64,000 bases of DNA from Sanghuangporus weigelae (lineage: Eukaryota; Basidiomycota; Agaricomycetes; Hymenochaetales; Hymenochaetaceae): assembly GCA_033182465.1 (NCBI GenBank), contig CP137322.1, positions 2,710,213-2,774,212 of the forward strand, written 5' to 3'. The translations under genes were made by a program, and so were the position numbers. Below are positions 1-64,000 of this stretch, piece by piece (within the stretch, counting starts at the first letter, position 1; each line of letters starts with the position of its first letter). The notes beneath the pieces were generated by a model. That model saw only the letters and a program-made list of their open reading frames with translations, was not told the origin of the DNA and ran no database searches.

Positions 1-889
1 CGCTGAGCCTCGGCGAGAGAGCAGTAATAGATAAAGTCGCAGAGATATCGCCCGGCATTTGTGCTTGCTTGCACCGCCTGCAAGTTTTTTTTTCAAGGTC
101 TAAGTGACAGAAACAGCGGAACCTGACGATACCCACATCTACACCCGAGTCTCGCAATTCCTGAACCAACGCATCGACATCAATATCAGTCTTGAGTTCT
201 TCCGCGAACGACTCGTAACCCTGGGCGAATCCGCGGACGCTCTCGTCCTTCGTCCCGAGCGTCACCCGCCCCCGTTCAAATACTTCTGCAGTATCCAAAC
301 CTCCCGCCTTCTTGTCTTTGTCGCCCCGCTCGTCATTCTCATGGACCACAGGCGCATATTTCTTGTCGACGTCCGGCACGTTGTATCCAAGCTTATGTCC
401 GAGCTTCTCTACGCGCAGATTCCCTGTCATGCCTGCACCAACGTGCAATATGAGGTCGTAACCGTCTGCCGGGGGATCAGGACCGATCGGAAACGACTCC
501 AGCTCCGGGTCGTCATTTAAAGGCGAAGGTAGGAGAGGTGGCCGAGTATGTAACTTTGGCACTATCGAGAGGACGCCGTCGTAGGTGACAGGCACCAAAA
601 GCGAAGTGATATGTATTGGCCGAACATCGTCAGGGTCCGTGAGGACTTGCTGATTTTCAAGCTTGACTGGCTCTGATGGACTTGAAGCCTCTAGAAGGAC
701 GTTGTGCAAAGGGCGTGCTGCGAGCCAAGACGGGTTTATTTTGTAGTTGGCAAATGGCTAGTTTTGATCGTTGTGTCAGATAAACGTTTGATTGAAATGG
801 CATCTCGATCTTGCCTCGAATCCAGTAATGAGCACACGGATTGCATCCTTGTGGACACCGTCAGACACGACGAGTGGAATGTGAGGCAT
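1..889 (-). CDS. Pyroglutamyl-peptidase I (peptidase C15), 5' part; runs off the left edge
   Basis: This cysteine peptidase removes N-terminal pyroglutamate from peptides in the cytosol. Exons read on the minus strand are 889-815, 756-128 and 77-1. The first exon ends in VLITGFE and joins PFANYKINPSWLAARPLHN, which together form the family N-terminus (GFxPF...NPSWLA). The second exon carries YDLILHVGAG and LGYNVPD, and the third carries AGRYLCDFIYY, where the Cys is the family nucleophile. The catalytic His region lies beyond position 1, so the C-terminus is missing only because of the window edge. The start is the ATG at 889, which puts the glycine-rich N-terminal motif at the usual distance. 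The first intron (814-757) appears to use a GC donor (GAG|GCAAGA) with an AG acceptor; the second (127-78) is GT-AG. Reading phase is kept across both joins. I am confident of the family. Confidence 0.88.
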
Positions 890-2311
890 GTCGGTAATGG
901 CCTATGGCCAACGTCCATGCCGTGGTGAAGTTGAAGCGGATCATGCCGCGGTCGTAATAACATCACACGAAAAAAACTCAAATTTTCATGGCAAACTAGG
1001 CCTTCTACAACAAATCAGACTAAAATTACAGTAACAGAAATAATAAAGAAAAGAAATCCATCAGACAAACACTGCTCTCGCTGGTTCGCTCACCCAACAC
1101 CCACGGAGGGATGTAATAGCAAGACCAACCAAACGTCCTCGAGCCCGACGCTGGAAAGCAGACAGGCATAGTTCTCAGTGTGACGAGGCAGCGCGGATGT
1201 CATCTACTGGATTTGAAGAGTGTGGCATGTGTAAACATGCGAGACTCGAGTTAGCACCTATACGATAGATCCTAGCTGAGTATAGTCTGAGGGTTTCAAA
1301 ATCGCACTCTGCAGGCTTTATATACCTCTCGCGTCCGTGGTCCGTGCGTCGTGTGATATAGATACCAGAAAAGGTAAGTAGATCGACGCCATTCATCAAC
1401 AGTATATGCAAACGTGAGTCGTGGGAGCCTTGATCCCTACCTAAGTGTTCGCTGAGATAAATAAATACAGGCATTTACTGGTCCTTTGAACACCCAATAC
1501 AGATCCACTCGTACACAACACCACAAACATTAAAAAAAAATCTAATTACATATCTGAGTAGTCTGCTATGGAGGCTACATGCTGAAAATTTTTTGAGCTG
1601 TAAAATGTGCAGGAAAAATTAAATTGTGCGTGTGAAAAAAGTAGGGTAAGTCACGAAATTAACTCCTTTAAAAGAACACCTTGTGACATAACTGTCACGC
1701 TAGTGCATGTATTAGATGAGATCCGCCCGATTACATAATAATGTTGATAAGTCTGCCTGTCACGCTTTTCAAGTCACCTTTATTGTATGCCTTATATTAA
1801 TTCATTAGATAGCTCTTTCGCCACAAAAACTAGGCTGCATGTACTTACAGTAGTGGAGTACTAATATATCTGCTTTTGAGCCATGCTCAAAGCATGAATG
1901 AATACCAAAATGTATCTGATTCATTGTTTCTCATTGAGTTTCACTGAAATTCAGCAGTAAATAATTTCTCTCTATTTAACGGGTCATAGTAATTTGCTGA
2001 AATTTCTCAGCATGACTCATGTGTATTCTGTCCACCCATGATAAAAATTTTAAGTTGCAAATCGGAGGTTTGAGTGAGCAAATGTAGGGTGTTCAAAGGA
2101 AGGGTACTGTTTAAATGTAGAATAGAAATCATGTGATCTGAGCCGCTACGAGCCGTGGTTACCACATACCAAAATGGGAGACGCGTGTTTCGGTTCTGTC
2201 TGTCGAGGTTGTCGCGTCTCTCCTCACTGCATAGAGCTGCTCTATATCGTATAGACACGTCCGACGGCGTCGACTGCCCACTAGACAGCGCTTAGTGGAC
2301 ACACGGATAGG
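890..2311. other. Intergenic region with no supported gene
   Basis: About 1.4 kb between two divergently oriented genes, AT-rich between about 1480 and 2000. The open frames here are short and show no family motif. It presumably contains the promoters of the C15 peptidase (leftward) and the CANIN-like gene (rightward), but I see no diagnostic element. Confidence 0.5.
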
Positions 2312-5300
2312 ATGGCGAAGGCTCGGTGGTCGATGATAGAAAATAACTACAAAGTGACCGATTTCTTCGCTCAACAGCCGAACTCTTCTTGCCGCGCTCC
2401 GCCATCGTCAGCTCCGGGCTTGAACAGTGCCGCAAAGCAGCTAGGCAAACAAGAGCAGAGGAAAATTACCTTTTCACAGACTCAACCATCAACTAAGTCA
2501 TTCACCAGGCCTCAATCATCGCCTCTCCGATCCGTAAGAAAGGAGAACGCACCTCCATCGACACTTCCTCCTCATTCAAGCATGTGCCCTCCGCTTCCGC
2601 CTGACCGCGAGATCGCCTACATCTCTTCTTCCTCTGACGCCCCATCGCACATATCAATCTCTAGTAAATCCACGGCTTTGACTGACAACAGCGTTGTCGA
2701 AGTGGTACCTCCTGTCAAGCAGGATCGTCGGCATCTTCGAACATACGGCGTCGCCTCCTCTTCTTCCTCTCTTCTTCCCACGCAAAGGAGATGCAGTCCT
2801 AGATTGCAGGCCCCAATCGGCCGCTCAAACCGTGTAGGCAAACAAATTACTGTATCTCAGGCGCGAAAGCCTACAAGGAAGAGGAAGAAGCCAGAGGGTG
2901 TGCAGTCGGACGACGGGGACGTGATCGATCTCGAGGCTATGGAGGAGGTTATAGTCGTGTCTACAAAGCCGGCGCGTATTGACGTAAGTCGTTACCTTTG
3001 TCCTTCCCGGTAGTCAAACTCATGCTCTTTCCAGCTCGTGACACCTGAGCCTTCTGTCCACTCGCGACCATCAGCTTCACGAAAACGTGCGTGCCTAAAC
3101 TCTGCGGGCTCACCGGATATGTCTTCGAATACTGTGGAGGTCATACCATCGTCTCAATCAGATGAACGAGAGCTGAATATACCCAAGGAATCTCGCAAGA
3201 ATCTTCGAGACATAAAAGAAAGTGTTCGGGAATGGCAGCTCAGCTCGTCACAATCCAATGTTCCCCCTTCTAGCGATGCTTCTGATGGAACTGACGAGAA
3301 CTTCAGCATGGATGTGGACGATCTCGACTTGGTGTATCCTCTGAGCTCGCTTGGACCACGGGAAAGGTCAGTGACTCCGGTATCTTCAAGCAGGACAACC
3401 AAGGTCTCGTTGCAGAAGACACCGCGAAAGAATTCGCCTCTACAAATGCCCACAAAGACATCATCAATTTGGAGGTCTAATGTTTCAGTCGGCGTGGAGC
3501 AATTCGAGATACCATCCGGCTCCAAGTCGCCTTCACCGATGCTGGGTTCAATAGCTTCTTCCCTAACGAAGGTGGCGACACCCGTGAAGGGGTCTTCTCG
3601 CAAGAAGAGTGAGACGCCGAGAAGTTCTCCAGGCAAGACTCCTCATATAGATGGAGTTGTTTCTCCTGGCACATCCTTTCCATGCACAGCAGGAGCGCTA
3701 GTGGATATGGATGTCCTACTTCTCAGTCAGAAAGAGAAGACTGTGGCCATTGTTGAGCGCATCAAAGAAGATGCTCGGGCTAAAGCAATGGCCATGCCTG
3801 ATGAAGATTCGATCATCCTTGGTTCTTTGGATGACAGCGACAGCGAGCTTGGTAGTCCGTCGAATATTTTCTCGGAACTCACAAAGGATAGGAAGTACGC
3901 ATTTCATATCTCTTCTCTATGTGATTTTAATCTGATAACATGAACATCAGCCCTTGCAAGGCAACAGGAGAATCCGCAAATTCAAAGACATCTGATGGAG
4001 CTCTTTATGATGACCATAGCTCTCCACTCACGGACATTGACGAGCTAGAGGATCAGGTGAATCTAAAGAGGTGTTCACGAAGGACCAGTCGACGATCAGT
4101 GTCACCATCATGTTCTTCATCAACCACTACGAGGACTCGCAGAGCGCCAACTAATTTGCCAACTACGTTTACGAGTTCTACCAATGCGCTTCCAAGGAAG
4201 CGGGTCAATCCGTTTGCGAAGCTGCTTAAGGAAAGGGCTCGTCGGGATAGGTACACGAAGATCATATCGAGTCCGGAATTAGAAGACGACGTTAATCTCT
4301 CTGATGCTGCGGAAGGATTTACGAACGGCGCTTCTGGACCAGGTTCGCAGCTACGCCGAGAGAATAGCGATGAAGGTGACTTCGAGACGGTGGTTCGCAA
4401 AGCTGACAAACGCAAGCTGTTCGGTGAAGAGGACAATGGTGTAGTCGGAAAGATTCTTGAGGACGATTGTAAGGATAGAGGTAAGGGTAACGCCGTAGCC
4501 GCGAAGCCCGGAGTTCCTTTCTGGGTACCTCTTTCGGAAGAAGTAAAGCGAGTTAATCTTGCCATGGTCGGTCTCCCGCGGCTCGAAATCAACCTTGAAG
4601 ACCCTTCTTTGAATCTGCTTCAAGAGCTTGTTGATTTGGCAGGTCAGTATCTGTGTGTCCGCGTCGATACTCTCAATATTCACTACTTTACAGATATAGA
4701 TGGGGCCGCTGTTGTTTTGCAATCAGGCTTGATCAGCTTTGAGGATGCTGGTTTTATGGAATGGTTATTTGAGGTAGCCATCTGCACTAGCGGAAGCCTG
4801 GCGATTTCAGCCCACGCTGTCCTGAAGCACATTTGCGAGTCTCGATCTCAGGAGAGTCGGGCGGTCGGCATCTCCATCACCCCTGTTCTGAAGGCTTTAT
4901 CAAAGCTCGGTGCGAGCCGCGATTTCCTGGATGCTCTTCACCTAGAGGCAACGTCTTGTGATCGGTTAGCTCTTCCTGACGCTCTGCGTTCTGAGGCGCT
5001 TTGGAGGCTTTCCGAAATTATACTGAGCCTCGCCTCAGAAGACCTATTACATGTCGAAGACGTCCCAGTTTACTTTGCGCTATTTGTCGCAATTGGAATG
5101 GACATCAAGACAGATATCAATCTGAGGCTTAGTATCAAACGTTCTCTCAACTGTCTCATCAATGCATATTGCGGAGATTTCTCTGCTGAAAGGGGGGAAA
5201 TGGTAAGCTTGGAATCTTTGTTCTCAATCAATCGCTCAAAAGAGAAATCACTTTACCAGGAGGTGGAGATCTGCTCAAAAATCATGGCGCTCACTTCCGA

Positions 5301-5988
5301 TTTGAGCGCGGCGAATAGAGAGTACCTTTTGTCGTTTGTTGACGGCGATAATCCCGTTGCAAGACGAGTCGGACAATGGGTAGCTTTTGCCATGCTAACC
5401 GGCGATTATGGTGCACGATTGGTAGGCAAATCATCGCGACCCGTGAAATCTATTCTAATGTCTTTCGCCCTAGGCAAGAGAACTTGTTGTTGGCCCTCCC
5501 TCGCTTGCAGATGTGATTGCTCTGCTCGATACCCGTTTGGACTCTGGCTTGCGTTCCGACCATTTCAGTATAAGCCGCAATTCGGAACATTTCGATTCCT
5601 TAGACTATGCTGCGCTGGGACATCATGTTGAGGTCCTGGGTCGCGTGCTGATGAATGTTCCTCAGTACGTACTGGCCGAGAAGGCAGAAGCTCGTGCAGC
5701 ACGAGATAGTGAAGATTCCCCACGGCGCCATAGTAAGGTGTTGTCCAAGTTGGAGATTATCAAAGGGTTACTTGAGCGTCTGGGTAACAATATCGGTATG
5801 ATTCCTTACTAGCCATCCACAACGAAATACTCATTGTTCTCTGCGTAGCTGATACGCGTGCTGCTCATCTGGACAGGTCGCAAACCAAAGCAGTGATCCA
5901 ACAGTTAGCGATGCGGATCGACTACCAACGCAAGGCTGCGTACGAAAAACCCAAAATAAATAACTTCTTTAGACGCACGTTTACTTAG
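2312..5988 (+). CDS. CANIN/SLF2-like (Nse6-type) SMC5/6-associated protein
   Basis: Five exons (2312-2983, 3035-3894, 3951-5421, 5474-5795, 5849-5988) join in phase to a protein of 1154 aa. The introns are 51-56 nt with GT-AG ends. The first ~650 residues are Ser/Pro/basic-rich and probably disordered. The part from about residue 700 (around LNLLQELVDLAG and GFMEWLFEVA) is a helical repeat-like fold resembling the CANIN domain of SLF2/FAM178 and fungal Nse6-type proteins, which help recruit the SMC5/6 DNA-repair complex. That assignment is by recalled similarity only. Both termini carry a [VI]xxFF peptide: NYKVTDFF near residue 15 and PKINNFF about 6 residues from the end. Both resemble a PCNA-interacting box without its Gln. 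A nuclear DNA-repair role is inferred. The start is the first in-frame ATG, and it keeps the N-terminal FF motif. Confidence 0.62.
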
Positions 5989-6295
5989 TGCAGACTCTCA
6001 TTGCATTGCAAATTCGTGTCGATTTCAGTTGCCAATGCAAATGATTATTACATTCGTTTCGAATTCTTTTCTCGGTGCATCCCTCACTTTTCTTTTTTTC
6101 TTTCTTTCTTTTTGACGTTAACCAGTAATAATTTGGCCTCTGTATGATAGATTTGAACGCCTTCATGTAGATACTTGCAATTTCTGTAGAAGTAGACGAT
6201 TTCTGTTCTGTTCGCGTAATGTCACAGAATGTCACAGAGCTCAGCTCTCTCGCGCGCGCGACCCGACAGTCGGTCCTGACGGCGTCGCTGCGACA

Positions 6296-9200
6296 ATGGA
6301 AAAGGTATCGCCCTGTGTTGTCGGCGACGGCTTACCGACTTGGTTTGTTCGAGGTCGGGCGCGCCGCCACCGATCTCTGCCAATCTTGATTCTCTCACTT
6401 GCTGCACTCTTTGTCCTCGGTACTCACATTCACCTCACCTCGTCGTCTCGACAACATCGTGGCGTGCACATCCCCATCGATGCAGAACAGATCCAAGCGC
6501 GCTGTAAAAACCTCAGATATAAGCCAGGACCCCCGCCAGATTTCGGAAAGAGGATCGCCTCAGACCGATTTGTGCCGGGAACGAAGTCTGTACTGATCAG
6601 GAACGGCACGATTTGGACTGGTCAAGCGGATGGCCAAGAAATAATCAAAGGCGATATTTTGCTCGACAAAGGACTTATACAAGCTGTTGGTCTTATTAAC
6701 TATGAAGTCGCCAACATCTTGCACGATGATTTGACGATTGTCGACGCCAATGGAGCATGGGTATCGCCTGGGTGCGCACTCAATCTTATTTCATTTACAC
6801 AACAATTCCTGAATGGTGCGATTTTCACACAAAGCATAATCGACCTCCATTCGCACATCGGCGATGACCCAGCACCAGAGCTTTCCGGTGCTGAAGACGA
6901 TAATTCTTTGAAGGGTGTTGTGCAGCCTTGGCTGCGAGCTCTCGATGGTTTGAATACCCACGACGATGCTTACCACTTGTCCATCTCTGGTGGAACGACA
7001 ACTTCGTTGGTCCTCCCTGGATCCGCTAATGGGATTGGTCTGTCTTACCCTATCAGGCTTTATCTGCGTTTCTCATTCTTGTTGCTAGGTGGTCAGGGTT
7101 TCGTTATCAAATTACGTGACACCTTGGAACGTACGCCGACGTCCAGGCTTCTTGAAGCTCCGTTCACGCTGAATAGATCGGATTCCATCGACTGGTCCCT
7201 TCCTCCACGATGGAGACAGATGAAGTAGTTTCCATTCTCTTTCACTATCTCAAAATCGGAACTAATGACCTATTAGACATGCCTGTGGGGAGAATCCACG
7301 TCGCGTATACGGAAATACACGCATGGATAATATATGGGCCTTTCGTGAGATTTACGATAAAGCACGACAAATAAAGGAGAAACAGGATGAGTACTGTACA
7401 AAGGTCTTAAGTGACAATTGGGAAGGGCTTGGTGCTTTCCCTGACGGGCTCCAATACGAGGCTCTAGTTGATGTTCTTCGCGGCCGAGTGAAGGTCCATG
7501 TACATTGCTATGAAGCAGTCGATTTGGATGATATAGTCCGGGTGAGCTATCTATCGTTCGTGGGGATGTCTCTCTTCTGACGACCTCATCAGCTGACAAA
7601 CGAATTCAAATTCCCCATCGCTGCTTTCCATCACGCTCACGAAACGTACCTCGTCCCTGACCTCATCAAAAAGGCCTACGGTATACATCCTGGTTCGGGT
7701 TCTAATCGTCATAGCGCTCACAACATCAGCAGGTCATATACCTGGCTCTGCTTTGTTTGCCACTCAAGCCCGATACAAGCGTGAAGCCTACCGAGGATCC
7801 GAGTTCGCGCCACGTATTCTGGCCGAACATGGTATCTCAGTGGCTATGAAGGTATCTCTCTCTACATTCGTAATAATAATGGTATTGTGCTAAATCAATT
7901 CACCATTAGAGTGATCGTATGTATTTCACGGAGAAAGTGAAGTAGTGGCTAATACTGTTCTGTTCATAGATCCCGTTCTTAACTCCCGTTATCTTTTGTA
8001 TGAGGCTCAGCAGGCGCATTATTATGGTCTCTCGGCCAATCTCGCACTTGCAGCGGTCACTACGACACCTGCCAAGTTGATGGGCCTCGATCACCGTATT
8101 GGCTCCATCAGGGAAGGTTATGATGCGGATATCGTGATTTGGGATTCCCATCCGCTAGCGATTGGAGCAACACCTAAGCAGGTCTTTATTGATGGAGTCG
8201 CTCAGCTTGAGCACCCAATCAACATTGAAAAACCTGATAGCTTCCAAGAAGTGCCCAAGACGCCTAACTTCGATAAGGAAGCCGCCGATGCCGTCAAGTT
8301 CGAAGGCTTGCCTCCACTGACTCCGAAGAAGTCGGATTCCAATAAAGTGGTCTTCATAAACGTTAGGAATGTGGCTCTTCGTACAGACCAAGGAAGTCCG
8401 TTTGCGGAAGTCAGATCATTCCAAGCTCAAGGTGGTGCTCTTGGAATCTTCGTAGTGCAGGAAGGCAAGCCTGTATGCTCAGGCTTGCAGAACGCATGCA
8501 CAGCCTTTCTCGGGGTCCCGGAAACAAATATTATAGACCTCAAAGGGGGCGCAATTTCGCCTGGACTGCTTTCTTACGGAGCCCCTTTAGGACTCGAAGA
8601 AATTGAAGGGGAGAGTTCCACATCGGATGGATATGTATATGATCCATTATCGAAGGATGTTCCTCACATCGTTGGCGGCGATGGAACCGTGATCCATGCA
8701 GCAGACGGTCTACGTTTTGCGACACGAGATGCTTAGTATGTTATTTGATTTTGTTATGGAATCACATTCTTATATTATGATTTAGCTTGGCCTATCGCGC
8801 AGGTGTAACAGTCGGCGTCAGTGCGCCCAAGACTCGTAGCTTCTTGTCGGGACTTGGCACAGCATTTAGTCTGGGTGCTGCTCATAAGCTGGAGATGGGC
8901 GCTCTTGTGCAAGAGACTACCGCACTTCACGTAACCATCGGGCATCTAGGAACTGCGCCTAGTATAAGTACTCAGGTTGCGACGTTGCGTCGATTACTAC
9001 TACAAGGTGGCGAGGGCGAGCTTGGATCGTCATTCATGGACGTCGCAGACGTGCGTAATCTTGTTCCCTTTTATCGATCAGTTTGATAGAAGCGTCATTT
9101 CTCCAGGGAAAGCGTACACTCGTGATTGAAGCACAGAGCGCAGACCTTATCTCAACTTTATTGATGCTAAAGGAAGAAGTAGAGCGACAGAAAAGCACAG

Positions 9201-9763
9201 CGATAAAAGTAACTGTTGTCGGAGGCGCCGAGGCTCATCTCCTTGCCGAGGAATTAGCCAAGGCTAATGTCGGTGTTGTGCTCATACCATCGCGGCCCTT
9301 CCCTTATACATGGGCACATCGTAGGATGTAGGTCGTTCTGGTGCATCTGCCTTCAGTCTTCGGGCTGATTCGATCATGTCACTGCAGATTGCCAGGGCCT
9401 CCGTTATCTGAACACAGTGCGATATCATTGTTACTCAGTCATAATGTGACGGTTGGCATTGGGATCGAGGAATCATGGAGTGCGCGAAACACGCGTTTCG
9501 ATGCAGCCTGGGCACGTCCAATCTGATACCTTCTGATAGCTAGCGTGTTTACCTTTTCATAGGCTGCCTTGGAGACTGTTGGAGACAACTCGAGAGCTGA
9601 AGCCCTTGCGCTCGCTTCCAGAAATCTTGAGAAGCTACTCGGTCTTGAGGTCGACGCAGATTTGGCAGACTTGGTCGTCACGGAAGCAGGCGGCATTTTT
9701 GACTTTGAGAGCAAGGTCGTAGGGATCATATCTCCCAGAAAAGGAGCCGTTGACCTTTTCTGA
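6296..9763 (+). CDS. Membrane-anchored amidohydrolase (imidazolonepropionase-like metal-dependent hydrolase)
   Basis: Twelve exons: 6296-6771, 6835-7037, 7089-7224, 7277-7541, 7593-7680, 7730-7851, 7910-7916, 7970-8735, 8786-9050, 9107-9327, 9388-9511, 9563-9763. Together they give about 957 aa. Residues ~28-45 form one hydrophobic segment after a basic stretch, suggesting a type II anchor with the enzyme on the lumenal or outer side. Metal-site motifs include IDLHSHIGDD (first His pair, split by intron 1), AFHHAHE, and SDHP, whose SD and part of the His codon lie in a 7-nt microexon (7910-7916). A second degenerate hydrolase half follows (RNVALRTDQ onward, then PGPPLSEHSAI). Substrate is unknown. 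Intron 6 has a tandem NAGNAG acceptor (7727-7732). The last intron is best explained by a GC donor at 9512. Large two-part proteins of this type occur widely in agaricomycetes as annotated amidohydrolases. Confidence 0.82.
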
Positions 9764-10395
9764 TGGGTGGTTGGTTCATACTTTGTTATTGCTGTCCATC
9801 TCCTTATAAAATATATAAATTTTGAATACGGCCAAATGAAACCGAGAATATTATACTTCAAGTTTGTCTCCTGCATGCACAGCAATAAGGGGACCACAAA
9901 TCAGATTAACGTCATTAATATTTCCATAGTGGAATGCAGAGTAATGTTGTACAATGGATGAAGAAAGCACGTCTAGCAATCAATGCAAGAATAACAGTGA
10001 AACGAAATAATGAGCGTGTTGTTTCTTGGGAGGCAATTGCACAAAAATGTAGCTATGGTATTGATATGTATGCCAAAAGCGCAGAATTTAGCTAGAAGAC
10101 AGGTTGTGTCATATTTGCATGTGTAGGTGAGCGAGGGGATCTGAGCTGGTAACCAATAGAAGAATAGAAAAATAGAAGTTGTATACTATGAATGATATGA
10201 CTAGTTTCCGTAATGATGCTATAACTGTTGCGATGACGGATGAGTAGTTGACAGAATGCTGAGAGTCATGTACGATATGAATGCTGGGCAAAGGGTGGTG
10301 CGTGCGTGCATTGTTCGTCAAACAGGTCTGTAAGCGTATGATAGCAGAGATCGAGAAAAGACTAGAAAGCACGAATGGAAAAGCGAAACGGGTGA
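9764..10395. other. Convergent intergenic region
   Basis: 632 bp between two convergent genes, AT-rich and probably holding both 3' untranslated regions. No coding or repeat structure recognised. Confidence 0.5.
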
Positions 10396-13356
10396 TCATA
10401 TTCTAGGAGGCGATCCTCTTCTTTCATCATGAAGGCTTTCTTCTGCACTCTCCGACATACGGGGAAGCGCTACGCTTGGAACCCAAGTCTCCATCTTGCT
10501 CCCCTTTCTCGAATGTGATTGTGATTGCGACCGGGGCGTGGAGAGTGCAGTCGAAGGGAACGGCAATTCTGAAGTCCCAAGCTCGTCGACTAATCGTTCA
10601 AATCCGAGTCCTTCATATTTCGGACTACGAGGTAGCTCTCGCCCGAACGTGGTCTCCGTACTTGCTGAAGCAGTGCCAAACGAATCAAACGTCGTGCCCG
10701 TGCTCGGCATCTGGCTGCTTTCATACGACACTCGAAAGTCCGAGTTTCGTTGGAACATCTTATTCGACGAAGCGGTCGTAGGAGTAATAGACGGAAATGA
10801 TGAGTTCATTGCAGGGTCCAGCGGTTGATGTTGATCAGGTGTTGGGTTGTTCGGGCGCTCATCATAAAAAGAGGTGGCCCCGGCACCGCCGCGTAACCGC
10901 GAAGCACCAAGTTCAACGGCAGCACCATCTGCCTCTTTGTCCTTCTCATCCATAACCGAGTTATTTGCTGAATCCCTTGCACTTCCCGGCGCAGACGCAC
11001 GTCCCCAATGCCCAAGCCTCAACGTCGACCCTAAGCGCGTACCTAAGCGCGCAGATAAATGCTCGCGCCAAAGCGCCCATAGACTAAAGTTAACAATAAT
11101 GTTAAAGAACATCAGGATAACACATAGACTCGCAACGACGGCTGCTGCGATGCCGACTCCTACTCTCGGAATCGCTGCTACCTCGAACCTCTCCACGAAC
11201 GCGAACGTTAGTGCAGCAATCAGGATCCTTCCAATGGAAAGCGTTGACGCAAGGATATCCGCACCGCGGGTAGGGTGCGGTTTGAAGACAATGATGGAGA
11301 CGAATAGGAAGATCTCGACAATGAGAATGAGAATGAGCTGTACGAGACCCGAAGCATAGCCGAACGCCGTCACGGTAGCTTTGATGAACAGCACAGTAGT
11401 TGGAATAGTGAAGAACCACCACCGTGGCGGCCGATAGGCTGCGTAGAAAACCCCGAAGGATACGCGGTATTGAAGCTCTTCATACAAGACATCTGGACGT
11501 GATCGCCTTGCAAGTCGGATTGTGAGGAAGGATGGATAGAGTACGTAAAAGAGGATAACGAGGAAGGTGAGGACGGAGAAGAGTGTTGCCAGCCACGAGT
11601 CTTTCAGAGTCCATTGGTGCATGGAGAAGATCATGATAGGAAGGAATACGATGAGGATCTATCATGACGTCAGCATCAGATCGCCACTCGGTGAAGCACT
11701 AAGTTTACTCACGAGTCTAAGCGCCCATGACTTGCAAAATCCAACATAACCCTGCTTCCACTCCTCTAATTTCCCTGCATCTTGTCCTCGCTTCTCCTTC
11801 CTCTTTGTGACAAAGAATAAAAACAGCCACCCCATTCCAAAGACAAACAGTACAATTGCGACCAACATGAGCAGAATGAAGAATATGCTCATGAACGCAT
11901 TCGCAGTGCTGATACCTAGCGAGTTGACGTATACTGGAATGCCCGCGTTAAGGACGTTTGATTCTGTCACCGTCACCGTCGTATCCCTCCTCGAAAGCTC
12001 GTTCAACTCCGAAGTACCATTAGCAATAACTTGCTGGTAGGTAGCGATCTTTCGCTGGAGGTTCTTGATTGCCTTAAGTGTCTCGGCAGTCATGACGGTC
12101 GCGACGTTGTACGGACTAAGCTTCCTGTTCACAAGCTCGACACCATCACCACCGGCAGCGTCGCTCATGTCACCGCCAGTATGATGTCGCATGTTATCGA
12201 TTGCATTCTGAACAGAGCTCTCCTCGGTTGAGCCGAAAAGGCCAAGAGCCCAGCTGAAGTTCGTCGCGAACGCGCGGTATAGCACAGGATAATTAAGGTC
12301 GAGAAGCGCGCTTGCCACGATTGTCTGAAATAGCAGCATTAGGTCGATGAGGCGTTGCGGTGCCAGTGACGGTGAAGATAATAATGTTGAAAGAAGGGCC
12401 GAGACGAAAGCCAATATTGCAAGACATCCGGTTACCCATTCGACTGCCAATTGTCGTGTTGACCATCCGTTCGAAAGCGTTGATTGCACACACGCCTTGA
12501 CCTCACCGGTATCCACTCGAGTAAGTGTCAATTGTGCAAACGCCTCTAGATCCGGGATCTTATATGCTATTCCCGGTATCCTGTTCGCAAGATCAAGGTC
12601 CAGAGACCTGATCGAGATAGTTTCGCTGCCAACAAAATTATAGGTCGGCAGCGGGCAAAGTGCTCCGTTGAGCAAGCTGCATAAATCCAGTGTGATATTA
12701 ATGGAATGGGCGCCATATATGTTTAGCATCAAGTTCGCCGTTACGTTCACGTTCTCCTCGACGGAAGCAGCAGATATGTTGAAGAATACAGATTCGTTCT
12801 TGGCAAAATACATGACGTCGAATTGCTGAACGAGAATGAGTTGTGGTGGCTCGCAGTATGATACCGAAGAGGTAACTGTATATGAATAAAATTAAATAAA
12901 ATTAAGTGAGTAATCGATCAAAGAATAACGGGGAAAGAGAATTTGAGAAGTTGAGGGCGCCAATCGAAATTGAATTTGCGTTTACGACCAAGATAGGCCG
13001 GAACGTCCCAAAGATCATGTCGATCGGCGCGCGGGAGCGGAATCAGGGTCTGTCCAGTACACTCCGTAACAGAGAGCAAAAATGCAAGTGACAATACCCA
13101 CAGACCAACTGTCAGCTCAGCTAGAGCGCGACGTATCGAGATGCACGGCGCTAATCGCTGCTGTGCATGAAGATCTCTCAGCAGCGCAGCGCTATTTCTC
13201 TGTCCCCATCCATCGATCCTCCTCGGCCACCTACCACAAACTGAAAGAAAGATACTCACATAGGACCTCCTCTTTTGCATCGACGAACGAAGTGCACGCA
13301 AGGCAGGCAAACGCAATAACGGCATATCGTCGCAACCTGGCGACGGAGAACGGCAT
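10396..13356 (-). CDS. TRP-like ion channel / FLC (flavin carrier, Pkd2-like) membrane protein
   Basis: Exons on the minus strand are 13356-13260, 12875-11713 and 11658-10396, giving 840 aa. Exon 1 encodes a cleavable-looking signal peptide (MPFSVARLRRYAVIAFACLA). It is followed by the ML-like lumenal domain (FTSSVSYCEPP, then QQFDVMYF and FFNISAASVEENV), and then by about nine hydrophobic segments of the fungal TRP/FLC family, which span exons 2 and 3. The last ~190 residues are a Ser/Thr/Pro-rich cytoplasmic tail. Family members sit in the ER or plasma membrane and affect calcium, haem/FAD uptake or cell-wall integrity. Which of these applies here is not visible. Exon 1 was placed because it supplies both the signal peptide and the matching phase. 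This makes the first intron (13259-12876) 384 nt, far longer than others in the window. Confidence 0.85.
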
Positions 13357-14934
13357 TTCAATGGGAGACCAGGCCAGCAGTCCGTCAGACAGAAACGAAT
13401 ATCTTGAGAATTAGAATCCGGATAGAGAACAAAGAAGCAAGGAGAAGGAGAAGGAGAGTGAGGGAGAGAGAGATGGTAGTGGTAGATGAGAGAGAAGAAT
13501 GAGAGGCCCGTCCTTTTGTGCTTTGGTGTTGTTGAGAGGCGATAGGAAATGGTGGTCGAAATGAATATCTTTGTCCAGAAAAGGCAGGCGATGTTTTTAT
13601 TTCCGCGCTGGCTTGTACTTTGTCAACTTATAGAGTCTCGGGCGCGTCGTCGTGGCTGCTGTTCTGCCTGGAGGATGCAGGCGGCAATGGCGAGGGCAAG
13701 GAGCGAAAGAGAGGGACGGACGATGACACACAACGATGCGATAGTGAGACTGGATATTATTTATTTATTTTACTCAAGTTTGACGCAGCACGTCTGTTCC
13801 CACGCCACCCTACCTGACACTCTTGCACCTAGGCACACACGTACATTCGCTCTTCACTTCTGCATGTTTGCACCCACAATTAATCCTCTTTATTTTTCTA
13901 TCATTTTCTTTTTATTTGTCTGTCTACGTCGGAGACTGTCGGGCGCTGACTAACCTCAGAATACCTCACGCCGATCATCCGGGACGCGTCGGCCCTTTTA
14001 TGGCCATGACGTTTGCCTCTCACATCAAGCTGCGCCTTTCTCTGATGAAAACACGCCTTATCCACACTCTCTCCTTGCTTTGCACATCTATTGTCATCTG
14101 CATATATAACAAGGAGGTGTCAAGACTCCTGCACTGCTTTGACATTGCCAATCTCGGCTCGGAACCTCTCCTTCTCAAGTGGACGATATCTGTTCTGAAA
14201 GATTTAAATCAAATCAAATACGGTTAAAGACCGCACGCTCCTTATCTCGCGACAGGACCTGCTGCCCAGAGACCAGGAGGAGGAAAAACTTACTCGAACC
14301 GCCTCAACCTCGGTGCTAATTCTAAGCTAATCTCTGTTAGCTCCGCTCAACGTCTCTTGCGGCTCCTACCCGTCCTGCAAAATGAGGACTCCACATGGTA
14401 TCTGCGTCTCGCCGATATAGCAGTATGAACTCCAATAAATCCTGTCGTATGGATTCGATCAGGATCTTGTCTGGGCTATTCTAACAACATTGCATACTCA
14501 CCAGACATACCGTATTCTTTATAGCTACTGCAGAAATATTAATCCATTGAATGGGTCTTTATTCTCAGTCTTTATAGTAGCTACATTTTGCGAGCCAAAT
14601 GCCGGATATGAGGTGTCTGATTGCACACACTCTCCTACTTATCATCAGTCGGGACAGATAGACTACTTCCCCGAAATCTCCTGCATCTCTCTCATTCTCG
14701 CGCTCTCTTCTGCCTCTTACCTCGATTCATTAGAGAACATCCTGGGCCTATGAACGTGTATACCTGACACACTGAAGTTCTTGATCGGAGATTCCCAAAG
14801 TCAGTCTCCGATATCTCTGATTGCTCATTCGTGAGCCGAAACAGGATGTCGCGTCAATGTGTGAAGTAGACTCTCTTCAAACACGGGCCCACTTCTCGAC
14901 ATGAGAATTCTTTGGCTCAAAGGAACGACTCATT
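13357..14934. other. Intergenic region with no supported gene
   Basis: It begins with purine-rich low-complexity sequence (13440-13480), the likely 5' flank of the FLC-like gene. Several open frames exist on both strands, but none shows a domain or coherent splice structure. Reading frames between 14.2 and 14.9 kb could be the 3' part of the decayed minus-strand gene next to it. Confidence 0.4.
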
Positions 14935-16137
14935 TCAATCATCTCTACCCACAATACTTCCGCTATTCAACGTCGATTGCTTCTCCTGCATCCGCCTCAG
15001 CTCCAACAGCTTCTTGTTCCGTTGGATGCACACGTCACTTATTCTGAACCTGACGGTTCTTATTAGCTGCCTTTTCTCCGCATGCATCGACATCAAGTGT
15101 ACGAGGACAGAGTAAAGGATCGAATAAAGCAGACCGAGCTCTGCTTCTTTCTGATCGGCAGCGTCTCCCTCAGGCAATGGATTGGAGCCTATCGAGGCAC
15201 AGGTGCGGTCAAACGGACAGTGTGTCCAGCCGGCTGCAATCCAGAAATACAATGCGTCTTCACTGATGTCTAGAAAGTGAATTCATAGATAACTTACTAG
15301 CTTTTGGCCAGATTACGTCTTCGCCCTTCGCAAGCTCGGTGGTCCCAAAGAATAACTGCATATCTATGGTGTCCATCCAAGGAAGTCAGAAACTAGTCGA
15401 TTATTCGCGCGCAAGCAAGCAAGAACAGCGTACATTCCTCCAAGCCTCTATGCAACCATTTGTCAAGATCGTCGCTAGAGGCTGGTTTTGCTCTATCCCT
15501 TACATCTGGCTGTTCAAACGTACTGCTGACGTTGGGGTGGTCAGCATGAAGCCCAGGTGTCGAATCCGTATTGGCTCCGTTCTGACTCCTAGTCATCACA
15601 CTTTCAGGACCAGCAAGTATGTCTGGGGCGCCATCAGCTATTTCATGTTGATCACTTGCGTTGATTTGTGCATCCTCAAGACCGGAACGCACAGAATCCA
15701 CTTCCACTACTACTCCGTCCCGCATACCACTCGCGTGGGAAGACGTCTATTCAAGCACTCAACTAGTGAGTTTATATGCAAACCACATACCATCTTTGTG
15801 TCCGACATCGGTAAACGCAAACTTGGTTCGGCACGATGAAATTCTCAATTGGATACAAGCAAAGTGGTGGGTCAGCAACCTAGTAACTAAATCTTAGCAT
15901 GAAACTTCTTTTTGCCATTAATATTGCTCAGAAAACGACTGCAAAGGCAGAGACAAACACTTACTCTATAGCCAACCACCGCTATAGTTCTGAATTCCAT
16001 CACGCTCGGAAGGCCAGCGCGCAATCATTCCAACTCTCACTGGCAAACCTAAACACGAACGTGTCACTCTTTGAAGTTACCCGCTCGTGGATTCCCGAGA
16101 TGTTCACAATGAAACGCGGCTCCCAAAAAGTCACGGT
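14935..16137 (-). pseudogene. Decayed multi-exon gene of unknown function
   Basis: Several minus-strand segments read like protein and can be joined by plausible short introns. They are 16137-16004 (WEPRFIVNISG, KSDTFVFRFASES), about 15877-15790 (RTKFAFTDVGHKD), 15725-15321 (ending RYAVILWDHRACEG) and 15273-14935 (DALYFWIAAGWTHC, then a long helical, basic stretch). The join 15321/15273 uses a 47-nt GT-AG intron in phase. One in-frame TAG (about 15393-15395) splits the third segment, and the link between the first two pieces loses phase. I recognise no family. Either this is a pseudogene or the intron-exon structure is more complex than I could resolve. Confidence 0.35.
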
Positions 16138-18272
16138 CTAAGCGGCATTGGTGGATAAACTGCTTTTCTGAATCGCCATGAGCATGGAAGTACCGACATG
16201 ATCGCCACGACGAATCGACAAAGAAGCAAGGAGCGGAGAGCAATGAAACTAAAAAATTCATCGAGGAAACAGGACCACCTTCAAGTCTACTTTACGTAAG
16301 AAGACTGGTTGAGCGGACTTCAAATGAGAATCCAACGTCGGTCCAAGTCGTCTCCCGACGGGTGAACCTTACACTTGGGGCAGAACCCTACTTCCGAACC
16401 TGAAAAAATTGATCCAGAACTGGAAGGCTCGTCGTCTCTGATCAAGAATTTCGTTAGTAATCCTAAAAGGTGTCAGGGGCGATTGACCGCATCAATCAGA
16501 GAAAGAAGCAACTCGTGTAAGTTAGTTCATTTCGATCAGCACAGCCCCTCGCCATGGTATGCTCCGAGATCTTCTAGCTCCTCATTCTTATCCCGCTTGA
16601 TCGTACGTACGTACTATGCTTGTTGAAACCCTTCATTGAATCGGAAGTCGAGTTTCCATTTTTACATAACATTTCACGTGATGAGTAATAAGATTCTTCC
16701 GTTTCTACATTGTCGGTCTCATAACTACAACAATTACTAGATGAACGAATAGAAAAACCTACGAAGAAAAAATAATAATGAACGTGGATAAGTCATGAAT
16801 CTATCGTCCGAGAGTCAGAGAACTGTCCTTGCCGATAAAAAGATCCACGATAAGCTATAAATACAACAATGTCCTTCGAGGGTACGTGAGGGAACGAAAT
16901 AGTGGATCCAAGCGAGTGAAAAGGAGAGGATCAATCTAGGAAAAGTAAGAGGTGATTGCAACGAAGAAATGGGAAATGCGCGGAATTATTTACAGGCTGT
17001 GAGTTGTAAATGCGTGTGCTACGTGACGGCATATTGAATACAACGGAAGTAAACAGCAGATGAAGACTCGACAGCTGGTAACAGCGAAAGCGAAAGTCAA
17101 TAAAGATACACAACAATTCCAAAATGGTTTAAGTCCGCGAAGCGCCGCTATTTTGGGGATATAGGAGATGGATGAATGGGAAAGGCGGTTAAGAAAGATG
17201 AAAGGGGAAGGCAGATGCCCTCGAGCGTCCGCAGTGCAGTGTCCATGTGCAATGTCGAAAGGCATAAACTGATTCACAACCAAATCCGAACCCGACCAAA
17301 ACCCAAATCTGTAAGAGAGTCCATCCAATGTCCAAAAGTCTGTCCTATCCCAAATAAAATCCCAAAGCGTCCTTGCGGCTATCCGTAATATACTAATACG
17401 ATAAGATAATGTCCGTTGGGGATTCTTTGCTAGTTAAATCCTGAGAGTCCAAAGAGTGATGCGTTTAAGGGAATGAGGAGTCGTGCCGTGCATGCGTACG
17501 TCGTGCCGAGAGAAGTGAAGTGGGAAAAAGAATCAAACAAGAGTCCGTCATAGGCTCAGGAAAAGCGAAGTAGAACCGCTCCGCGGAGGGAAGAGAGCAA
17601 GAGGTGAGTAAACGATACATTGCGAAGCGTATCGCTACAGACGTTTCCTGCCATCAAAGCTTGATGCGGCCAAGGAATGAGAAGGGAGAACACGTAGCGA
17701 AGGGCAGTGACCGGGGCATCGGCAGCAGCGGTAGTACCCACAGCTGACTTGTTGCAGCATTTCAAATGAAGTCGTCGCGGTGTGACGCACCATAATAAAC
17801 AAGACAGGATGGCGTTGGCTAAGCCAGCCAACATCGGAAAGAAAAGGCGAGATTCATCCGAGAGAAAAGGAATGCGAAATCTGGGATGCCGAGAAATAAA
17901 GAAGTCACATCGTCAAGGCCACAGAAACAACCTATCGTCCAGCTCCGATCAACCCGGCTGGAGTGTGACGCGAGTGGCGCGTCGAGAAGAACCTACGACA
18001 GCACAATGGGGTGCTGATATGCTGCATTCAGAACAAGGTCGAGATCAAATCGACATCGTTTCGCGAAGTCGTGGAGTTGAGCCGAATACGAAACGTCGGA
18101 TGTAGTCCAGATCGCCGTTTCCATTCCAATTAGATATCATTGATGAATGTATGATGGATGAGCCCGATAAAAAAAGAAAGGACACTCATTAGATCTTTGC
18201 TACTCAATTAAGTTATAGAACATAATGAAAAAGGAAACGATAGTACATAGTGGGCAGAAATGCGTTGTTCAC
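16138..18272. other. Intergenic region with no supported gene
   Basis: About 2.1 kb of mixed composition between the decayed gene and the 3' end of the Zn2Cys6 gene. Open frames on both strands are short and without motifs. A Leu-rich minus-strand frame at 17556-17834 could be untranslated sequence. Confidence 0.4.
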
Positions 18273-21150
18273 TCACTTACCCAAACTCGGAGTTGAGTCT
18301 AACGGAAAGGCTTGCGCATTGTTAGATCCTTGAAGGTGAGCCAAAGAAGAGACGAGTGCGCCATGATCGTGTGGCACCCACGCCGATGCAGAACACCCAG
18401 GCGTCGCAGCGCTTGCCCGAATCGATTCCCAGGTGAAGACATCAGCGAGTGCAATCCAGCAGCTCTGTGTTGTGCAGAAGTCAGATGATCCCGAATCAGA
18501 AGACCATGTCTACAGCGCAGAAGTACGCACCTCAAAGACCGGGTCAAATAAGGCATAGTCTTTCTCCCCAACATGTGCCCTCGTGAGCGCAGCAGCCGCG
18601 CGCGCGGCTCTTACACATTTATCGAGACTTGCGCCCACGCCTGCCTGTGCAAGGCGGGAGTGTAGTCGCACAACACTCGCATGGATAAGAGTATGAAGAA
18701 CGACCTGCTTCCTCCTCTCGCTGTCCGGAATTCCAGCGCCAAGTTGATGCGCGGGAAGGAGGGTTGAAGCAAGACGTGCAAGGCACGCTTCGAGACGAGC
18801 GAGGACCATCGACGGTTGCTCAACATCCTGTGCCGTTGTCGAAGCTGGCGAAGTAGAAGAAGAAATGACAATAGCAGGCGGGGGAGACGCGAGCGAGTGG
18901 ATGCCCCAGTTTGCTGATGTCCTTGCACACGCTGCGTATAGAGCGGAGGCCTTGGCGAGCAGAGCGAAAAGCGAGAAACCCCCTAACGATACTCCCGCTA
19001 CCTGTATGCCCTGATGTACGAAGAAATTTCGTAAGGTTGCCGATCCATGAACACTCTCCATCGGAATCTGTTTATATCCATATATCAATAAATACGATCT
19101 ATAGCTTTTACGAGTAGAAATGGAAGTAGTACTTACGTTCTCATACTCCTCCACGTCTTCCGGCCATGGAGTGTCTATACGTGTCTCGACGCATTCGTCA
19201 TCCGCGATACAAGGCGGCAGATTCAGAGCGGTGGCTACCATTCGATCCAAGACAAATGCTACCCAGAAGAGGGCAACGCACTCGCCGAGCGCCACAGAAT
19301 CACTCGGGGGCTGGATATGTAACCTACATGCGCCAGATTCATTCGATGGACCGTTTGAGAATAGCTGATGCAAGCCGAGCTGCAAGACAAGGTCACCAGC
19401 TCGTACTACATGCATACGAGCTTCGTTACTGCGCCCTTCCGCAAACAGATAACGTGCTAAAAGGACGCTTGCTTGCAACGCATCGAGTGCCGGGGAAGTA
19501 TAGCTCTCATTTCCATTTCCCAAGCTCTGTTGTCTTGGTGGTGATACAGTGCCGTCTTGCTGACATGGACGTTGAAGGGAAGCAAGATGCAAGGCGTCGC
19601 TCAATCCCGCTTGAGCACGCTTTAACAAAGCCATCTCAGCCGCTTCGCTAATAATCGAGATGCAGCACGCGCGGCGAGCAAGGTAAGCGCCAACCAACAT
19701 AAGCGCGTCCTTCAGCACGGGATGGTGATTCTGCAATTCAGGTGGCTGGGACAGTGAGGCCAGAAGACGTCCGGGATGAAAAGCTAGCCCGAATTGGTCA
19801 CGATGCGCAACAACAAGCTGCACCAGCGTCGCCTCCGTTTCCGAGCTGATGTCCAATGTTGCATCACGATCAAGGCGCATTGATGCAAAAGCAGGCATTG
19901 CAGTCGAGAACATCGATGGTTCGGGGGAGGGGAATGGAGAGGCTTCATGCGACAAAGGGTCTGAAACATGTCATTCTCGAGTCAGTACAATTTATCGAAT
20001 GGTTAGGAAGGTACTTACCCGCATAGTTGCTGTACGGCGACGCTCCTAATGGCTGGCCATGCCCACCGATGCTCCCTACCGTGCTGGAACTCGGACTTAC
20101 AGAACCTACGCTTGATGTCCTTGAGTGTCCCAGCTGGAACTGACCCTGATACGGAGAGCCAAAAGCCTGTGCCTGCTGGACAAGTGGATGGTTCGCGCTA
20201 TATCCAAACACACCAGATGACGGACGCGGTCGTTCTCTGGGTTCCTGCAGTCCAGGAGAAGTTCGAAGGCGGTGATCACGCGGACGGATTGTACGGTTTC
20301 GCTGGACACCGCCTTCATACTCATCCACGCAATCGAACGAAAGAGGTTCCGACGTGAAGATGGGAGCGGAAACGGACGTCGACGGGTCTGAAAGGCTCGT
20401 CGCAGGACGCTCGATGTCCATGCCCGAGCCCGGCCCGAATGCATCGGCGCCAAAATCTACGAAATCGAGCTCGGCAAACGTGTTTTCACTGCCTGAGCTG
20501 GAGGGAGGCGGGGGCGGCGCATGAGGATCCAGAAGGAACACGCTGTCCTCCCGGGCTCCCGGACTTCCCAACGAGGATTCACCCCGACCTTCACGGAGAC
20601 GCTGAAGTTCCGCCTCGAGCCGGACGATCCGTTCTCTCAAAGCTTGAGTACGCGTCTTACCGCGCCCATCGTCGTACTGACAGGTATCTGCCTTGTGAGC
20701 GCGAACACATTGTGCACATGCAGGGTGAGCGCCATCGCATCGCTGAAACAGTCTTGATTAGCACGTGATGAGACACAAAATGAAAAAGGAAGGAAAAATG
20801 AGGGGGAAAAAAGAGTATCGGTATGGTATGAATAGATAGAGATCCGATCTTCCTCGGATGTCATCGCGATGGAGCGTAGAATTCGAATGCCATGGAACGA
20901 AACAAAAGGATCTCGAGAAGGACGACGACTGAAGCGAAGCAGTGGCAACACGGAAGACCAGACCAATCATGAAGGTCGGTCGAATCTGGGGCTGGAGACT
21001 CACCATCTTCCTTTTCCGACATCTCAAGCAGGCTTTGCCTCGGGGCAGCGAAGTTGCGCCCGAGGCTGGTGCAGATCCTGTGCGAGCATCCATTGAGGCA
21101 GAGCGTGAACCAGAGCCAGAGTCAGAGGGTGCTGCTACTTGGTGAGCCAT
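18273..21150 (-). CDS. Zn(II)2Cys6 fungal transcription factor with fungal-specific regulatory domain
   Basis: Five exons (21150-21004, 20742-20019, 19960-19137, 19067-18531, 18464-18273) join in phase to 807 aa. The zinc cluster is split by intron 1: ACLRCRKRKM, then RCDGAHPACAQCVRAHKADTC, giving the six-cysteine CX2CX6CX~6CX2CX6C pattern near residues 36-65. A short basic linker and a coiled coil (RERIVRLEAELQRLREG) follow, as in binuclear-cluster dimers. Residues ~300-750 are the helical fungal-specific transcription factor domain. Start is the ATG at 21150, since upstream in-frame starts are not ATG. The reading ends at a TGA inside a perfect 5' splice consensus (GTAAGTGA at 18280-18273), so an extra exon is possible. 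Target genes are unknown. Confidence 0.85.
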
Positions 21151-24040
21151 GCTGGGAAGAGTCAAGCTAGGTCTGTGCAAAAACACAAGATGATATACGA
21201 GAGCACGGGTAGAGTAGTAGATGGATAGCAGAAGTACAGCAGCGTCAACAATTTATATTGTGGTGAGATTGACGCGACGATGGATTCTTTGTGTTTATAA
21301 CTGATAGTCCATAGCGATTAGGCAGAAGCAGAAGATAAGACAAAAGTGTGAGTTGAGAAAGAGGAAGGAAGAAGGATGGAGGACGAGGAAAAGGAACGGA
21401 AGAGATTTGATTTGCACGTAGGGGGACGGGTTCATCATACTTATAGCATACTTATATGTAGGGTAGGAGATGGCGGGACGGACGGATGTGCGCTGCCGGC
21501 ATCGGCAGTTAGTCACTCCTTTGCCTTCGCAAAGCAAAAGGCTGCGTACCCTCATCATGCTATTGATTAGCCTTTGCTCGCCTCTGTCGGGATATATGTT
21601 ACTTACGTACGTTACGATTTTGTCAGATCTCGCACCGCCTCGCTTCAACCGGCTCCTCGCGCCGCTTCATTCTTCCATGTCCCGTGTGTTCGTATCATGC
21701 ATGTACAAAGAGTTGCGCGCAATGATGCTTGCTTTGTCTTTCATCTCACTTTCAACATCAACACCTCGGGTCCGCTCTGGCACGTGCATTCATCCGTTCC
21801 TCTCACATCGGCCACCTTTCGCCGTCACGCGTCGTCTCTCTCATCCTCTTCCATCCACCGTTGCGGTTTTGCATCGCATCTACGTAGTTATTGTCTCCCT
21901 ATTGTATTTCTTACAAGCAGTTCTGTTTCTTCTCTTCTGACTGGAGCACACGATGGAAAGGAAACTCTGAATGTCTCAGTTTGTCTCAAATCGCCAAGAA
22001 AGAATGACCTGGACACGTTCCTGATCGCCTTCCATCAATGTCCTTGACGCAGGGCAGTGCAACTCTAATCCATTTTTTCATGACCCTGCATCGTCTTCTG
22101 GCCGCCCGATGCGAAATATCAAAGTTCTTCGTCTCGTGTACAACCTAAACCTTCGTCATAAAGTAATTCAGTTCACTGGCACTCTGGATTCATCTCATCT
22201 TTTTGTTTCCTACTTCTCTTCGCTCATGTCGGCCACTCGCTATTCGCCAATCATAATTGTAATTTTCTACTTTTCTCATACCAATAACTGGTCTCGAAGT
22301 TGGCTGTTCCAGCTCATTCGGCTGGACCAACGGGTGACGGAAAAGCGGTAAAGGTTCCATAACACCTTCCCGAGGAACGAACGCTACATCTAACCGTGGT
22401 CAGTGCCTGGTGCCCACTCCTCAAAAGATTCTGTTCAATATAATCCGGAAATCAAATTGCAGTATAGGCATCAATATTGGTCTTATAATTTGCCATTGTC
22501 TACTCCGAAATACCAAACCCTGAAGACTCTGGAAAAAACCGCTTCGTGTTGGAAGCGCGTCCCATGCCGCCAAGTCCCGCTCAAACTCAACTGCATAGCA
22601 TGCATACATAGTGGAGCATGGGTAATTCTTCACATGCCCGAAGGCCCGACTCATTCTTGGTTAACGTGTAGGAAAACATAACCACGAGATGCGCATCATC
22701 GGTGACCTTGCTAACCGAGTTCTATGCACTTCAATAGGCATGTTCGCATCCATTCTTATGTCTTACAGATCACTATCATTTTTACTTTCTCTACAGAATG
22801 GATCCAGCTCGTCTTTGAAGAACAACGAAGGCAAGCATTTTACACCCCGAGATCAAACACGCTGTCTCGGCTTGCTCCGCACAAGGCACTCAACGTACCA
22901 TGAGTGACTTTCTTCCGAGGCAGTTTGTCAACTTCAGTTTCAAGTTGCGAGCTGACCTTACTAGAGGAATCAAAATACAGGAGGTTTCCAAAACGAGCAA
23001 AGTGAGCGAATCGACTGAAGGAGTAAAGAAGGCGAAAGGCTGTACACAATGTATGCTATCCGTGATTTCTGATCGCGATATTGCCTGATATAACATCTTT
23101 CACCTCGGACCACCAAAGTGATCCCAGCATTCGGTCTTACTGAGGACTCTACGGGTTTGAAGGAAAGCAAGGTGCCTCGTAGCACGTAGATCGCCACATC
23201 CGATTTCATGCAACAAGAATTAAGACATTCCGATTTCTGAAAAGTTTCCGTGTCCTTCAAGCTCAGAGTCCGCTTCAATCTCGGCATCTCGTGATAAATC
23301 ACATAAGTAATCGTCAGTTATTTGGCCTTTCCCGCAATCAATGCACTGTTCAAAGCACCTTCTTTCTCGAACACACAAGTAGTTCTCATTACTCATTACA
23401 TTACATGAAACGGTAAGGCATGAAACGGTACTGCCTTAGCAAAGAAATTGCCAAGTACAGCAGATCCCGTCGATTCCCGAGCTTTGAGCCAATCCCGAAC
23501 ACGCCGATCCGAATAACTGCACAACTCGTCGGTCGGACAATCGTGCCTGTTAAACAAAATTCTTTTCCTAACATCGACGTCCGTGCAATGCGAAGTATTT
23601 GTGGTCGAGGCGAAGGGAGAGAGACCGGGACGTCCGGGGCGTCCCCGATGATGACAATATGGTTTCGATCGGAGCTGCTATTACATCACGGAGATCGGTA
23701 TGGCGGAGGGCTGTGCTGCTCAACCAACGTTGTTTCCGCTTTCAGTTTCTTCTTTGCATCCCCGGCGGCAGTAAGCGAATGTGGCATCAAGATATCAAAG
23801 AACGGACATGCTAAGGCATTTCGCTACTTCTTAGGGGACACGGGACACATAGGACCACTTCGTTCTGTTGACATGTCTAATCACCATTAAGATTTGTTTC
23901 GCCTTAGAATACGGATCGGTTTATGGATCCGCCTTGAGACTAAGCTCTCCTTTGATAGGCACGGATAGTATATACCAACACGCACTAGGAAAGAAGATAG
24001 TATCATCTACGTGTAAGTGTAAGTCCCGAAGGTTTGCGCT
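21151..24040. other. Gene-poor region with possible relic frames
   Basis: Nearly 2.9 kb without a supportable gene. The left part is the presumed promoter of the Zn2Cys6 gene. Minus-strand frames at about 23420-23830 (AAGDAKKKLKAETTL, then IVIIGDAPDVPVSL) read like protein and are broken by one TGA, so a decayed gene is possible. I cannot assign it to a family. Confidence 0.35.
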
Positions 24041-26495
24041 GTTTACGATACTCAAACGGTTTAACTATGTTGTTACAATCCGGTAATGCGGGACATACCA
24101 CCCCAATTTCTTTCAATCGGCCGACAGCCGCACAGCGCTCAACAAGCGGATCTATTAAAGAGCGTGCAACTCTTTTCGTCGAAGCAAATAAATTGCACGT
24201 AGGTTTGTCTCCGTTCTGAACGGAGCTATATGCTTTTCCAAGGCTACTACGAGAAGTAACAGCTTAGATCATAGTTAATTATCCATCTCCCGGAAGAACT
24301 CGGGTTGCCTGTCGTTCTTCCTTAACTGTACTGTATCGACCACGGAATCAAAAGGCGACCTTTTCGAGTCGAGCAATCAATTAAGGCACGTCATGGAGAA
24401 ATCGAAGAGAATTCCGTTTTGTGTGAGGACTGTGAGAAATAACAAAGTCACAAATCTGGTTTCTTTCGCCGAAATCTTATTCATGTCTTGCTGCCGAGAG
24501 GCTGTACTATGACTTGCTTTTGACAACGAAGGAGGAATTTCCGGCACTACTTTAGATGCCTGTCATCTAAAACATACTTTACAGGGTCTCAGGGTTCCCA
24601 CATGTAACTCTAATCTAATTTATATCACATCGATTTCTGCCTTCTTACTCGTGATGAACACGTCTATCGAAAATGCCGAGCAAAGCTAGGGGACAGGTAA
24701 CTTTGATGCAGAGTAGCTGAATACGAAACGGCAAATATAGCAGAGCTCGGAGAAGATCGAAAAACCTGCGGAAACTAGGATTGCTGTAATTCTGGTTTGA
24801 CTCGAGGCTCTTTGCAAATAGCTCCGAGGCGAATTCAAGGTACAAGTTTTTGGTATGATCGGAACTTCAACTTCTACTGAAGTAATGCTGTCAAGTTTCT
24901 ATCAAGACAGGAATTGTCGATCTTCTCATAAAGTTTCGTAATCATAGACAATGTGTTGGCAGATGATGCACATGTCAAATCGAAGGCATTGACGACTCAT
25001 TTGCAGTAAGTCTGTAATTCCAGTCAATCCCGATTACATTGCAGTAAAAAGATTAGTCAGAACTGGGACTTTGCTTTCAAAGAGGACAGGAGGCCTTTTC
25101 TTGCACGCAGTATCACCAAAAGCATAGTTGTCCCCGCAGCACAAATAAATACGCACCTGTGAAGCAAGCGGCTCCACGAAACTTCAAGATGGCACAGAAG
25201 AGAGAGGATCCTTCAGATTCACACAAAGTCGCTGGCCGCGGAGATAACTCACAAAGGTTAACTCCTGCAACGACTAGCATTGATGCCACCCGACAGGACA
25301 ACAGATCCAGAGGAAGTACCGCGACTGGCAGTTCCGAGTCTACACGGAAGTCTAGTATGAAGAGACCGAGTAAAGCGATTGAAAGCAAGGTGCACGAAAG
25401 CAGTGGATTAGGGAAGAGAGTGGAATGGACCAGAGAAGTTATCGACCAGACAAAATATATCGATGCTGAAGAAGGACACTGGTTTGGTAGTAGTAAACAT
25501 GAAGATTCGCATGATCAAAATGACAGTCTTGGAACGCCCGAAGGAGTTGTAGCGTACGGACCAGAGGCACTGGGGAAGCAAAAGGGCACAGAAGCCAATG
25601 GGCCGAATATCTCTGAGGAGGAACAGAGACATCGTTCGTTGATAACGCGTGTAGAAGCTGATTTCAAAGCGAGTGAGTTCTTAATGCACAAGAAATATCC
25701 GACTCTCTATTAATTTCATTTAAAGTCAGAGAACGCTTTTACCGCAAGAAGATCCAAAGAGTAGGTGGTGTCTACAAAACGACCTTCTACGCAAAGACCA
25801 AATTAAGTGAGAATTGTTTCGTATACAGTGGGACTATTCTCAACTGATATTTCCAAAGAATGCATATTCTCTGATGATTGTAATGAGCTGCCAGAAGCAT
25901 TGCCCGACCTTCCACAAGAACTTGATTCTCCAATGCAAAAATTCGACCTCTACTATGATATCCTGAAAGCACTCGAAAAGCATTTTGTAGAACGTCACAA
26001 CAAGAAGGGTGGCAAGCGTGAGCGCCAACTTTCAGCGATACGTGAAGTTCACGAGAAGTTATATGACGTGTCATCGGTGCGTCAAGAAAGACGAGATATT
26101 GAGGTGGCTAGAAAGTCGGAAGAGAAGAAACGGAAACAACTAGAGGAACAAAGGCTTGGAAAATGGAGCGGAAGACATCTCCAAGAAGCGTATGGTTCTG
26201 GCTCCCATAGTCTTTGGTAGTGTTGGCTTTCACTTTGGCCTGTGCATCTGGGGCTACGATCACTGCGATCATTTTCCAAGAAGCAAATCAATAACAGCCA
26301 CATTAGACAAGTACATATTAGATATGGGTTGCTGACCCTCTGAAGGCTATCATCGTAAATCCGATTTCCTCTTCGGCCAAAGGTAAATCATTCGGCTAAG
26401 GGGAGGTGTCTTCGGAGGAAAAGACAGTGTTACACTGTAACCTTTGAAGTAGACAGTTTTCATGCAATGGAGTGTGTCTAGAAGAGTTTTCCCGC
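24040..26495 (+). repeat. Tandem duplication, unit 1 (about 2.4 kb)
   Basis: This stretch aligns by eye with the next unit over its whole length. Matching landmarks include TACGAT-CTCAAACGGTTT-ACTAT (24045 and 26500), GGTTTCTTTCGCCGAA (24458 and 26870), the coding parts, and the sequence downstream of the stop (26220 and 28516). The offset shrinks from about 2455 to 2280 bp, so small deletions have accumulated. The unit includes the gene and about 1.1 kb upstream. Confidence 0.6.
25189..26220 (+). pseudogene. Unknown lineage-specific gene, copy 1 (frameshifted)
   Basis: No family recognised. The first exon (25189 to about 25678) encodes a hydrophilic Ser/Lys/Glu-rich segment (MAQKREDPSDS..., later SSESTRKSSM and ISEEEQRHRSL). 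An intron of about 53 nt (GTGAGT...AAAG) leads to a basic segment (RERFYRKKIQRVGG) ending near KTKLSENC. The last segment (GLFSTDISKECI, FDLYYDILKALEKHF, then a Glu/Lys/Arg-rich coiled coil to the stop at 26220) is one base out of frame with it. Copy 2 reads straight through the same junction (KTNLSNCSYAAELFSTD), so copy 1 looks to have gained one T in a T run (near 25815) or to need an implausibly short intron. The C-terminal half has coiled-coil character. Confidence 0.4.
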
Positions 26496-28990
26496 CTTTT
26501 ACGATCCTCAAACGGTTTGACTATTGATTACTTATACTCAGATACTAGACTTCCCGACGTCCTCTTTTCGAAATCTCTTTCGTCGACCGACAGCCTCATA
26601 GATTCTAACAAGCAACTCTTTGCGCCGAAGCAAACAAATCGCACATAGATTTGTCTCCTTCCAAATGGAGCAAAAGTAACAACTGAGTGCGTATTTCACT
26701 ATCCGCCTCATGGAAGAACTCGGATTGCTTGTTGCCTTTACTTTACGATAACTAGTACGTTACTGGCCACGAAATCAAAATGCTACCCTTCGAACAATAA
26801 ATTAAGGCACATCGTTGATTGAGAACTCGAAGAGAATCCCCAAGCGAGGGAGCTGGCAAAGTCTCAGAATCGGTTTCTTTCGCCGAAGTCCTTATGGACG
26901 TCTTGCTGCCACGACTTCGAGAGGGTGCTTCAACTTACTTGGACCACGAAAGAATCTTTGCACCGCTACTAGGCTAGTTCGCTTTCAATTCTTATCATCC
27001 AAAAGTACTCCTCAGAGTTGATCTCATCGTCTCTACACGAAAGTTTAGTCTACATCTCATCAGCTACATCTCTCTAACGAACGAGCGTGTCGATCGACAA
27101 TGCTTAACACGGACCTCCAACAATACAGTCGTCACTCCAAAGGGGCTTTGAAATAGATGTACCATAAAGCCAAGGTTCCAAACTACATCAGAACTCCGAG
27201 GAGTTTGCTACCACAGAAGAGAAAGTTAGAGACTAGGCTCACTGAGAATATGATTTGGTTCAGTGCTCGTCGCTGCCGGCTTTGAGACGAACCAAGCTTA
27301 TCTATCGTATGATTGCTTCTTTCAACTATGGCCCTTTTGTTGTTGCAGACACCAGATAACGAACATGTCGAATCGAGGTTTACATTGCAACAAAAAAATT
27401 GATTATTACTGGTAGTTTGTTCTCAAAGAAACCGGAACGGGAAACCATTTGCTCATAGTCATGAAAAAGCAATGTTGTTCCCGCAACGTTCATCAGATTG
27501 TAACCATAGAAGGTGTCTCTGAGAATCATCAGGACGGGAAAACAGAGTGGATATCACTCCAATCCACCTAAAGGCGGCAGATCGGAAAATGAATCAAAAA
27601 GATCAACTCTTGCTTCGAGCCACAAGACAGGGTAACAACCCCAGAGGAAGTACTTCAACCAGCAGTTCGGAATCTACACGGTGGTCGAATATGAGAGAAC
27701 GGAACAAGACGACAGGGAGCAAGACACAAGGAAGCAGTGGATTAAGGAAAATTTGCAGTGGATCGGCGAAGTTATTCAGCAGACGAAGTATGCCGACGCT
27801 GAAGAAGAATTTCGGATTGGAAGTAGCAAGCTCGAAGATTCGCGTAGTCATCATCCGTAGGGACTGAGGCGTCTTGACAAGAAGCACGCCATGGAAAGTA
27901 AAAGAACACAAAAGTTAACGAGTCAACTCTGTCTGAGGAAGAACAGCCTAGGCCTCGTCTCATGAAAGAGTGGATAAGGAAGGTATAGGCTGGTTCTGAA
28001 TCTGTCCGAGAGATATCCGACTCTGTGTTGATTTTCATAAAGAGTAAGAGATTCAACAAAGTAGATAGAGTAGAGTATTTCCATCCAAAGACCAACTTGA
28101 GTAATTGTTCGTACGCTGCGGAACTATTCTCAACCGACAACCTCATAGAATGTATATTCTCTGATGTCTGCATAGAGTTGTCGAAAGCACTACCCGAGCT
28201 CCCAGGGGAATCTCATTCCACAATGCAAAAACTTGACGTGTATTATAGTATCCTGAAAGCGCTCGAGAAGCATTTTGTGGGGTATCATAAGGGGAACGGT
28301 GACGAGCATGAGCAAAAACCTTCATCCGTACAGGAAGTCGACAGGAAGATATACGAGGTATGCCTGGCGCGCAAGGAAAGACGACATATTGAGGAGGCTT
28401 GGGCAGAAGCCGAGGAGGAGAAACGAGAAAAAAAACACGTGGAACAAAGACTCCGGGCAATTTTGAGAAGCCATCATAAGCACGCATTCGGTCCTGTCTC
28501 CCATAGCCCTTGGTGATCTATACATTCGCTTCTGCCTCTTTGGCATCTGCATTCGCGGCTACGATCATCACCATCCCACAGAAGCATCAGCCTTAGCCAT
28601 ACCAGACATGTGTTGCCATCTACTGGATGCTAGCTTCGCAAGCACGAGTTCCCTTTTGCCAAAGGTAAGTTGCTAGGTAACTCGTGGTCTCTTCCGATGG
28701 ACAAGATAGTGTGAACCTTCAAATTTGGTTCTTTTAATGCGTATGGACAGCCATTCGAGATAAGCTCTACCGAGTCTCAGAGTACTTTGCAATACTTTCA
28801 GCTTGTAACAGGATGCAAAGTACTTGTATGATTTCCGCCAAATCCAGTTTCCGATCCAGCCATGTGGCGAAGGCAAGCATTTTGCTTCGGGAAGAGCAGA
28901 CGAGGACATCCGAACTCTCAATGTGAATTACCAGCAGCAAACCGACAACACACTGCAAAGGTGCCAAACATATAAGCAGAGAGCATTACA
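26496..28990 (+). repeat. Tandem duplication, unit 2
   Basis: Second copy of the unit starting at 24040, head to tail. It is clearly diverged (many substitutions and small indels), so the duplication is not recent. The similarity fades around 28.7-29.0 kb. Confidence 0.6.
27589..28516 (+). pseudogene. Unknown lineage-specific gene, copy 2 (5' half broken)
   Basis: Paralogue of the gene at 25189. The N-terminal part starts at the ATG at 27589 (MNQKDQLLLRATRQGNN, SSESTRWSNM) but shifts frame near 27740. Its continuation, recognisable as WIGEVIQQTKYADAEEE, is in another frame and meets a stop (about 27860). The C-terminal half is intact from about 28025 to the stop at 28516, with LFSTDNLIECIFSD, LDVYYSILKALEKHF and a charged coiled coil. 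The two copies are damaged in different places: copy 1 in the middle, copy 2 in the first half. Both share the motif YYxILKALEKHF. Confidence 0.4.
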
Positions 28991-29018
28991 GCACGTCAAT
29001 GCTGAACGATAGGTAAAA

Positions 29019-29246
29019 ATGTCTCAGGAGAAGACTCGAACGTCGGAAACGCCAAAGCTACCAACCGGTAAGCGGGGATCGCAGGCGTGGTCGAGGTTCA
29101 GAGGGCTCCTGCCCTCCCTCCGGCGAGTCAGCGCTATCTCACGCACACGGAGTACGAGAAGTGACAAGGAGAAAGAAAGGGTCACTGAAGAGACGAAGTC
29201 CCGTAAGACATCCAAACCTCGGGCTCATTTTCAGCATCTAAGCTAA
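29019..29246 (+). CDS. Small basic ORF, 75 aa, doubtful
   Basis: An ATG frame (MSQEKTRTSETPKLPTGKRG...) of Ser/Arg/Lys-rich composition. A TATA-like ATATAAG lies at about 28970. Its start is loosely similar in composition to the N-terminus of the duplicated genes upstream, so it may be a third, short relic. No family recognised. Confidence 0.2.
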   Translation: MSQEKTRTSETPKLPTGKRGSQAWSRFRGLLPSLRRVSAISRTRSTRSDKEKERVTEETKSRKTSKPRAHFQHLS

Positions 29247-30382
29247 CATCCAGTCTCGTAAAAGATACGCCCTCACCGACTGCTGGCGGTAAAAGCTCTC
29301 CGGACAATCGTAGCACGCGAAGTGATGGCTGTGAGTTGTAATCTGTAATTCGATCAGTATACTGGACCATTCTGACACCATGGGATGGGACAGCGCATGA
29401 AACAGCTAACCAACAACATAAGCAATTGAAGGACGCTCAGGGGAACGAACTACTACCTGCCCCCTTCAATCAGGATTCCCTTGGATTTGGGAGGTGATTT
29501 CGGACTCATATGGCTTCGGTATACGGGCTGTACGTATTGTAGAGTATAGTCCTCGACAACGGCGCTTGCTAGTAACATAGAATAACTCATGGTCGTATTG
29601 ATATTGACAGAGCCAAGTCACTCAGAAATATATATATGACGTAATCACTTCCCACGGTAACGTCAATAGGGACAGCATATTAGCATAAATCATCATCAAT
29701 CATGATCATGATAGACCCGGAAAGGTAGACTTTGGTGTAGGAGATCGTCCTGTTCTATCCTCGATCTATACGACTCCCATGACTCTGAACTCGTACAAAA
29801 TACTGTATGCAGATCCTTGCCGTTCTCAGACAAGGAGGCGAAAGGGCGAAAAGGGAAAGACTGTCGTGCGAGGGGAGTAAAGCAAAGCAAAACGAGCACG
29901 GGTAGGATACTGGGCTATACATGCATTTGTCGTAGGCAGAGGTACGCGGAGGATAGGGACCGACGACGAGGATGAGGTAGCGAAAGCGGTGATAGTGGGG
30001 GTCCAGTTCAGCCCGGATGGTCTCTAGAGACGACAGATGCAAAATGGATGGGAGGGGGAGATATGCAGTGACGGGAAGAAGCGAGATTGATTCGGGAACG
30101 GATGGTGATGAGAGGTTAAGGACTGACTCAGAGAGGAATACAAAAGATGTATGAAGGGAAAGCGCAAAGAGAGACATCCCTCCAAAGAAACGCGAAAAAA
30201 TGAGAGAACAGCATTGTAAGAAAGCGTGTGTAAGCGTGAAACCAAGAAGAAAAGACAAGTTAAAAACAAGAAATCCAATTGTTCATCTGTTCGAGTAAGT
30301 GTTCCGTCCATCATCAATATTTTGTGTCAAAGAGAAAAGAAAAGGAATCGTTAAGAAAATGCGACTCGATCTTGCACGCCGA
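29247..30382. other. Region 3' of the glucanase gene, no gene seen
   Basis: About 1.1 kb with frames lacking motifs. The minus-strand frame at 29755-30258 is Ser/Leu/Phe-rich and fits untranslated pyrimidine-rich sequence. Confidence 0.4.
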
Positions 30383-33028
30383 CTACGGCATCGGAGGTGG
30401 AGTGGTGACTACCTCTCTTGCCATTCGCGCAACTGTCGCGCCTCCACCGCACGTCGCCGTGGGCAATGGATTACCAAGTGCACCCCAAGCAGACAGGCTA
30501 TAGCAAGCACACAAAAGCCTCAGCTCAGTCCAGCACGGAATAAAGAGAGGACCAGACTTACTAGCTGCACCCAGCAATTTCGGTAACCCCACTAGCCGTA
30601 TCACTCGCATCCGCCCATCCATCGCCAATGCTAACAGTCTTCGCCCTCTCACTGAAGAACGTGTCCGTCGGCAACGTCGACATGGCAACTGTACTCGTAT
30701 ACGTAGGCAAAAAGTTCATGTCGCCCGTAGCACCACTGATAGTCGTCGGTGGCCACGCCGTGAAACTCTCTCGGACGGACGCGGAGATCGTGCCCGCACC
30801 AGGACCGCCCGTCATCCACGCCGAAGCGAATGTCCCGGGGAACTGAGTGCCCGTGGCAGAAAGGGACTGACACATCCCCGTCGCGCTCCTCGGATCGTCA
30901 GGCATCCAGCCGTTCTCCAAGCCCAGTTGGTAAGACCACAGCGGAGCTTGCACCGTCCCCGTGTCGGAGGCGTTCCCGATCTTCCACGTCCAGAAAAAGT
31001 AGTTCTGCAGAGCATCCATACTCGCTAGCGCGAATTGTTTGAGTCCGGCTTTGAGCGTGTCGTTCCACTGGGTGTAGTCGTTCCATAAGTCACAACCTCC
31101 TGGATATTGGGACTGTCCGCCTACACCTTGGAGGTATAACCCGCAGTCGTTGATCCCATTGCTAAATTCACCTGCAATGGAGACGCCAAACTCGATTTGA
31201 CTGTTGGAAAGTACAGTGAGTATATCAAAAAGGTAAGACAGGTAAGCTGTGCTCACGATTGATTCATCGTAAGACCCCACGAGAGACATGCTTTCTGAGG
31301 CCAAGCTTCGATCGGATCGGTGCTTGACGCTTCTCCGCCAAACGCAAAATACGGGCTAAAGTGAACCATTGAGTCCAGACATTTTCAACCAAGTAGATGA
31401 AGCGTTGCTGCTACTCACTGGGTATCAAGTGCGACTCGGTCCGCACCAGGGAGGAAGTTTACCCATTCCGAGAAGCTCTGGAAGCCATCGTGGATGCTAA
31501 TGAAGGCGCCATTGTCCTCTCCGTACCCCGTAATGCTACGAACCATATCGTGTGCTTGAAGGTAGAAGTGGCCGATGTTGTCTTGTCCGATGATACCAGT
31601 CAGAGCTAGACAGAATGTCATGAACAGCTGTAAAAGTTTGTGAGATGCAAGATGCTCACGCTCGTTGATGACTCCAAACATCGGGATTAGGTCCTTGAAC
31701 TCCGGCTGAGAGATGAACTCCGTGACAATCCTGATATACTCCAACATCCTCTGAGCATTCGCGAATCCCATGGGGCCATTCATGAAATTAATCTGTCCAT
31801 CCTTCCCACTATGGTTATACCCATTCTGACTTCCCGGTGCGGTGTGCAAGTCCAAATTGACGCGTAATCCGTACTTGCGGCACCAGCGTAAGACACGGAG
31901 GATATAATTCCAACATGTGCGCGCGAGGAACGGTTCGGGCGCGCTGGGCGTGTCCCATTTCTCGATAGCCCAAAACGGAATGGGTAGCCTGATCCAGTTT
32001 AGTCCTGCCCCGGCGATCTGAGCGATATCCTGCTCAGTGATGAACGTATTATAGTGATCCTCCAATTGTGACAGTCCGCCGTCAGGGGAGGTGTCCTGGG
32101 CCATAGCAAGGGAGAGCGTCCACTCGTCGATGACGGACATGTTATCCGCTGTGTTATATTTCTGGAAGAGCGCGGGGACGATGAACGGTTCGAGGACGAA
32201 GAGGCCGCCGAGGTTTGTTCCCGCGATTTTGTCAACTCCCCAGTTCCAAGACGTGTTGAGGGGTGGTGTCCAGCTGTTTGGCTGGGCGTTGTTGTTGAAT
32301 GGATCTTCTGGGTCCCAGTACCTGGTAGCATATTTGCATCAGTATATTTTTTGAACAAACAATGTTGCTCACCAGAATCCGCTGAATTTATTGGAATAAA
32401 CGAATGTATCGCCATCCTCGGTCGTGACAGTCGAGCCATCACCACCGGTGACAACACCACCTTTATTCCCGGACCCAGAGCCTCCCGACGCACTGCCAGA
32501 GCTTCCACCGCCACCGCCGTTAGTGCCAAAGATAACGCCTATAGGAACAGCAACGGCAGCAGCGACAATAATAGACGCGAGTATTCCCACGGTCCATAAC
32601 ATTCTAGTTCGGTTCCGAATCCGACCTCCGTTGTCGGGTGCGGTGATAGAGTTCGGACCCGTCGTCATCAAGATATCCTTTTCGGGGTCACCACCGATTC
32701 CTGGCTTTATCTCTGAGCTCGAGGCGCGTGCTGCAGTGGCCACAACGCCGGTGAGAGGAACGGCTGCACTCGCATCGACATCTTCTGCGCCGAGCAGGGC
32801 TGAATCGCGGGGAGAGTCTGCGAGGACGAGAGAAGGCGTGAAAGAGGAGAAGCGGTTTGGGTTGGGAGGCGTGAGTGGCTGCTGCTGGTCGAGGAAGGCG
32901 GTGGACTCCTGGGGAGTGAGATAAGGAGTTGGAGGTGCTGCGCCTTCAGGAAGAGGTTGAGGCGTGACGGTGCCTGAACCTGAGCCCATGTCCGCGAAAG
33001 GGTCTACCGTTGAGTTGCGAGCGGACAT
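30383..33028 (-). CDS. Membrane-anchored exo-beta-1,3-glucanase (GH5)
   Basis: Six exons (33028-32373, 32321-31660, 31605-31419, 31355-31257, 31200-30562, 30497-30383) join in phase to 785 aa. The product hydrolyses beta-1,3-glucan at the cell surface and acts in wall remodelling. Residues ~1-150 are a cytoplasmic Pro/Ser/Thr-rich tail. A single transmembrane segment follows (MLWTVGILASIIVAAAVAV), then a Gly/Ser linker, so topology is type II. Catalytic-domain signatures are IRLPIPFWAIE, DLHTAPGSQNG, MFGVINE (acid/base Glu, at the end of exon 2), DTHPYFAF and SIAGEFSNG (nucleophile Glu). The last exon encodes the C-terminal AGCSYLSAWGALGNP, which matches the family end better than the stop reached without that splice. 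Start is the first ATG in frame (33028). The assignment is secure; the exact subfamily (exgD-like) is inferred from the membrane anchor. Confidence 0.9.
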
Positions 33029-33179
33029 TGTCGTCGGTGGCAAGGGGTAGGGTAGGGAGAGAAGCGTTGAGTGAGAAGCTAAAAGGAAACAGATACCAGT
33101 TGTACTCGGAGCATGTAGTCCGTGCGAGAGTTACTTCTTTTGCTTATCTCGTTCAGTATACCCATTGCGGAACGCTCTG

Positions 33180-33212
33180 TGCCGCCATCGCCGCCATCGC
33201 CGCCATCGCCGC
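33180..33212. repeat. 9-bp microsatellite (GCCGCCATC)n
   Basis: Just over three perfect units about 150 bp upstream of the glucanase start, in the presumed promoter or 5' leader. Confidence 0.8.
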
Positions 33213-33815
33213 TCTGGCTGAGCTGAACAGAACAAGCACTGCGTTCCATAGGTTTGTACAGTAATGTCTCTTAGAATACATTATTTAAGCTACACGTGCC
33301 TACAAGACGAGTTTGTAGCGCAGATCACTGTAGATCTTGTAGTCTCTTAAAATCATAATATCATAAGCTAGAAGATTCAAGTAGATGGCATCTCTTATCC
33401 TAGATGATTTCTTGTAGACTGGCCCACCTGTTACATTCTAGTATCTTGTAGATGAACTACTGTCTCTAGATGAGAATTTTTACCTCAACTTTCCAACACT
33501 AAGTAGCAACTTATAGCAAGTGATCTTCATTTCCATATTCAGAGCACAAATCAATCTTGAATTCACATTAATTACCCCATATAATTACATATTGCTATTC
33601 ACCGCTATCAGCCAGTTTAGCAAGCATACCATGATCATTTAACGCATGGCGTACATCGAATGTAATGGTGGAGGTGAAGGTGGAGATGGAGGGAGATCAC
33701 ATTCACTGTGTGCGGAAAAAATGTGAGAGAGATTGTAACACACGCGAATTGTAAAGCAGCACCTTCACCTTCTTGTTGCCACCGAGCTGAGCAAATGCAA
33801 ATAAGATACTGAGAT
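33213..33815. other. AT-rich intergenic region
   Basis: About 600 bp without a gene. It contains many copies of TAGAT/ATCTA words (33300-33480), a texture seen again at 47270-47570. Confidence 0.4.
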
Positions 33816-35034
33816 ATGGGGGCATCCAGTTCGCAAAGCCTTCAGAGTTCAGAGCTTAAACGCCTTGCATTCATGGTCTTAAAGGATGGGAACATAGAAG
33901 AGTCCAACAGCTCGCTTGAGGTGCAGGTGCGCGAGGCAGTCAAGGCACCGCTTGGAAAGTGCCGGGCATGTGGTATGAGCGTCAATCCAGACTTCATCAT
34001 ACAAGTGATCCAGCTCCACCACCCGAGTCGAGAGGATCTGCACCGTGACGAGGATGTGGACAAAGTATCAAGCTTGTTCGAGTCGCTTGCCCCAGTTGTT
34101 CTCGCCCTCATGTCAAACAAAGATAATCACATCTATGCGGGACTCCGCCGGTACTCTGAGATCAGTATCTGGCCTTATTGAGAACATGCTTGACAAAGAA
34201 GCCATGGTCAGTATCTGGCCAATCTCGTGCTTAAGATTAACACGAAGCTCAACGGGATCAACGATCGGCTGGAGCCTGCTTCCCTGAAATGGCTGGCAAA
34301 CACGATGGTGGTCGGGTTCGATGTGATTAAGCTGGATGGGAAAGCAGTCAAGGGTGCGCCTGGTACCGCGGCGGTTGCAGCGTCGTGCGACATGAACTTC
34401 GTGCAATACCATGCGAGCGTCTCATTCAAGTTGCAGGGGCTGGAGGAAGAAGTGAGTGTATTTTCTTATGCTCTGATGCAAGTGACTAACACAGGCATTC
34501 GGATGGCCAGCACGCGCGGATCATGACCGCTGAGATCAAGCAGCTGAAGCATTCAGTGAGTTGAAGAAATACAAGCCGAAGCTGACTTACGTCGCTTGTA
34601 GCAGGGGTCACCAGACTTGGTTCTACCCGATGAAGGCAGAAGATGTGGACAGGATCTTGTACTCTCTGGCGGAACCGGTCATAGACCAGAAGAGCATTAT
34701 TGACTACGATTTCTACTTGCAGGCTCACACGAGCACGCAAAGTATCGCTCATGCGGCTCACTACACGGTCCTCCATGAAGACGACGAGTTCTCTCCCGAT
34801 GCTCTGCAGCAAGGCATCAACGACACTTCGTACCTCTGGGCGGCGTCCACGAACAGCGTGAGCTTGGTACCACCAGTCTATTGGGCAAGTCAGGCACGCG
34901 CTCGCACACGCTTATACTTGTGCAAAGTGATGTCGTCTGCTGAGAGAAGTAAGAAGGCCAGGGTGTCGGCTCAGGATGTCATTGGTAGGGCGAAGGGACT
35001 CTGGAGGGATGGAGTCTCAGGTGGCAGAGGATGA
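33816..35034 (+). pseudogene. Truncated Argonaute relic (MID and PIWI parts only)
   Basis: Argonautes bind small RNAs for gene silencing. The 5' part (33816 to about 34160) resembles the MID domain and MID/PIWI junction (KCRACGMSVNP, LMSNKDNHIYAGLRR). A PIWI segment follows in the same frame after a break: QYLANLVLKINTKLNG, WLANTMVVGFDV (first catalytic Asp), and VAASCDMNFVQYHAS. The next pieces are PKLTYVACSRGHQTWFYP, YDFYLQAH, AHYTVLHEDDEF (third-site His region) and YLWAASTNSVSLVPPVYWA. The N, L1, PAZ and L2 domains are missing, and the block that normally holds the YRDGVSEGQ catalytic Asp is deleted. A stop at about 34179 and a frame change separate the first two parts. A 13-bp repeat (TCAGTATCTGGCC at 34162 and 34208) marks the damaged junction. 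Splice-like GT-AG ends survive at 34452-34494. Slicer activity is not possible; expression is unknown. Confidence 0.75.
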
Positions 35035-35519
35035 TGGTGGAGGAAGAAAGAGAGACGTGATGATGCAAGGGTGAGAAGTGAAGTGGACAAGTCGTGACGG
35101 CTTAATATTACAGTACCTTTTCTAGTGTTGCTATATTAATCTACTCAGTTGTTCATCAGTCAATCCGTCTATTTAATTTTCATGTAGTATCTTCACATAT
35201 GACATACACAATGCTACGGTAGATTCAGTTTTCTGGCCTGGCTGAACAGTCTTGTATATTCTTGCTATCACAACTACTGTAATCTATCGGACATCCTCTT
35301 GGAACGCAGTGAAGCTTTGCCTTGAAGCTCGTATGATGTCATGATCAGTCTATTCTATCTGACATAAGCGACTGCACAGTGGCGTGCAGACCAAAGTTAT
35401 GCCCTCTATGAATTGCTGTCCTGTGTTTGAAATTCTTCGTGCAACAAGTTGTCAAATCACCATCAGAACTCATGTCTAGCAAAGTGCGATAGAAATCGCA
35501 CTAACTTTCTAAATAAATC
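35035..35519. other. Intergenic, no gene seen
   Basis: AT-rich sequence between the Argonaute relic and the reductase relic, with no supported feature. Confidence 0.4.
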
Positions 35520-36275
35520 TTGGGTACTTTGGTATATATATCCCCGAAAGAAACCCACGTCCGACAGGTCTTCCCATCGATGCTATTTCAGGAGTTTCCA
35601 AGTAAGTAGAATCGATAATATCGAGTCCTCGACGTCGAGATGACTGCAACCTTACGGGACTGATCTCGCTTCCAACGCCAATAATTGAGCGGACCCGGAA
35701 GATGTCTCAAAAACATTTCAGGATTACAACAAGTAGAATACCCACGTTAGACGCCTTACTTTCGGACAAGCCATTAAAATTAAACTTGCCCCCCGCAACA
35801 AGGATCTTAATCGTGTCTTTAATAGGGTACTTCTTATTCAATAACGCGCTCAAAGATCAAGACTCTTCGTTCCACAAAGTTTCGCAAGGACGTTGTCAAC
35901 ACTGCGCTTCTAACCCTTTTTAAAAGTTCAGCAATTTCACTGCATGAGATGGATCTGGATAGACTCATGAGGAATATGGTACTGGTACAAGACTTCGCTT
36001 ACTTATTCCTCCCTATGCAGGGCGGAATGAACACGAACTTTAGCGGAGAGGAAGGCTTCTCTGCACTTCTCAAAGAAAGAGCGAGAGGCTGGAGGGTTCA
36101 TGTCGTAGAATCCACCTGGAAGTGCATACTTGGTTACTGTCCTTGTCTGAACAAACAGCATCTTCGCACCAGGTGACGCCGAATCCAAGGACTTCTTAGT
36201 AGCCTCGAAAGCCTCTTCATCCGATAGTTCTCGTGAGTCAAAGGAGGCAAACGCACTTCCGATGCGACACAAAGA
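35520..36275 (-). pseudogene. Aldo/keto reductase relic (pyridoxal-reductase-like)
   Basis: Reading the minus strand from right to left gives family pieces in the correct order but in different frames. They are CRIGSAFASFDSRELSDEEAFEATKKSLD with GGFYDMNPP (36272-36003), NKKYPIKDTIKILVAGGKF followed by NGLSESKASN (about 35850-35740), and GRPVGRGFLSG (about 35585-35550). These match the NADPH-dependent reductases of the pyridoxal reductase/YakC type (N-terminal strand, PIEDTIxxLxxLVxxGKxxxxGLSE, and YSPLGRGFLTG). At least three frame changes and several stops separate them. No functional protein is possible. Confidence 0.6.
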
Positions 36276-37495
36276 CGTACATCATCAACATAGGGCCGTG
36301 CTATCGGGAAAACATAGTCCTAAGATAAACACGAATCACATCACAGTGCACCCACTCCATTGCTCGTGTTCCTGAACCTTGTCAATGAACGACCCCTTGA
36401 AATATCCATACCCGCTTTGTGTATCAACCAGTGATCCGGTCTAGTTCTTTCTGCTCGCTGTTTATCGATCGTCCTCATTAGAAGTGCGTGACGTAAAGCC
36501 AAAACACGTAATATACCCCGGCCGTTCAGAAACATGACCTCTTTCCACGACGGTATTCATTTTGGAGTTTCAAGGTCGCGGATGTTCACATTGGATACCA
36601 CGTTCACATGGATGTCCTGTCAAAGCACTCTTATTCACAATACACCCTGCGGATGAGCAGAGAAATGATGAGAGATAAGAATGTAGACGTACTTGCTCCG
36701 GATTTTCCAAGCAGTAAGGAGTTCGACCTGAACATGACACGCGTGTGACTGCAGTAGAAAGTTCTCGAGATCAGCATCTCTAATCCCCATTATGTATGTC
36801 AGAACAGAAGCAGTTTGATGATCTCAGCATTGTCGCCCTTTACCGCTTCGTGAACTCGTTGAGTGTCTGTACTGCGGTGACTTTGTCATCGGCGCCATCC
36901 TTGTTGCGGTACTCCGTGCGCATTCAATGCTTGCAGTTTCACTAGCAGATGCGCGCTTCATGAAGAAGGGAACCGCTCGGAGGACAGGCAAAGTACCGTT
37001 TATCGTCAGAAGACGAGTTTCTTTTTTCTGAGGACTCGACAATGGGACTGGGAATACGAGAATAAAGTACGCAAACGGAAATGGAAACAGAAACGGAGCA
37101 AAACAGAGGTTCATGAGCGACTTGCGCAGAGGAAAGATCGATAAGGAATGATTACAGAATAATTGGCAGGCGAAGTGTGAGATGGGAAATTTGATGGTCA
37201 TATCTCAGACTACGACTGTTTTCAATGATGGCTCCGTTGACAATTCCTGAAAAAAAAAAGTTGAGCTGTAGAGAAAAATCGAATGAGCACAGAATCGCGG
37301 AATTGCGCCTGGCACTTCTTACGAGGGCTCGTTATGATCACATTTGACCACGCCCAGACGCCCAGCTAGAAAACATGAGCCGCTATGTGGCAGCCTCATG
37401 AATGAGAGGTGAGAGGACGTCGATCGGCCAACTGTGCTCGGCAAAGAGCGGCGAGACGCGAATGTGATCGGCGCGCGTGGTGCGGTGACGAAGAA
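36276..37495. other. Intergenic with possible further relics
   Basis: Minus-strand scraps look protein-like, for example VDTQSGYGYFKGSFIDKVQE (about 36440-36380) and an ankyrin-like VHEAVKGDNAEIIKLLL (about 36865-36815). They are short and frame-broken. I make no gene call. Confidence 0.3.
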
Positions 37496-37522
37496 TGACG
37501 TCACGAACTCGGTGTCTCCAAT
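37496..37522 (+). promoter_or_regulatory. CRE-like TGACGTCA and CCAAT box upstream of the OM14-like gene
   Basis: A perfect TGACGTCA palindrome (37496-37503) and a CCAAT (about 37516-37520) lie about 50-75 bp upstream of the ATG at 37570. The first is a classic bZIP (CREB/ATF) site and the second a HAP/NF-Y site. Function is inferred from position only. Confidence 0.4.
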
Positions 37523-37569
37523 CCAATAAAACCCACAGCCACAGTCTTAGTCTCCCAGTCTCAGCCAGA

Positions 37570-38486
37570 ATGTCCTACGCTGATGTTACCGCCCAAAACG
37601 CTCAACCATTCTCACAACAAGTAAGTACATCAAATATCAACATCGACGACATATAGATATATAATAATATTTACTTAGCCAAAGCCGGACACCGCACTCC
37701 TCAACACGGTCCCGCCAACGACATCACATGTTGCGGACGACGCATCAAAAGTAAACGTCGTCGCTCCAGATTTCAAGGATCATCCAGCAACAGTCACGTC
37801 AGAGACAAACGCGTCTTTCGCCCTTTCGGAATCGGACTACGATTATGAAGAGGGCGGTAATGTGAATGGAAGCGAAAAGAGAAAGAGGAGGAAGGCGAGG
37901 CAGGGCAAGTTGCATGATGCTGAGACGGAGGCTGCAGGCCTTTGGGCCGTTGTTAAAGAACGCTTGTTCCAGCCCGGTGTTGCTGGTGGTCTCATTGGCG
38001 TCGGTAGGTTTCCTTTCATGCTGCTCAGATATACATATATTTATAATCTTGATAGTAAACGTCGGTCTCCTCGGCTATTCATCCTATGCACTCTACACGG
38101 ATCCATCCATCCGTCGGGACAAACGCGTACTTTCAATCGGCTCACTCTCCCTTCTCACGCTCCTCGGGCTCGAAGGCTACGCAGCAGAGCGCTACTCCAA
38201 AACCCCGGAAGGTAAAGCCGAGCGCCAGCGCGCACGCGAGGAAGGTACAGCTGTCTACCGCCACGTTCGCGAAGTCGTCTTGCGCCCTGGCGTCCTCGGT
38301 GGTCTTGTAGGACTCGCGAATGTAGGTATCTTGGGAGGTGTGGGATTCGTCGCGTGGAAGAATTGGGAGAGGCCGGTCTGGGATAGGAGGCTTGTCAGTG
38401 CCGCTAGCGTCGGCCTTTTGGGACTCTGGAGCGTCGAAGGCGCCTTGGCGGAAAAGTTCAGGCGTGAATCTGAGTCGCGCAAGTGA
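37570..38486 (+). CDS. OM14-like mitochondrial outer-membrane protein
   Basis: Exons 37570-37620, 37679-38003 and 38056-38486 give 268 aa. The N-terminus (MSYADVTAQNAQPFSQQPKP) and an acidic stretch (DYDYEEGG) are soluble. After a basic segment (KRKRRKARQGKL) come several hydrophobic stretches arranged as a repeat: PGVAGGLIGVVNVGLLGYS, then VLSIGSLSLLTLLGLEGY, and again PGVLGGLVGLANVGILGGV, then SVGLLGLWSVEGALAEKF. The internal duplication is visible in PGVxGGLxGxxNVGxLG. This layout recalls the basidiomycete proteins annotated as OM14 C-terminal domain, an outer-membrane receptor for ribosome-bound nascent chains in yeast. I am confident it is a multi-pass membrane protein and less sure of the name. 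Confidence 0.6.
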
Positions 38487-39590
38487 TCTTGTCAACTGAA
38501 GGCAGCAATGTGTTTTTAGCTCGCGATGACTTCATCCCCGACCAACAGACACTTATATCGTAGCACATCTGATATTAACCGTACACTCCTGCGCAATGTA
38601 TAGTTACTTAGTGTTTCAGTTGTCCAAATCGTTGTCGTAAGGGACATTTATGGTTGGCATTGGAAAGGATGGATCACTACTAGCGGAACATCGAGAGAAA
38701 CCAGGAACACGATTCCCGGTGATCGATTTGCTGGCTTCACATAAACATGTATTTCCATCTCCGACACCCGGCTTGTATGTGTACCTTTTGAAAGGCGGAA
38801 AACATAAGGGCAAGTAGTCATTGAGACCGAGGCCTCTGGGAACTCGGAGATATCGGTCGTTTGACTAGCTAAAGAAAGAAATTTCATTGATGAAGATATA
38901 GGGTGATTGGAAGGGTTGACGTAACGCCAGTAGTCGGGGAAGGGTTAGGCGAAGCGGAAGACTGTTCGATCTGGGCGTCAGCAAGTGATCACGCGTTCTC
39001 AGTATCCATGGAAATAAAATTGAAAGACTTACGTCGCTTGATTCTCGACAGTCGCAGGGGGCTCGGGGAGGAGCTCGGAGCAGCTGATGAGAGAGCCGGT
39101 ACCCTGGCCAACGACGGCATGTTTCATCATTGCGGTGCGGAAGTTCGATAGAAAGAATGATATGAAAGACCGATCTATCGAGCCGCAAGCTAGGCAAAGT
39201 CGGACTGAAACTGTATTTCGCCCTCGGCAGGGAGCTATACCGCCTGTCTGTCCAGCTTCTTGCGGTCAAAAGGAACATTAGTACCAGTACCCTTCAGGAG
39301 CAAAGCTAGCCATTATGAAAGGTTCTTGCAAATCGACTCATCAAGGCGGAGAGACCTGCGGGAGGCGCAGACTGCATGGTAGACGACACTGCGTCGGAAG
39401 GACGGGAGTTAGTCAGTGGGAAAAAAATGGCCCTGAAGGCATAAATAGAAATCGAGACATTTTCAATCATGTATTGTGAAGTAAACAAACGCGCTTTACA
39501 AAGACAGAGATGTTGATGTAGACGGAAAAGAGCAAGACGGGAAGGTGGAAAAAACATCTAATATATAGAGAGAAGGCATCAACCTCGACA
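38487..39590. other. Intergenic, no supported gene
   Basis: About 1.1 kb between two convergent genes. A minus-strand frame starting at about 39132 (MMKHAVVGQGTGSLIS) with a good donor (GTAAGTCT) near 39031 may be part of a small gene, but no convincing continuation was found. Confidence 0.35.
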
Positions 39591-41878
39591 TCACCGTCTG
39601 TTCGTCTTCCCCATTTTTCTCTTGCCTGCAAAGAGGTGCTTTGGCTATGAAATAATGATCAAGGTAAGATCAGCAAGCGGTTTCAATCAAGAGTAGTTCC
39701 ATTACTGACCATTTTTGTCTTGATGGCACGATCAGCTTCTCCTGCCCGGGCCTGATAATTTCGCTCGCGCTGGCCCAGATTTCGCAGCTTAACAGCTTTC
39801 GCGGCTTGCTGCAGACGTACAAAGCATGAGATGGAGACAGACAAGCAGAGTACAGGAGACAAACCTGATCATCTCGTAAACCAGCAAGCTGCCTGTTCTT
39901 CCGTGGTGCCCTATTGTGTAGAACAACAGCTCCTACATTTGACTTCGCTCGTTTCTGGATTGAAGTGTCGCCATCTACGTCCATCCAGTCCACTTCATCA
40001 CCCTCGTTGTCCTCAACCTCGTCTACATCCATCCTTGACTCTTCTGCGCGCTTCCGTTTCAAGCTTTGCGCCTTTGCAATCAACTCCGCACGTGCCTCTA
40101 TGCGACTCGGATCGTATCCTGCTTTCGTCAAACCCTCAGACAGGTCACTGAGAGTGCGTACGCCCGCAGTTCGTGGAAATCGGGCAGAATTCTTCATTGA
40201 TTTCTTCGTCGCTTGGGATTCTAATCTCTTTTGTCTTGCTGTTCGAAGTTCTTCGGCATCCCGCTCATCTTCCGAGATTAAGTCGAGGTCTGAGTTCTCA
40301 TCGTAAAACCCTTCCTCTGCGAGCTTTTCCTCTTCTCGTTCGAGCGCTTCAAGTTTATCTTCAATGTCTGGATCAATGAAGTCTGTGATGTTCTTGCCGT
40401 CCATTATTTCGGGCATCGTATCAGACTTCCATTCATCATTTTCCAACAGGTAGTTCTCTGCAAATAGGATAGGTCAAAACGGTCAGAGAAAAACTAGATA
40501 GGGCACATACTCCTGAGATTGACAACATAAACGCCTGGACCTCCTTCAGAATTTTCAATGTCTCGTTCCAGAAGCCGACGTTCTGGATCATTCCTGTCAT
40601 ATCTCGTTTTCGAAAGCACCGCTTCCGGGATAAAGGGCTTCCGCTCGATATCATCTCGGGGTTTTGGCTGTGCAACATGGATGCGATTTATCACGGTATT
40701 GATTTTACTGCCTTTGAGCTTCGTTTCCACACGATGGGCCAGAAGAGCATCACAGGCCGCATTTTTGACATCCATCACACCATCCTCGGAGTAGCACGAC
40801 ACCTGCACGCATCGCACGCCTTCTGAGTTCACAATTTCGTCTACCAGAGCCTGAGATTCAGATGATAGATCTTCGAGACGACATATATCAGTTTTGTTGA
40901 CGACGAGAAGCACCGGCTTCCCACTGAAGAGCGGCTTAATGGAATGAAAGAGACTGCACTGAGCCTGAACAGAGTATCCACACTGCTCGCTTACGTCGAT
41001 GAAGTAAAGAATGCATGCCTTGAGGTGAGCAAGAGCCGTAATACTCTGCATCTCAATCGTGTTCATGTCCTCGAGCGGATGATCGAGAATTCCTGGCGTA
41101 TCAATGACCTGCCATCGGAGATACTTATAATCCAGATGGCCCACGAAAAGCGATTTGGTCGTGAATGCGTATGGCTGGACATCAACGTCCGCTCGAGTCA
41201 CCTTGTTCAAAAAGGATGACTTTCCGACATTAGGATATCCGCAAAGAAGTAATGTTCGCGTATTCGGGTCAATTGCTGGCAGACGTGCAAGATGCTGGCG
41301 GACCTGTTCGAGATAAGCGAGAGGATCTTTCTGGCGTCTCATAATCGTTGCCATCCGTCCAAGTGCTGCACGCTTGAGTTGCTTGCATCGATAAAGACTG
41401 TCGCCGAACTTTAAGAGTCGCACATAATCCTTTGCGACTTGGTCGATGAGGTGTCTGCAGGTACGGAGCTGACCAAGTGCGAGCTTGTAGTGGTTTTTGT
41501 CATATAAGACGTTCATAAGCGAAGCCATGAAGGGGTGCAGATCCTACATGGTGGTCAGTGAAGAAAATAACCTCTAGAGGAGAAAGAACGCACATCAAGA
41601 ACGGGGAACTCGCTTAAGATTGCACCAAGCTTCTCGTCAAAGGAATCCTGAGTGAACTTGACTTTGCGCATATAAAAGTTGCGTATGCGGCTGATTTTGA
41701 AGTTTTTGTGGATGACCTAGAGCGCAAGCAGAGTTCTACATGACATCCTAAAATCTTCTTCAAAAGAGTTCGTGCTCACCGTTGGGGTCTTCCGTTGCGT
41801 TTTATTGAGGACAATATCAAGGAAGTCCGACGCTGTCGGCACAGGCGAGATGGCCTTGAGACCTTTTGCGACAGCCAT
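39591..41878 (-). CDS. NOG1: Nucleolar GTP-binding protein 1 (60S ribosome biogenesis)
   Basis: Six exons (41878-41780, 41716-41594, 41543-40511, 40457-39865, 39808-39710, 39644-39591) join in phase to 666 aa, the usual NOG1 length. NOG1 is a nucleolar GTPase needed for 27S pre-rRNA processing and pre-60S assembly. The N-terminus ([20 protein letters not shown]) and [20 protein letters not shown] match the NOG1 N-terminal helical domain. The G domain has G1 [10 protein letters not shown]3 DTPG and G4 NKTD. The C-terminus is acidic then basic, with coiled-coil stretches ([20 protein letters not shown]), and ends in [17 protein letters not shown], the conserved tail. The last two exons are short (99 and 51 nt) and were placed by this tail. 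The identification is secure. Confidence 0.95.
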
Positions 41879-42359
41879 CGTTGTCTGTGGTCGTCGTTGT
41901 ATGTATGCTGCACATCGAAAAACCTCTTCAGGCTGAGAATTTTGTACAGCGTGACGCTTCCGTGACAGATCCACATGAAGGTCACCTCAAAACCTAGTTA
42001 CGTAATAAAGTAGTTCACTTTCAGCCCGGAAATATCCACTCCGCTTTTCAGAGTATAGTTGTAGGCTATTCGCTATGCGAGCGACGTCGAGTCAATTTCC
42101 CTGTTTTCTGATGATTCCCAAATCGCTGTACGCTACCGGGACGGTGTAATCTGAGGATGGCAAGTATTAGATAGAAACGGGTGATCAGCGTAAGTAACTT
42201 GCTTTATGGATTCCTCATGACCTTTGCCGGACTCTTTGGCGGCCTCAGAATGCCTTTGTACTGAGCTGTCAATTTGTGACTGAATTTGATTTCGTGGAGC
42301 TGCTCTCGGTGGTCGAAATGCTTTACTTCTTTCTTGATAAATCATGATTTACCTACCTG
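41879..42359. other. Intergenic, no gene seen
   Basis: NOG1 upstream region of about 480 bp running to the hAT target site. No diagnostic promoter element recognised. Confidence 0.4.
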
Positions 42360-42367
42360 TCAGTGTA

Positions 42368-43024
42368 TAGTGTTCCGACCGTATGCGTATAATGCGTATA
42401 CGGCTTTCCGTATACGCAATACGGCCGTATCGTATAAGAGAAAAAGAAGAAAATATACGGCCCGTATATATACGGCCGTATCCCGTATAGAGTTGGGAAA
42501 GAAATGCCGTATACGGCATATGCGCCATATACGGCACAGTACTAGTCGGCACTGAGTAGAGGAGTTCCGGTGAGTTTTTTTTCTTCGTGTCACACACATT
42601 GACAAGTTCCGTGCGACCGTGCTCGATTTCCCATTTTATCTCGTCTTGCCAGAGACATTCATTGTATTCCTGGTAAGCTTTATCCTTCGTACTATACTAA
42701 TTGCTTACTAAGATTGTTCAGGCTCGTTGCTGTTGAGCGTATTTTCTCAAGCGGACGCGACACAATTGCTCTCTGACGTGCTAGATTGAAGGCAGGAACA
42801 ATTAGGGACCTTATGATACTTATTCACTTAGAGCGACCGTGTAATTTTTTAAATTTTTTTTCTAAAAAAGTATGCTGCCGTATGCGCCATATAAGCCGTA
42901 TACGGGCCTCCCGTATGCGTATAAAGGTCTGAGCACTCAAATATACGGTCGTATCTATACGGCCGTATCCGTATAGAGTCTAAATTATACGGCCGTATCC
43001 GTATACGATACGGTCGGAACCATA
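42368..43024. mobile_element. hAT-type DNA transposon, internally deleted, with 8-bp target-site duplication
   Basis: The element is flanked by TCAGTGTA on both sides (42360-42367 and 43025-43032), an 8-bp duplication typical of hAT insertions. Its ends are inverted repeats (TAGTGTTCCGACCGTAT on the left; the reverse complement of the right end reads TATGGTTCCGACCGTAT). Both subterminal regions (42380-42550 and 42870-43020) are packed with ATACGG/CCGTAT words that form nested palindromes, the expected transposase-binding texture. The middle (about 42620-42840, + strand) is a relic of a hAT C-terminal dimerisation domain: RFPILSRLARDI, then VAVERIFSSGRDTIAL, one stop, RARLKAGTIRDLM. The N-terminal part and catalytic residues are gone, so the element is non-autonomous. 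Confidence 0.85.
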
Positions 43025-43344
43025 TCAGTGTATACATCAAGGTATGCAACTGTCCTCTGTAAAATGATATTGTTCGAGTCCTCTGCAGCCAGTAATGAAC
43101 ACTGGCGCTTACAGGCGGTTCCCCTTACCGGATAGCTATTCACTGTGCTAGCGTGACGATTCGAGCGGATCGGTTTCTATTAGATTCTTCCCATCCGTAT
43201 TGATATTGACTCGATGAATAGTTAGTCAAGTCATCAGTACGCTCTCGGGATGACTCGATCCATGAGAGAGTATATATACAGGTATTTTCCCTCCACATCG
43301 CAAGTACCATCAAACGAATTGCTCCTTCACATAACCAAGCAAGT

Positions 43345-44036
43345 ATGTTGCCGCACGCTAAGGACCACAAAAATATACGCAGCGCCTACAAGGAGCGACA
43401 GAAGGCGCTGTGCAAGGTGAACTTCTTCCAATCATTACGTTAATACGTAGCTTATGCCCTTGAAGAAAGACTACCGCAAGGGCAAGAACCCAAGCGAATT
43501 GAAACTGTGGAAGACATCCAAGGGATACGGTACCGTTTGGGGCCGTGAATGCTGCCCTGGACGAAATTATGGGTATCGATGGGAGATGCGGCCGCGATGG
43601 CTTGCGTCGGAGGATGAAGAAACCGAGACTGAAACCGAGACGGAACATGACCAAATTGATCAAGAGCATGCAGAAGACGAAGATTTCGACAGGCACACCA
43701 TCTACGGTAAGATGGCTAGCCGACCAAAGCACGATCAGGATACTGAGACTTTGACTTTTTCTAGAATCATTACATGAAGACGAGAGCGAATCCGAGGAGG
43801 ACTCATATGAGCTTCAACTTGCAAAGGCGCTCAGTCTTTCACTAGAGACGGCAAAAACGGATTGCAATGCATGCGATTTCGATTCGCTGGACGACACGGA
43901 CGATTATTCTTTGATGGAAGCGGATTCGGAAGAGCATGATAGCCCAGACGAGGTGGAATGGGTTGATGTACACGGATTTGGGACTGATTTGGAGCGTCCG
44001 ACGTATGCGCAAATGACGAAAGTGGAGGTGACTTGA
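43345..44036 (+). CDS. Acidic protein with a ubiquitin-interacting motif (UIM)
   Basis: Exons 43345-43416, 43466-43706 and 43765-44036 give 194 aa. The N-terminal third is basic (MLPHAKDHKNIRSAYKERQK, KKDYRKGKNPSELKLW). The middle holds two cysteines (RECCPGRNYGYRW) and Glu-rich repeats (ETETETETE). The C-terminal third contains ELQLAKALSLSLE, which fits the UIM pattern (acidic, then LxxALxxS), inside a strongly acidic region. This suggests ubiquitin binding; no partner or pathway can be named. For intron 1 I prefer the AG at 43465 (49 nt) over the AG at 43450 (34 nt, below the normal minimum here); both keep frame. No full-length family recognised. Confidence 0.6.
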
Positions 44037-44213
44037 ATGACACCCACGCTGTTCACTCACATGCAAAGTATGGAGGAGTATCAAGAAATTTCAGGACTAC
44101 GAGAGTTACAAATACATTGTTCGAATTGTTTGCTTTGTGTCCAAGCTTTGCGATCGAGTATATGCGATGGATGACTTTATGGAACGGAACGGGTCTAAAT
44201 AAGCAAGGACATG

Positions 44214-44781
44214 TTAGACGTGGAAACCGAGGGTCATGACGGTCATATGACGTACATCAGCATCACGGGTGATCTCGAGAGAAGGAGCCTTCGGGCTGGT
44301 GCTCACGGCTGCAGAGGTACGCGCGATAGAAGCGAGGTCGGCTGGGGAGAGGATGGGTTAGCATACAGTCACGCGACAAAGGTAAGGTGAAGGACCGACC
44401 ATCCTCCTTGAGACCCTTTGCGCGGAACTCGCGTGCTTTCTCGACTTCCTCTGGGCTCAATGGTGAGGAGGGTCTTTCAGTTGGTGGGCCGTCTGCAGCG
44501 GGACGGATTGCAGCGTTGACGTCAGGAGAGATTCCAGCAAGTTCTCCGTCGTTGATCTCCTCGTCCTCAAGGGCTTCACGTTCGAGCTCTAGTTCGTCAC
44601 GGCTAGATGATGACGAAGTGAAATGAGTGCAGATTGGGCAATCCATGAATGAAACGTACACTGAACCCCAGTTGTGTTGGCCAGCGCCACCCTTGCGGAG
44701 CGACTTGTCGTAACCTGACCTGGAGATAGATCTGTCTCTGATAATTGCGCGCGGCGAGGAAGCACGTTGAGTACGAGTCAT
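44214..44781 (-). CDS. Small HABP4/Stm1-like mRNA- or ribosome-binding protein
   Basis: Exons 44781-44660, 44602-44400 and 44341-44214 give 150 aa. The N-terminus has SPRAIIRDRSISRSGYDKSL and RKGGAGQHNWGSV. The SGxDKSxRKxGAGxHNWGS signature is shared by fungal relatives of the hyaluronan/mRNA-binding (HABP4/SERBP1) and Stm1 proteins, which bind ribosomes or mRNA in resting cells. The middle is acidic (DELELEREALEDEEINDGE) and the C-terminus has ADLASIARTSAAVSTSP, also conserved in the group. Start ATG is at 44781. The function is by family resemblance only. Confidence 0.7.
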
Positions 44782-45624
44782 GGTGGTCGTTGTTGTTCGA
44801 TGCGGCCTCCTCTGGGATCCTTTATATGAATACTTTGCGTCACACGATTCCTAAATGCGGCGCAAATCGCGAAGTTTCCAGAATCCCGTGACAGCAATAT
44901 TAATATTAATATTGGTGTTTATCAAGCTGGCAGTTTCTCTTGCTTCGTCTGGACATCGTATCTCTTATATGCAGTAGCGATAACTCGAAAATACAAGTCG
45001 CGAGGAGTCGCGTTCACAAAGTCGATTAGGAGGAGTCGGAGATGTCTGGCTTACGTATCTTAAGCTTCGCGTTCAAGTTCAGCCCACCACGCAACAACTC
45101 GGGTTGCTGTTGCTGACTCACCGCGTGTCGGGTCCATCTAGAAGGGGGGTATACAGGTGCAAACAGATAACCTATTTTAACCTATAACGGCATGTACTAG
45201 GTTATGTAGATGTATCCGAGCACAGACAGACGAACGCTCTCGAAAATTACCTTGTCAAGGTCTCATGAAGATAATCTAGCATACCCATAGGAAAGGTGTG
45301 AGTATATCATATAGGGACATCTATTGAATGACTCGAATATACCGTCTGTTCAGATCTCTTTGAGGTTGTTCAGGCTTATGTAAAAGAGTTCAAGGTCCGA
45401 AATTTATGTAAGAAGAGAATTATTCACGGTCAGGCTAGGATTGCAATTAAATATTGTATTTATTGTATACAGATAAAACAAAAATGATATGATATTAATA
45501 TTAATACTAGTCCTTCTCCGAGACCCGTATTAGGCATGTCGCTGGTCCAGACTGAGCGGAAAGGAAACTCGACCTCGAGAGTCGCGTGAGGGTATGAGGT
45601 TGAGCACGCATAGCTGGCGGCACT
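44782..45624. other. Intergenic, no gene seen
   Basis: AT-rich stretch with short ATATTAATATTAAT runs (about 44900 and 45490). No coding signal recognised. Confidence 0.4.
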
Positions 45625-46434
45625 TCATAAACGTGGAGCATAGAATTCTGCTCGAGATTGAAGAGTCAGCGACAACGAAACGGAAGTCCGAACGCGAAAT
45701 TTACACACCTGTATCTCGCCGCCAGCAGTCGAGAAATCGGGTACCTCCCCTTGCATACCAAAGGCATTCGGTTGCTGCGGTTGCGCAGCATGTGAACTCA
45801 GGAACTGGAACGTATTCATCACGTTGAATTCGCCTTCTCTTTGCTGCGCCGCAACCTGTCCCGTTCACTTGCTCCTGCTGTCCACCAGCTGAACTGGCAT
45901 TCATTGTAGGAGTAGTCGTTATTCGAGCTCGTGTTTGTCTCCAGGAGCTGCGGAAGCTTGATTGCAGGAGGCGCTGGTTGGTAGAGGTCCGTTTGCTGCG
46001 CTGGAGCTCCCGGGGCGCTTGTCGAGCGACGGCTCTACTGGAGTACAAAGCTAAGAGGTCCCGGAACAATGCTCTGGACAGTCTGAGCTGAAATTTGCGC
46101 AGACAGTGAATGACCATGATCATGCCCATGTCCTCCAATGACGAGATGGGACCCGACTCCAGCGAAAAGCTTGCGAGCGCATTTCGGGTATCAATTGCGA
46201 GACTCCCGCCTGATCCAGCGATGGAAAGCTCAGCGGAAGCGAAAGCGGCAGCGCCTGACCTTGTCCTTCGGATTCGCTCATATCGAAGTCCGTAAGATCC
46301 GCAACCTCCACTTCAAGCACACTTCTGCAAGCCCCGTTCACATACCCGTCAGCGCCGTAAGGCGATCCATCGCCGGACATCGAATCGAGTTCGCTGAAGT
46401 AGTTCCGTCGCGAGTGCTGCCTGCGAAAGAACAA
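45625..46434 (-). pseudogene. Frame-broken minus-strand coding relic next to the HMG box
   Basis: Four consecutive minus-strand stretches read like a low-complexity regulatory protein but in changing frames: YFSELDSMSGDGSPYGADGY (46400 region), SAQTVQSIVPGPLSFV (about 46085-46040), LYQPAPPAIKLPQLLETN (about 45985-45930) and MNTFQFLSSHAAQPQQPNAF (about 45820-45760). At least two frame changes and one stop occur. It may be the C-terminal part of a transcription factor related to the adjoining HMG box, but on the opposite strand. Confidence 0.3.
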
Positions 46435-46752
46435 GGCGAAGGCAGCGGCAGCACAGGAGGGAGACCCGATAACGCGACGACAGCGCCAAGCGGGCCTTTC
46501 AAAGACGATTAAGCATCAGTGGTGTGCGTTATCTGCGGAAGAGCGCAAATACTGGGATGACCTAGCGAAGCAAAGAAAGAAGGAGCACAAGGAGATGTAC
46601 CCGTGGTGCGTCTATCAACCTAGCCGCTCCGATAAGAAAAACAGGAAGGATCAGTCGGCAGCGAGTGGGAAGGCGAAGAAGGAGGAGGAGGGCAAGAAGG
46701 ACAAGCGAGATCGCACAACGTCGATGAGTCGCATTCGCGGTACCGATGTATG
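46390..46752 (+). pseudogene. HMG-box (MATA-HMG type) transcription factor fragment
   Basis: One frame gives LSKTIKHQWCALSAEERKYW, then DDLAKQRKKEHKEMYPW and CVYQPSRSDKKNRK. This is the second half of a fungal sequence-specific HMG box (family pattern LSKxISxxWxxLxxEExxYW...LAxxKKxEHxxMYPxYVYxPxR). The first half, with the PRPxNAFxxFR segment, is degenerate: only FRREC remains after an in-frame TAG (about 46400). A basic tail follows, then a TGA (46752), after which the same frame stays Ser/Thr-rich (STVSTTSISSSASTVDSE). Such proteins act in mating-type and fruiting-body regulation; this copy cannot encode a complete DNA-binding domain. Confidence 0.65.
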
Positions 46753-46859
46753 AGCACGGAACAGCTCTGCATGTTCAGCAAATAGCACAGTTAGTACGAC
46801 GAGCATATCTTCGTCTGCGTCGACCGTGGACTCGGAGGTCAAGATGAACGCATTCTCCG

Positions 46860-48177
46860 GTCACTTGATATAGTCCTCGTCTCCACGCTTTGGCCGTCAC
46901 TCAGTACCAGGGAACTGGAGAGTGTGTGCATGCGGGTTTGGAGGAAGTGCGTGGGCAGAGCAAGAGGAGATGGAAGATTTTTATTGATGGAAAGAAGAGC
47001 TTCTGCAGTCTGCAACTGACCTACTTTGCTCCTGACGCAGTCAACAATAGCAGTGGCACATATGTGCTCAACCCATCCATTGACTGCGACATAGCAAGTA
47101 GAAAGGTTATCAGGTGTGCATAACCATTATATCTTATTATAAAAATCAATGCAGCCGGTGCTTGGACCACAAAGAGGCAAGGTGGACGACGACGACACGA
47201 CATGGTGGTTCAGGGTTAAGGAGGAACCAGGAATGTGGGGATCTGTGAAAACACGAAGTCCATTTCTTCATTCACATCTAGTACAGATGACTGTAGATCA
47301 CCTGGAGTGCATTGCATAGATCAAATTAGATTATCTAGTTCTACGTTTTTGAATGTTCTGAACAGATGATCTATGAGTAAGACCTTATAGGTATACAAAG
47401 AGCTTCTGATTTTGTCTTTCAAGATAATAGACTAAGAGAATCTGGAACAAGACTTTCATAGGTAATAAAAAGATTATATATTTTCGTCTATGCACTGACT
47501 TATCTAGGTCATCTACTGCCATACTAGGAAATATACTTCCAGTTGATCTGCATCTATCTAGACAGGTACGAATAGATAGGCCCGACACGCAGTGACTATC
47601 CTCGCCCGGACGACTCGACTCGCGTTCTCTAAAGTTACTGTCCCACATCCGAGAATCTCTGAGGAAAATTCGGGATAGCTATAACGAAACTGGAGAGTGG
47701 CGAGGCGACTGTTTAATGCAAGCAAATCAAAGAAAGCTCGGCCGAGTGCCGCAAGCTCAGGTCGTGTGTTAGGGGATCCGGAACTAAAATATTGCTATCG
47801 AGAAGATGAGTGCCGTAAATAGTACATTGAGTCGAGCATTGACACGCTGGGATCAGGTGGACATATTCAAAGGATGCGAGCGTTGTTCTTGGTTATCAGT
47901 GTATCAATAAATACTTACGGACTCGTGTTCTTCATGTCGGCAATACGGGGCGACGTTCCTGTAAAACCGGTGGATGAGAGTAGAGCGGTTCAAGCAGAAT
48001 TGCCAAAGGGGGATACGATCGGCGTGATTAGTCATTTGGAAAGCTTAATTTTCTTCTTTTTCGTTCCCTCGTGAGTTCTTCTCTCGCGTGCGAGGGCGAG
48101 GCCGACGCCGTAAGCTCAGCTCAGCTCAGCTCTCGCAGCATCTCTCCCAGTTACCACCACCATCTCCCCGCTCAGCC
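46860..48177. other. Intergenic, no supported gene
   Basis: About 1.3 kb up to the aminopeptidase start, including its presumed promoter. 47270-47570 is rich in ATCTAG/TAGATC words like the stretch at 33300-33480. Confidence 0.4.
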
Positions 48178-51100
48178 ATGGCGCCCCCTCCGCCGCCCCC
48201 TCCGCCGCCATTCTGCCTTCCTTTTGGCAACAAAAAGAGCAAACGCCTCGACAGGTCCTCAATGTCAGAGAAGAGAGAGTCTTGGTCTACTCACCATAGA
48301 GATTCCTATACAATCAATTATTCTTCTTCCTCTTCTCCTCCTTCAAATTCTATCCGTCGCTCAAGGTCTGCTGAATCGCTCGACCTCGCTCGTCGGGGAT
48401 CCTATTCCCCGACTGCTACCATTACGAGCAAGGCAGAGAACCTTACTTTCAAGACGGATTCAGAATCATACAAGAATCTCCCTTCGGCTCGAACCTCGAG
48501 TCCTCCTCCCCAGCCCCGTAAACTCGGTTTTGGTTTCGGTTGGGCGCTGAGAAGGCAGAGAGAGAAGGAGCTCGGCTCCAAGAAGGGCTTGCTCACCCGC
48601 AAAAACTCGCTCCCTCCTGGGGTGGGCTCTGGTACTGGTCCTGCATCGGGCGCGGGGACTCCTTACGCTAACCGCTCTGCCAATACGTCTGAGCTCTCGC
48701 TCGTTTCGCCGAGTGGTCGACCCGTTCGTCCACCGTTGTCACCGATTCCCGATGAATCCTCGCTTGCGTCCTCACCTCACATACCGCCCGCTATCCCACC
48801 AAAGCGCTCAAATACCCAAAGCTCAAAAGGTTCAGGCAGATCTGGTGCATCAGGCCAATCGGGCCAGACAGCCGTGTCCGGACGGTCCGGGCAATCGGGC
48901 GGATCAGCAGGTCGTTTCTTCCAGCGTCGTCCCACAATGTCTCCCACAGATTCTCAGAGTACCCTCGTCGGATCGGCTCTTGAGCGTAAAATCAATGACG
49001 TTGACGAAATAAAGGAAAAGGTTGATACGACTCAGAGACTCCTTGAGCTGAGGGGTCTCATGGCAAAGGAAAATTTGGATTATTAGCGCGTTCCCTTTCT
49101 CGTTCACTCAGATTTCATTCTCTTACTTTGATTTTCATTTTGCAGTGTCGTACCGAGTGAAGACCCCCATGGTTCCGAGTACGTAGCAGAATGCGATAGA
49201 CGTCGCGAGTTTATCTCTGGGTAAGGGGTAGATCTTCACACGCGAGAGTATAGCCACTTATTTTGACCCTTGAGTAGCTTCACGGGCTCTGCTGGACAGG
49301 CTATTATATCGAGAAACAGCGCTTATCTCGTCACGGACTCGCGCTACTGGCTTCAAGCCGAGGATGAGCTTGATAGCAACTGGAACCTCATCCGCGCCCC
49401 GTTCGTCGACGGCTTCAGGGACTGGCAATCCTTCCTTCTTACTCGTGTGCAGGAAGGCACTCGAATTGGAATCGACGCCCGGATGATCAGCTGGGCTAAT
49501 GCTTCTTCGCTCAACTCATCAGTGTCGCGTGTCGGAGGAAAGCTCGTCTTCCCATCCCAGAACTTTGTCGATCTCGTGTGGAAGAATAAGCCGCCTCGTT
49601 CTAAAGATCCTATTTTCATCCAATCACGTCGTTTCTCGGGCCGCGATGCTCAGTCAAAATTAGCTGCTTTGCGTCAGTGGATCGTCGATCAGCCGCCTTC
49701 AAGGCCGACTTATGCTAAGCCAGGCCCACCCACAGAAGCCCAGAAACATGCCGCGACGCTTGTGACTAGTCTCTCAAACATCGCATGGCTACTCAATTTG
49801 CGCGGGCACGATATACCATATAATCCCGTCTTCCACGCCTACCTGTTTGTCGGGCTCGAGAATGCGTTTCTATTTGTCGACCTCACGAAATTGACGGATG
49901 ATGTACGTAGTCACCTTGCAGCCTTGCAGGTCGAGCCAAAGGAATACAATGACGTGTGGTCCTTCCTCCGTCGGGCGTCGTGGGGTCAGGGTAGAGTGCT
50001 CATTGCAAGAGAGACTAGTTATGCGATTTCGCTTTTGCTCACCCACTTCCGTTACACGATTGCTCCGTCGCCTTCCTACGTGGATGAAATGAAGGCAGTC
50101 AAAAATTCGGTTGAAATCGAAGGGATGTGTCGAGCGTACCTCCGTGATGGCGCGAGTTTCGTACGTTGGCTTGCTTGGCTGGAAGATAAGTTGTCAAAGG
50201 GGTATGAAATCACAGAATATGAGGCTGCGCACCGGTTGACAGAGTATCGCCGCAAGAATGAGCTCTATGAGGGCTTGTCCTACGAGCCTATAAGCGCAAC
50301 GGGCCCCAATGCTGCCCTTCCGCATTACAAACCCACCAAGTCCGGTTCTCCGTTCATCGATCGAGATACACCGTACTTGAAGTGAGTCATTTTCTTGCAG
50401 GTGCCTTTCTGGATTTTTACATTTCCTTCAGCGACTCTGGTGCTCAATATAGAGATGGGACAGTTGATTGCACGCGCACAACGCATTTTGGCCGACCAAC
50501 CATGGAGCAGAGTGAGGCATACACGCGTGTGCTTCAAGGACATATTGCCATCGATAGTGCCATCTTCCCACAAGGAACAAGTGGGCGCCAGTTGGACGTG
50601 CTGGCTCGCAATGCTCTATGGAAAGAAGGTCTCAACTATTTGGTGAGTTCAATTTCTCGCCATCAAGGATTTTTTTTGACATTTGCACGTAGCACGGCAC
50701 AGGACACGGTTTTGGCTCTTTCTTGAATGTTCATGAAGGACCACATGGCTTTAGTGACGAAACGCCTCTTGTTCCGGGCCATGTCATAACGAACGAACCT
50801 GGCTATTGTGAGTCTCTTTGTGTTCCTCAGGATGCAGGTGATTTATAGTCGGCCATCTGTAGATGCGGATGGAAAATTCGGCATGCGGATTGAGTCAGGG
50901 CTATTGGTAAAGAAGGTCAAGGTAAGCCAATGCTCCTCAACCGATGTGTCAGTATTCTACATATCACATTCCTACAGACGAGATTTGGTGCTCCGGGTCA
51001 GATATGGCTTGGATTTGAGCGCCTTACTGTTGTTCCTATCCAGACGAAAATGGTGAGGGAGACGATGCTCTCCAAAGATGAAATTGCTTGGATCAAGGTG

Positions 51101-51294
51101 CGCATGCAGGTTTCCTGGATATTAGAAAATGGCTCAAATTCGTTTAGGAACACAACAGACGCTGCCTACAACTGTTGGAGCCACTCATTCGCGATGATAA
51201 GCGTGCCCTCAAATGGCTGCGTAGGGAAGCCGAGCGCGGAATCGGACAAGCGAGTCCGGTACCCGGTGTCGGACTACACATTGACTGGGACTAG
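48178..51294 (+). CDS. Aminopeptidase P (Xaa-Pro aminopeptidase, M24B) with long N-terminal extension
   Basis: Eight exons (48178-49085, 49146-49220, 49278-50381, 50432-50642, 50693-50807, 50863-50921, 50978-51097, 51148-51294) join in phase to 912 aa. The enzyme removes N-terminal residues preceding proline and needs two metal ions. Residues 1-~285 are a Ser/Pro/Arg-rich, probably disordered extension starting with [17 protein letters not shown]. The enzyme begins at [16 protein letters not shown], with [19 protein letters not shown] and [10 protein letters not shown]. The metal ligands are visible in [12 protein letters not shown] (two Asp), [17 protein letters not shown] (His), ITNEPGYY (Glu) and RIESG (Glu). 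The C-terminal M24B tail ([19 protein letters not shown]) is complete. Intron 1 seems to have a GC donor (GCGCGT), since no GT gives an open join. The extension is unusual for the family; it could be a separate upstream gene if intron 1 is wrong. Confidence 0.88.
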
Positions 51295-51839
51295 TCGATA
51301 CAAGCCACGAACAGAGATTATGTCTCAAGATTACTTCGATGTAGCAGATGCGCGCTGCGATACCCTACTATTTGAACCCTTCACTTAATCCCTAACGATA
51401 CCTCATATTCCGTCCTCACAATCATACGATTTCGATGTTACCGGCCTCATTTTATCCTCGGATTGTTTTATATCGAAGGTGGATTCGATTATTCTTTCTT
51501 GCACGTTCCAGTCCCGCTTTATAGTCCCTTGGTCTCTTGTAGATGCAAGAGCAGCGTGTGCGCGTGTGCGTTTCGCTGGCGGTGGTTTTATTTGTTAGAC
51601 TTTTTATTACCATTCGTTTTCGTTGTAAATTTCCTGCCTGTCAGCTCTGAGATTTTGGGTAGTTTCGAGCGGGTATATACACATAACTATCCTAGTACCA
51701 TTCTCTTCGTCGTAAAAGATGCTGTGGAATAGGATGTTTCAAGAGTGTGAATTGACTACTCGATGACAGAGCCATACAGATGTTTGTTGTAGACAGATTC
51801 CTTTTCCCCCGGTGCTATGGGGGGTTACTTCTTTGAGTT

Positions 51840-52200
51840 TTGGGCCCAGTTCTGATCAGTTCTGACTGGTTCCTACTGATTCCAAGTAGTATTGATCAGT
51901 TCTGACCAGTTTTGACCAGTTTCTACTGGGTTAGGCAGGGAAGATGTGAATGAACATGGAACTGTTGTTTGTCTTGCTGGTAAACTTAGGGGGACTACAG
52001 AGCCCCTCCTCACAAGTTATTAAGAAAGTCTAGGGCCTGGTAGGTCCAGATCTTGAGGCTCCAACTAGGACAATTGGGCAGGTCTGAGGCAGGTCTGATG
52101 CAGGTCTGAGACAGGACTGGAGTGGGACTGAGGCAGGATTGAAGGCAGGACTGGGGTAGAATTGGAGGTAGGACAGACAGAATTGGAGGCAAGTCTAACA
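51840..52200. repeat. Two short-period minisatellites
   Basis: 51845-51930 repeats an ~11-bp word (CAGTTCTGACC variants). 52075-52165 repeats a ~12-bp word (GGCAGGTCTGA variants). A 22-bp direct repeat (TCAAAGTGAAGGTAAGTAGA core) follows at about 52304 and 52357. They mark the start of the repeat-rich right half. Confidence 0.7.
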
Positions 52201-52539
52201 CAGGTGTAAGGCAGCAAGACTAACAGACATCAATCTCAAGGTGGTGAACACAACAACAAACAACAGGCTAAACGCAAGGTGCCAGGCTATCACATACTAT
52301 GTCAAAGTGAAGGTAAGTAGAATTCAAAGTAGTAGTACAAGAGTAGATACCTATATCAAAGTGAAGGTAAGTAGAATAGTAAGATAAGGAAACAAAAGAG
52401 TCAAACTACAGCCAGGTATCAAAAGTGACCATCACTGTCACGCTTTCCCGTAAGTCGCGTCGTGCTCATACGACTTCTATGCTGCACCACTCATGCAAAA
52501 CACAATTTTATACAAAATTAAGTATGTATATACATTGAT

Positions 52540-53150
52540 TAGCATCTAATAATATTCCTTCCACCATTAGTATTTCGTTGGTCCACCTTTAGCATTAATA
52601 ATTGCCTGTGCATGGCGAGGCACTGATAAAATATAGTTATTGATATGATTGATTGGTATTGCCTCCTAGGCCTCGAGAACAGCCTTTCTGAGCTCTCCAA
52701 CTGATGTAAGGTGATGACGATGGGCCCATATGTTCCGATTAAGGTCCAACCAGCAAGGTTCAATAGCGTTAATGTCTGGAGAAGTGGGTGGGTGTGGGAA
52801 CAGTGAAATGCCATGCTCTTCAAACCAGCGTTGCGTCGTTTTTGCCGTATGGCACCGTGCATTGTCTTGTTGAAATGTAACAGACCAATTGCATTGATGG
52901 ACCTCGTTGTAAAAATCCAAAAGACAGCCATCCAATACCTGCTCAATATATTTTTTCGCAGTCATTCCTCCTCCCTTGCCCCCAGGATACTCGAGTACAA
53001 TAAGCGGACCCTTCCTACCATACATGATGCAACCCTAGACCATAACACATACAGAGGACTTCTTAAAAGATGGTATAACGCAGTCCTTATGCCAGGTTTC
53101 ATCAGAGCGATGTGTACAATAAATGGTGCCAGGCTTAGGGTTAGAAGGGG
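52540..53150 (-). mobile_element. Tc1/mariner transposase fragment (DDE3 type), 5' truncated and with stops
   Basis: The minus strand reads THRSDETWHKDCVIPSF, then VMV-stop-GCIMYGRKGPLIVLE, VTFQQDNARCHTAKTTQRW, FPHPPTSPDINAIEPCW and NRNIWAHR, ending near AIINAKGGPTKY. QDNARCH carries the second catalytic Asp and SPDINAIEPCW the final acidic residue of the DDE triad. The helix-turn-helix region and first Asp are missing; the reading stops where the GGCCAG-rich repeats begin at 53150. Two internal TAG codons (53037-53035 and 52668-52666) are single transitions from TGG or CAG. It is inactive. Confidence 0.85.
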
Positions 53151-53159
53151 GGGGTGCTA

Positions 53160-53345
53160 GGCTTCATGCTAGGCCAGGTCGCCTCTTCATGCACAGGCCA
53201 GGCCAGCAGCCCTGATGCACAGGCCAGGCCAGCAGCCAGGCCGGCTGGGACAGGACATGTGTGTGGCTAGGACATGAATGCAGGCCAGCAGTGGTCAGGC
53301 CAGCAGCCAGGCTGGCTAGGACATGAATGCAGGCCACCAGGCCAT
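53160..53345. repeat. GGCCAG-rich tandem repeat
   Basis: Imperfect units around CAGGCCAGCAGCCAGGC and GGCTAGGACATGAATGCAGG recur several times, directly adjoining the truncated transposase. Confidence 0.75.
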
Positions 53346-53573
53346 AGATCTACTCAAGTGTATCAAAAAAATGGCAGAGTCACATGATGTTAAAATATAT
53401 TGAGTTTGAATTAACAGGGAGCCACATGACTCCACTGGATACAAAATATGCTGAACATGGAGTGTGCATATCCTACCCTCGGTAGAACGAAGAAAAGAAA
53501 AAACAAAGATATGAAAGAAAATATGAAAAGAAAACATGAATCGTCATTTATGAAGCACACAGGTGGACGAATC

Positions 53574-55921
53574 TCGGTGTAACACCGACAAGGGGAGGGC
53601 AATAAAAACACAAGTCACCTGACCTGCCTGTCCTCTTAACCAAAGGATCGGTGTAACACCGAGAGCGTAGAGATACAAGCAACAGTTGTGCTAAATATTT
53701 TCTACGAAACAAGCATAAGTAGATGAATATCAGTGCAACACTGGTGAAGAGAGAGCAGAGACAAAGCAAGCCGCAAGACTCATGCATGTAAATTCAGTGT
53801 AACACCGAGAGCAGGCCAAAGAACGGGCAGATCATGTGACACCCAATACTGCAGCAGATGTCTCTCGGAATAAGACCGAGGTATGATAAGTTTGATGTGC
53901 TGCTCTATTTCTCAAATGTCTGTCACATAAACGGCTCCTTTGAACACTGTGTGACATTACAAACTGCCTAATATCGGCTAATTTGCCGACTTGGTATACC
54001 AACATTGATCACATTATGTAATTAAACTGCTGTGCATCTGTCACATTTTTGGCTTGTTTGGCTTGCATTAATTTCCCGAAAGCATATTCCTCCTTGAAAA
54101 CATATGATGAGACACTTTTAATAGATAGATATTTGCTCGCAAACTTAGAATACATATTGGTTCACGGAAAAATGCACAGGACCAATTTGATCAGACTGAT
54201 GTTTGCTAGTTTCAACAAAATTGACCAGTGTATAATTTTTCCTGACCCAACAACTTTCCCGATTTACTTAAAAACTTGGATATCAGTTCATGTATACACT
54301 TTCTTGGTGTTTAAAGGACCGGTTAATGACTGTATATAGAGCTTGAACTGAACAGACTTACTTAGACCTGAGAATCAGCGAGCGGACCGCCGAAGTACGG
54401 CAGGACCGTCTGCAGAGCCGCACTCGGATCGATCTCGAACTTGACGGAGACGCGGTGGCGCGAAAGGACGAGCTTCACGCGCAAGACGACAGAAAAAATT
54501 GTAAAAAATCTAGAGAAACAAAACATCAGAAGAGCAACAAAAAAGAAGGCTCATCGCTCAGACGGAAAACATCAAGACATAGGGAGCCAACACAGGGCTC
54601 CCTAACTTGTTCTTAATAGTATTTCGGGTCATCACCACAGGTCATCGCCAAGCCAAGAGTAAGAGAAAAGGGACGCACAAGGTGACGGTTGTTTCATCGA
54701 TGCCGACAGGACGAGGCATTGCTCAAAGAGTTTTGGGGGAAACAAAGAGGGCCATGTGGACGGCTTTTAAAGCTCCAAAACAACTGACAGGGGAAGAAGC
54801 GTGAATAATTGAAAGAGTGAAGCTGGTGAAGGATCAAAGTAGCTATATGGAACAAGGGTCCCGGAGTGAAACTCGGTGCAACACCGCGAGGAGAGAGACG
54901 CCGAGAAACATAGCATGAGGTGGGTCGGAAATGAATTTCCGGTGATCGCAGCATTTAGAAGCTCGGTGCAGCACCGAGAAGGACGGACATGGAAGGCCCT
55001 TTTAACAAGTGACAAATATTCCGATGATTATCATACCAATCATTTCCAAATCAGTTATACAGATAACACGAAGTTACCCTGTCCGAGTATCACATCTTGA
55101 TGTTACACCGACTGCGGTGCACTGACTCGAAAGTCGTTCTATTCGTGGACTCGGATCCGAAAGAGGTTGACTCGATGTTACACCGAACTGCTGCGGAGGA
55201 TCGAATAGGTGATGCACGTGATCTTCGAGTGACGAGACTGCACCTCGGACTTGCACCGAAAACACAGTCCGTGATACGTGACGCTTAGTAAGCATGCCTG
55301 ACCTAAAAGACTCGGAACGTGACGTTCTACATGCACTCAGTGCTCGGTGCTACACCGAGTCTTGGATACACTCCCATGCTATATTTGATTGAGCCTCGTT
55401 TTTTTGGGGGAGTGAGAGGCGGATGCGCCTCCCTGCTCGGTGTAGGAACGAGTTTTTTTGCTTTCACCAGATACAAATGCAATCATATAATTCTTGTCAT
55501 CTGCCCTTATCCAGCATACAGTGCTCGGTGTCACACCGAGTTTTGGCCCAGCTGATTACATGCATATGTGATTCCATGGTGTTGGTTTCCAATAAATACC
55601 ATACTGTATTTTCCTCTTTTTTACTGTATACATGTTTTCAATAAATAACGGAGTGGCGTGGCTTACAAGTACAAGTAATGGCTTCGCATAGAAATCAAAT
55701 AAGGAAAGAATCAAACTGGAACGAGTTCATGGACATCAATGGATACACTCCCATGCTATATTTGATTGAGCCTCGTTTTTTTGGGGGGGGGGGGTGAGAG
55801 GCGGATGCGCCTCCCTGCTTGGTGTAGGAACGAGTTTTTTTGCTTTCACCAGATACAAATGCAATCATATAATTCTTGTCATCTGCCCTCATCCAGCATA
55901 TAGTGCTTGGTGTCACACCGA
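53574..55921. repeat. Dispersed 15-bp palindrome family, cluster A (about 15 copies)
   Basis: Consensus TCGGTGYNRCACCGA. Good copies begin at 53574, 53648, 53794, 54873, 54963, 55172, 55344, 55525 and 55907. Weaker copies begin at 53730, 53865, 55097, 55245, 55437 and 55819. The arms TCGGTG and CACCGA are reverse complements around a 3-bp centre. Many copies extend to C...G at the flanks. Spacing is irregular, so this is not a simple tandem repeat. No gene is recognised in 53.4-55.3 kb apart from a GC-rich minus-strand scrap at 54350-54480. Confidence 0.85.
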
Positions 55922-56118
55922 GTTTTGGCCCAGCTGATTACATGCATGTGTGATTCCATGGTGTTGGTTTCCAATAAATACCATACTGTATTTTCCTCTT
56001 TTTTTACTGTATACATGTTTTCAATAAATAACGGAGTGGCGTGGCTTACAAATACAAGTAATGGCTTCGCATAGAAATCAAACAAGGAAAGAATCAAACT
56101 GGAACGAGTTCATGGACA
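55363..56118. repeat. 378-bp tandem duplication covering the 3' end of a gene
   Basis: 55363-55740 and 55741-56118 are almost identical; the main difference is a longer G run in the second copy (about 55785). The duplicated unit contains the last ~11 codons and stop of the minus-strand gene at 56094 plus its downstream region, and two palindromes of the TCGGTG family. High identity means the event is recent. Confidence 0.85.
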
Positions 56119-59100
56119 TCAACAAACATTGCATCATCCCCACTTTCCGATCCTTTCTCCATCTGATTTTCAGCCATTCCTTCTTCAGCCATTCCTTCTT
56201 CAGCCATTCCTTCTTCATTTTCAGACTCGGCATCCTCTTCTTCTGAGTCGTCTCTATCATACATCTCCTCGATCCGTGCAGAAAAACGTGGGTTTATTGC
56301 AATGATGGGGCATGGCCCACTAGAGTTGCGTGGGATTCTGATGATACTTCCACGCTGCTGTCGAGAATCGAATAAGCGCGTTGATTGTGCATATGGCATG
56401 AAGACAAGCTGGTTAAATTTCCGCTTGAGCTCGCCCCTGACAGTTTCCAGCTCGTTCTCGCCCACAAGTCCCTCATTCAGGCACCTCCGATAAAATTCCA
56501 TGTACTGATTGAAGTATGTCATCTGTTTGTAGCCTTGCATTGCGATCGGAAAGTAGTGGTTGGGCCCTGGGAAGAGGTTCTCAAATGTCTTGTACCAGTC
56601 TTCTCTGTACTTCTGGTTGCGGAATGATACACATCGGAACCGCCGTTTGAGGTCAAATCCAGAATAGAACAAGGACATGTCCTTCTTCTCCTCCCTTGTT
56701 CGCCAGGTGTAAGGCTCTTCACGTGCTTTGGGCTGCCATGACTTCTCACCAAGGTCACTGAAGAGCTGCCTCCAGATGCTTGTGACGAAGAGACTGAGAT
56801 TGTCAATTGGTTCCCCATTGATGTCCTCGATGCAAGGCAACTCCACAACATTTTCCTCTGCTGGAATGTCAAAGTCCGGCTGGATATCATCAGAAAGGTA
56901 GATTTTCTTCGTGCGAGTGGACTTGTTGTGAGGAATCTCTCTCCTTGCTTGAAGGATATGAGCCGGAATTGAAATGAGTGATGCTGATGGGTAGAGGAAG
57001 TTGTTCAGATCCTCTTGTGATGCAAATGAGTAGAGTTGATGAAGCCTGGAATGAGTTCCTCGAACATCAACAATGGTTGGACATCCATCGTCAAGGAAGT
57101 CGAGTTGGCGGATTAAAAACATTCCACATCGCTGGACTGGCACTCCATTTGTGTGGGGAAGTGCTGCATGTTTGATTAACTTTTGTCGGTTTCCTTCCTC
57201 CGGCCGGGCACACAGGGCATTTGATATATAAATCAAAGTCGCTATCAGCATGAGAACTCTGGGTCGGCTGATGCTCTCGGAATTTGCTTGTAGAATCCAT
57301 TCCAATCCAATCTTGCAAGCCTTCTGTCGAAGGAGCTTGTACAACCTATAAAAATTTAAAATCAGAGCAGCAGAGTGAATGATGTGCCTGGGAGGACTTA
57401 CCACCACGTCTGGTTGGGGATACAAAAGGAGATATCCTTGGCAAGGTGCTGATTGATGGAATGGTTGTATGCATCCTCAAACAGAACACGAGGTTCAACT
57501 CGGGCTGGAAACGAGTCTTGCTTCTGAGCACATTCCTCAAATATTGTGCAGATTCTTTCCATATGGTCAATGGCAGTGACTTGCTTGCAATACATGCTGA
57601 GGAACTCGCGTGGATGAAGGAACTTGGCATGCTTGCCATTATCTACCAGATAGGTTGGGTTCTTTTCCGTGTTGTATGCCTGCAGGTAGTCAATGTAGCT
57701 GCGCTGAAGCCGTCCACATCGAAATCCGGCAGCTTCACTCAGGAGAGCTGTGGGATCTTCAGAGAAGTGACTGTAGTACTGCGCTACCTGCTGAAAGAAG
57801 CGCATGTCCCTATGTTCTGGTGCACCATAAGGTGGATTGAAGACATGGTGAAGGATGCTGGTATGGCTTATTTTGCGGATCAGAGTGACATGCCCTGGAA
57901 GGCCGAATTCCATGCCTACGTCGATAGTCGGTGGCCTGTTCCTGTCAATGTGGAGATCACTGTCATCAAAGTACTGTGTGACATCTCTGAGAACAGTTTC
58001 TGCAGCCTCCCTATCACCAAATTCGAAGCCGCCAAAACCCTTCGTCTGTCGAAGCTGGTGAAAGAAGAATGCATCTCGACCCCAGGGCTGGCTGTGGAGT
58101 CCTCGCATGAATTGCCTGGAGAACTCAGGCAGTAGATGGGCACTGATAGGGTAGTCAGAGTGAACAGGTCTGCCACTGTGCCGGGTCGCACGATAACGCT
58201 CTGATCGAGAGCTTGCTGGAAAGCGGTGAGGGTCAATGTCATGTCCAAGGCTGTGCAAATGTTGGATGGTCGGAAATGTGACATGGTCATACAGCCTGTC
58301 AGGCCACGTTTCATCATACATGTAAGGTTCATCGTGGTATTCTGCAGGCAGGTACAGCCTTACAGTGTGCCTCGATGCACAAGATGCGAAGGGAATGTTT
58401 GGGATATGGCACAGTGGAACATGCTTGGTCTGAACATAAATGGTCAGCAAGATGAGAACCAGATTTTCGGTTTAGCACCGACAACTGTACTGATAGCTTT
58501 TTAAAAATGACAGAAATACTATAAAATAGAGAAACCTCAGTGCAGCACCGAGCGCGTGCACACATGATTGAAACTAAGCAATGCTAAGTTTTTCGGTGTT
58601 GCACCGAGAGCATTGCAGTGAAGTGCAGTGGCTCTGGCTCGGTGATTTAAAAGTAGGCAATGTTCAGTTTTTCGGTGCTACACCGAGTACAGTGCGGTGA
58701 GGTGCAGAAAAGAGGTGCATGACTCGGTGTTGCACCGAGTAATGATTACAAGGTCAGCCCTGCATTCATTCTCAGTGTTACACCGAGCACATCATGGAAA
58801 GGAAAATCTTTTGTTGCATATGATATAAATAAGGATTTTATAATGATGACTCACTCTCCCATTTGGCCTACGCAATTTGTAAGTTTGTTTCAGAGAATGA
58901 TCCACCATGAACTTCGGCGGCCAAATGATCAGCATCAGTGGGTGTGCATAGGGCAAGTTGTCTGAGGCAAAGAGACATGAATCGAAGTCACCCTTGATTT
59001 CCAGGTTGGTGTCTGCACCTAGCAGGTTGGCTCAGTAGTTGTTCAAGTCAATGCTGGCTTGGTCACCACTGTCTGGGTTCTTCCCTGTGAGGACAAAGGA

Positions 59101-59286
59101 GACAAAACGTTTTTGGGCTTCCTCTGTCTCAAATGTGGCAGGATCACTGTGTAGACCATGGTGATTGGCAGCATGTCCTGCAGCCAGGTTGAGTGCAATC
59201 CTATTGAACTGGCTCAAGTGCATGAACTCTACTGTCCCAAGTGGATCAGTGGTGAGGTGTTGGACTAGCTGGAGCGGTTCCTCCAT
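56094..59286 (-). CDS. Large protein of unknown function, one premature TGA
   Basis: Exons 59286-58855, 58429-57402 and 57345-56094 join in phase to about 903 codons. I recognise no domain. The N-terminal part reads MEEPLQLVQHLTTDPLG and, after a TGA at 59034-59032 (probably TGG originally), continues through LIIWPPKFMVDHSL. The middle is rich in His, Tyr and Arg (HVTFPTIQHLHSLGHDI, GVLMEFGLPGH-like text). The third exon has KKDMSLFYSGFDLKRRFRCV and NHYFPIAMQGYKQMTYFNQY. The C-terminus is acidic with a 5-aa repeat, MAEEG three times (56171-56216). Intron 1 (58854-58430) is 425 nt and holds six TCGGTG palindromes; intron 2 (57401-57346) is 56 nt. The setting and single stop suggest a repeated, transposon-associated family, perhaps recently inactivated. 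Confidence 0.55.
58467..58786. repeat. 15-bp palindrome family, cluster B inside intron 1
   Basis: Six copies of TCGGTGYNRCACCGA (starts 58467, 58537, 58593, 58672, 58724, 58772) at 48-79 bp spacing, all within the 425-nt intron of the unknown gene. The splice sites on both sides are intact. Confidence 0.85.
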
Positions 59287-59578
59287 GATGATAAGTTGGA
59301 ATGACTGTCTTGCTTGCTCACTTGGTCTTCTTTTTTTTTATCAATTTTTAACACAGATCAGATCTCTTAGAATGGACAGATGCCCGAAATCCGATGCCCC
59401 TGGATTGCATCATTACACACATTTGCGCAACAATCTTCATTCTTGAATCTTGAATGATAAGAAATCTTATCATTCTAACAAGATCAGTTCCTTATATATA
59501 CAACCAACCAACAAAAGGCACATGCCACAAATTCTGGGACATACGACGAACATGAAAAAATGGGTGCTGAGCAGAAGA

Positions 59579-61308
59579 CTACCTTGCCTGTTTGTCCCGG
59601 CCTCCGCCTCCGCCTCCGCCCCTACCTCTGCTGCCCTTACCTTTGCCCCGTCCTTTGAGTCCGCGATTGACCTGTGTTGTTGAAGCAAGGCTCTTTAACG
59701 CACGTACTTCATCGGGATCTAGACCTTTCGCTTTGGGCCGGTGCAGCATTGGTTTCTTGCTCGGACCGGGTTCTGCGTACATTTGTGCTATTCGACGTTT
59801 CTTGTTGCTCGATCGGATGTTCAGATACGGGTCATCGTCGTCTTCGTCGGGCTCTTCCTCTTCTTGCAGTCCTTCACCTTGGCTATCTCTGTTCGTGGCT
59901 TCCACTCCCTGTCCCTGTCCCTCGCCAGTTCCATTTGTGGCCTCGTACTCAAAACCATCATCAGGGCCGATTCCGAAATCCGCATCGATATTCGGAGCGG
60001 ACGGTGGGGGTGGGGACAGCGAGAGCTCTGAACTTGCTGGAGGCTCGCGACGTGAGACCCCGTCCCTAATCCCTTCGGATGCATCGTTCTCCGGTTCCTC
60101 TGATTCATCGTCATTGGACTGCACAGCCAGGTCCCGAACCATGCTATCCAGTCACCCTTGCTCAGCCGGCTTCTTTGTCTCGAGAATGCCGGTGCTCGAA
60201 TTCACATCAGGGGCCTCGTCATCTCTCGATCAATTGTCGGTCCGCTCCCTTGAGTCCACCTGAAAAGTGTCTACCTGAGTGCGAGCACGGTTCGTGCTGG
60301 GATCGATGCGCTTCGTTCCTGAGAGTTCATGAACGACCTCCATGCTTTGAGATGTCCTCCGAGGTCCTGGTCTGCCGACAGGAGCAACGCCAGTGTCGAT
60401 TTCTGAAGGCGGAACGACCGGTGGTTGCGGGCAGTCGTCGACTTCCATCTGCGGCTGGTTTGGTGCCGCAGAACGAATGACTTTGGCATGAGAAATCGTC
60501 TCAAGGGTCTGAGGTCTTTTCGGCTCGGTCAACGATGTGGTCGTGTTAGACGAAACGACCGGGGCGGGTATCACACTCCGCTGTCCTGTATTACCCGCGA
60601 GGGTTTCGGCCGGTGTTTGCAGGGCGCCGACTCCGGGACCGCTGGGGGTATCGGTCGTTTTGGTCCCTGCCTTCGTCGCTGTTATCTCGCTGGTAGTCGA
60701 TGGGTTTTTGTCTGTCGCAGGCAAAACTCCCTGCTTGACCGCTGCCCTTGCACGAGGCTTTGGTTTTGCCTTTCCCTTCATTGCCGTTGCGTTGCTGGAA
60801 GTCGATGGGACCTCGTCCGTCACCGTCGAAGCTCCCTCCTTCACCCCCTCAGGTTTCGACGTTCCCCGTTTCTTCGCCTGTTCGACGGGCTGCAATGCGG
60901 CTTCTGTATCCGAGTTTATCTCCTTGGGCGACTTCGCTTTCGACGCGGAGGATTTCGCGGCAGCCTTCCGAGTCCTTTTGGGCTTCTCCTTTCCATCATT
61001 CTCCCTTTTGGCATCCTCGTGGCCTGGAGCTTTTCGCATCCCACCACGTTTACGGTCCACTTTCTTAGGTACCTCATCGTCATCAGAGTCGTCCTGGCTT
61101 TCGATGGTTGCTCTATCCGTATCACGTTCCTCTGCAGTCAAGTTTCAGTCTATCATAGCACCCCAATACATGAATGATAGTCCTCACTATAGAAAACGTC
61201 CAAAAGGTAGATTTTACTCTTTCCCGTTCTAGTAAGGAATTCGTCGGTCGTTTCCTGTACGATCGGGAAATATACCCGGCAGAGTTGTTCGTTCGGTTGA
61301 CGATACAT
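59579..61308 (-). pseudogene. Gene of unknown function with two in-frame TGA codons and an RGG-type tail
   Basis: Exon A 61308-61188 (MYRQPNEQLCRVYFPIVQE, TGKSKIYLLDVFYK) and exon B 61131-59579 are linked by a 56-nt GT-AG intron in phase. Exon B is highly charged (RDTDRATIESQDDSDDDEVP, KKPKRTRKAAAK-like basic runs, then Ser/Thr/Pro-rich text) and ends in GRGKGKGSRGRGGGGGGG, an RGG-like RNA-binding tail. A nuclear, nucleic-acid-binding role is a guess. Two TGA codons at 60232-60230 and 60154-60152 interrupt an otherwise open frame; no intron removes them in phase, and both fit CGA to TGA changes. An LTR-like element starts 9 bp upstream of the ATG, so the original 5' part or promoter may be lost. 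Two separate genes sharing a frame is less likely. Confidence 0.5.
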
Positions 61309-61316
61309 GCGACTGA

Positions 61317-62740
61317 TGTAGTGCGCCGCACTTGCCTGTACCGGTACGTCGGTACAGGCCCCTCAGTACTCTGTACAGTATACCATCGTGCGGCGACCGC
61401 TACACCTCTGCCGCTCCTTAAGACCTTCCAAACCGCCGCTCCTTGATTCGCGGCTCAACCAATACGTCCGCCGCCTCCCGTCCTTCGAAGACTTCCCAAA
61501 CCGAGTATGCTTGGCCAGCCGCACTTTCTGATACGTGGGCGCCTGGAACGTTGCAGCGGATGTATCGGCTACGGCGGCGGAAGGATATCGAACCGTATAG
61601 CCGATGGAATATTCGTCGGCTCCTGTTGATTGGCTTATCCGACGTCGGGTAGTGGTTTTACAAGGTCCCAGGTACCACGTTTCATGTTCATACCATGCTG
61701 CTTCGTGCGCCGAGTCCGATTGTCGGACGCGGCGGCCACTCGCGTATTCCCCTTTTAGTATTATTGCCTCCCCTGACGTTTCATATTCGTGTGGTGCGAC
61801 CACTTAGCGATCCGAGCGCGCCCGATGATGATGCGCCGCGCCAATCACCGCCAGCCCGATCAGCGCGCGCTCGTGTCTTGGCAGCTTCGCGGCGCGCCCC
61901 GATCTTCGGGTCCGCACCGATTGCGCGCCTGTGACGCGCCGTCACTGTCGCCGTCTCTGTGACGCTCTTCCCCAGCATTCCCCAGTATATATAGACCTCA
62001 TGTATGTAGTGTTCAGAAGCAGTAGTTCAGAATAGATCTCAGTGCACTCCTCTCGTCTCTGTTAGCCCCTTTTGCTCTCCATCGCCTTCGCCGAAGACCG
62101 TGTGCCGACACAAGACGCCGCCCCCGTTTAAGGGAATAACAGGGGCACGTGCTCACTCGCCACTGCGCAAGTGATCGGCAGAGCTATCCCCCGTCCTGGG
62201 AATAGGCAGCGCCATCGCCCTCTTGACAATCGGGGACACCATCGCTCTCCTGGTAATCGGCGACACCGTCGTTCTCCTGGTAATCGGCGGCACCGTCGCT
62301 CTACTAGTAATCGCCGCCGCTCGCAGGACTCGACAGCGCCGTCGCTCTACTACTTATTCGCGACGCCGACATCTTGACTCGTCGGCGGCTCTGTCCCGTA
62401 CATTATCGGCGGCGCCCCCTCTATACGCGGATCATACCATAGCCCTTACGATTGAGCTCTCCCCACGACTGAGCGCGCATCCCGATCGGCAGCAGTGCTT
62501 CCGGGTCAAATTGTCCGCCACGGCACCGAGCTGTCCAGGAGGTTTAGCCACGAGTTGGATCCCTTCTTACCTCTCCGATCTTTGACACCGCCGACGCCTC
62601 TCTGTGGTCGAACACCGTCGCCTTCGCCGCTGCTTAAGAGGGTCTGATAGTCTACAGCGGTCGCCGCACGATGGTATACTGTACAGAGTACTGAGGGGCC
62701 TGTACCGACGTACCGGTACAGGCAAGTGCGGCGCACTACA
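61317..62740. mobile_element. LTR-like element of 1424 bp with perfect 85-bp terminal inverted repeats
   Basis: 61317-61401 and 62656-62740 are exact reverse complements over 85 bp. The element starts TGTAGTG and ends CACTACA, the TG...CA form of retroviral LTRs. Inside are a TATA-like GTATATATAGACC (about 61984) and a tandem 30-bp repeat (62221-62340). No matching target-site duplication was found (ACTGA left, ACGAG right) and no primer-binding site follows. LTRs normally have inverted ends of only a few bp, so a foldback or TIR element is the alternative. Confidence 0.6.
62221..62340. repeat. 30-bp tandem repeat, about four units
   Basis: Units of the type TCCTGGTAATCGGCGACACC plus 10 bp, period exactly 30, so any frame would encode a 10-residue repeat. 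It lies inside the LTR-like element. Confidence 0.8.
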
Positions 62741-64000
62741 ACGAGAATGAAATCGAAAAATGCAGACGCGATATAAAAGAATACGCGAAGGACCTGTTTA
62801 AAGACGCTTCTCAGACATCATTACCACCTTTCAGAGCAATTAATCATACCATACCGTTGATAGACGAAACCAAGCAATATAAATTTCGTCGTTCGACCTG
62901 TCCTGACCCATTAAGAGAACAATGGAGAAAGAAACGAAAAGATTACATACAAAGTGGGAGATGGAAGGTAATAACAGGATCGAACACGATGCCTATGTTA
63001 TTACTTCAGAAACCTAGAAAGAATAAAGATGAGCCTATACGTCTAAGAACAGTAGTTGACTTACGAGAACGAAACGCGAACACTCGTAAATTATCATCAC
63101 CATTACCAGATATTGAATCTGTGTTGCGAAGAGTCGCATCTAAGAAGTACAAATTGTTAATAGATGGTAAAGATGCTTATGAACAAATAAGAATAATACC
63201 AGAACACGTACTGAGAACAATATTCAATACACCTGACGGAACAATGGTTAGTGAAGTTATGCAGTTAGGTGATTGTAATAGCGGCGCTACGTACCAAGCG
63301 TTAATGAATCATATCTTCCAACCCTATCTAGGGGATTGGATGAATATCTATCTGGATGACTTAGTGATTTATTCTGATACGATCGAAGAACACTTACGAC
63401 ATTTGAAGACAGTTATTGACATCTTGCGTCGTGAGCAATTCTACTTGAGCGAACACAAAATGCAACTGTTTCAAAGCGAACTAAAGATATTAGGACATAT
63501 AATCGATGACAATGGAATAAGAATGGACCCACATAAGGTTGATTCGATTAGAAATTGGAAGGTACCTACTAATAAAGACTCATTAAAACGATTCTTAGGA
63601 GCTGTGGGATACTTAGCACCGAACGTACCTCAACTAAGAATACCAATGTCAGTATTATCGAACGTTTCAGGCAAAACGGCTCAATTTCGATGGACTTTTA
63701 CTGAACACCGAGCGTTTAACCAAATAATAAAGTTAGTTTACGACTTTCGAAACCACCATCGTGTAGTTTTACAATATGGAAATGACGCACCTCCCATAAA
63801 CATTATTACCGATGCTTCACATACTGGAATAGGAGGAATAGTTAGTCAAGGTGAAGATTGGCGAAACGCCAAAATAGCAGCATTCTATTCTGCTAAAATG
63901 AATTCTGCACAACAGAATTACCCTGTACATGATAAGGAATTATTAGCAGGCGTCGAAACAATGTTACGACATAGAAATTTATTACAAGGAACTCACTTTA
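62740..64000 (+). mobile_element. Ty3/Gypsy pol: reverse transcriptase and RNase H, continues past the right edge
   Basis: One uninterrupted frame of 420 codons from 62740 to the window end. It opens with the region before RT (PPFRAINHTIPLID), then RTVVDLRERNANT, LLIDGKDAYEQIRI (first RT Asp), MQLGDCNSGATYQ and YLDDLVIYSD (the DD pair). The thumb follows (KILGHIIDDNGI, LKRFLGAVGYLAP), then RNase H with IITDASHTGIGG and HDKELLAGVE. The gag and protease parts are missing on the left, where the LTR-like element abuts directly. Integrase would lie beyond 64000. The frame is AT-rich in codon choice (ATA, TTA, AGA), unlike the neighbouring genes, and lacks stops, so it is a young or still functional copy at least in this part. 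Confidence 0.9.

Follow-up and report, generated by a model that had tools for sequence, protein, structure and literature searches.

Why should one 15-bp palindrome recur about 21 times within 5.2 kb of a mushroom chromosome? We examined the window, i.e. the whole stretch of 64 kb of DNA under analysis, in which the initial annotation had reported this cluster and had suggested a protein-binding site, a short hairpin mobile unit or a signature of the adjacent transposon-like gene. Allowing up to 2 mismatches, the palindrome TCGGTGNNNCACCGA had 20 matches in the window, 18 of which were inside 53574-58786, while 100 shuffles of the window averaged 2.08 matches, with 6 as the highest count. Allowing up to 3 mismatches, 21 sites were found inside this interval and 17 across the rest of the window; from the latter, about 1.5 of the 21 are expected there by chance, and the reported number of copies was thus confirmed. 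The centre YNR, which was no part of the search pattern, was present at all 21 sites inside the interval versus 7 of the 17 outside. On the other hand, the arms were perfectly complementary in only 8 of the 21 sites (imperfect in 13, with at most one mismatch in 15), so the statement that most copies have perfect arms was wrong. Arm changes were distributed as 14 on the left and 8 on the right; this asymmetry was considered as a sign of RNA wobble pairing and dropped as too weak.

Across the 33.9-Mb genome, the exact motif occurred 20 times, compared with 1 for the reversed-pattern control, and 20 of 20 sites belonged to four clusters, each no more than 21.9 kb from a contig end, a zone that makes up about 1.7% of the genome. 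The 13-base core CGGTGYNRCACCG had 29 matches, 24 of which belonged to the four clusters and 5 lay elsewhere, against 3 for its control, and with one mismatch allowed the motif was found at 83 places, of which 50 were listed, versus 38 for the reversed control. The clusters belong to four blocks, as compared with 26 chromosome ends, and all four have the same polarity relative to the chromosome end. They fall into two lineages, one formed by the window block and the block on contig C1 (97–98% identical) and the other by those of C10 and C5-left (92%).

The window block starts with a telomere-repeat seam, CTTAGGGTTAG (53134..53144, + strand), followed by AAGG and a G-run. A G-run with a GGCCAGGCC-type minisatellite was recognized by eye at 53145..53340 (+), with similar sequence in the C1, C5-left and C10 blocks. 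Cluster I (53574..53879, +) has sites at 53574, 53648, 53730, 53794 and 53865, spaced by 74, 82, 64 and 71 bp; the same five sites with identical spacing run from 9885 down to 9594 on C1, and the first four could be aligned with C10. An unrelated dispersed repeat, MITE-like by its size and copy number, lies at 53917..54302 inside the block and is also present in the C1 copy; it had at least 39 further genome matches at E < 1e-20 (40 of 65 candidates scored), and none of the matches scored lay at an exact palindrome site. Cluster II (54873..55539, +) has eight sites, at 54873, 54963, 55097, 55172, 55245, 55344, 55437 and 55525. It is partly covered by a tandem duplication (55363..56122, +) of two units of about 380 bp, 55363-55739 and 55740-56122, with 96% identity, which produced the sites at 55819 and 55907 and also copied the last codons of the neighbouring gene. 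The part of the block duplicated on C1 (53131..55305, +; C1:8168-10358, reverse strand, 97–98% identity) stops between the cluster II sites 55245 and 55344.

The centromere-side border is common to all four blocks. In each case, a short telomere-like tract of 7–12 nt is followed by AAGG and the G-run, with a constant junction TTAG/AAGG at four different proximal sequences. The 14-base seam CCYCCTTCTAACCC had four matches in the genome, all of them at the four blocks, and its control had none. The tract agrees with the telomere repeat of this genome, TTAGGG/TTAGGC, which was present at 24 of 26 contig ends; contig C5 stops short of a telomere at its right end. In the window, the sequence before the seam (52404..53133, +) comes from a dispersed element of 1,332 bp that has terminal inverted repeats of 37 bp and that we infer to be a DNA transposon; the copy here is truncated. 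Its 730 bp are 95–96% identical to longer interior copies (L065 and L066), and the homology ends at 53133. The seam thus appears to cap a transposon cut in mid-element, a pattern as after a break healed via telomere addition, with the order of break and healing read from the window block alone.

The constant junction, together with the single polarity of the four blocks and a gene that runs toward the seam, would also fit a telomere-joined retroelement (FoTeR-, MoTeR-, HeT-A- or terminon-like) or truncated non-autonomous copies of one, in which an RNA with a telomere-complementary 3′ end is copied onto the chromosome end, the gene sense runs from telomere to centromere and the seam is the 3′ end. 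The sense-strand border reads ...CTTCTAACCC; in Fusarium oxysporum, FoTeRs are non-LTR retrotransposons whose 3′ ends are followed by 3–7 telomere repeats (TAACCC), and truncated copies, which retain the telomeric side, outnumber full ones (PMC12857005). The blocks described here are similarly chromosome-end elements with telomere sequence at the seam, but they have only one or two repeats and, where scanned, no reverse transcriptase, unlike FoTeRs (PMC12857005). No Pfam domain was detected in six-frame scans of window 53131-56093 and C10:186-720, of which the C1 and C5-left blocks are copies, or in the gene exons, and hence no reverse transcriptase there; the window block may continue distally beyond these parts, and C5 is the contig that lacks a telomere. 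Among the best 150 of 184 genome candidates for RVT_1, a list that misses the window's own Ty3-like gene, none was inside a block. Rfam searches of window 52500-60500 and six further loci gave no family at the gathering score. We regard a retroelement as unlikely, albeit worth keeping in mind.

The gene beside the clusters (56094..59286, − strand; exons 59286-58855, 58429-57402 and 57345-56094) has an in-frame TAG in exon 1 at 59034-59032. Its first intron (58430..58854, −; 425 bp, GTGAGT...TTCAG) holds the six palindromes of cluster III, at 58467, 58537, 58593, 58672, 58724 and 58772. A homologue from Sanghuangporus weigelae, P0001, was 80% identical across 98% of the query length and is continuous across the position of intron 1. 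Searching again with a three-row alignment recovered only P0001 and a relative, P0002; neither these two nor the gene pieces and exons had a Pfam match, the only hit of a PDB sequence search was not meaningful (E 0.81), and a structure predicted for P0001 from a two-row alignment had a mean pLDDT of 27.7. The gene is present in one copy in this genome and is absent from the C1, C10 and C5-left blocks.

Arrays of short binding sites near the element ends are usual in CACTA- and Plavaka-like DNA transposons, and the position of the gene between clusters II and III could suggest that it is the transposase of such an element and the palindromes its subterminal binding sites. However, a single-copy gene does not resemble a multi-copy transposase family, and with no Pfam match, P0002 included, we rejected it as a recognizable transposase. 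When borders were compared in four cases, for the window block with and without the gene, C10 and C5-left, only chance matches of 8–9 bp and no terminal inverted repeats emerged. Cluster III is intronic rather than at an element end, and past exon 1 there is just a single site, a 2-mismatch match at 61906. Plavaka/CACTA-type transposons of mushroom genomes are described as having defined termini and 2–3 bp target duplications (PMC12730594), unlike the present blocks, in which no inverted termini were found. Such a transposon is very unlikely, and the view of the palindromes as the signature of a transposon-like gene is not supported, considering also the three blocks without the gene.

Inverted CGG/CCG triplets are the usual site form of Zn2Cys6 regulators, and the palindrome has this form (TCGG-N7-CCGA). 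Of the 21 sites in the window, the 16 that make up clusters II and III and the duplicated pair lie either within the first intron of the gene or in its 3′ flank. They could be operators of a pathway-type regulator that controls a subtelomeric gene. Most of them, however, lie downstream of the gene or in its intron and not in a promoter, and the C1, C10 and C5-left blocks have arrays without the gene. None of the 28 Zn_clus matches in the genome lies beside a palindrome cluster, the nearest on a cluster-bearing contig being over 300 kb distant in a six-frame search that does not account for introns, which is weak evidence as a regulator need not be linked to its sites. We consider this explanation rather improbable.

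What else could maintain the palindromes? The 19 sites of clusters I–III were spaced more regularly than in all 20,000 random placements, a regularity that an old tandem repeat could have left behind. The array that we call array b is formed by a 137-bp tandem unit, and whole blocks are duplicated, which partly supports the possibility that one larger degenerate repeat explains the copies; in BLAST, on the other hand, the window clusters share only the palindrome. Likewise, the claim that the sequence between copies is unrelated was upheld by the lack of BLAST similarity among the spacers of clusters I, II and III, but not in full: flank identity between window clusters was slightly higher than for shuffled flanks (15.08 of 50 vs 14.30, sd 0.23), and one 61-bp pair within the intron cluster is 80% alike.

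Between the window- and C10-type lineages, the four aligned palindromes were identical at 55 of 60 positions and the spacers at 123 of 197, a difference reached by 4 of 20,000 random placements; this test covers one pairwise alignment with four of the five cluster I sites, and two lineages stand for few independent events. Within array b, units 1 and 2 agreed at 29 of 30 palindrome and 75 of 107 spacer positions. In the recent duplication, window and C1 differed at 29 of 1,833 aligned bp (25 transitions, 15 of the differences at CpG), and the palindromes, which cover 150 of these bp, were not spared, having 4 differences where about 2.4 are expected. The recent CpG transitions, which also affect the palindromes, and the 137-bp unit would be in line with an old tandem satellite that survives without any function and in which the palindrome is the slowest-decaying or most homogenised part. 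Against this, the palindromes outlasted the spacers in both older comparisons even though each arm contains a mutable CpG, and clusters I, II and III have no common spacer sequence in BLAST; such a remnant is, in our opinion, improbable. A short hairpin mobile unit is not supported either, since the four palindromes are at matching places in both lineages, their alignment contains no pair of filled and empty sites, and there is no exact copy outside the four clusters.

Of the three initial suggestions, the protein-binding site was best supported, by the odd-length inverted repeat, the YNR centre, the regular spacing and the conservation above the spacer. Judging from sequence, two copies of one protein probably dock together at the 15-letter palindrome. 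The reading that we favour, with a probability of a little under one half, is a Y′-like subtelomeric block that carries regularly spaced arrays of the recognition site of a putative homodimeric DNA-binding protein. A chromosome end would have broken and received a short telomere cap; at this seam, a palindrome block originating from a different end may then have been attached through break-induced copying or an exchange of ends. The putative bound protein may organise or silence the chromosome end; alternatively, it may control the single-copy gene with its 16 sites.

The Y′ elements of Saccharomyces are subtelomeric blocks that have telomere sequence at the border facing the centromere, contain a minisatellite and a gene with an intron, and encode a helicase; they are thought to spread by break-induced copying or end exchange. 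The present block resembles them in its confinement to chromosome ends, its centromere-side telomere sequence, its minisatellite and its intron-bearing gene, and the 97–98% identity of the window and C1 copies is compatible with spread by recombination between ends. It differs in having a palindrome array in place of a helicase domain, for which no Pfam match was obtained in the gene or in the remainder of the window block, and in being limited to four blocks. Thus, we say that it would work like a Y′ element, not that it is one. A telomere-joined selfish element of mushrooms could also be imagined, in which array blocks attach in one orientation and in one fixed telomere-repeat phase to broken, freshly healed ends, with the aid of a dimeric protein, perhaps encoded by the neighbouring orphan gene, that tethers the arrays of different ends; this we hold to be a long shot.

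To our knowledge, sequence-defined binding-site arrays confined to chromosome ends exist in few organisms. In Plasmodium falciparum, 94% of 777 predicted SPE2 sites are in subtelomeric repeats or next to subtelomeric genes and SPE2 is reported to be bound by PfSIP2 (PMC2829057). The palindrome is similarly a putative sequence-specific bipartite site with arrays concentrated at chromosome ends (20 of 20 exact and 24 of 29 core sites); unlike SPE2, whose known binder acts via two AP2 domains, it is a 15-bp palindrome with far fewer copies. In Pyricularia, interstitial telomeres bound subtelomeric repeats, and breaks healed via telomere addition have been inferred (PMC8381367). Interstitial telomere sequence marks the block borders here too, but the tracts there have at least 2 repeats as opposed to 7–12 nt, and the text of that report mentions neither a palindrome nor a binding site. 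The exact letters of the palindrome, in six forms of 13 to 15 letters, were absent from the 5.39 million open-access papers searched, which makes it a ready probe for a mushroom subtelomere-binding protein; TCGGTGYNRCACCGA gives it in a form usable for searching other assemblies, such as those of S. weigelae, S. baumii, S. sanghuang and S. vaninii (JBKPUL, JBKPUN, JBKPUO and JBKPUM; PMC12001456). In the cut transposon at the seam, one could still read how a chromosome broke, was healed by telomere addition and was later joined to a subtelomeric block.

Searching the 64-kb window with TCGGTGNNNCACCGA at ≤2 mismatches gave 20 matches, compared with 2.08 in shuffled sequences. The initial annotation had named such an excess as what would support it, and its count of about 21 palindromes at 53574–58786 agreed with the 21 sites that we identified there at ≤3 mismatches (8 exact, 15 at ≤1 and 18 at ≤2). 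Only about 1.5 of these are expected by chance, judging from the remaining window, which had 17 sites at ≤3 mismatches, all with at least 2. The centre letters were YNR in 21/21 sites inside the interval versus 7/17 outside. On the other hand, the arms, previously described as perfect in most copies, were perfectly complementary in just 8 of the 21 sites.

The odd-length inverted repeat with its YNR centre fits a homodimer, which would bind 7-bp half-sites (TCGGTGY) around a one-base spacer. Two sites, 55819 and 55907, derive from a tandem duplication of ~380 bp and were left out of the spacing test, which covered the 16 intervals of clusters I–III (starting at 53574, 54873 and 58467). The spacing had a mean of 78 and a CV of 0.26, and none of 20,000 random placements was equally regular. 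Such regularity, as read from the site positions, would fit either an array that accommodates multiple dimers or descent from an ancient tandem repeat.

In the whole genome (33.87 Mb in 13 contigs, with the window as the final 64 kb of the 2,774,212-bp contig C5), the exact motif was found at 20 sites, all in four clusters: C1 at 8.5–9.9 kb, C5 at 21.6–21.8 kb (C5-left), the window at C5 right, and C10 at 0.35–0.57 kb. The reversed-pattern control gave 1. All exact sites were ≤21.8 kb from a contig end, and zones of that depth make up ~1.7% of the genome. At ≤3 mismatches the window cluster had 21 sites, C1 10, and C5-left and C10 5 each. For the looser core CGGTGYNRCACCG, 24 of 29 genome places were within the four clusters (control 3), and the motif is therefore at background outside them. 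The six motif forms examined were absent from the literature searched, and no subtelomeric palindrome arrays in mushrooms or other basidiomycetes were described in the titles or abstract openings of the matches listed.

Telomere repeats, mostly alternating TTAGGG and TTAGGC in a 12-nt unit, were detected at 13/13 contig starts and 11/13 contig ends (24/26; L005, L011 and L042–L064 of the genome, G000). Among the matches listed for five 12-letter forms of this repeat, no title concerned fungal telomeres. The two ends lacking the repeat were C13 right and C5 right, the window's end, where the C5 assembly probably halts within a repeat.

All four palindrome blocks shared a common border of 7–12 nt of telomere-like sequence ending in TTAG, AAGG, a G-run and GGCCAGGCC-type repeats. 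The pattern of this seam, CCYCCTTCTAACCC, had 4 genome matches, all at the four blocks (control 0), and faced the centromere in 4/4. Just before the window seam, 52404–53133 contains the initial 730 bp of a dispersed element that measures 1,332 bp when complete and has 37-bp inverted repeats. Of the three fetched interior copies, two were complete (L065:520–1851 and L066), and the third, L067, diverges after ~875 bp. The element is cut where the telomere repeat starts: GGTGCCAGG is followed by CTTAGGGTTAG in the window versus GTTTGAACC in the interior copies. The simplest reading of this junction, with the order of events inferred, is that the chromosome would have broken within the element, the end would have been healed by telomere addition, and the palindrome block would later have been joined to it at the short telomere tract.

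Recombination between chromosome ends through the seam is our preferred explanation for the spread of the blocks, whose behaviour we take to be like that of Y' elements. The Pyricularia repeats bounded by interstitial telomeres (PMC8381367) behave alike; in the blocks, however, no helicase domain was detected, and palindrome arrays are present in its place. Alternatively, an RNA may have been copied onto the ends, as in FoTeRs, whose 3′ ends adjoin TAACCC (PMC12857005); however, no reverse transcriptase was found in six-frame scans of window 53131–56093 and C10:186–720 or in the exons of the neighbouring gene. Because contig C5 has no telomere on the distal side of the window block, we retain this as the less likely of the two readings.

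The blocks fall into two lineages. Window 53131–55305 matched C1 10358–8168 at 97–98% identity, with ten sites spaced identically in both, and C10:192–717 was 92% identical to C5:21460–22027, with five sites in each. A MITE-like repeat (53917–54302), with at least 39 further matches at E < 1e-20, lies inside the block on both C5 and C1. The two lineages could be aligned over window 53554–53811, with four palindromes matched; palindromes were identical at 55/60 positions versus 123/197 for spacers, a contrast reached by 4 of 20,000 random placements. Likewise, two 137-bp units within the palindrome array termed array b were identical at 29/30 palindrome versus 75/107 spacer positions. In contrast, the recent window/C1 pair showed no sparing of the palindromes (4 differences in them versus ~2.4 expected), and thus constraint is visible over longer time but not between recent copies. 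Between window 53473–55305 and C1, 25 of 29 differences were transitions and 15 were at CpG, which suggests that these copies may be cytosine-methylated.

By analogy with SPE2/PfSIP2 (PMC2829057), the likeliest putative role of the array is that of a subtelomeric organiser or silencer, with possible control of the neighbouring minus-strand gene as the main alternative. This gene has exons at 59286–58855, 58429–57402 and 57345–56094, in an order confirmed by an annotated Sanghuangporus weigelae homologue (P0001; 80% identity over 98% of the query), the sequence of which is continuous across both intron positions. The two introns are 425 and 56 bp long, and all six cluster III palindromes lie in the first. 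Codon 85, in exon 1, reads TAG in frame (59032–59034), which indicates that this copy is a pseudogene, or that the base is an assembly error. The gene had been called transposon-like; it is present in one copy, has no Pfam match and has one distant relative, in Suillus clintonianus (23% identity over 87%). By these comparisons, it is an orphan family and no recognisable transposase.

Beyond the gene lies a high-copy element (61317–62740) with 85-bp inverted repeats and dozens of matches at 90–98% (40 of 162 candidates scored), and the extreme end of C5 (62857–63999) is occupied by a gene for reverse transcriptase and RNase H whose domains are of Ty3-like type. At the opposite end of this contig, an OrsD domain was identified in a reading frame of the subtelomere (L007:3117–4307), ~2 kb from the C5-left palindrome block.
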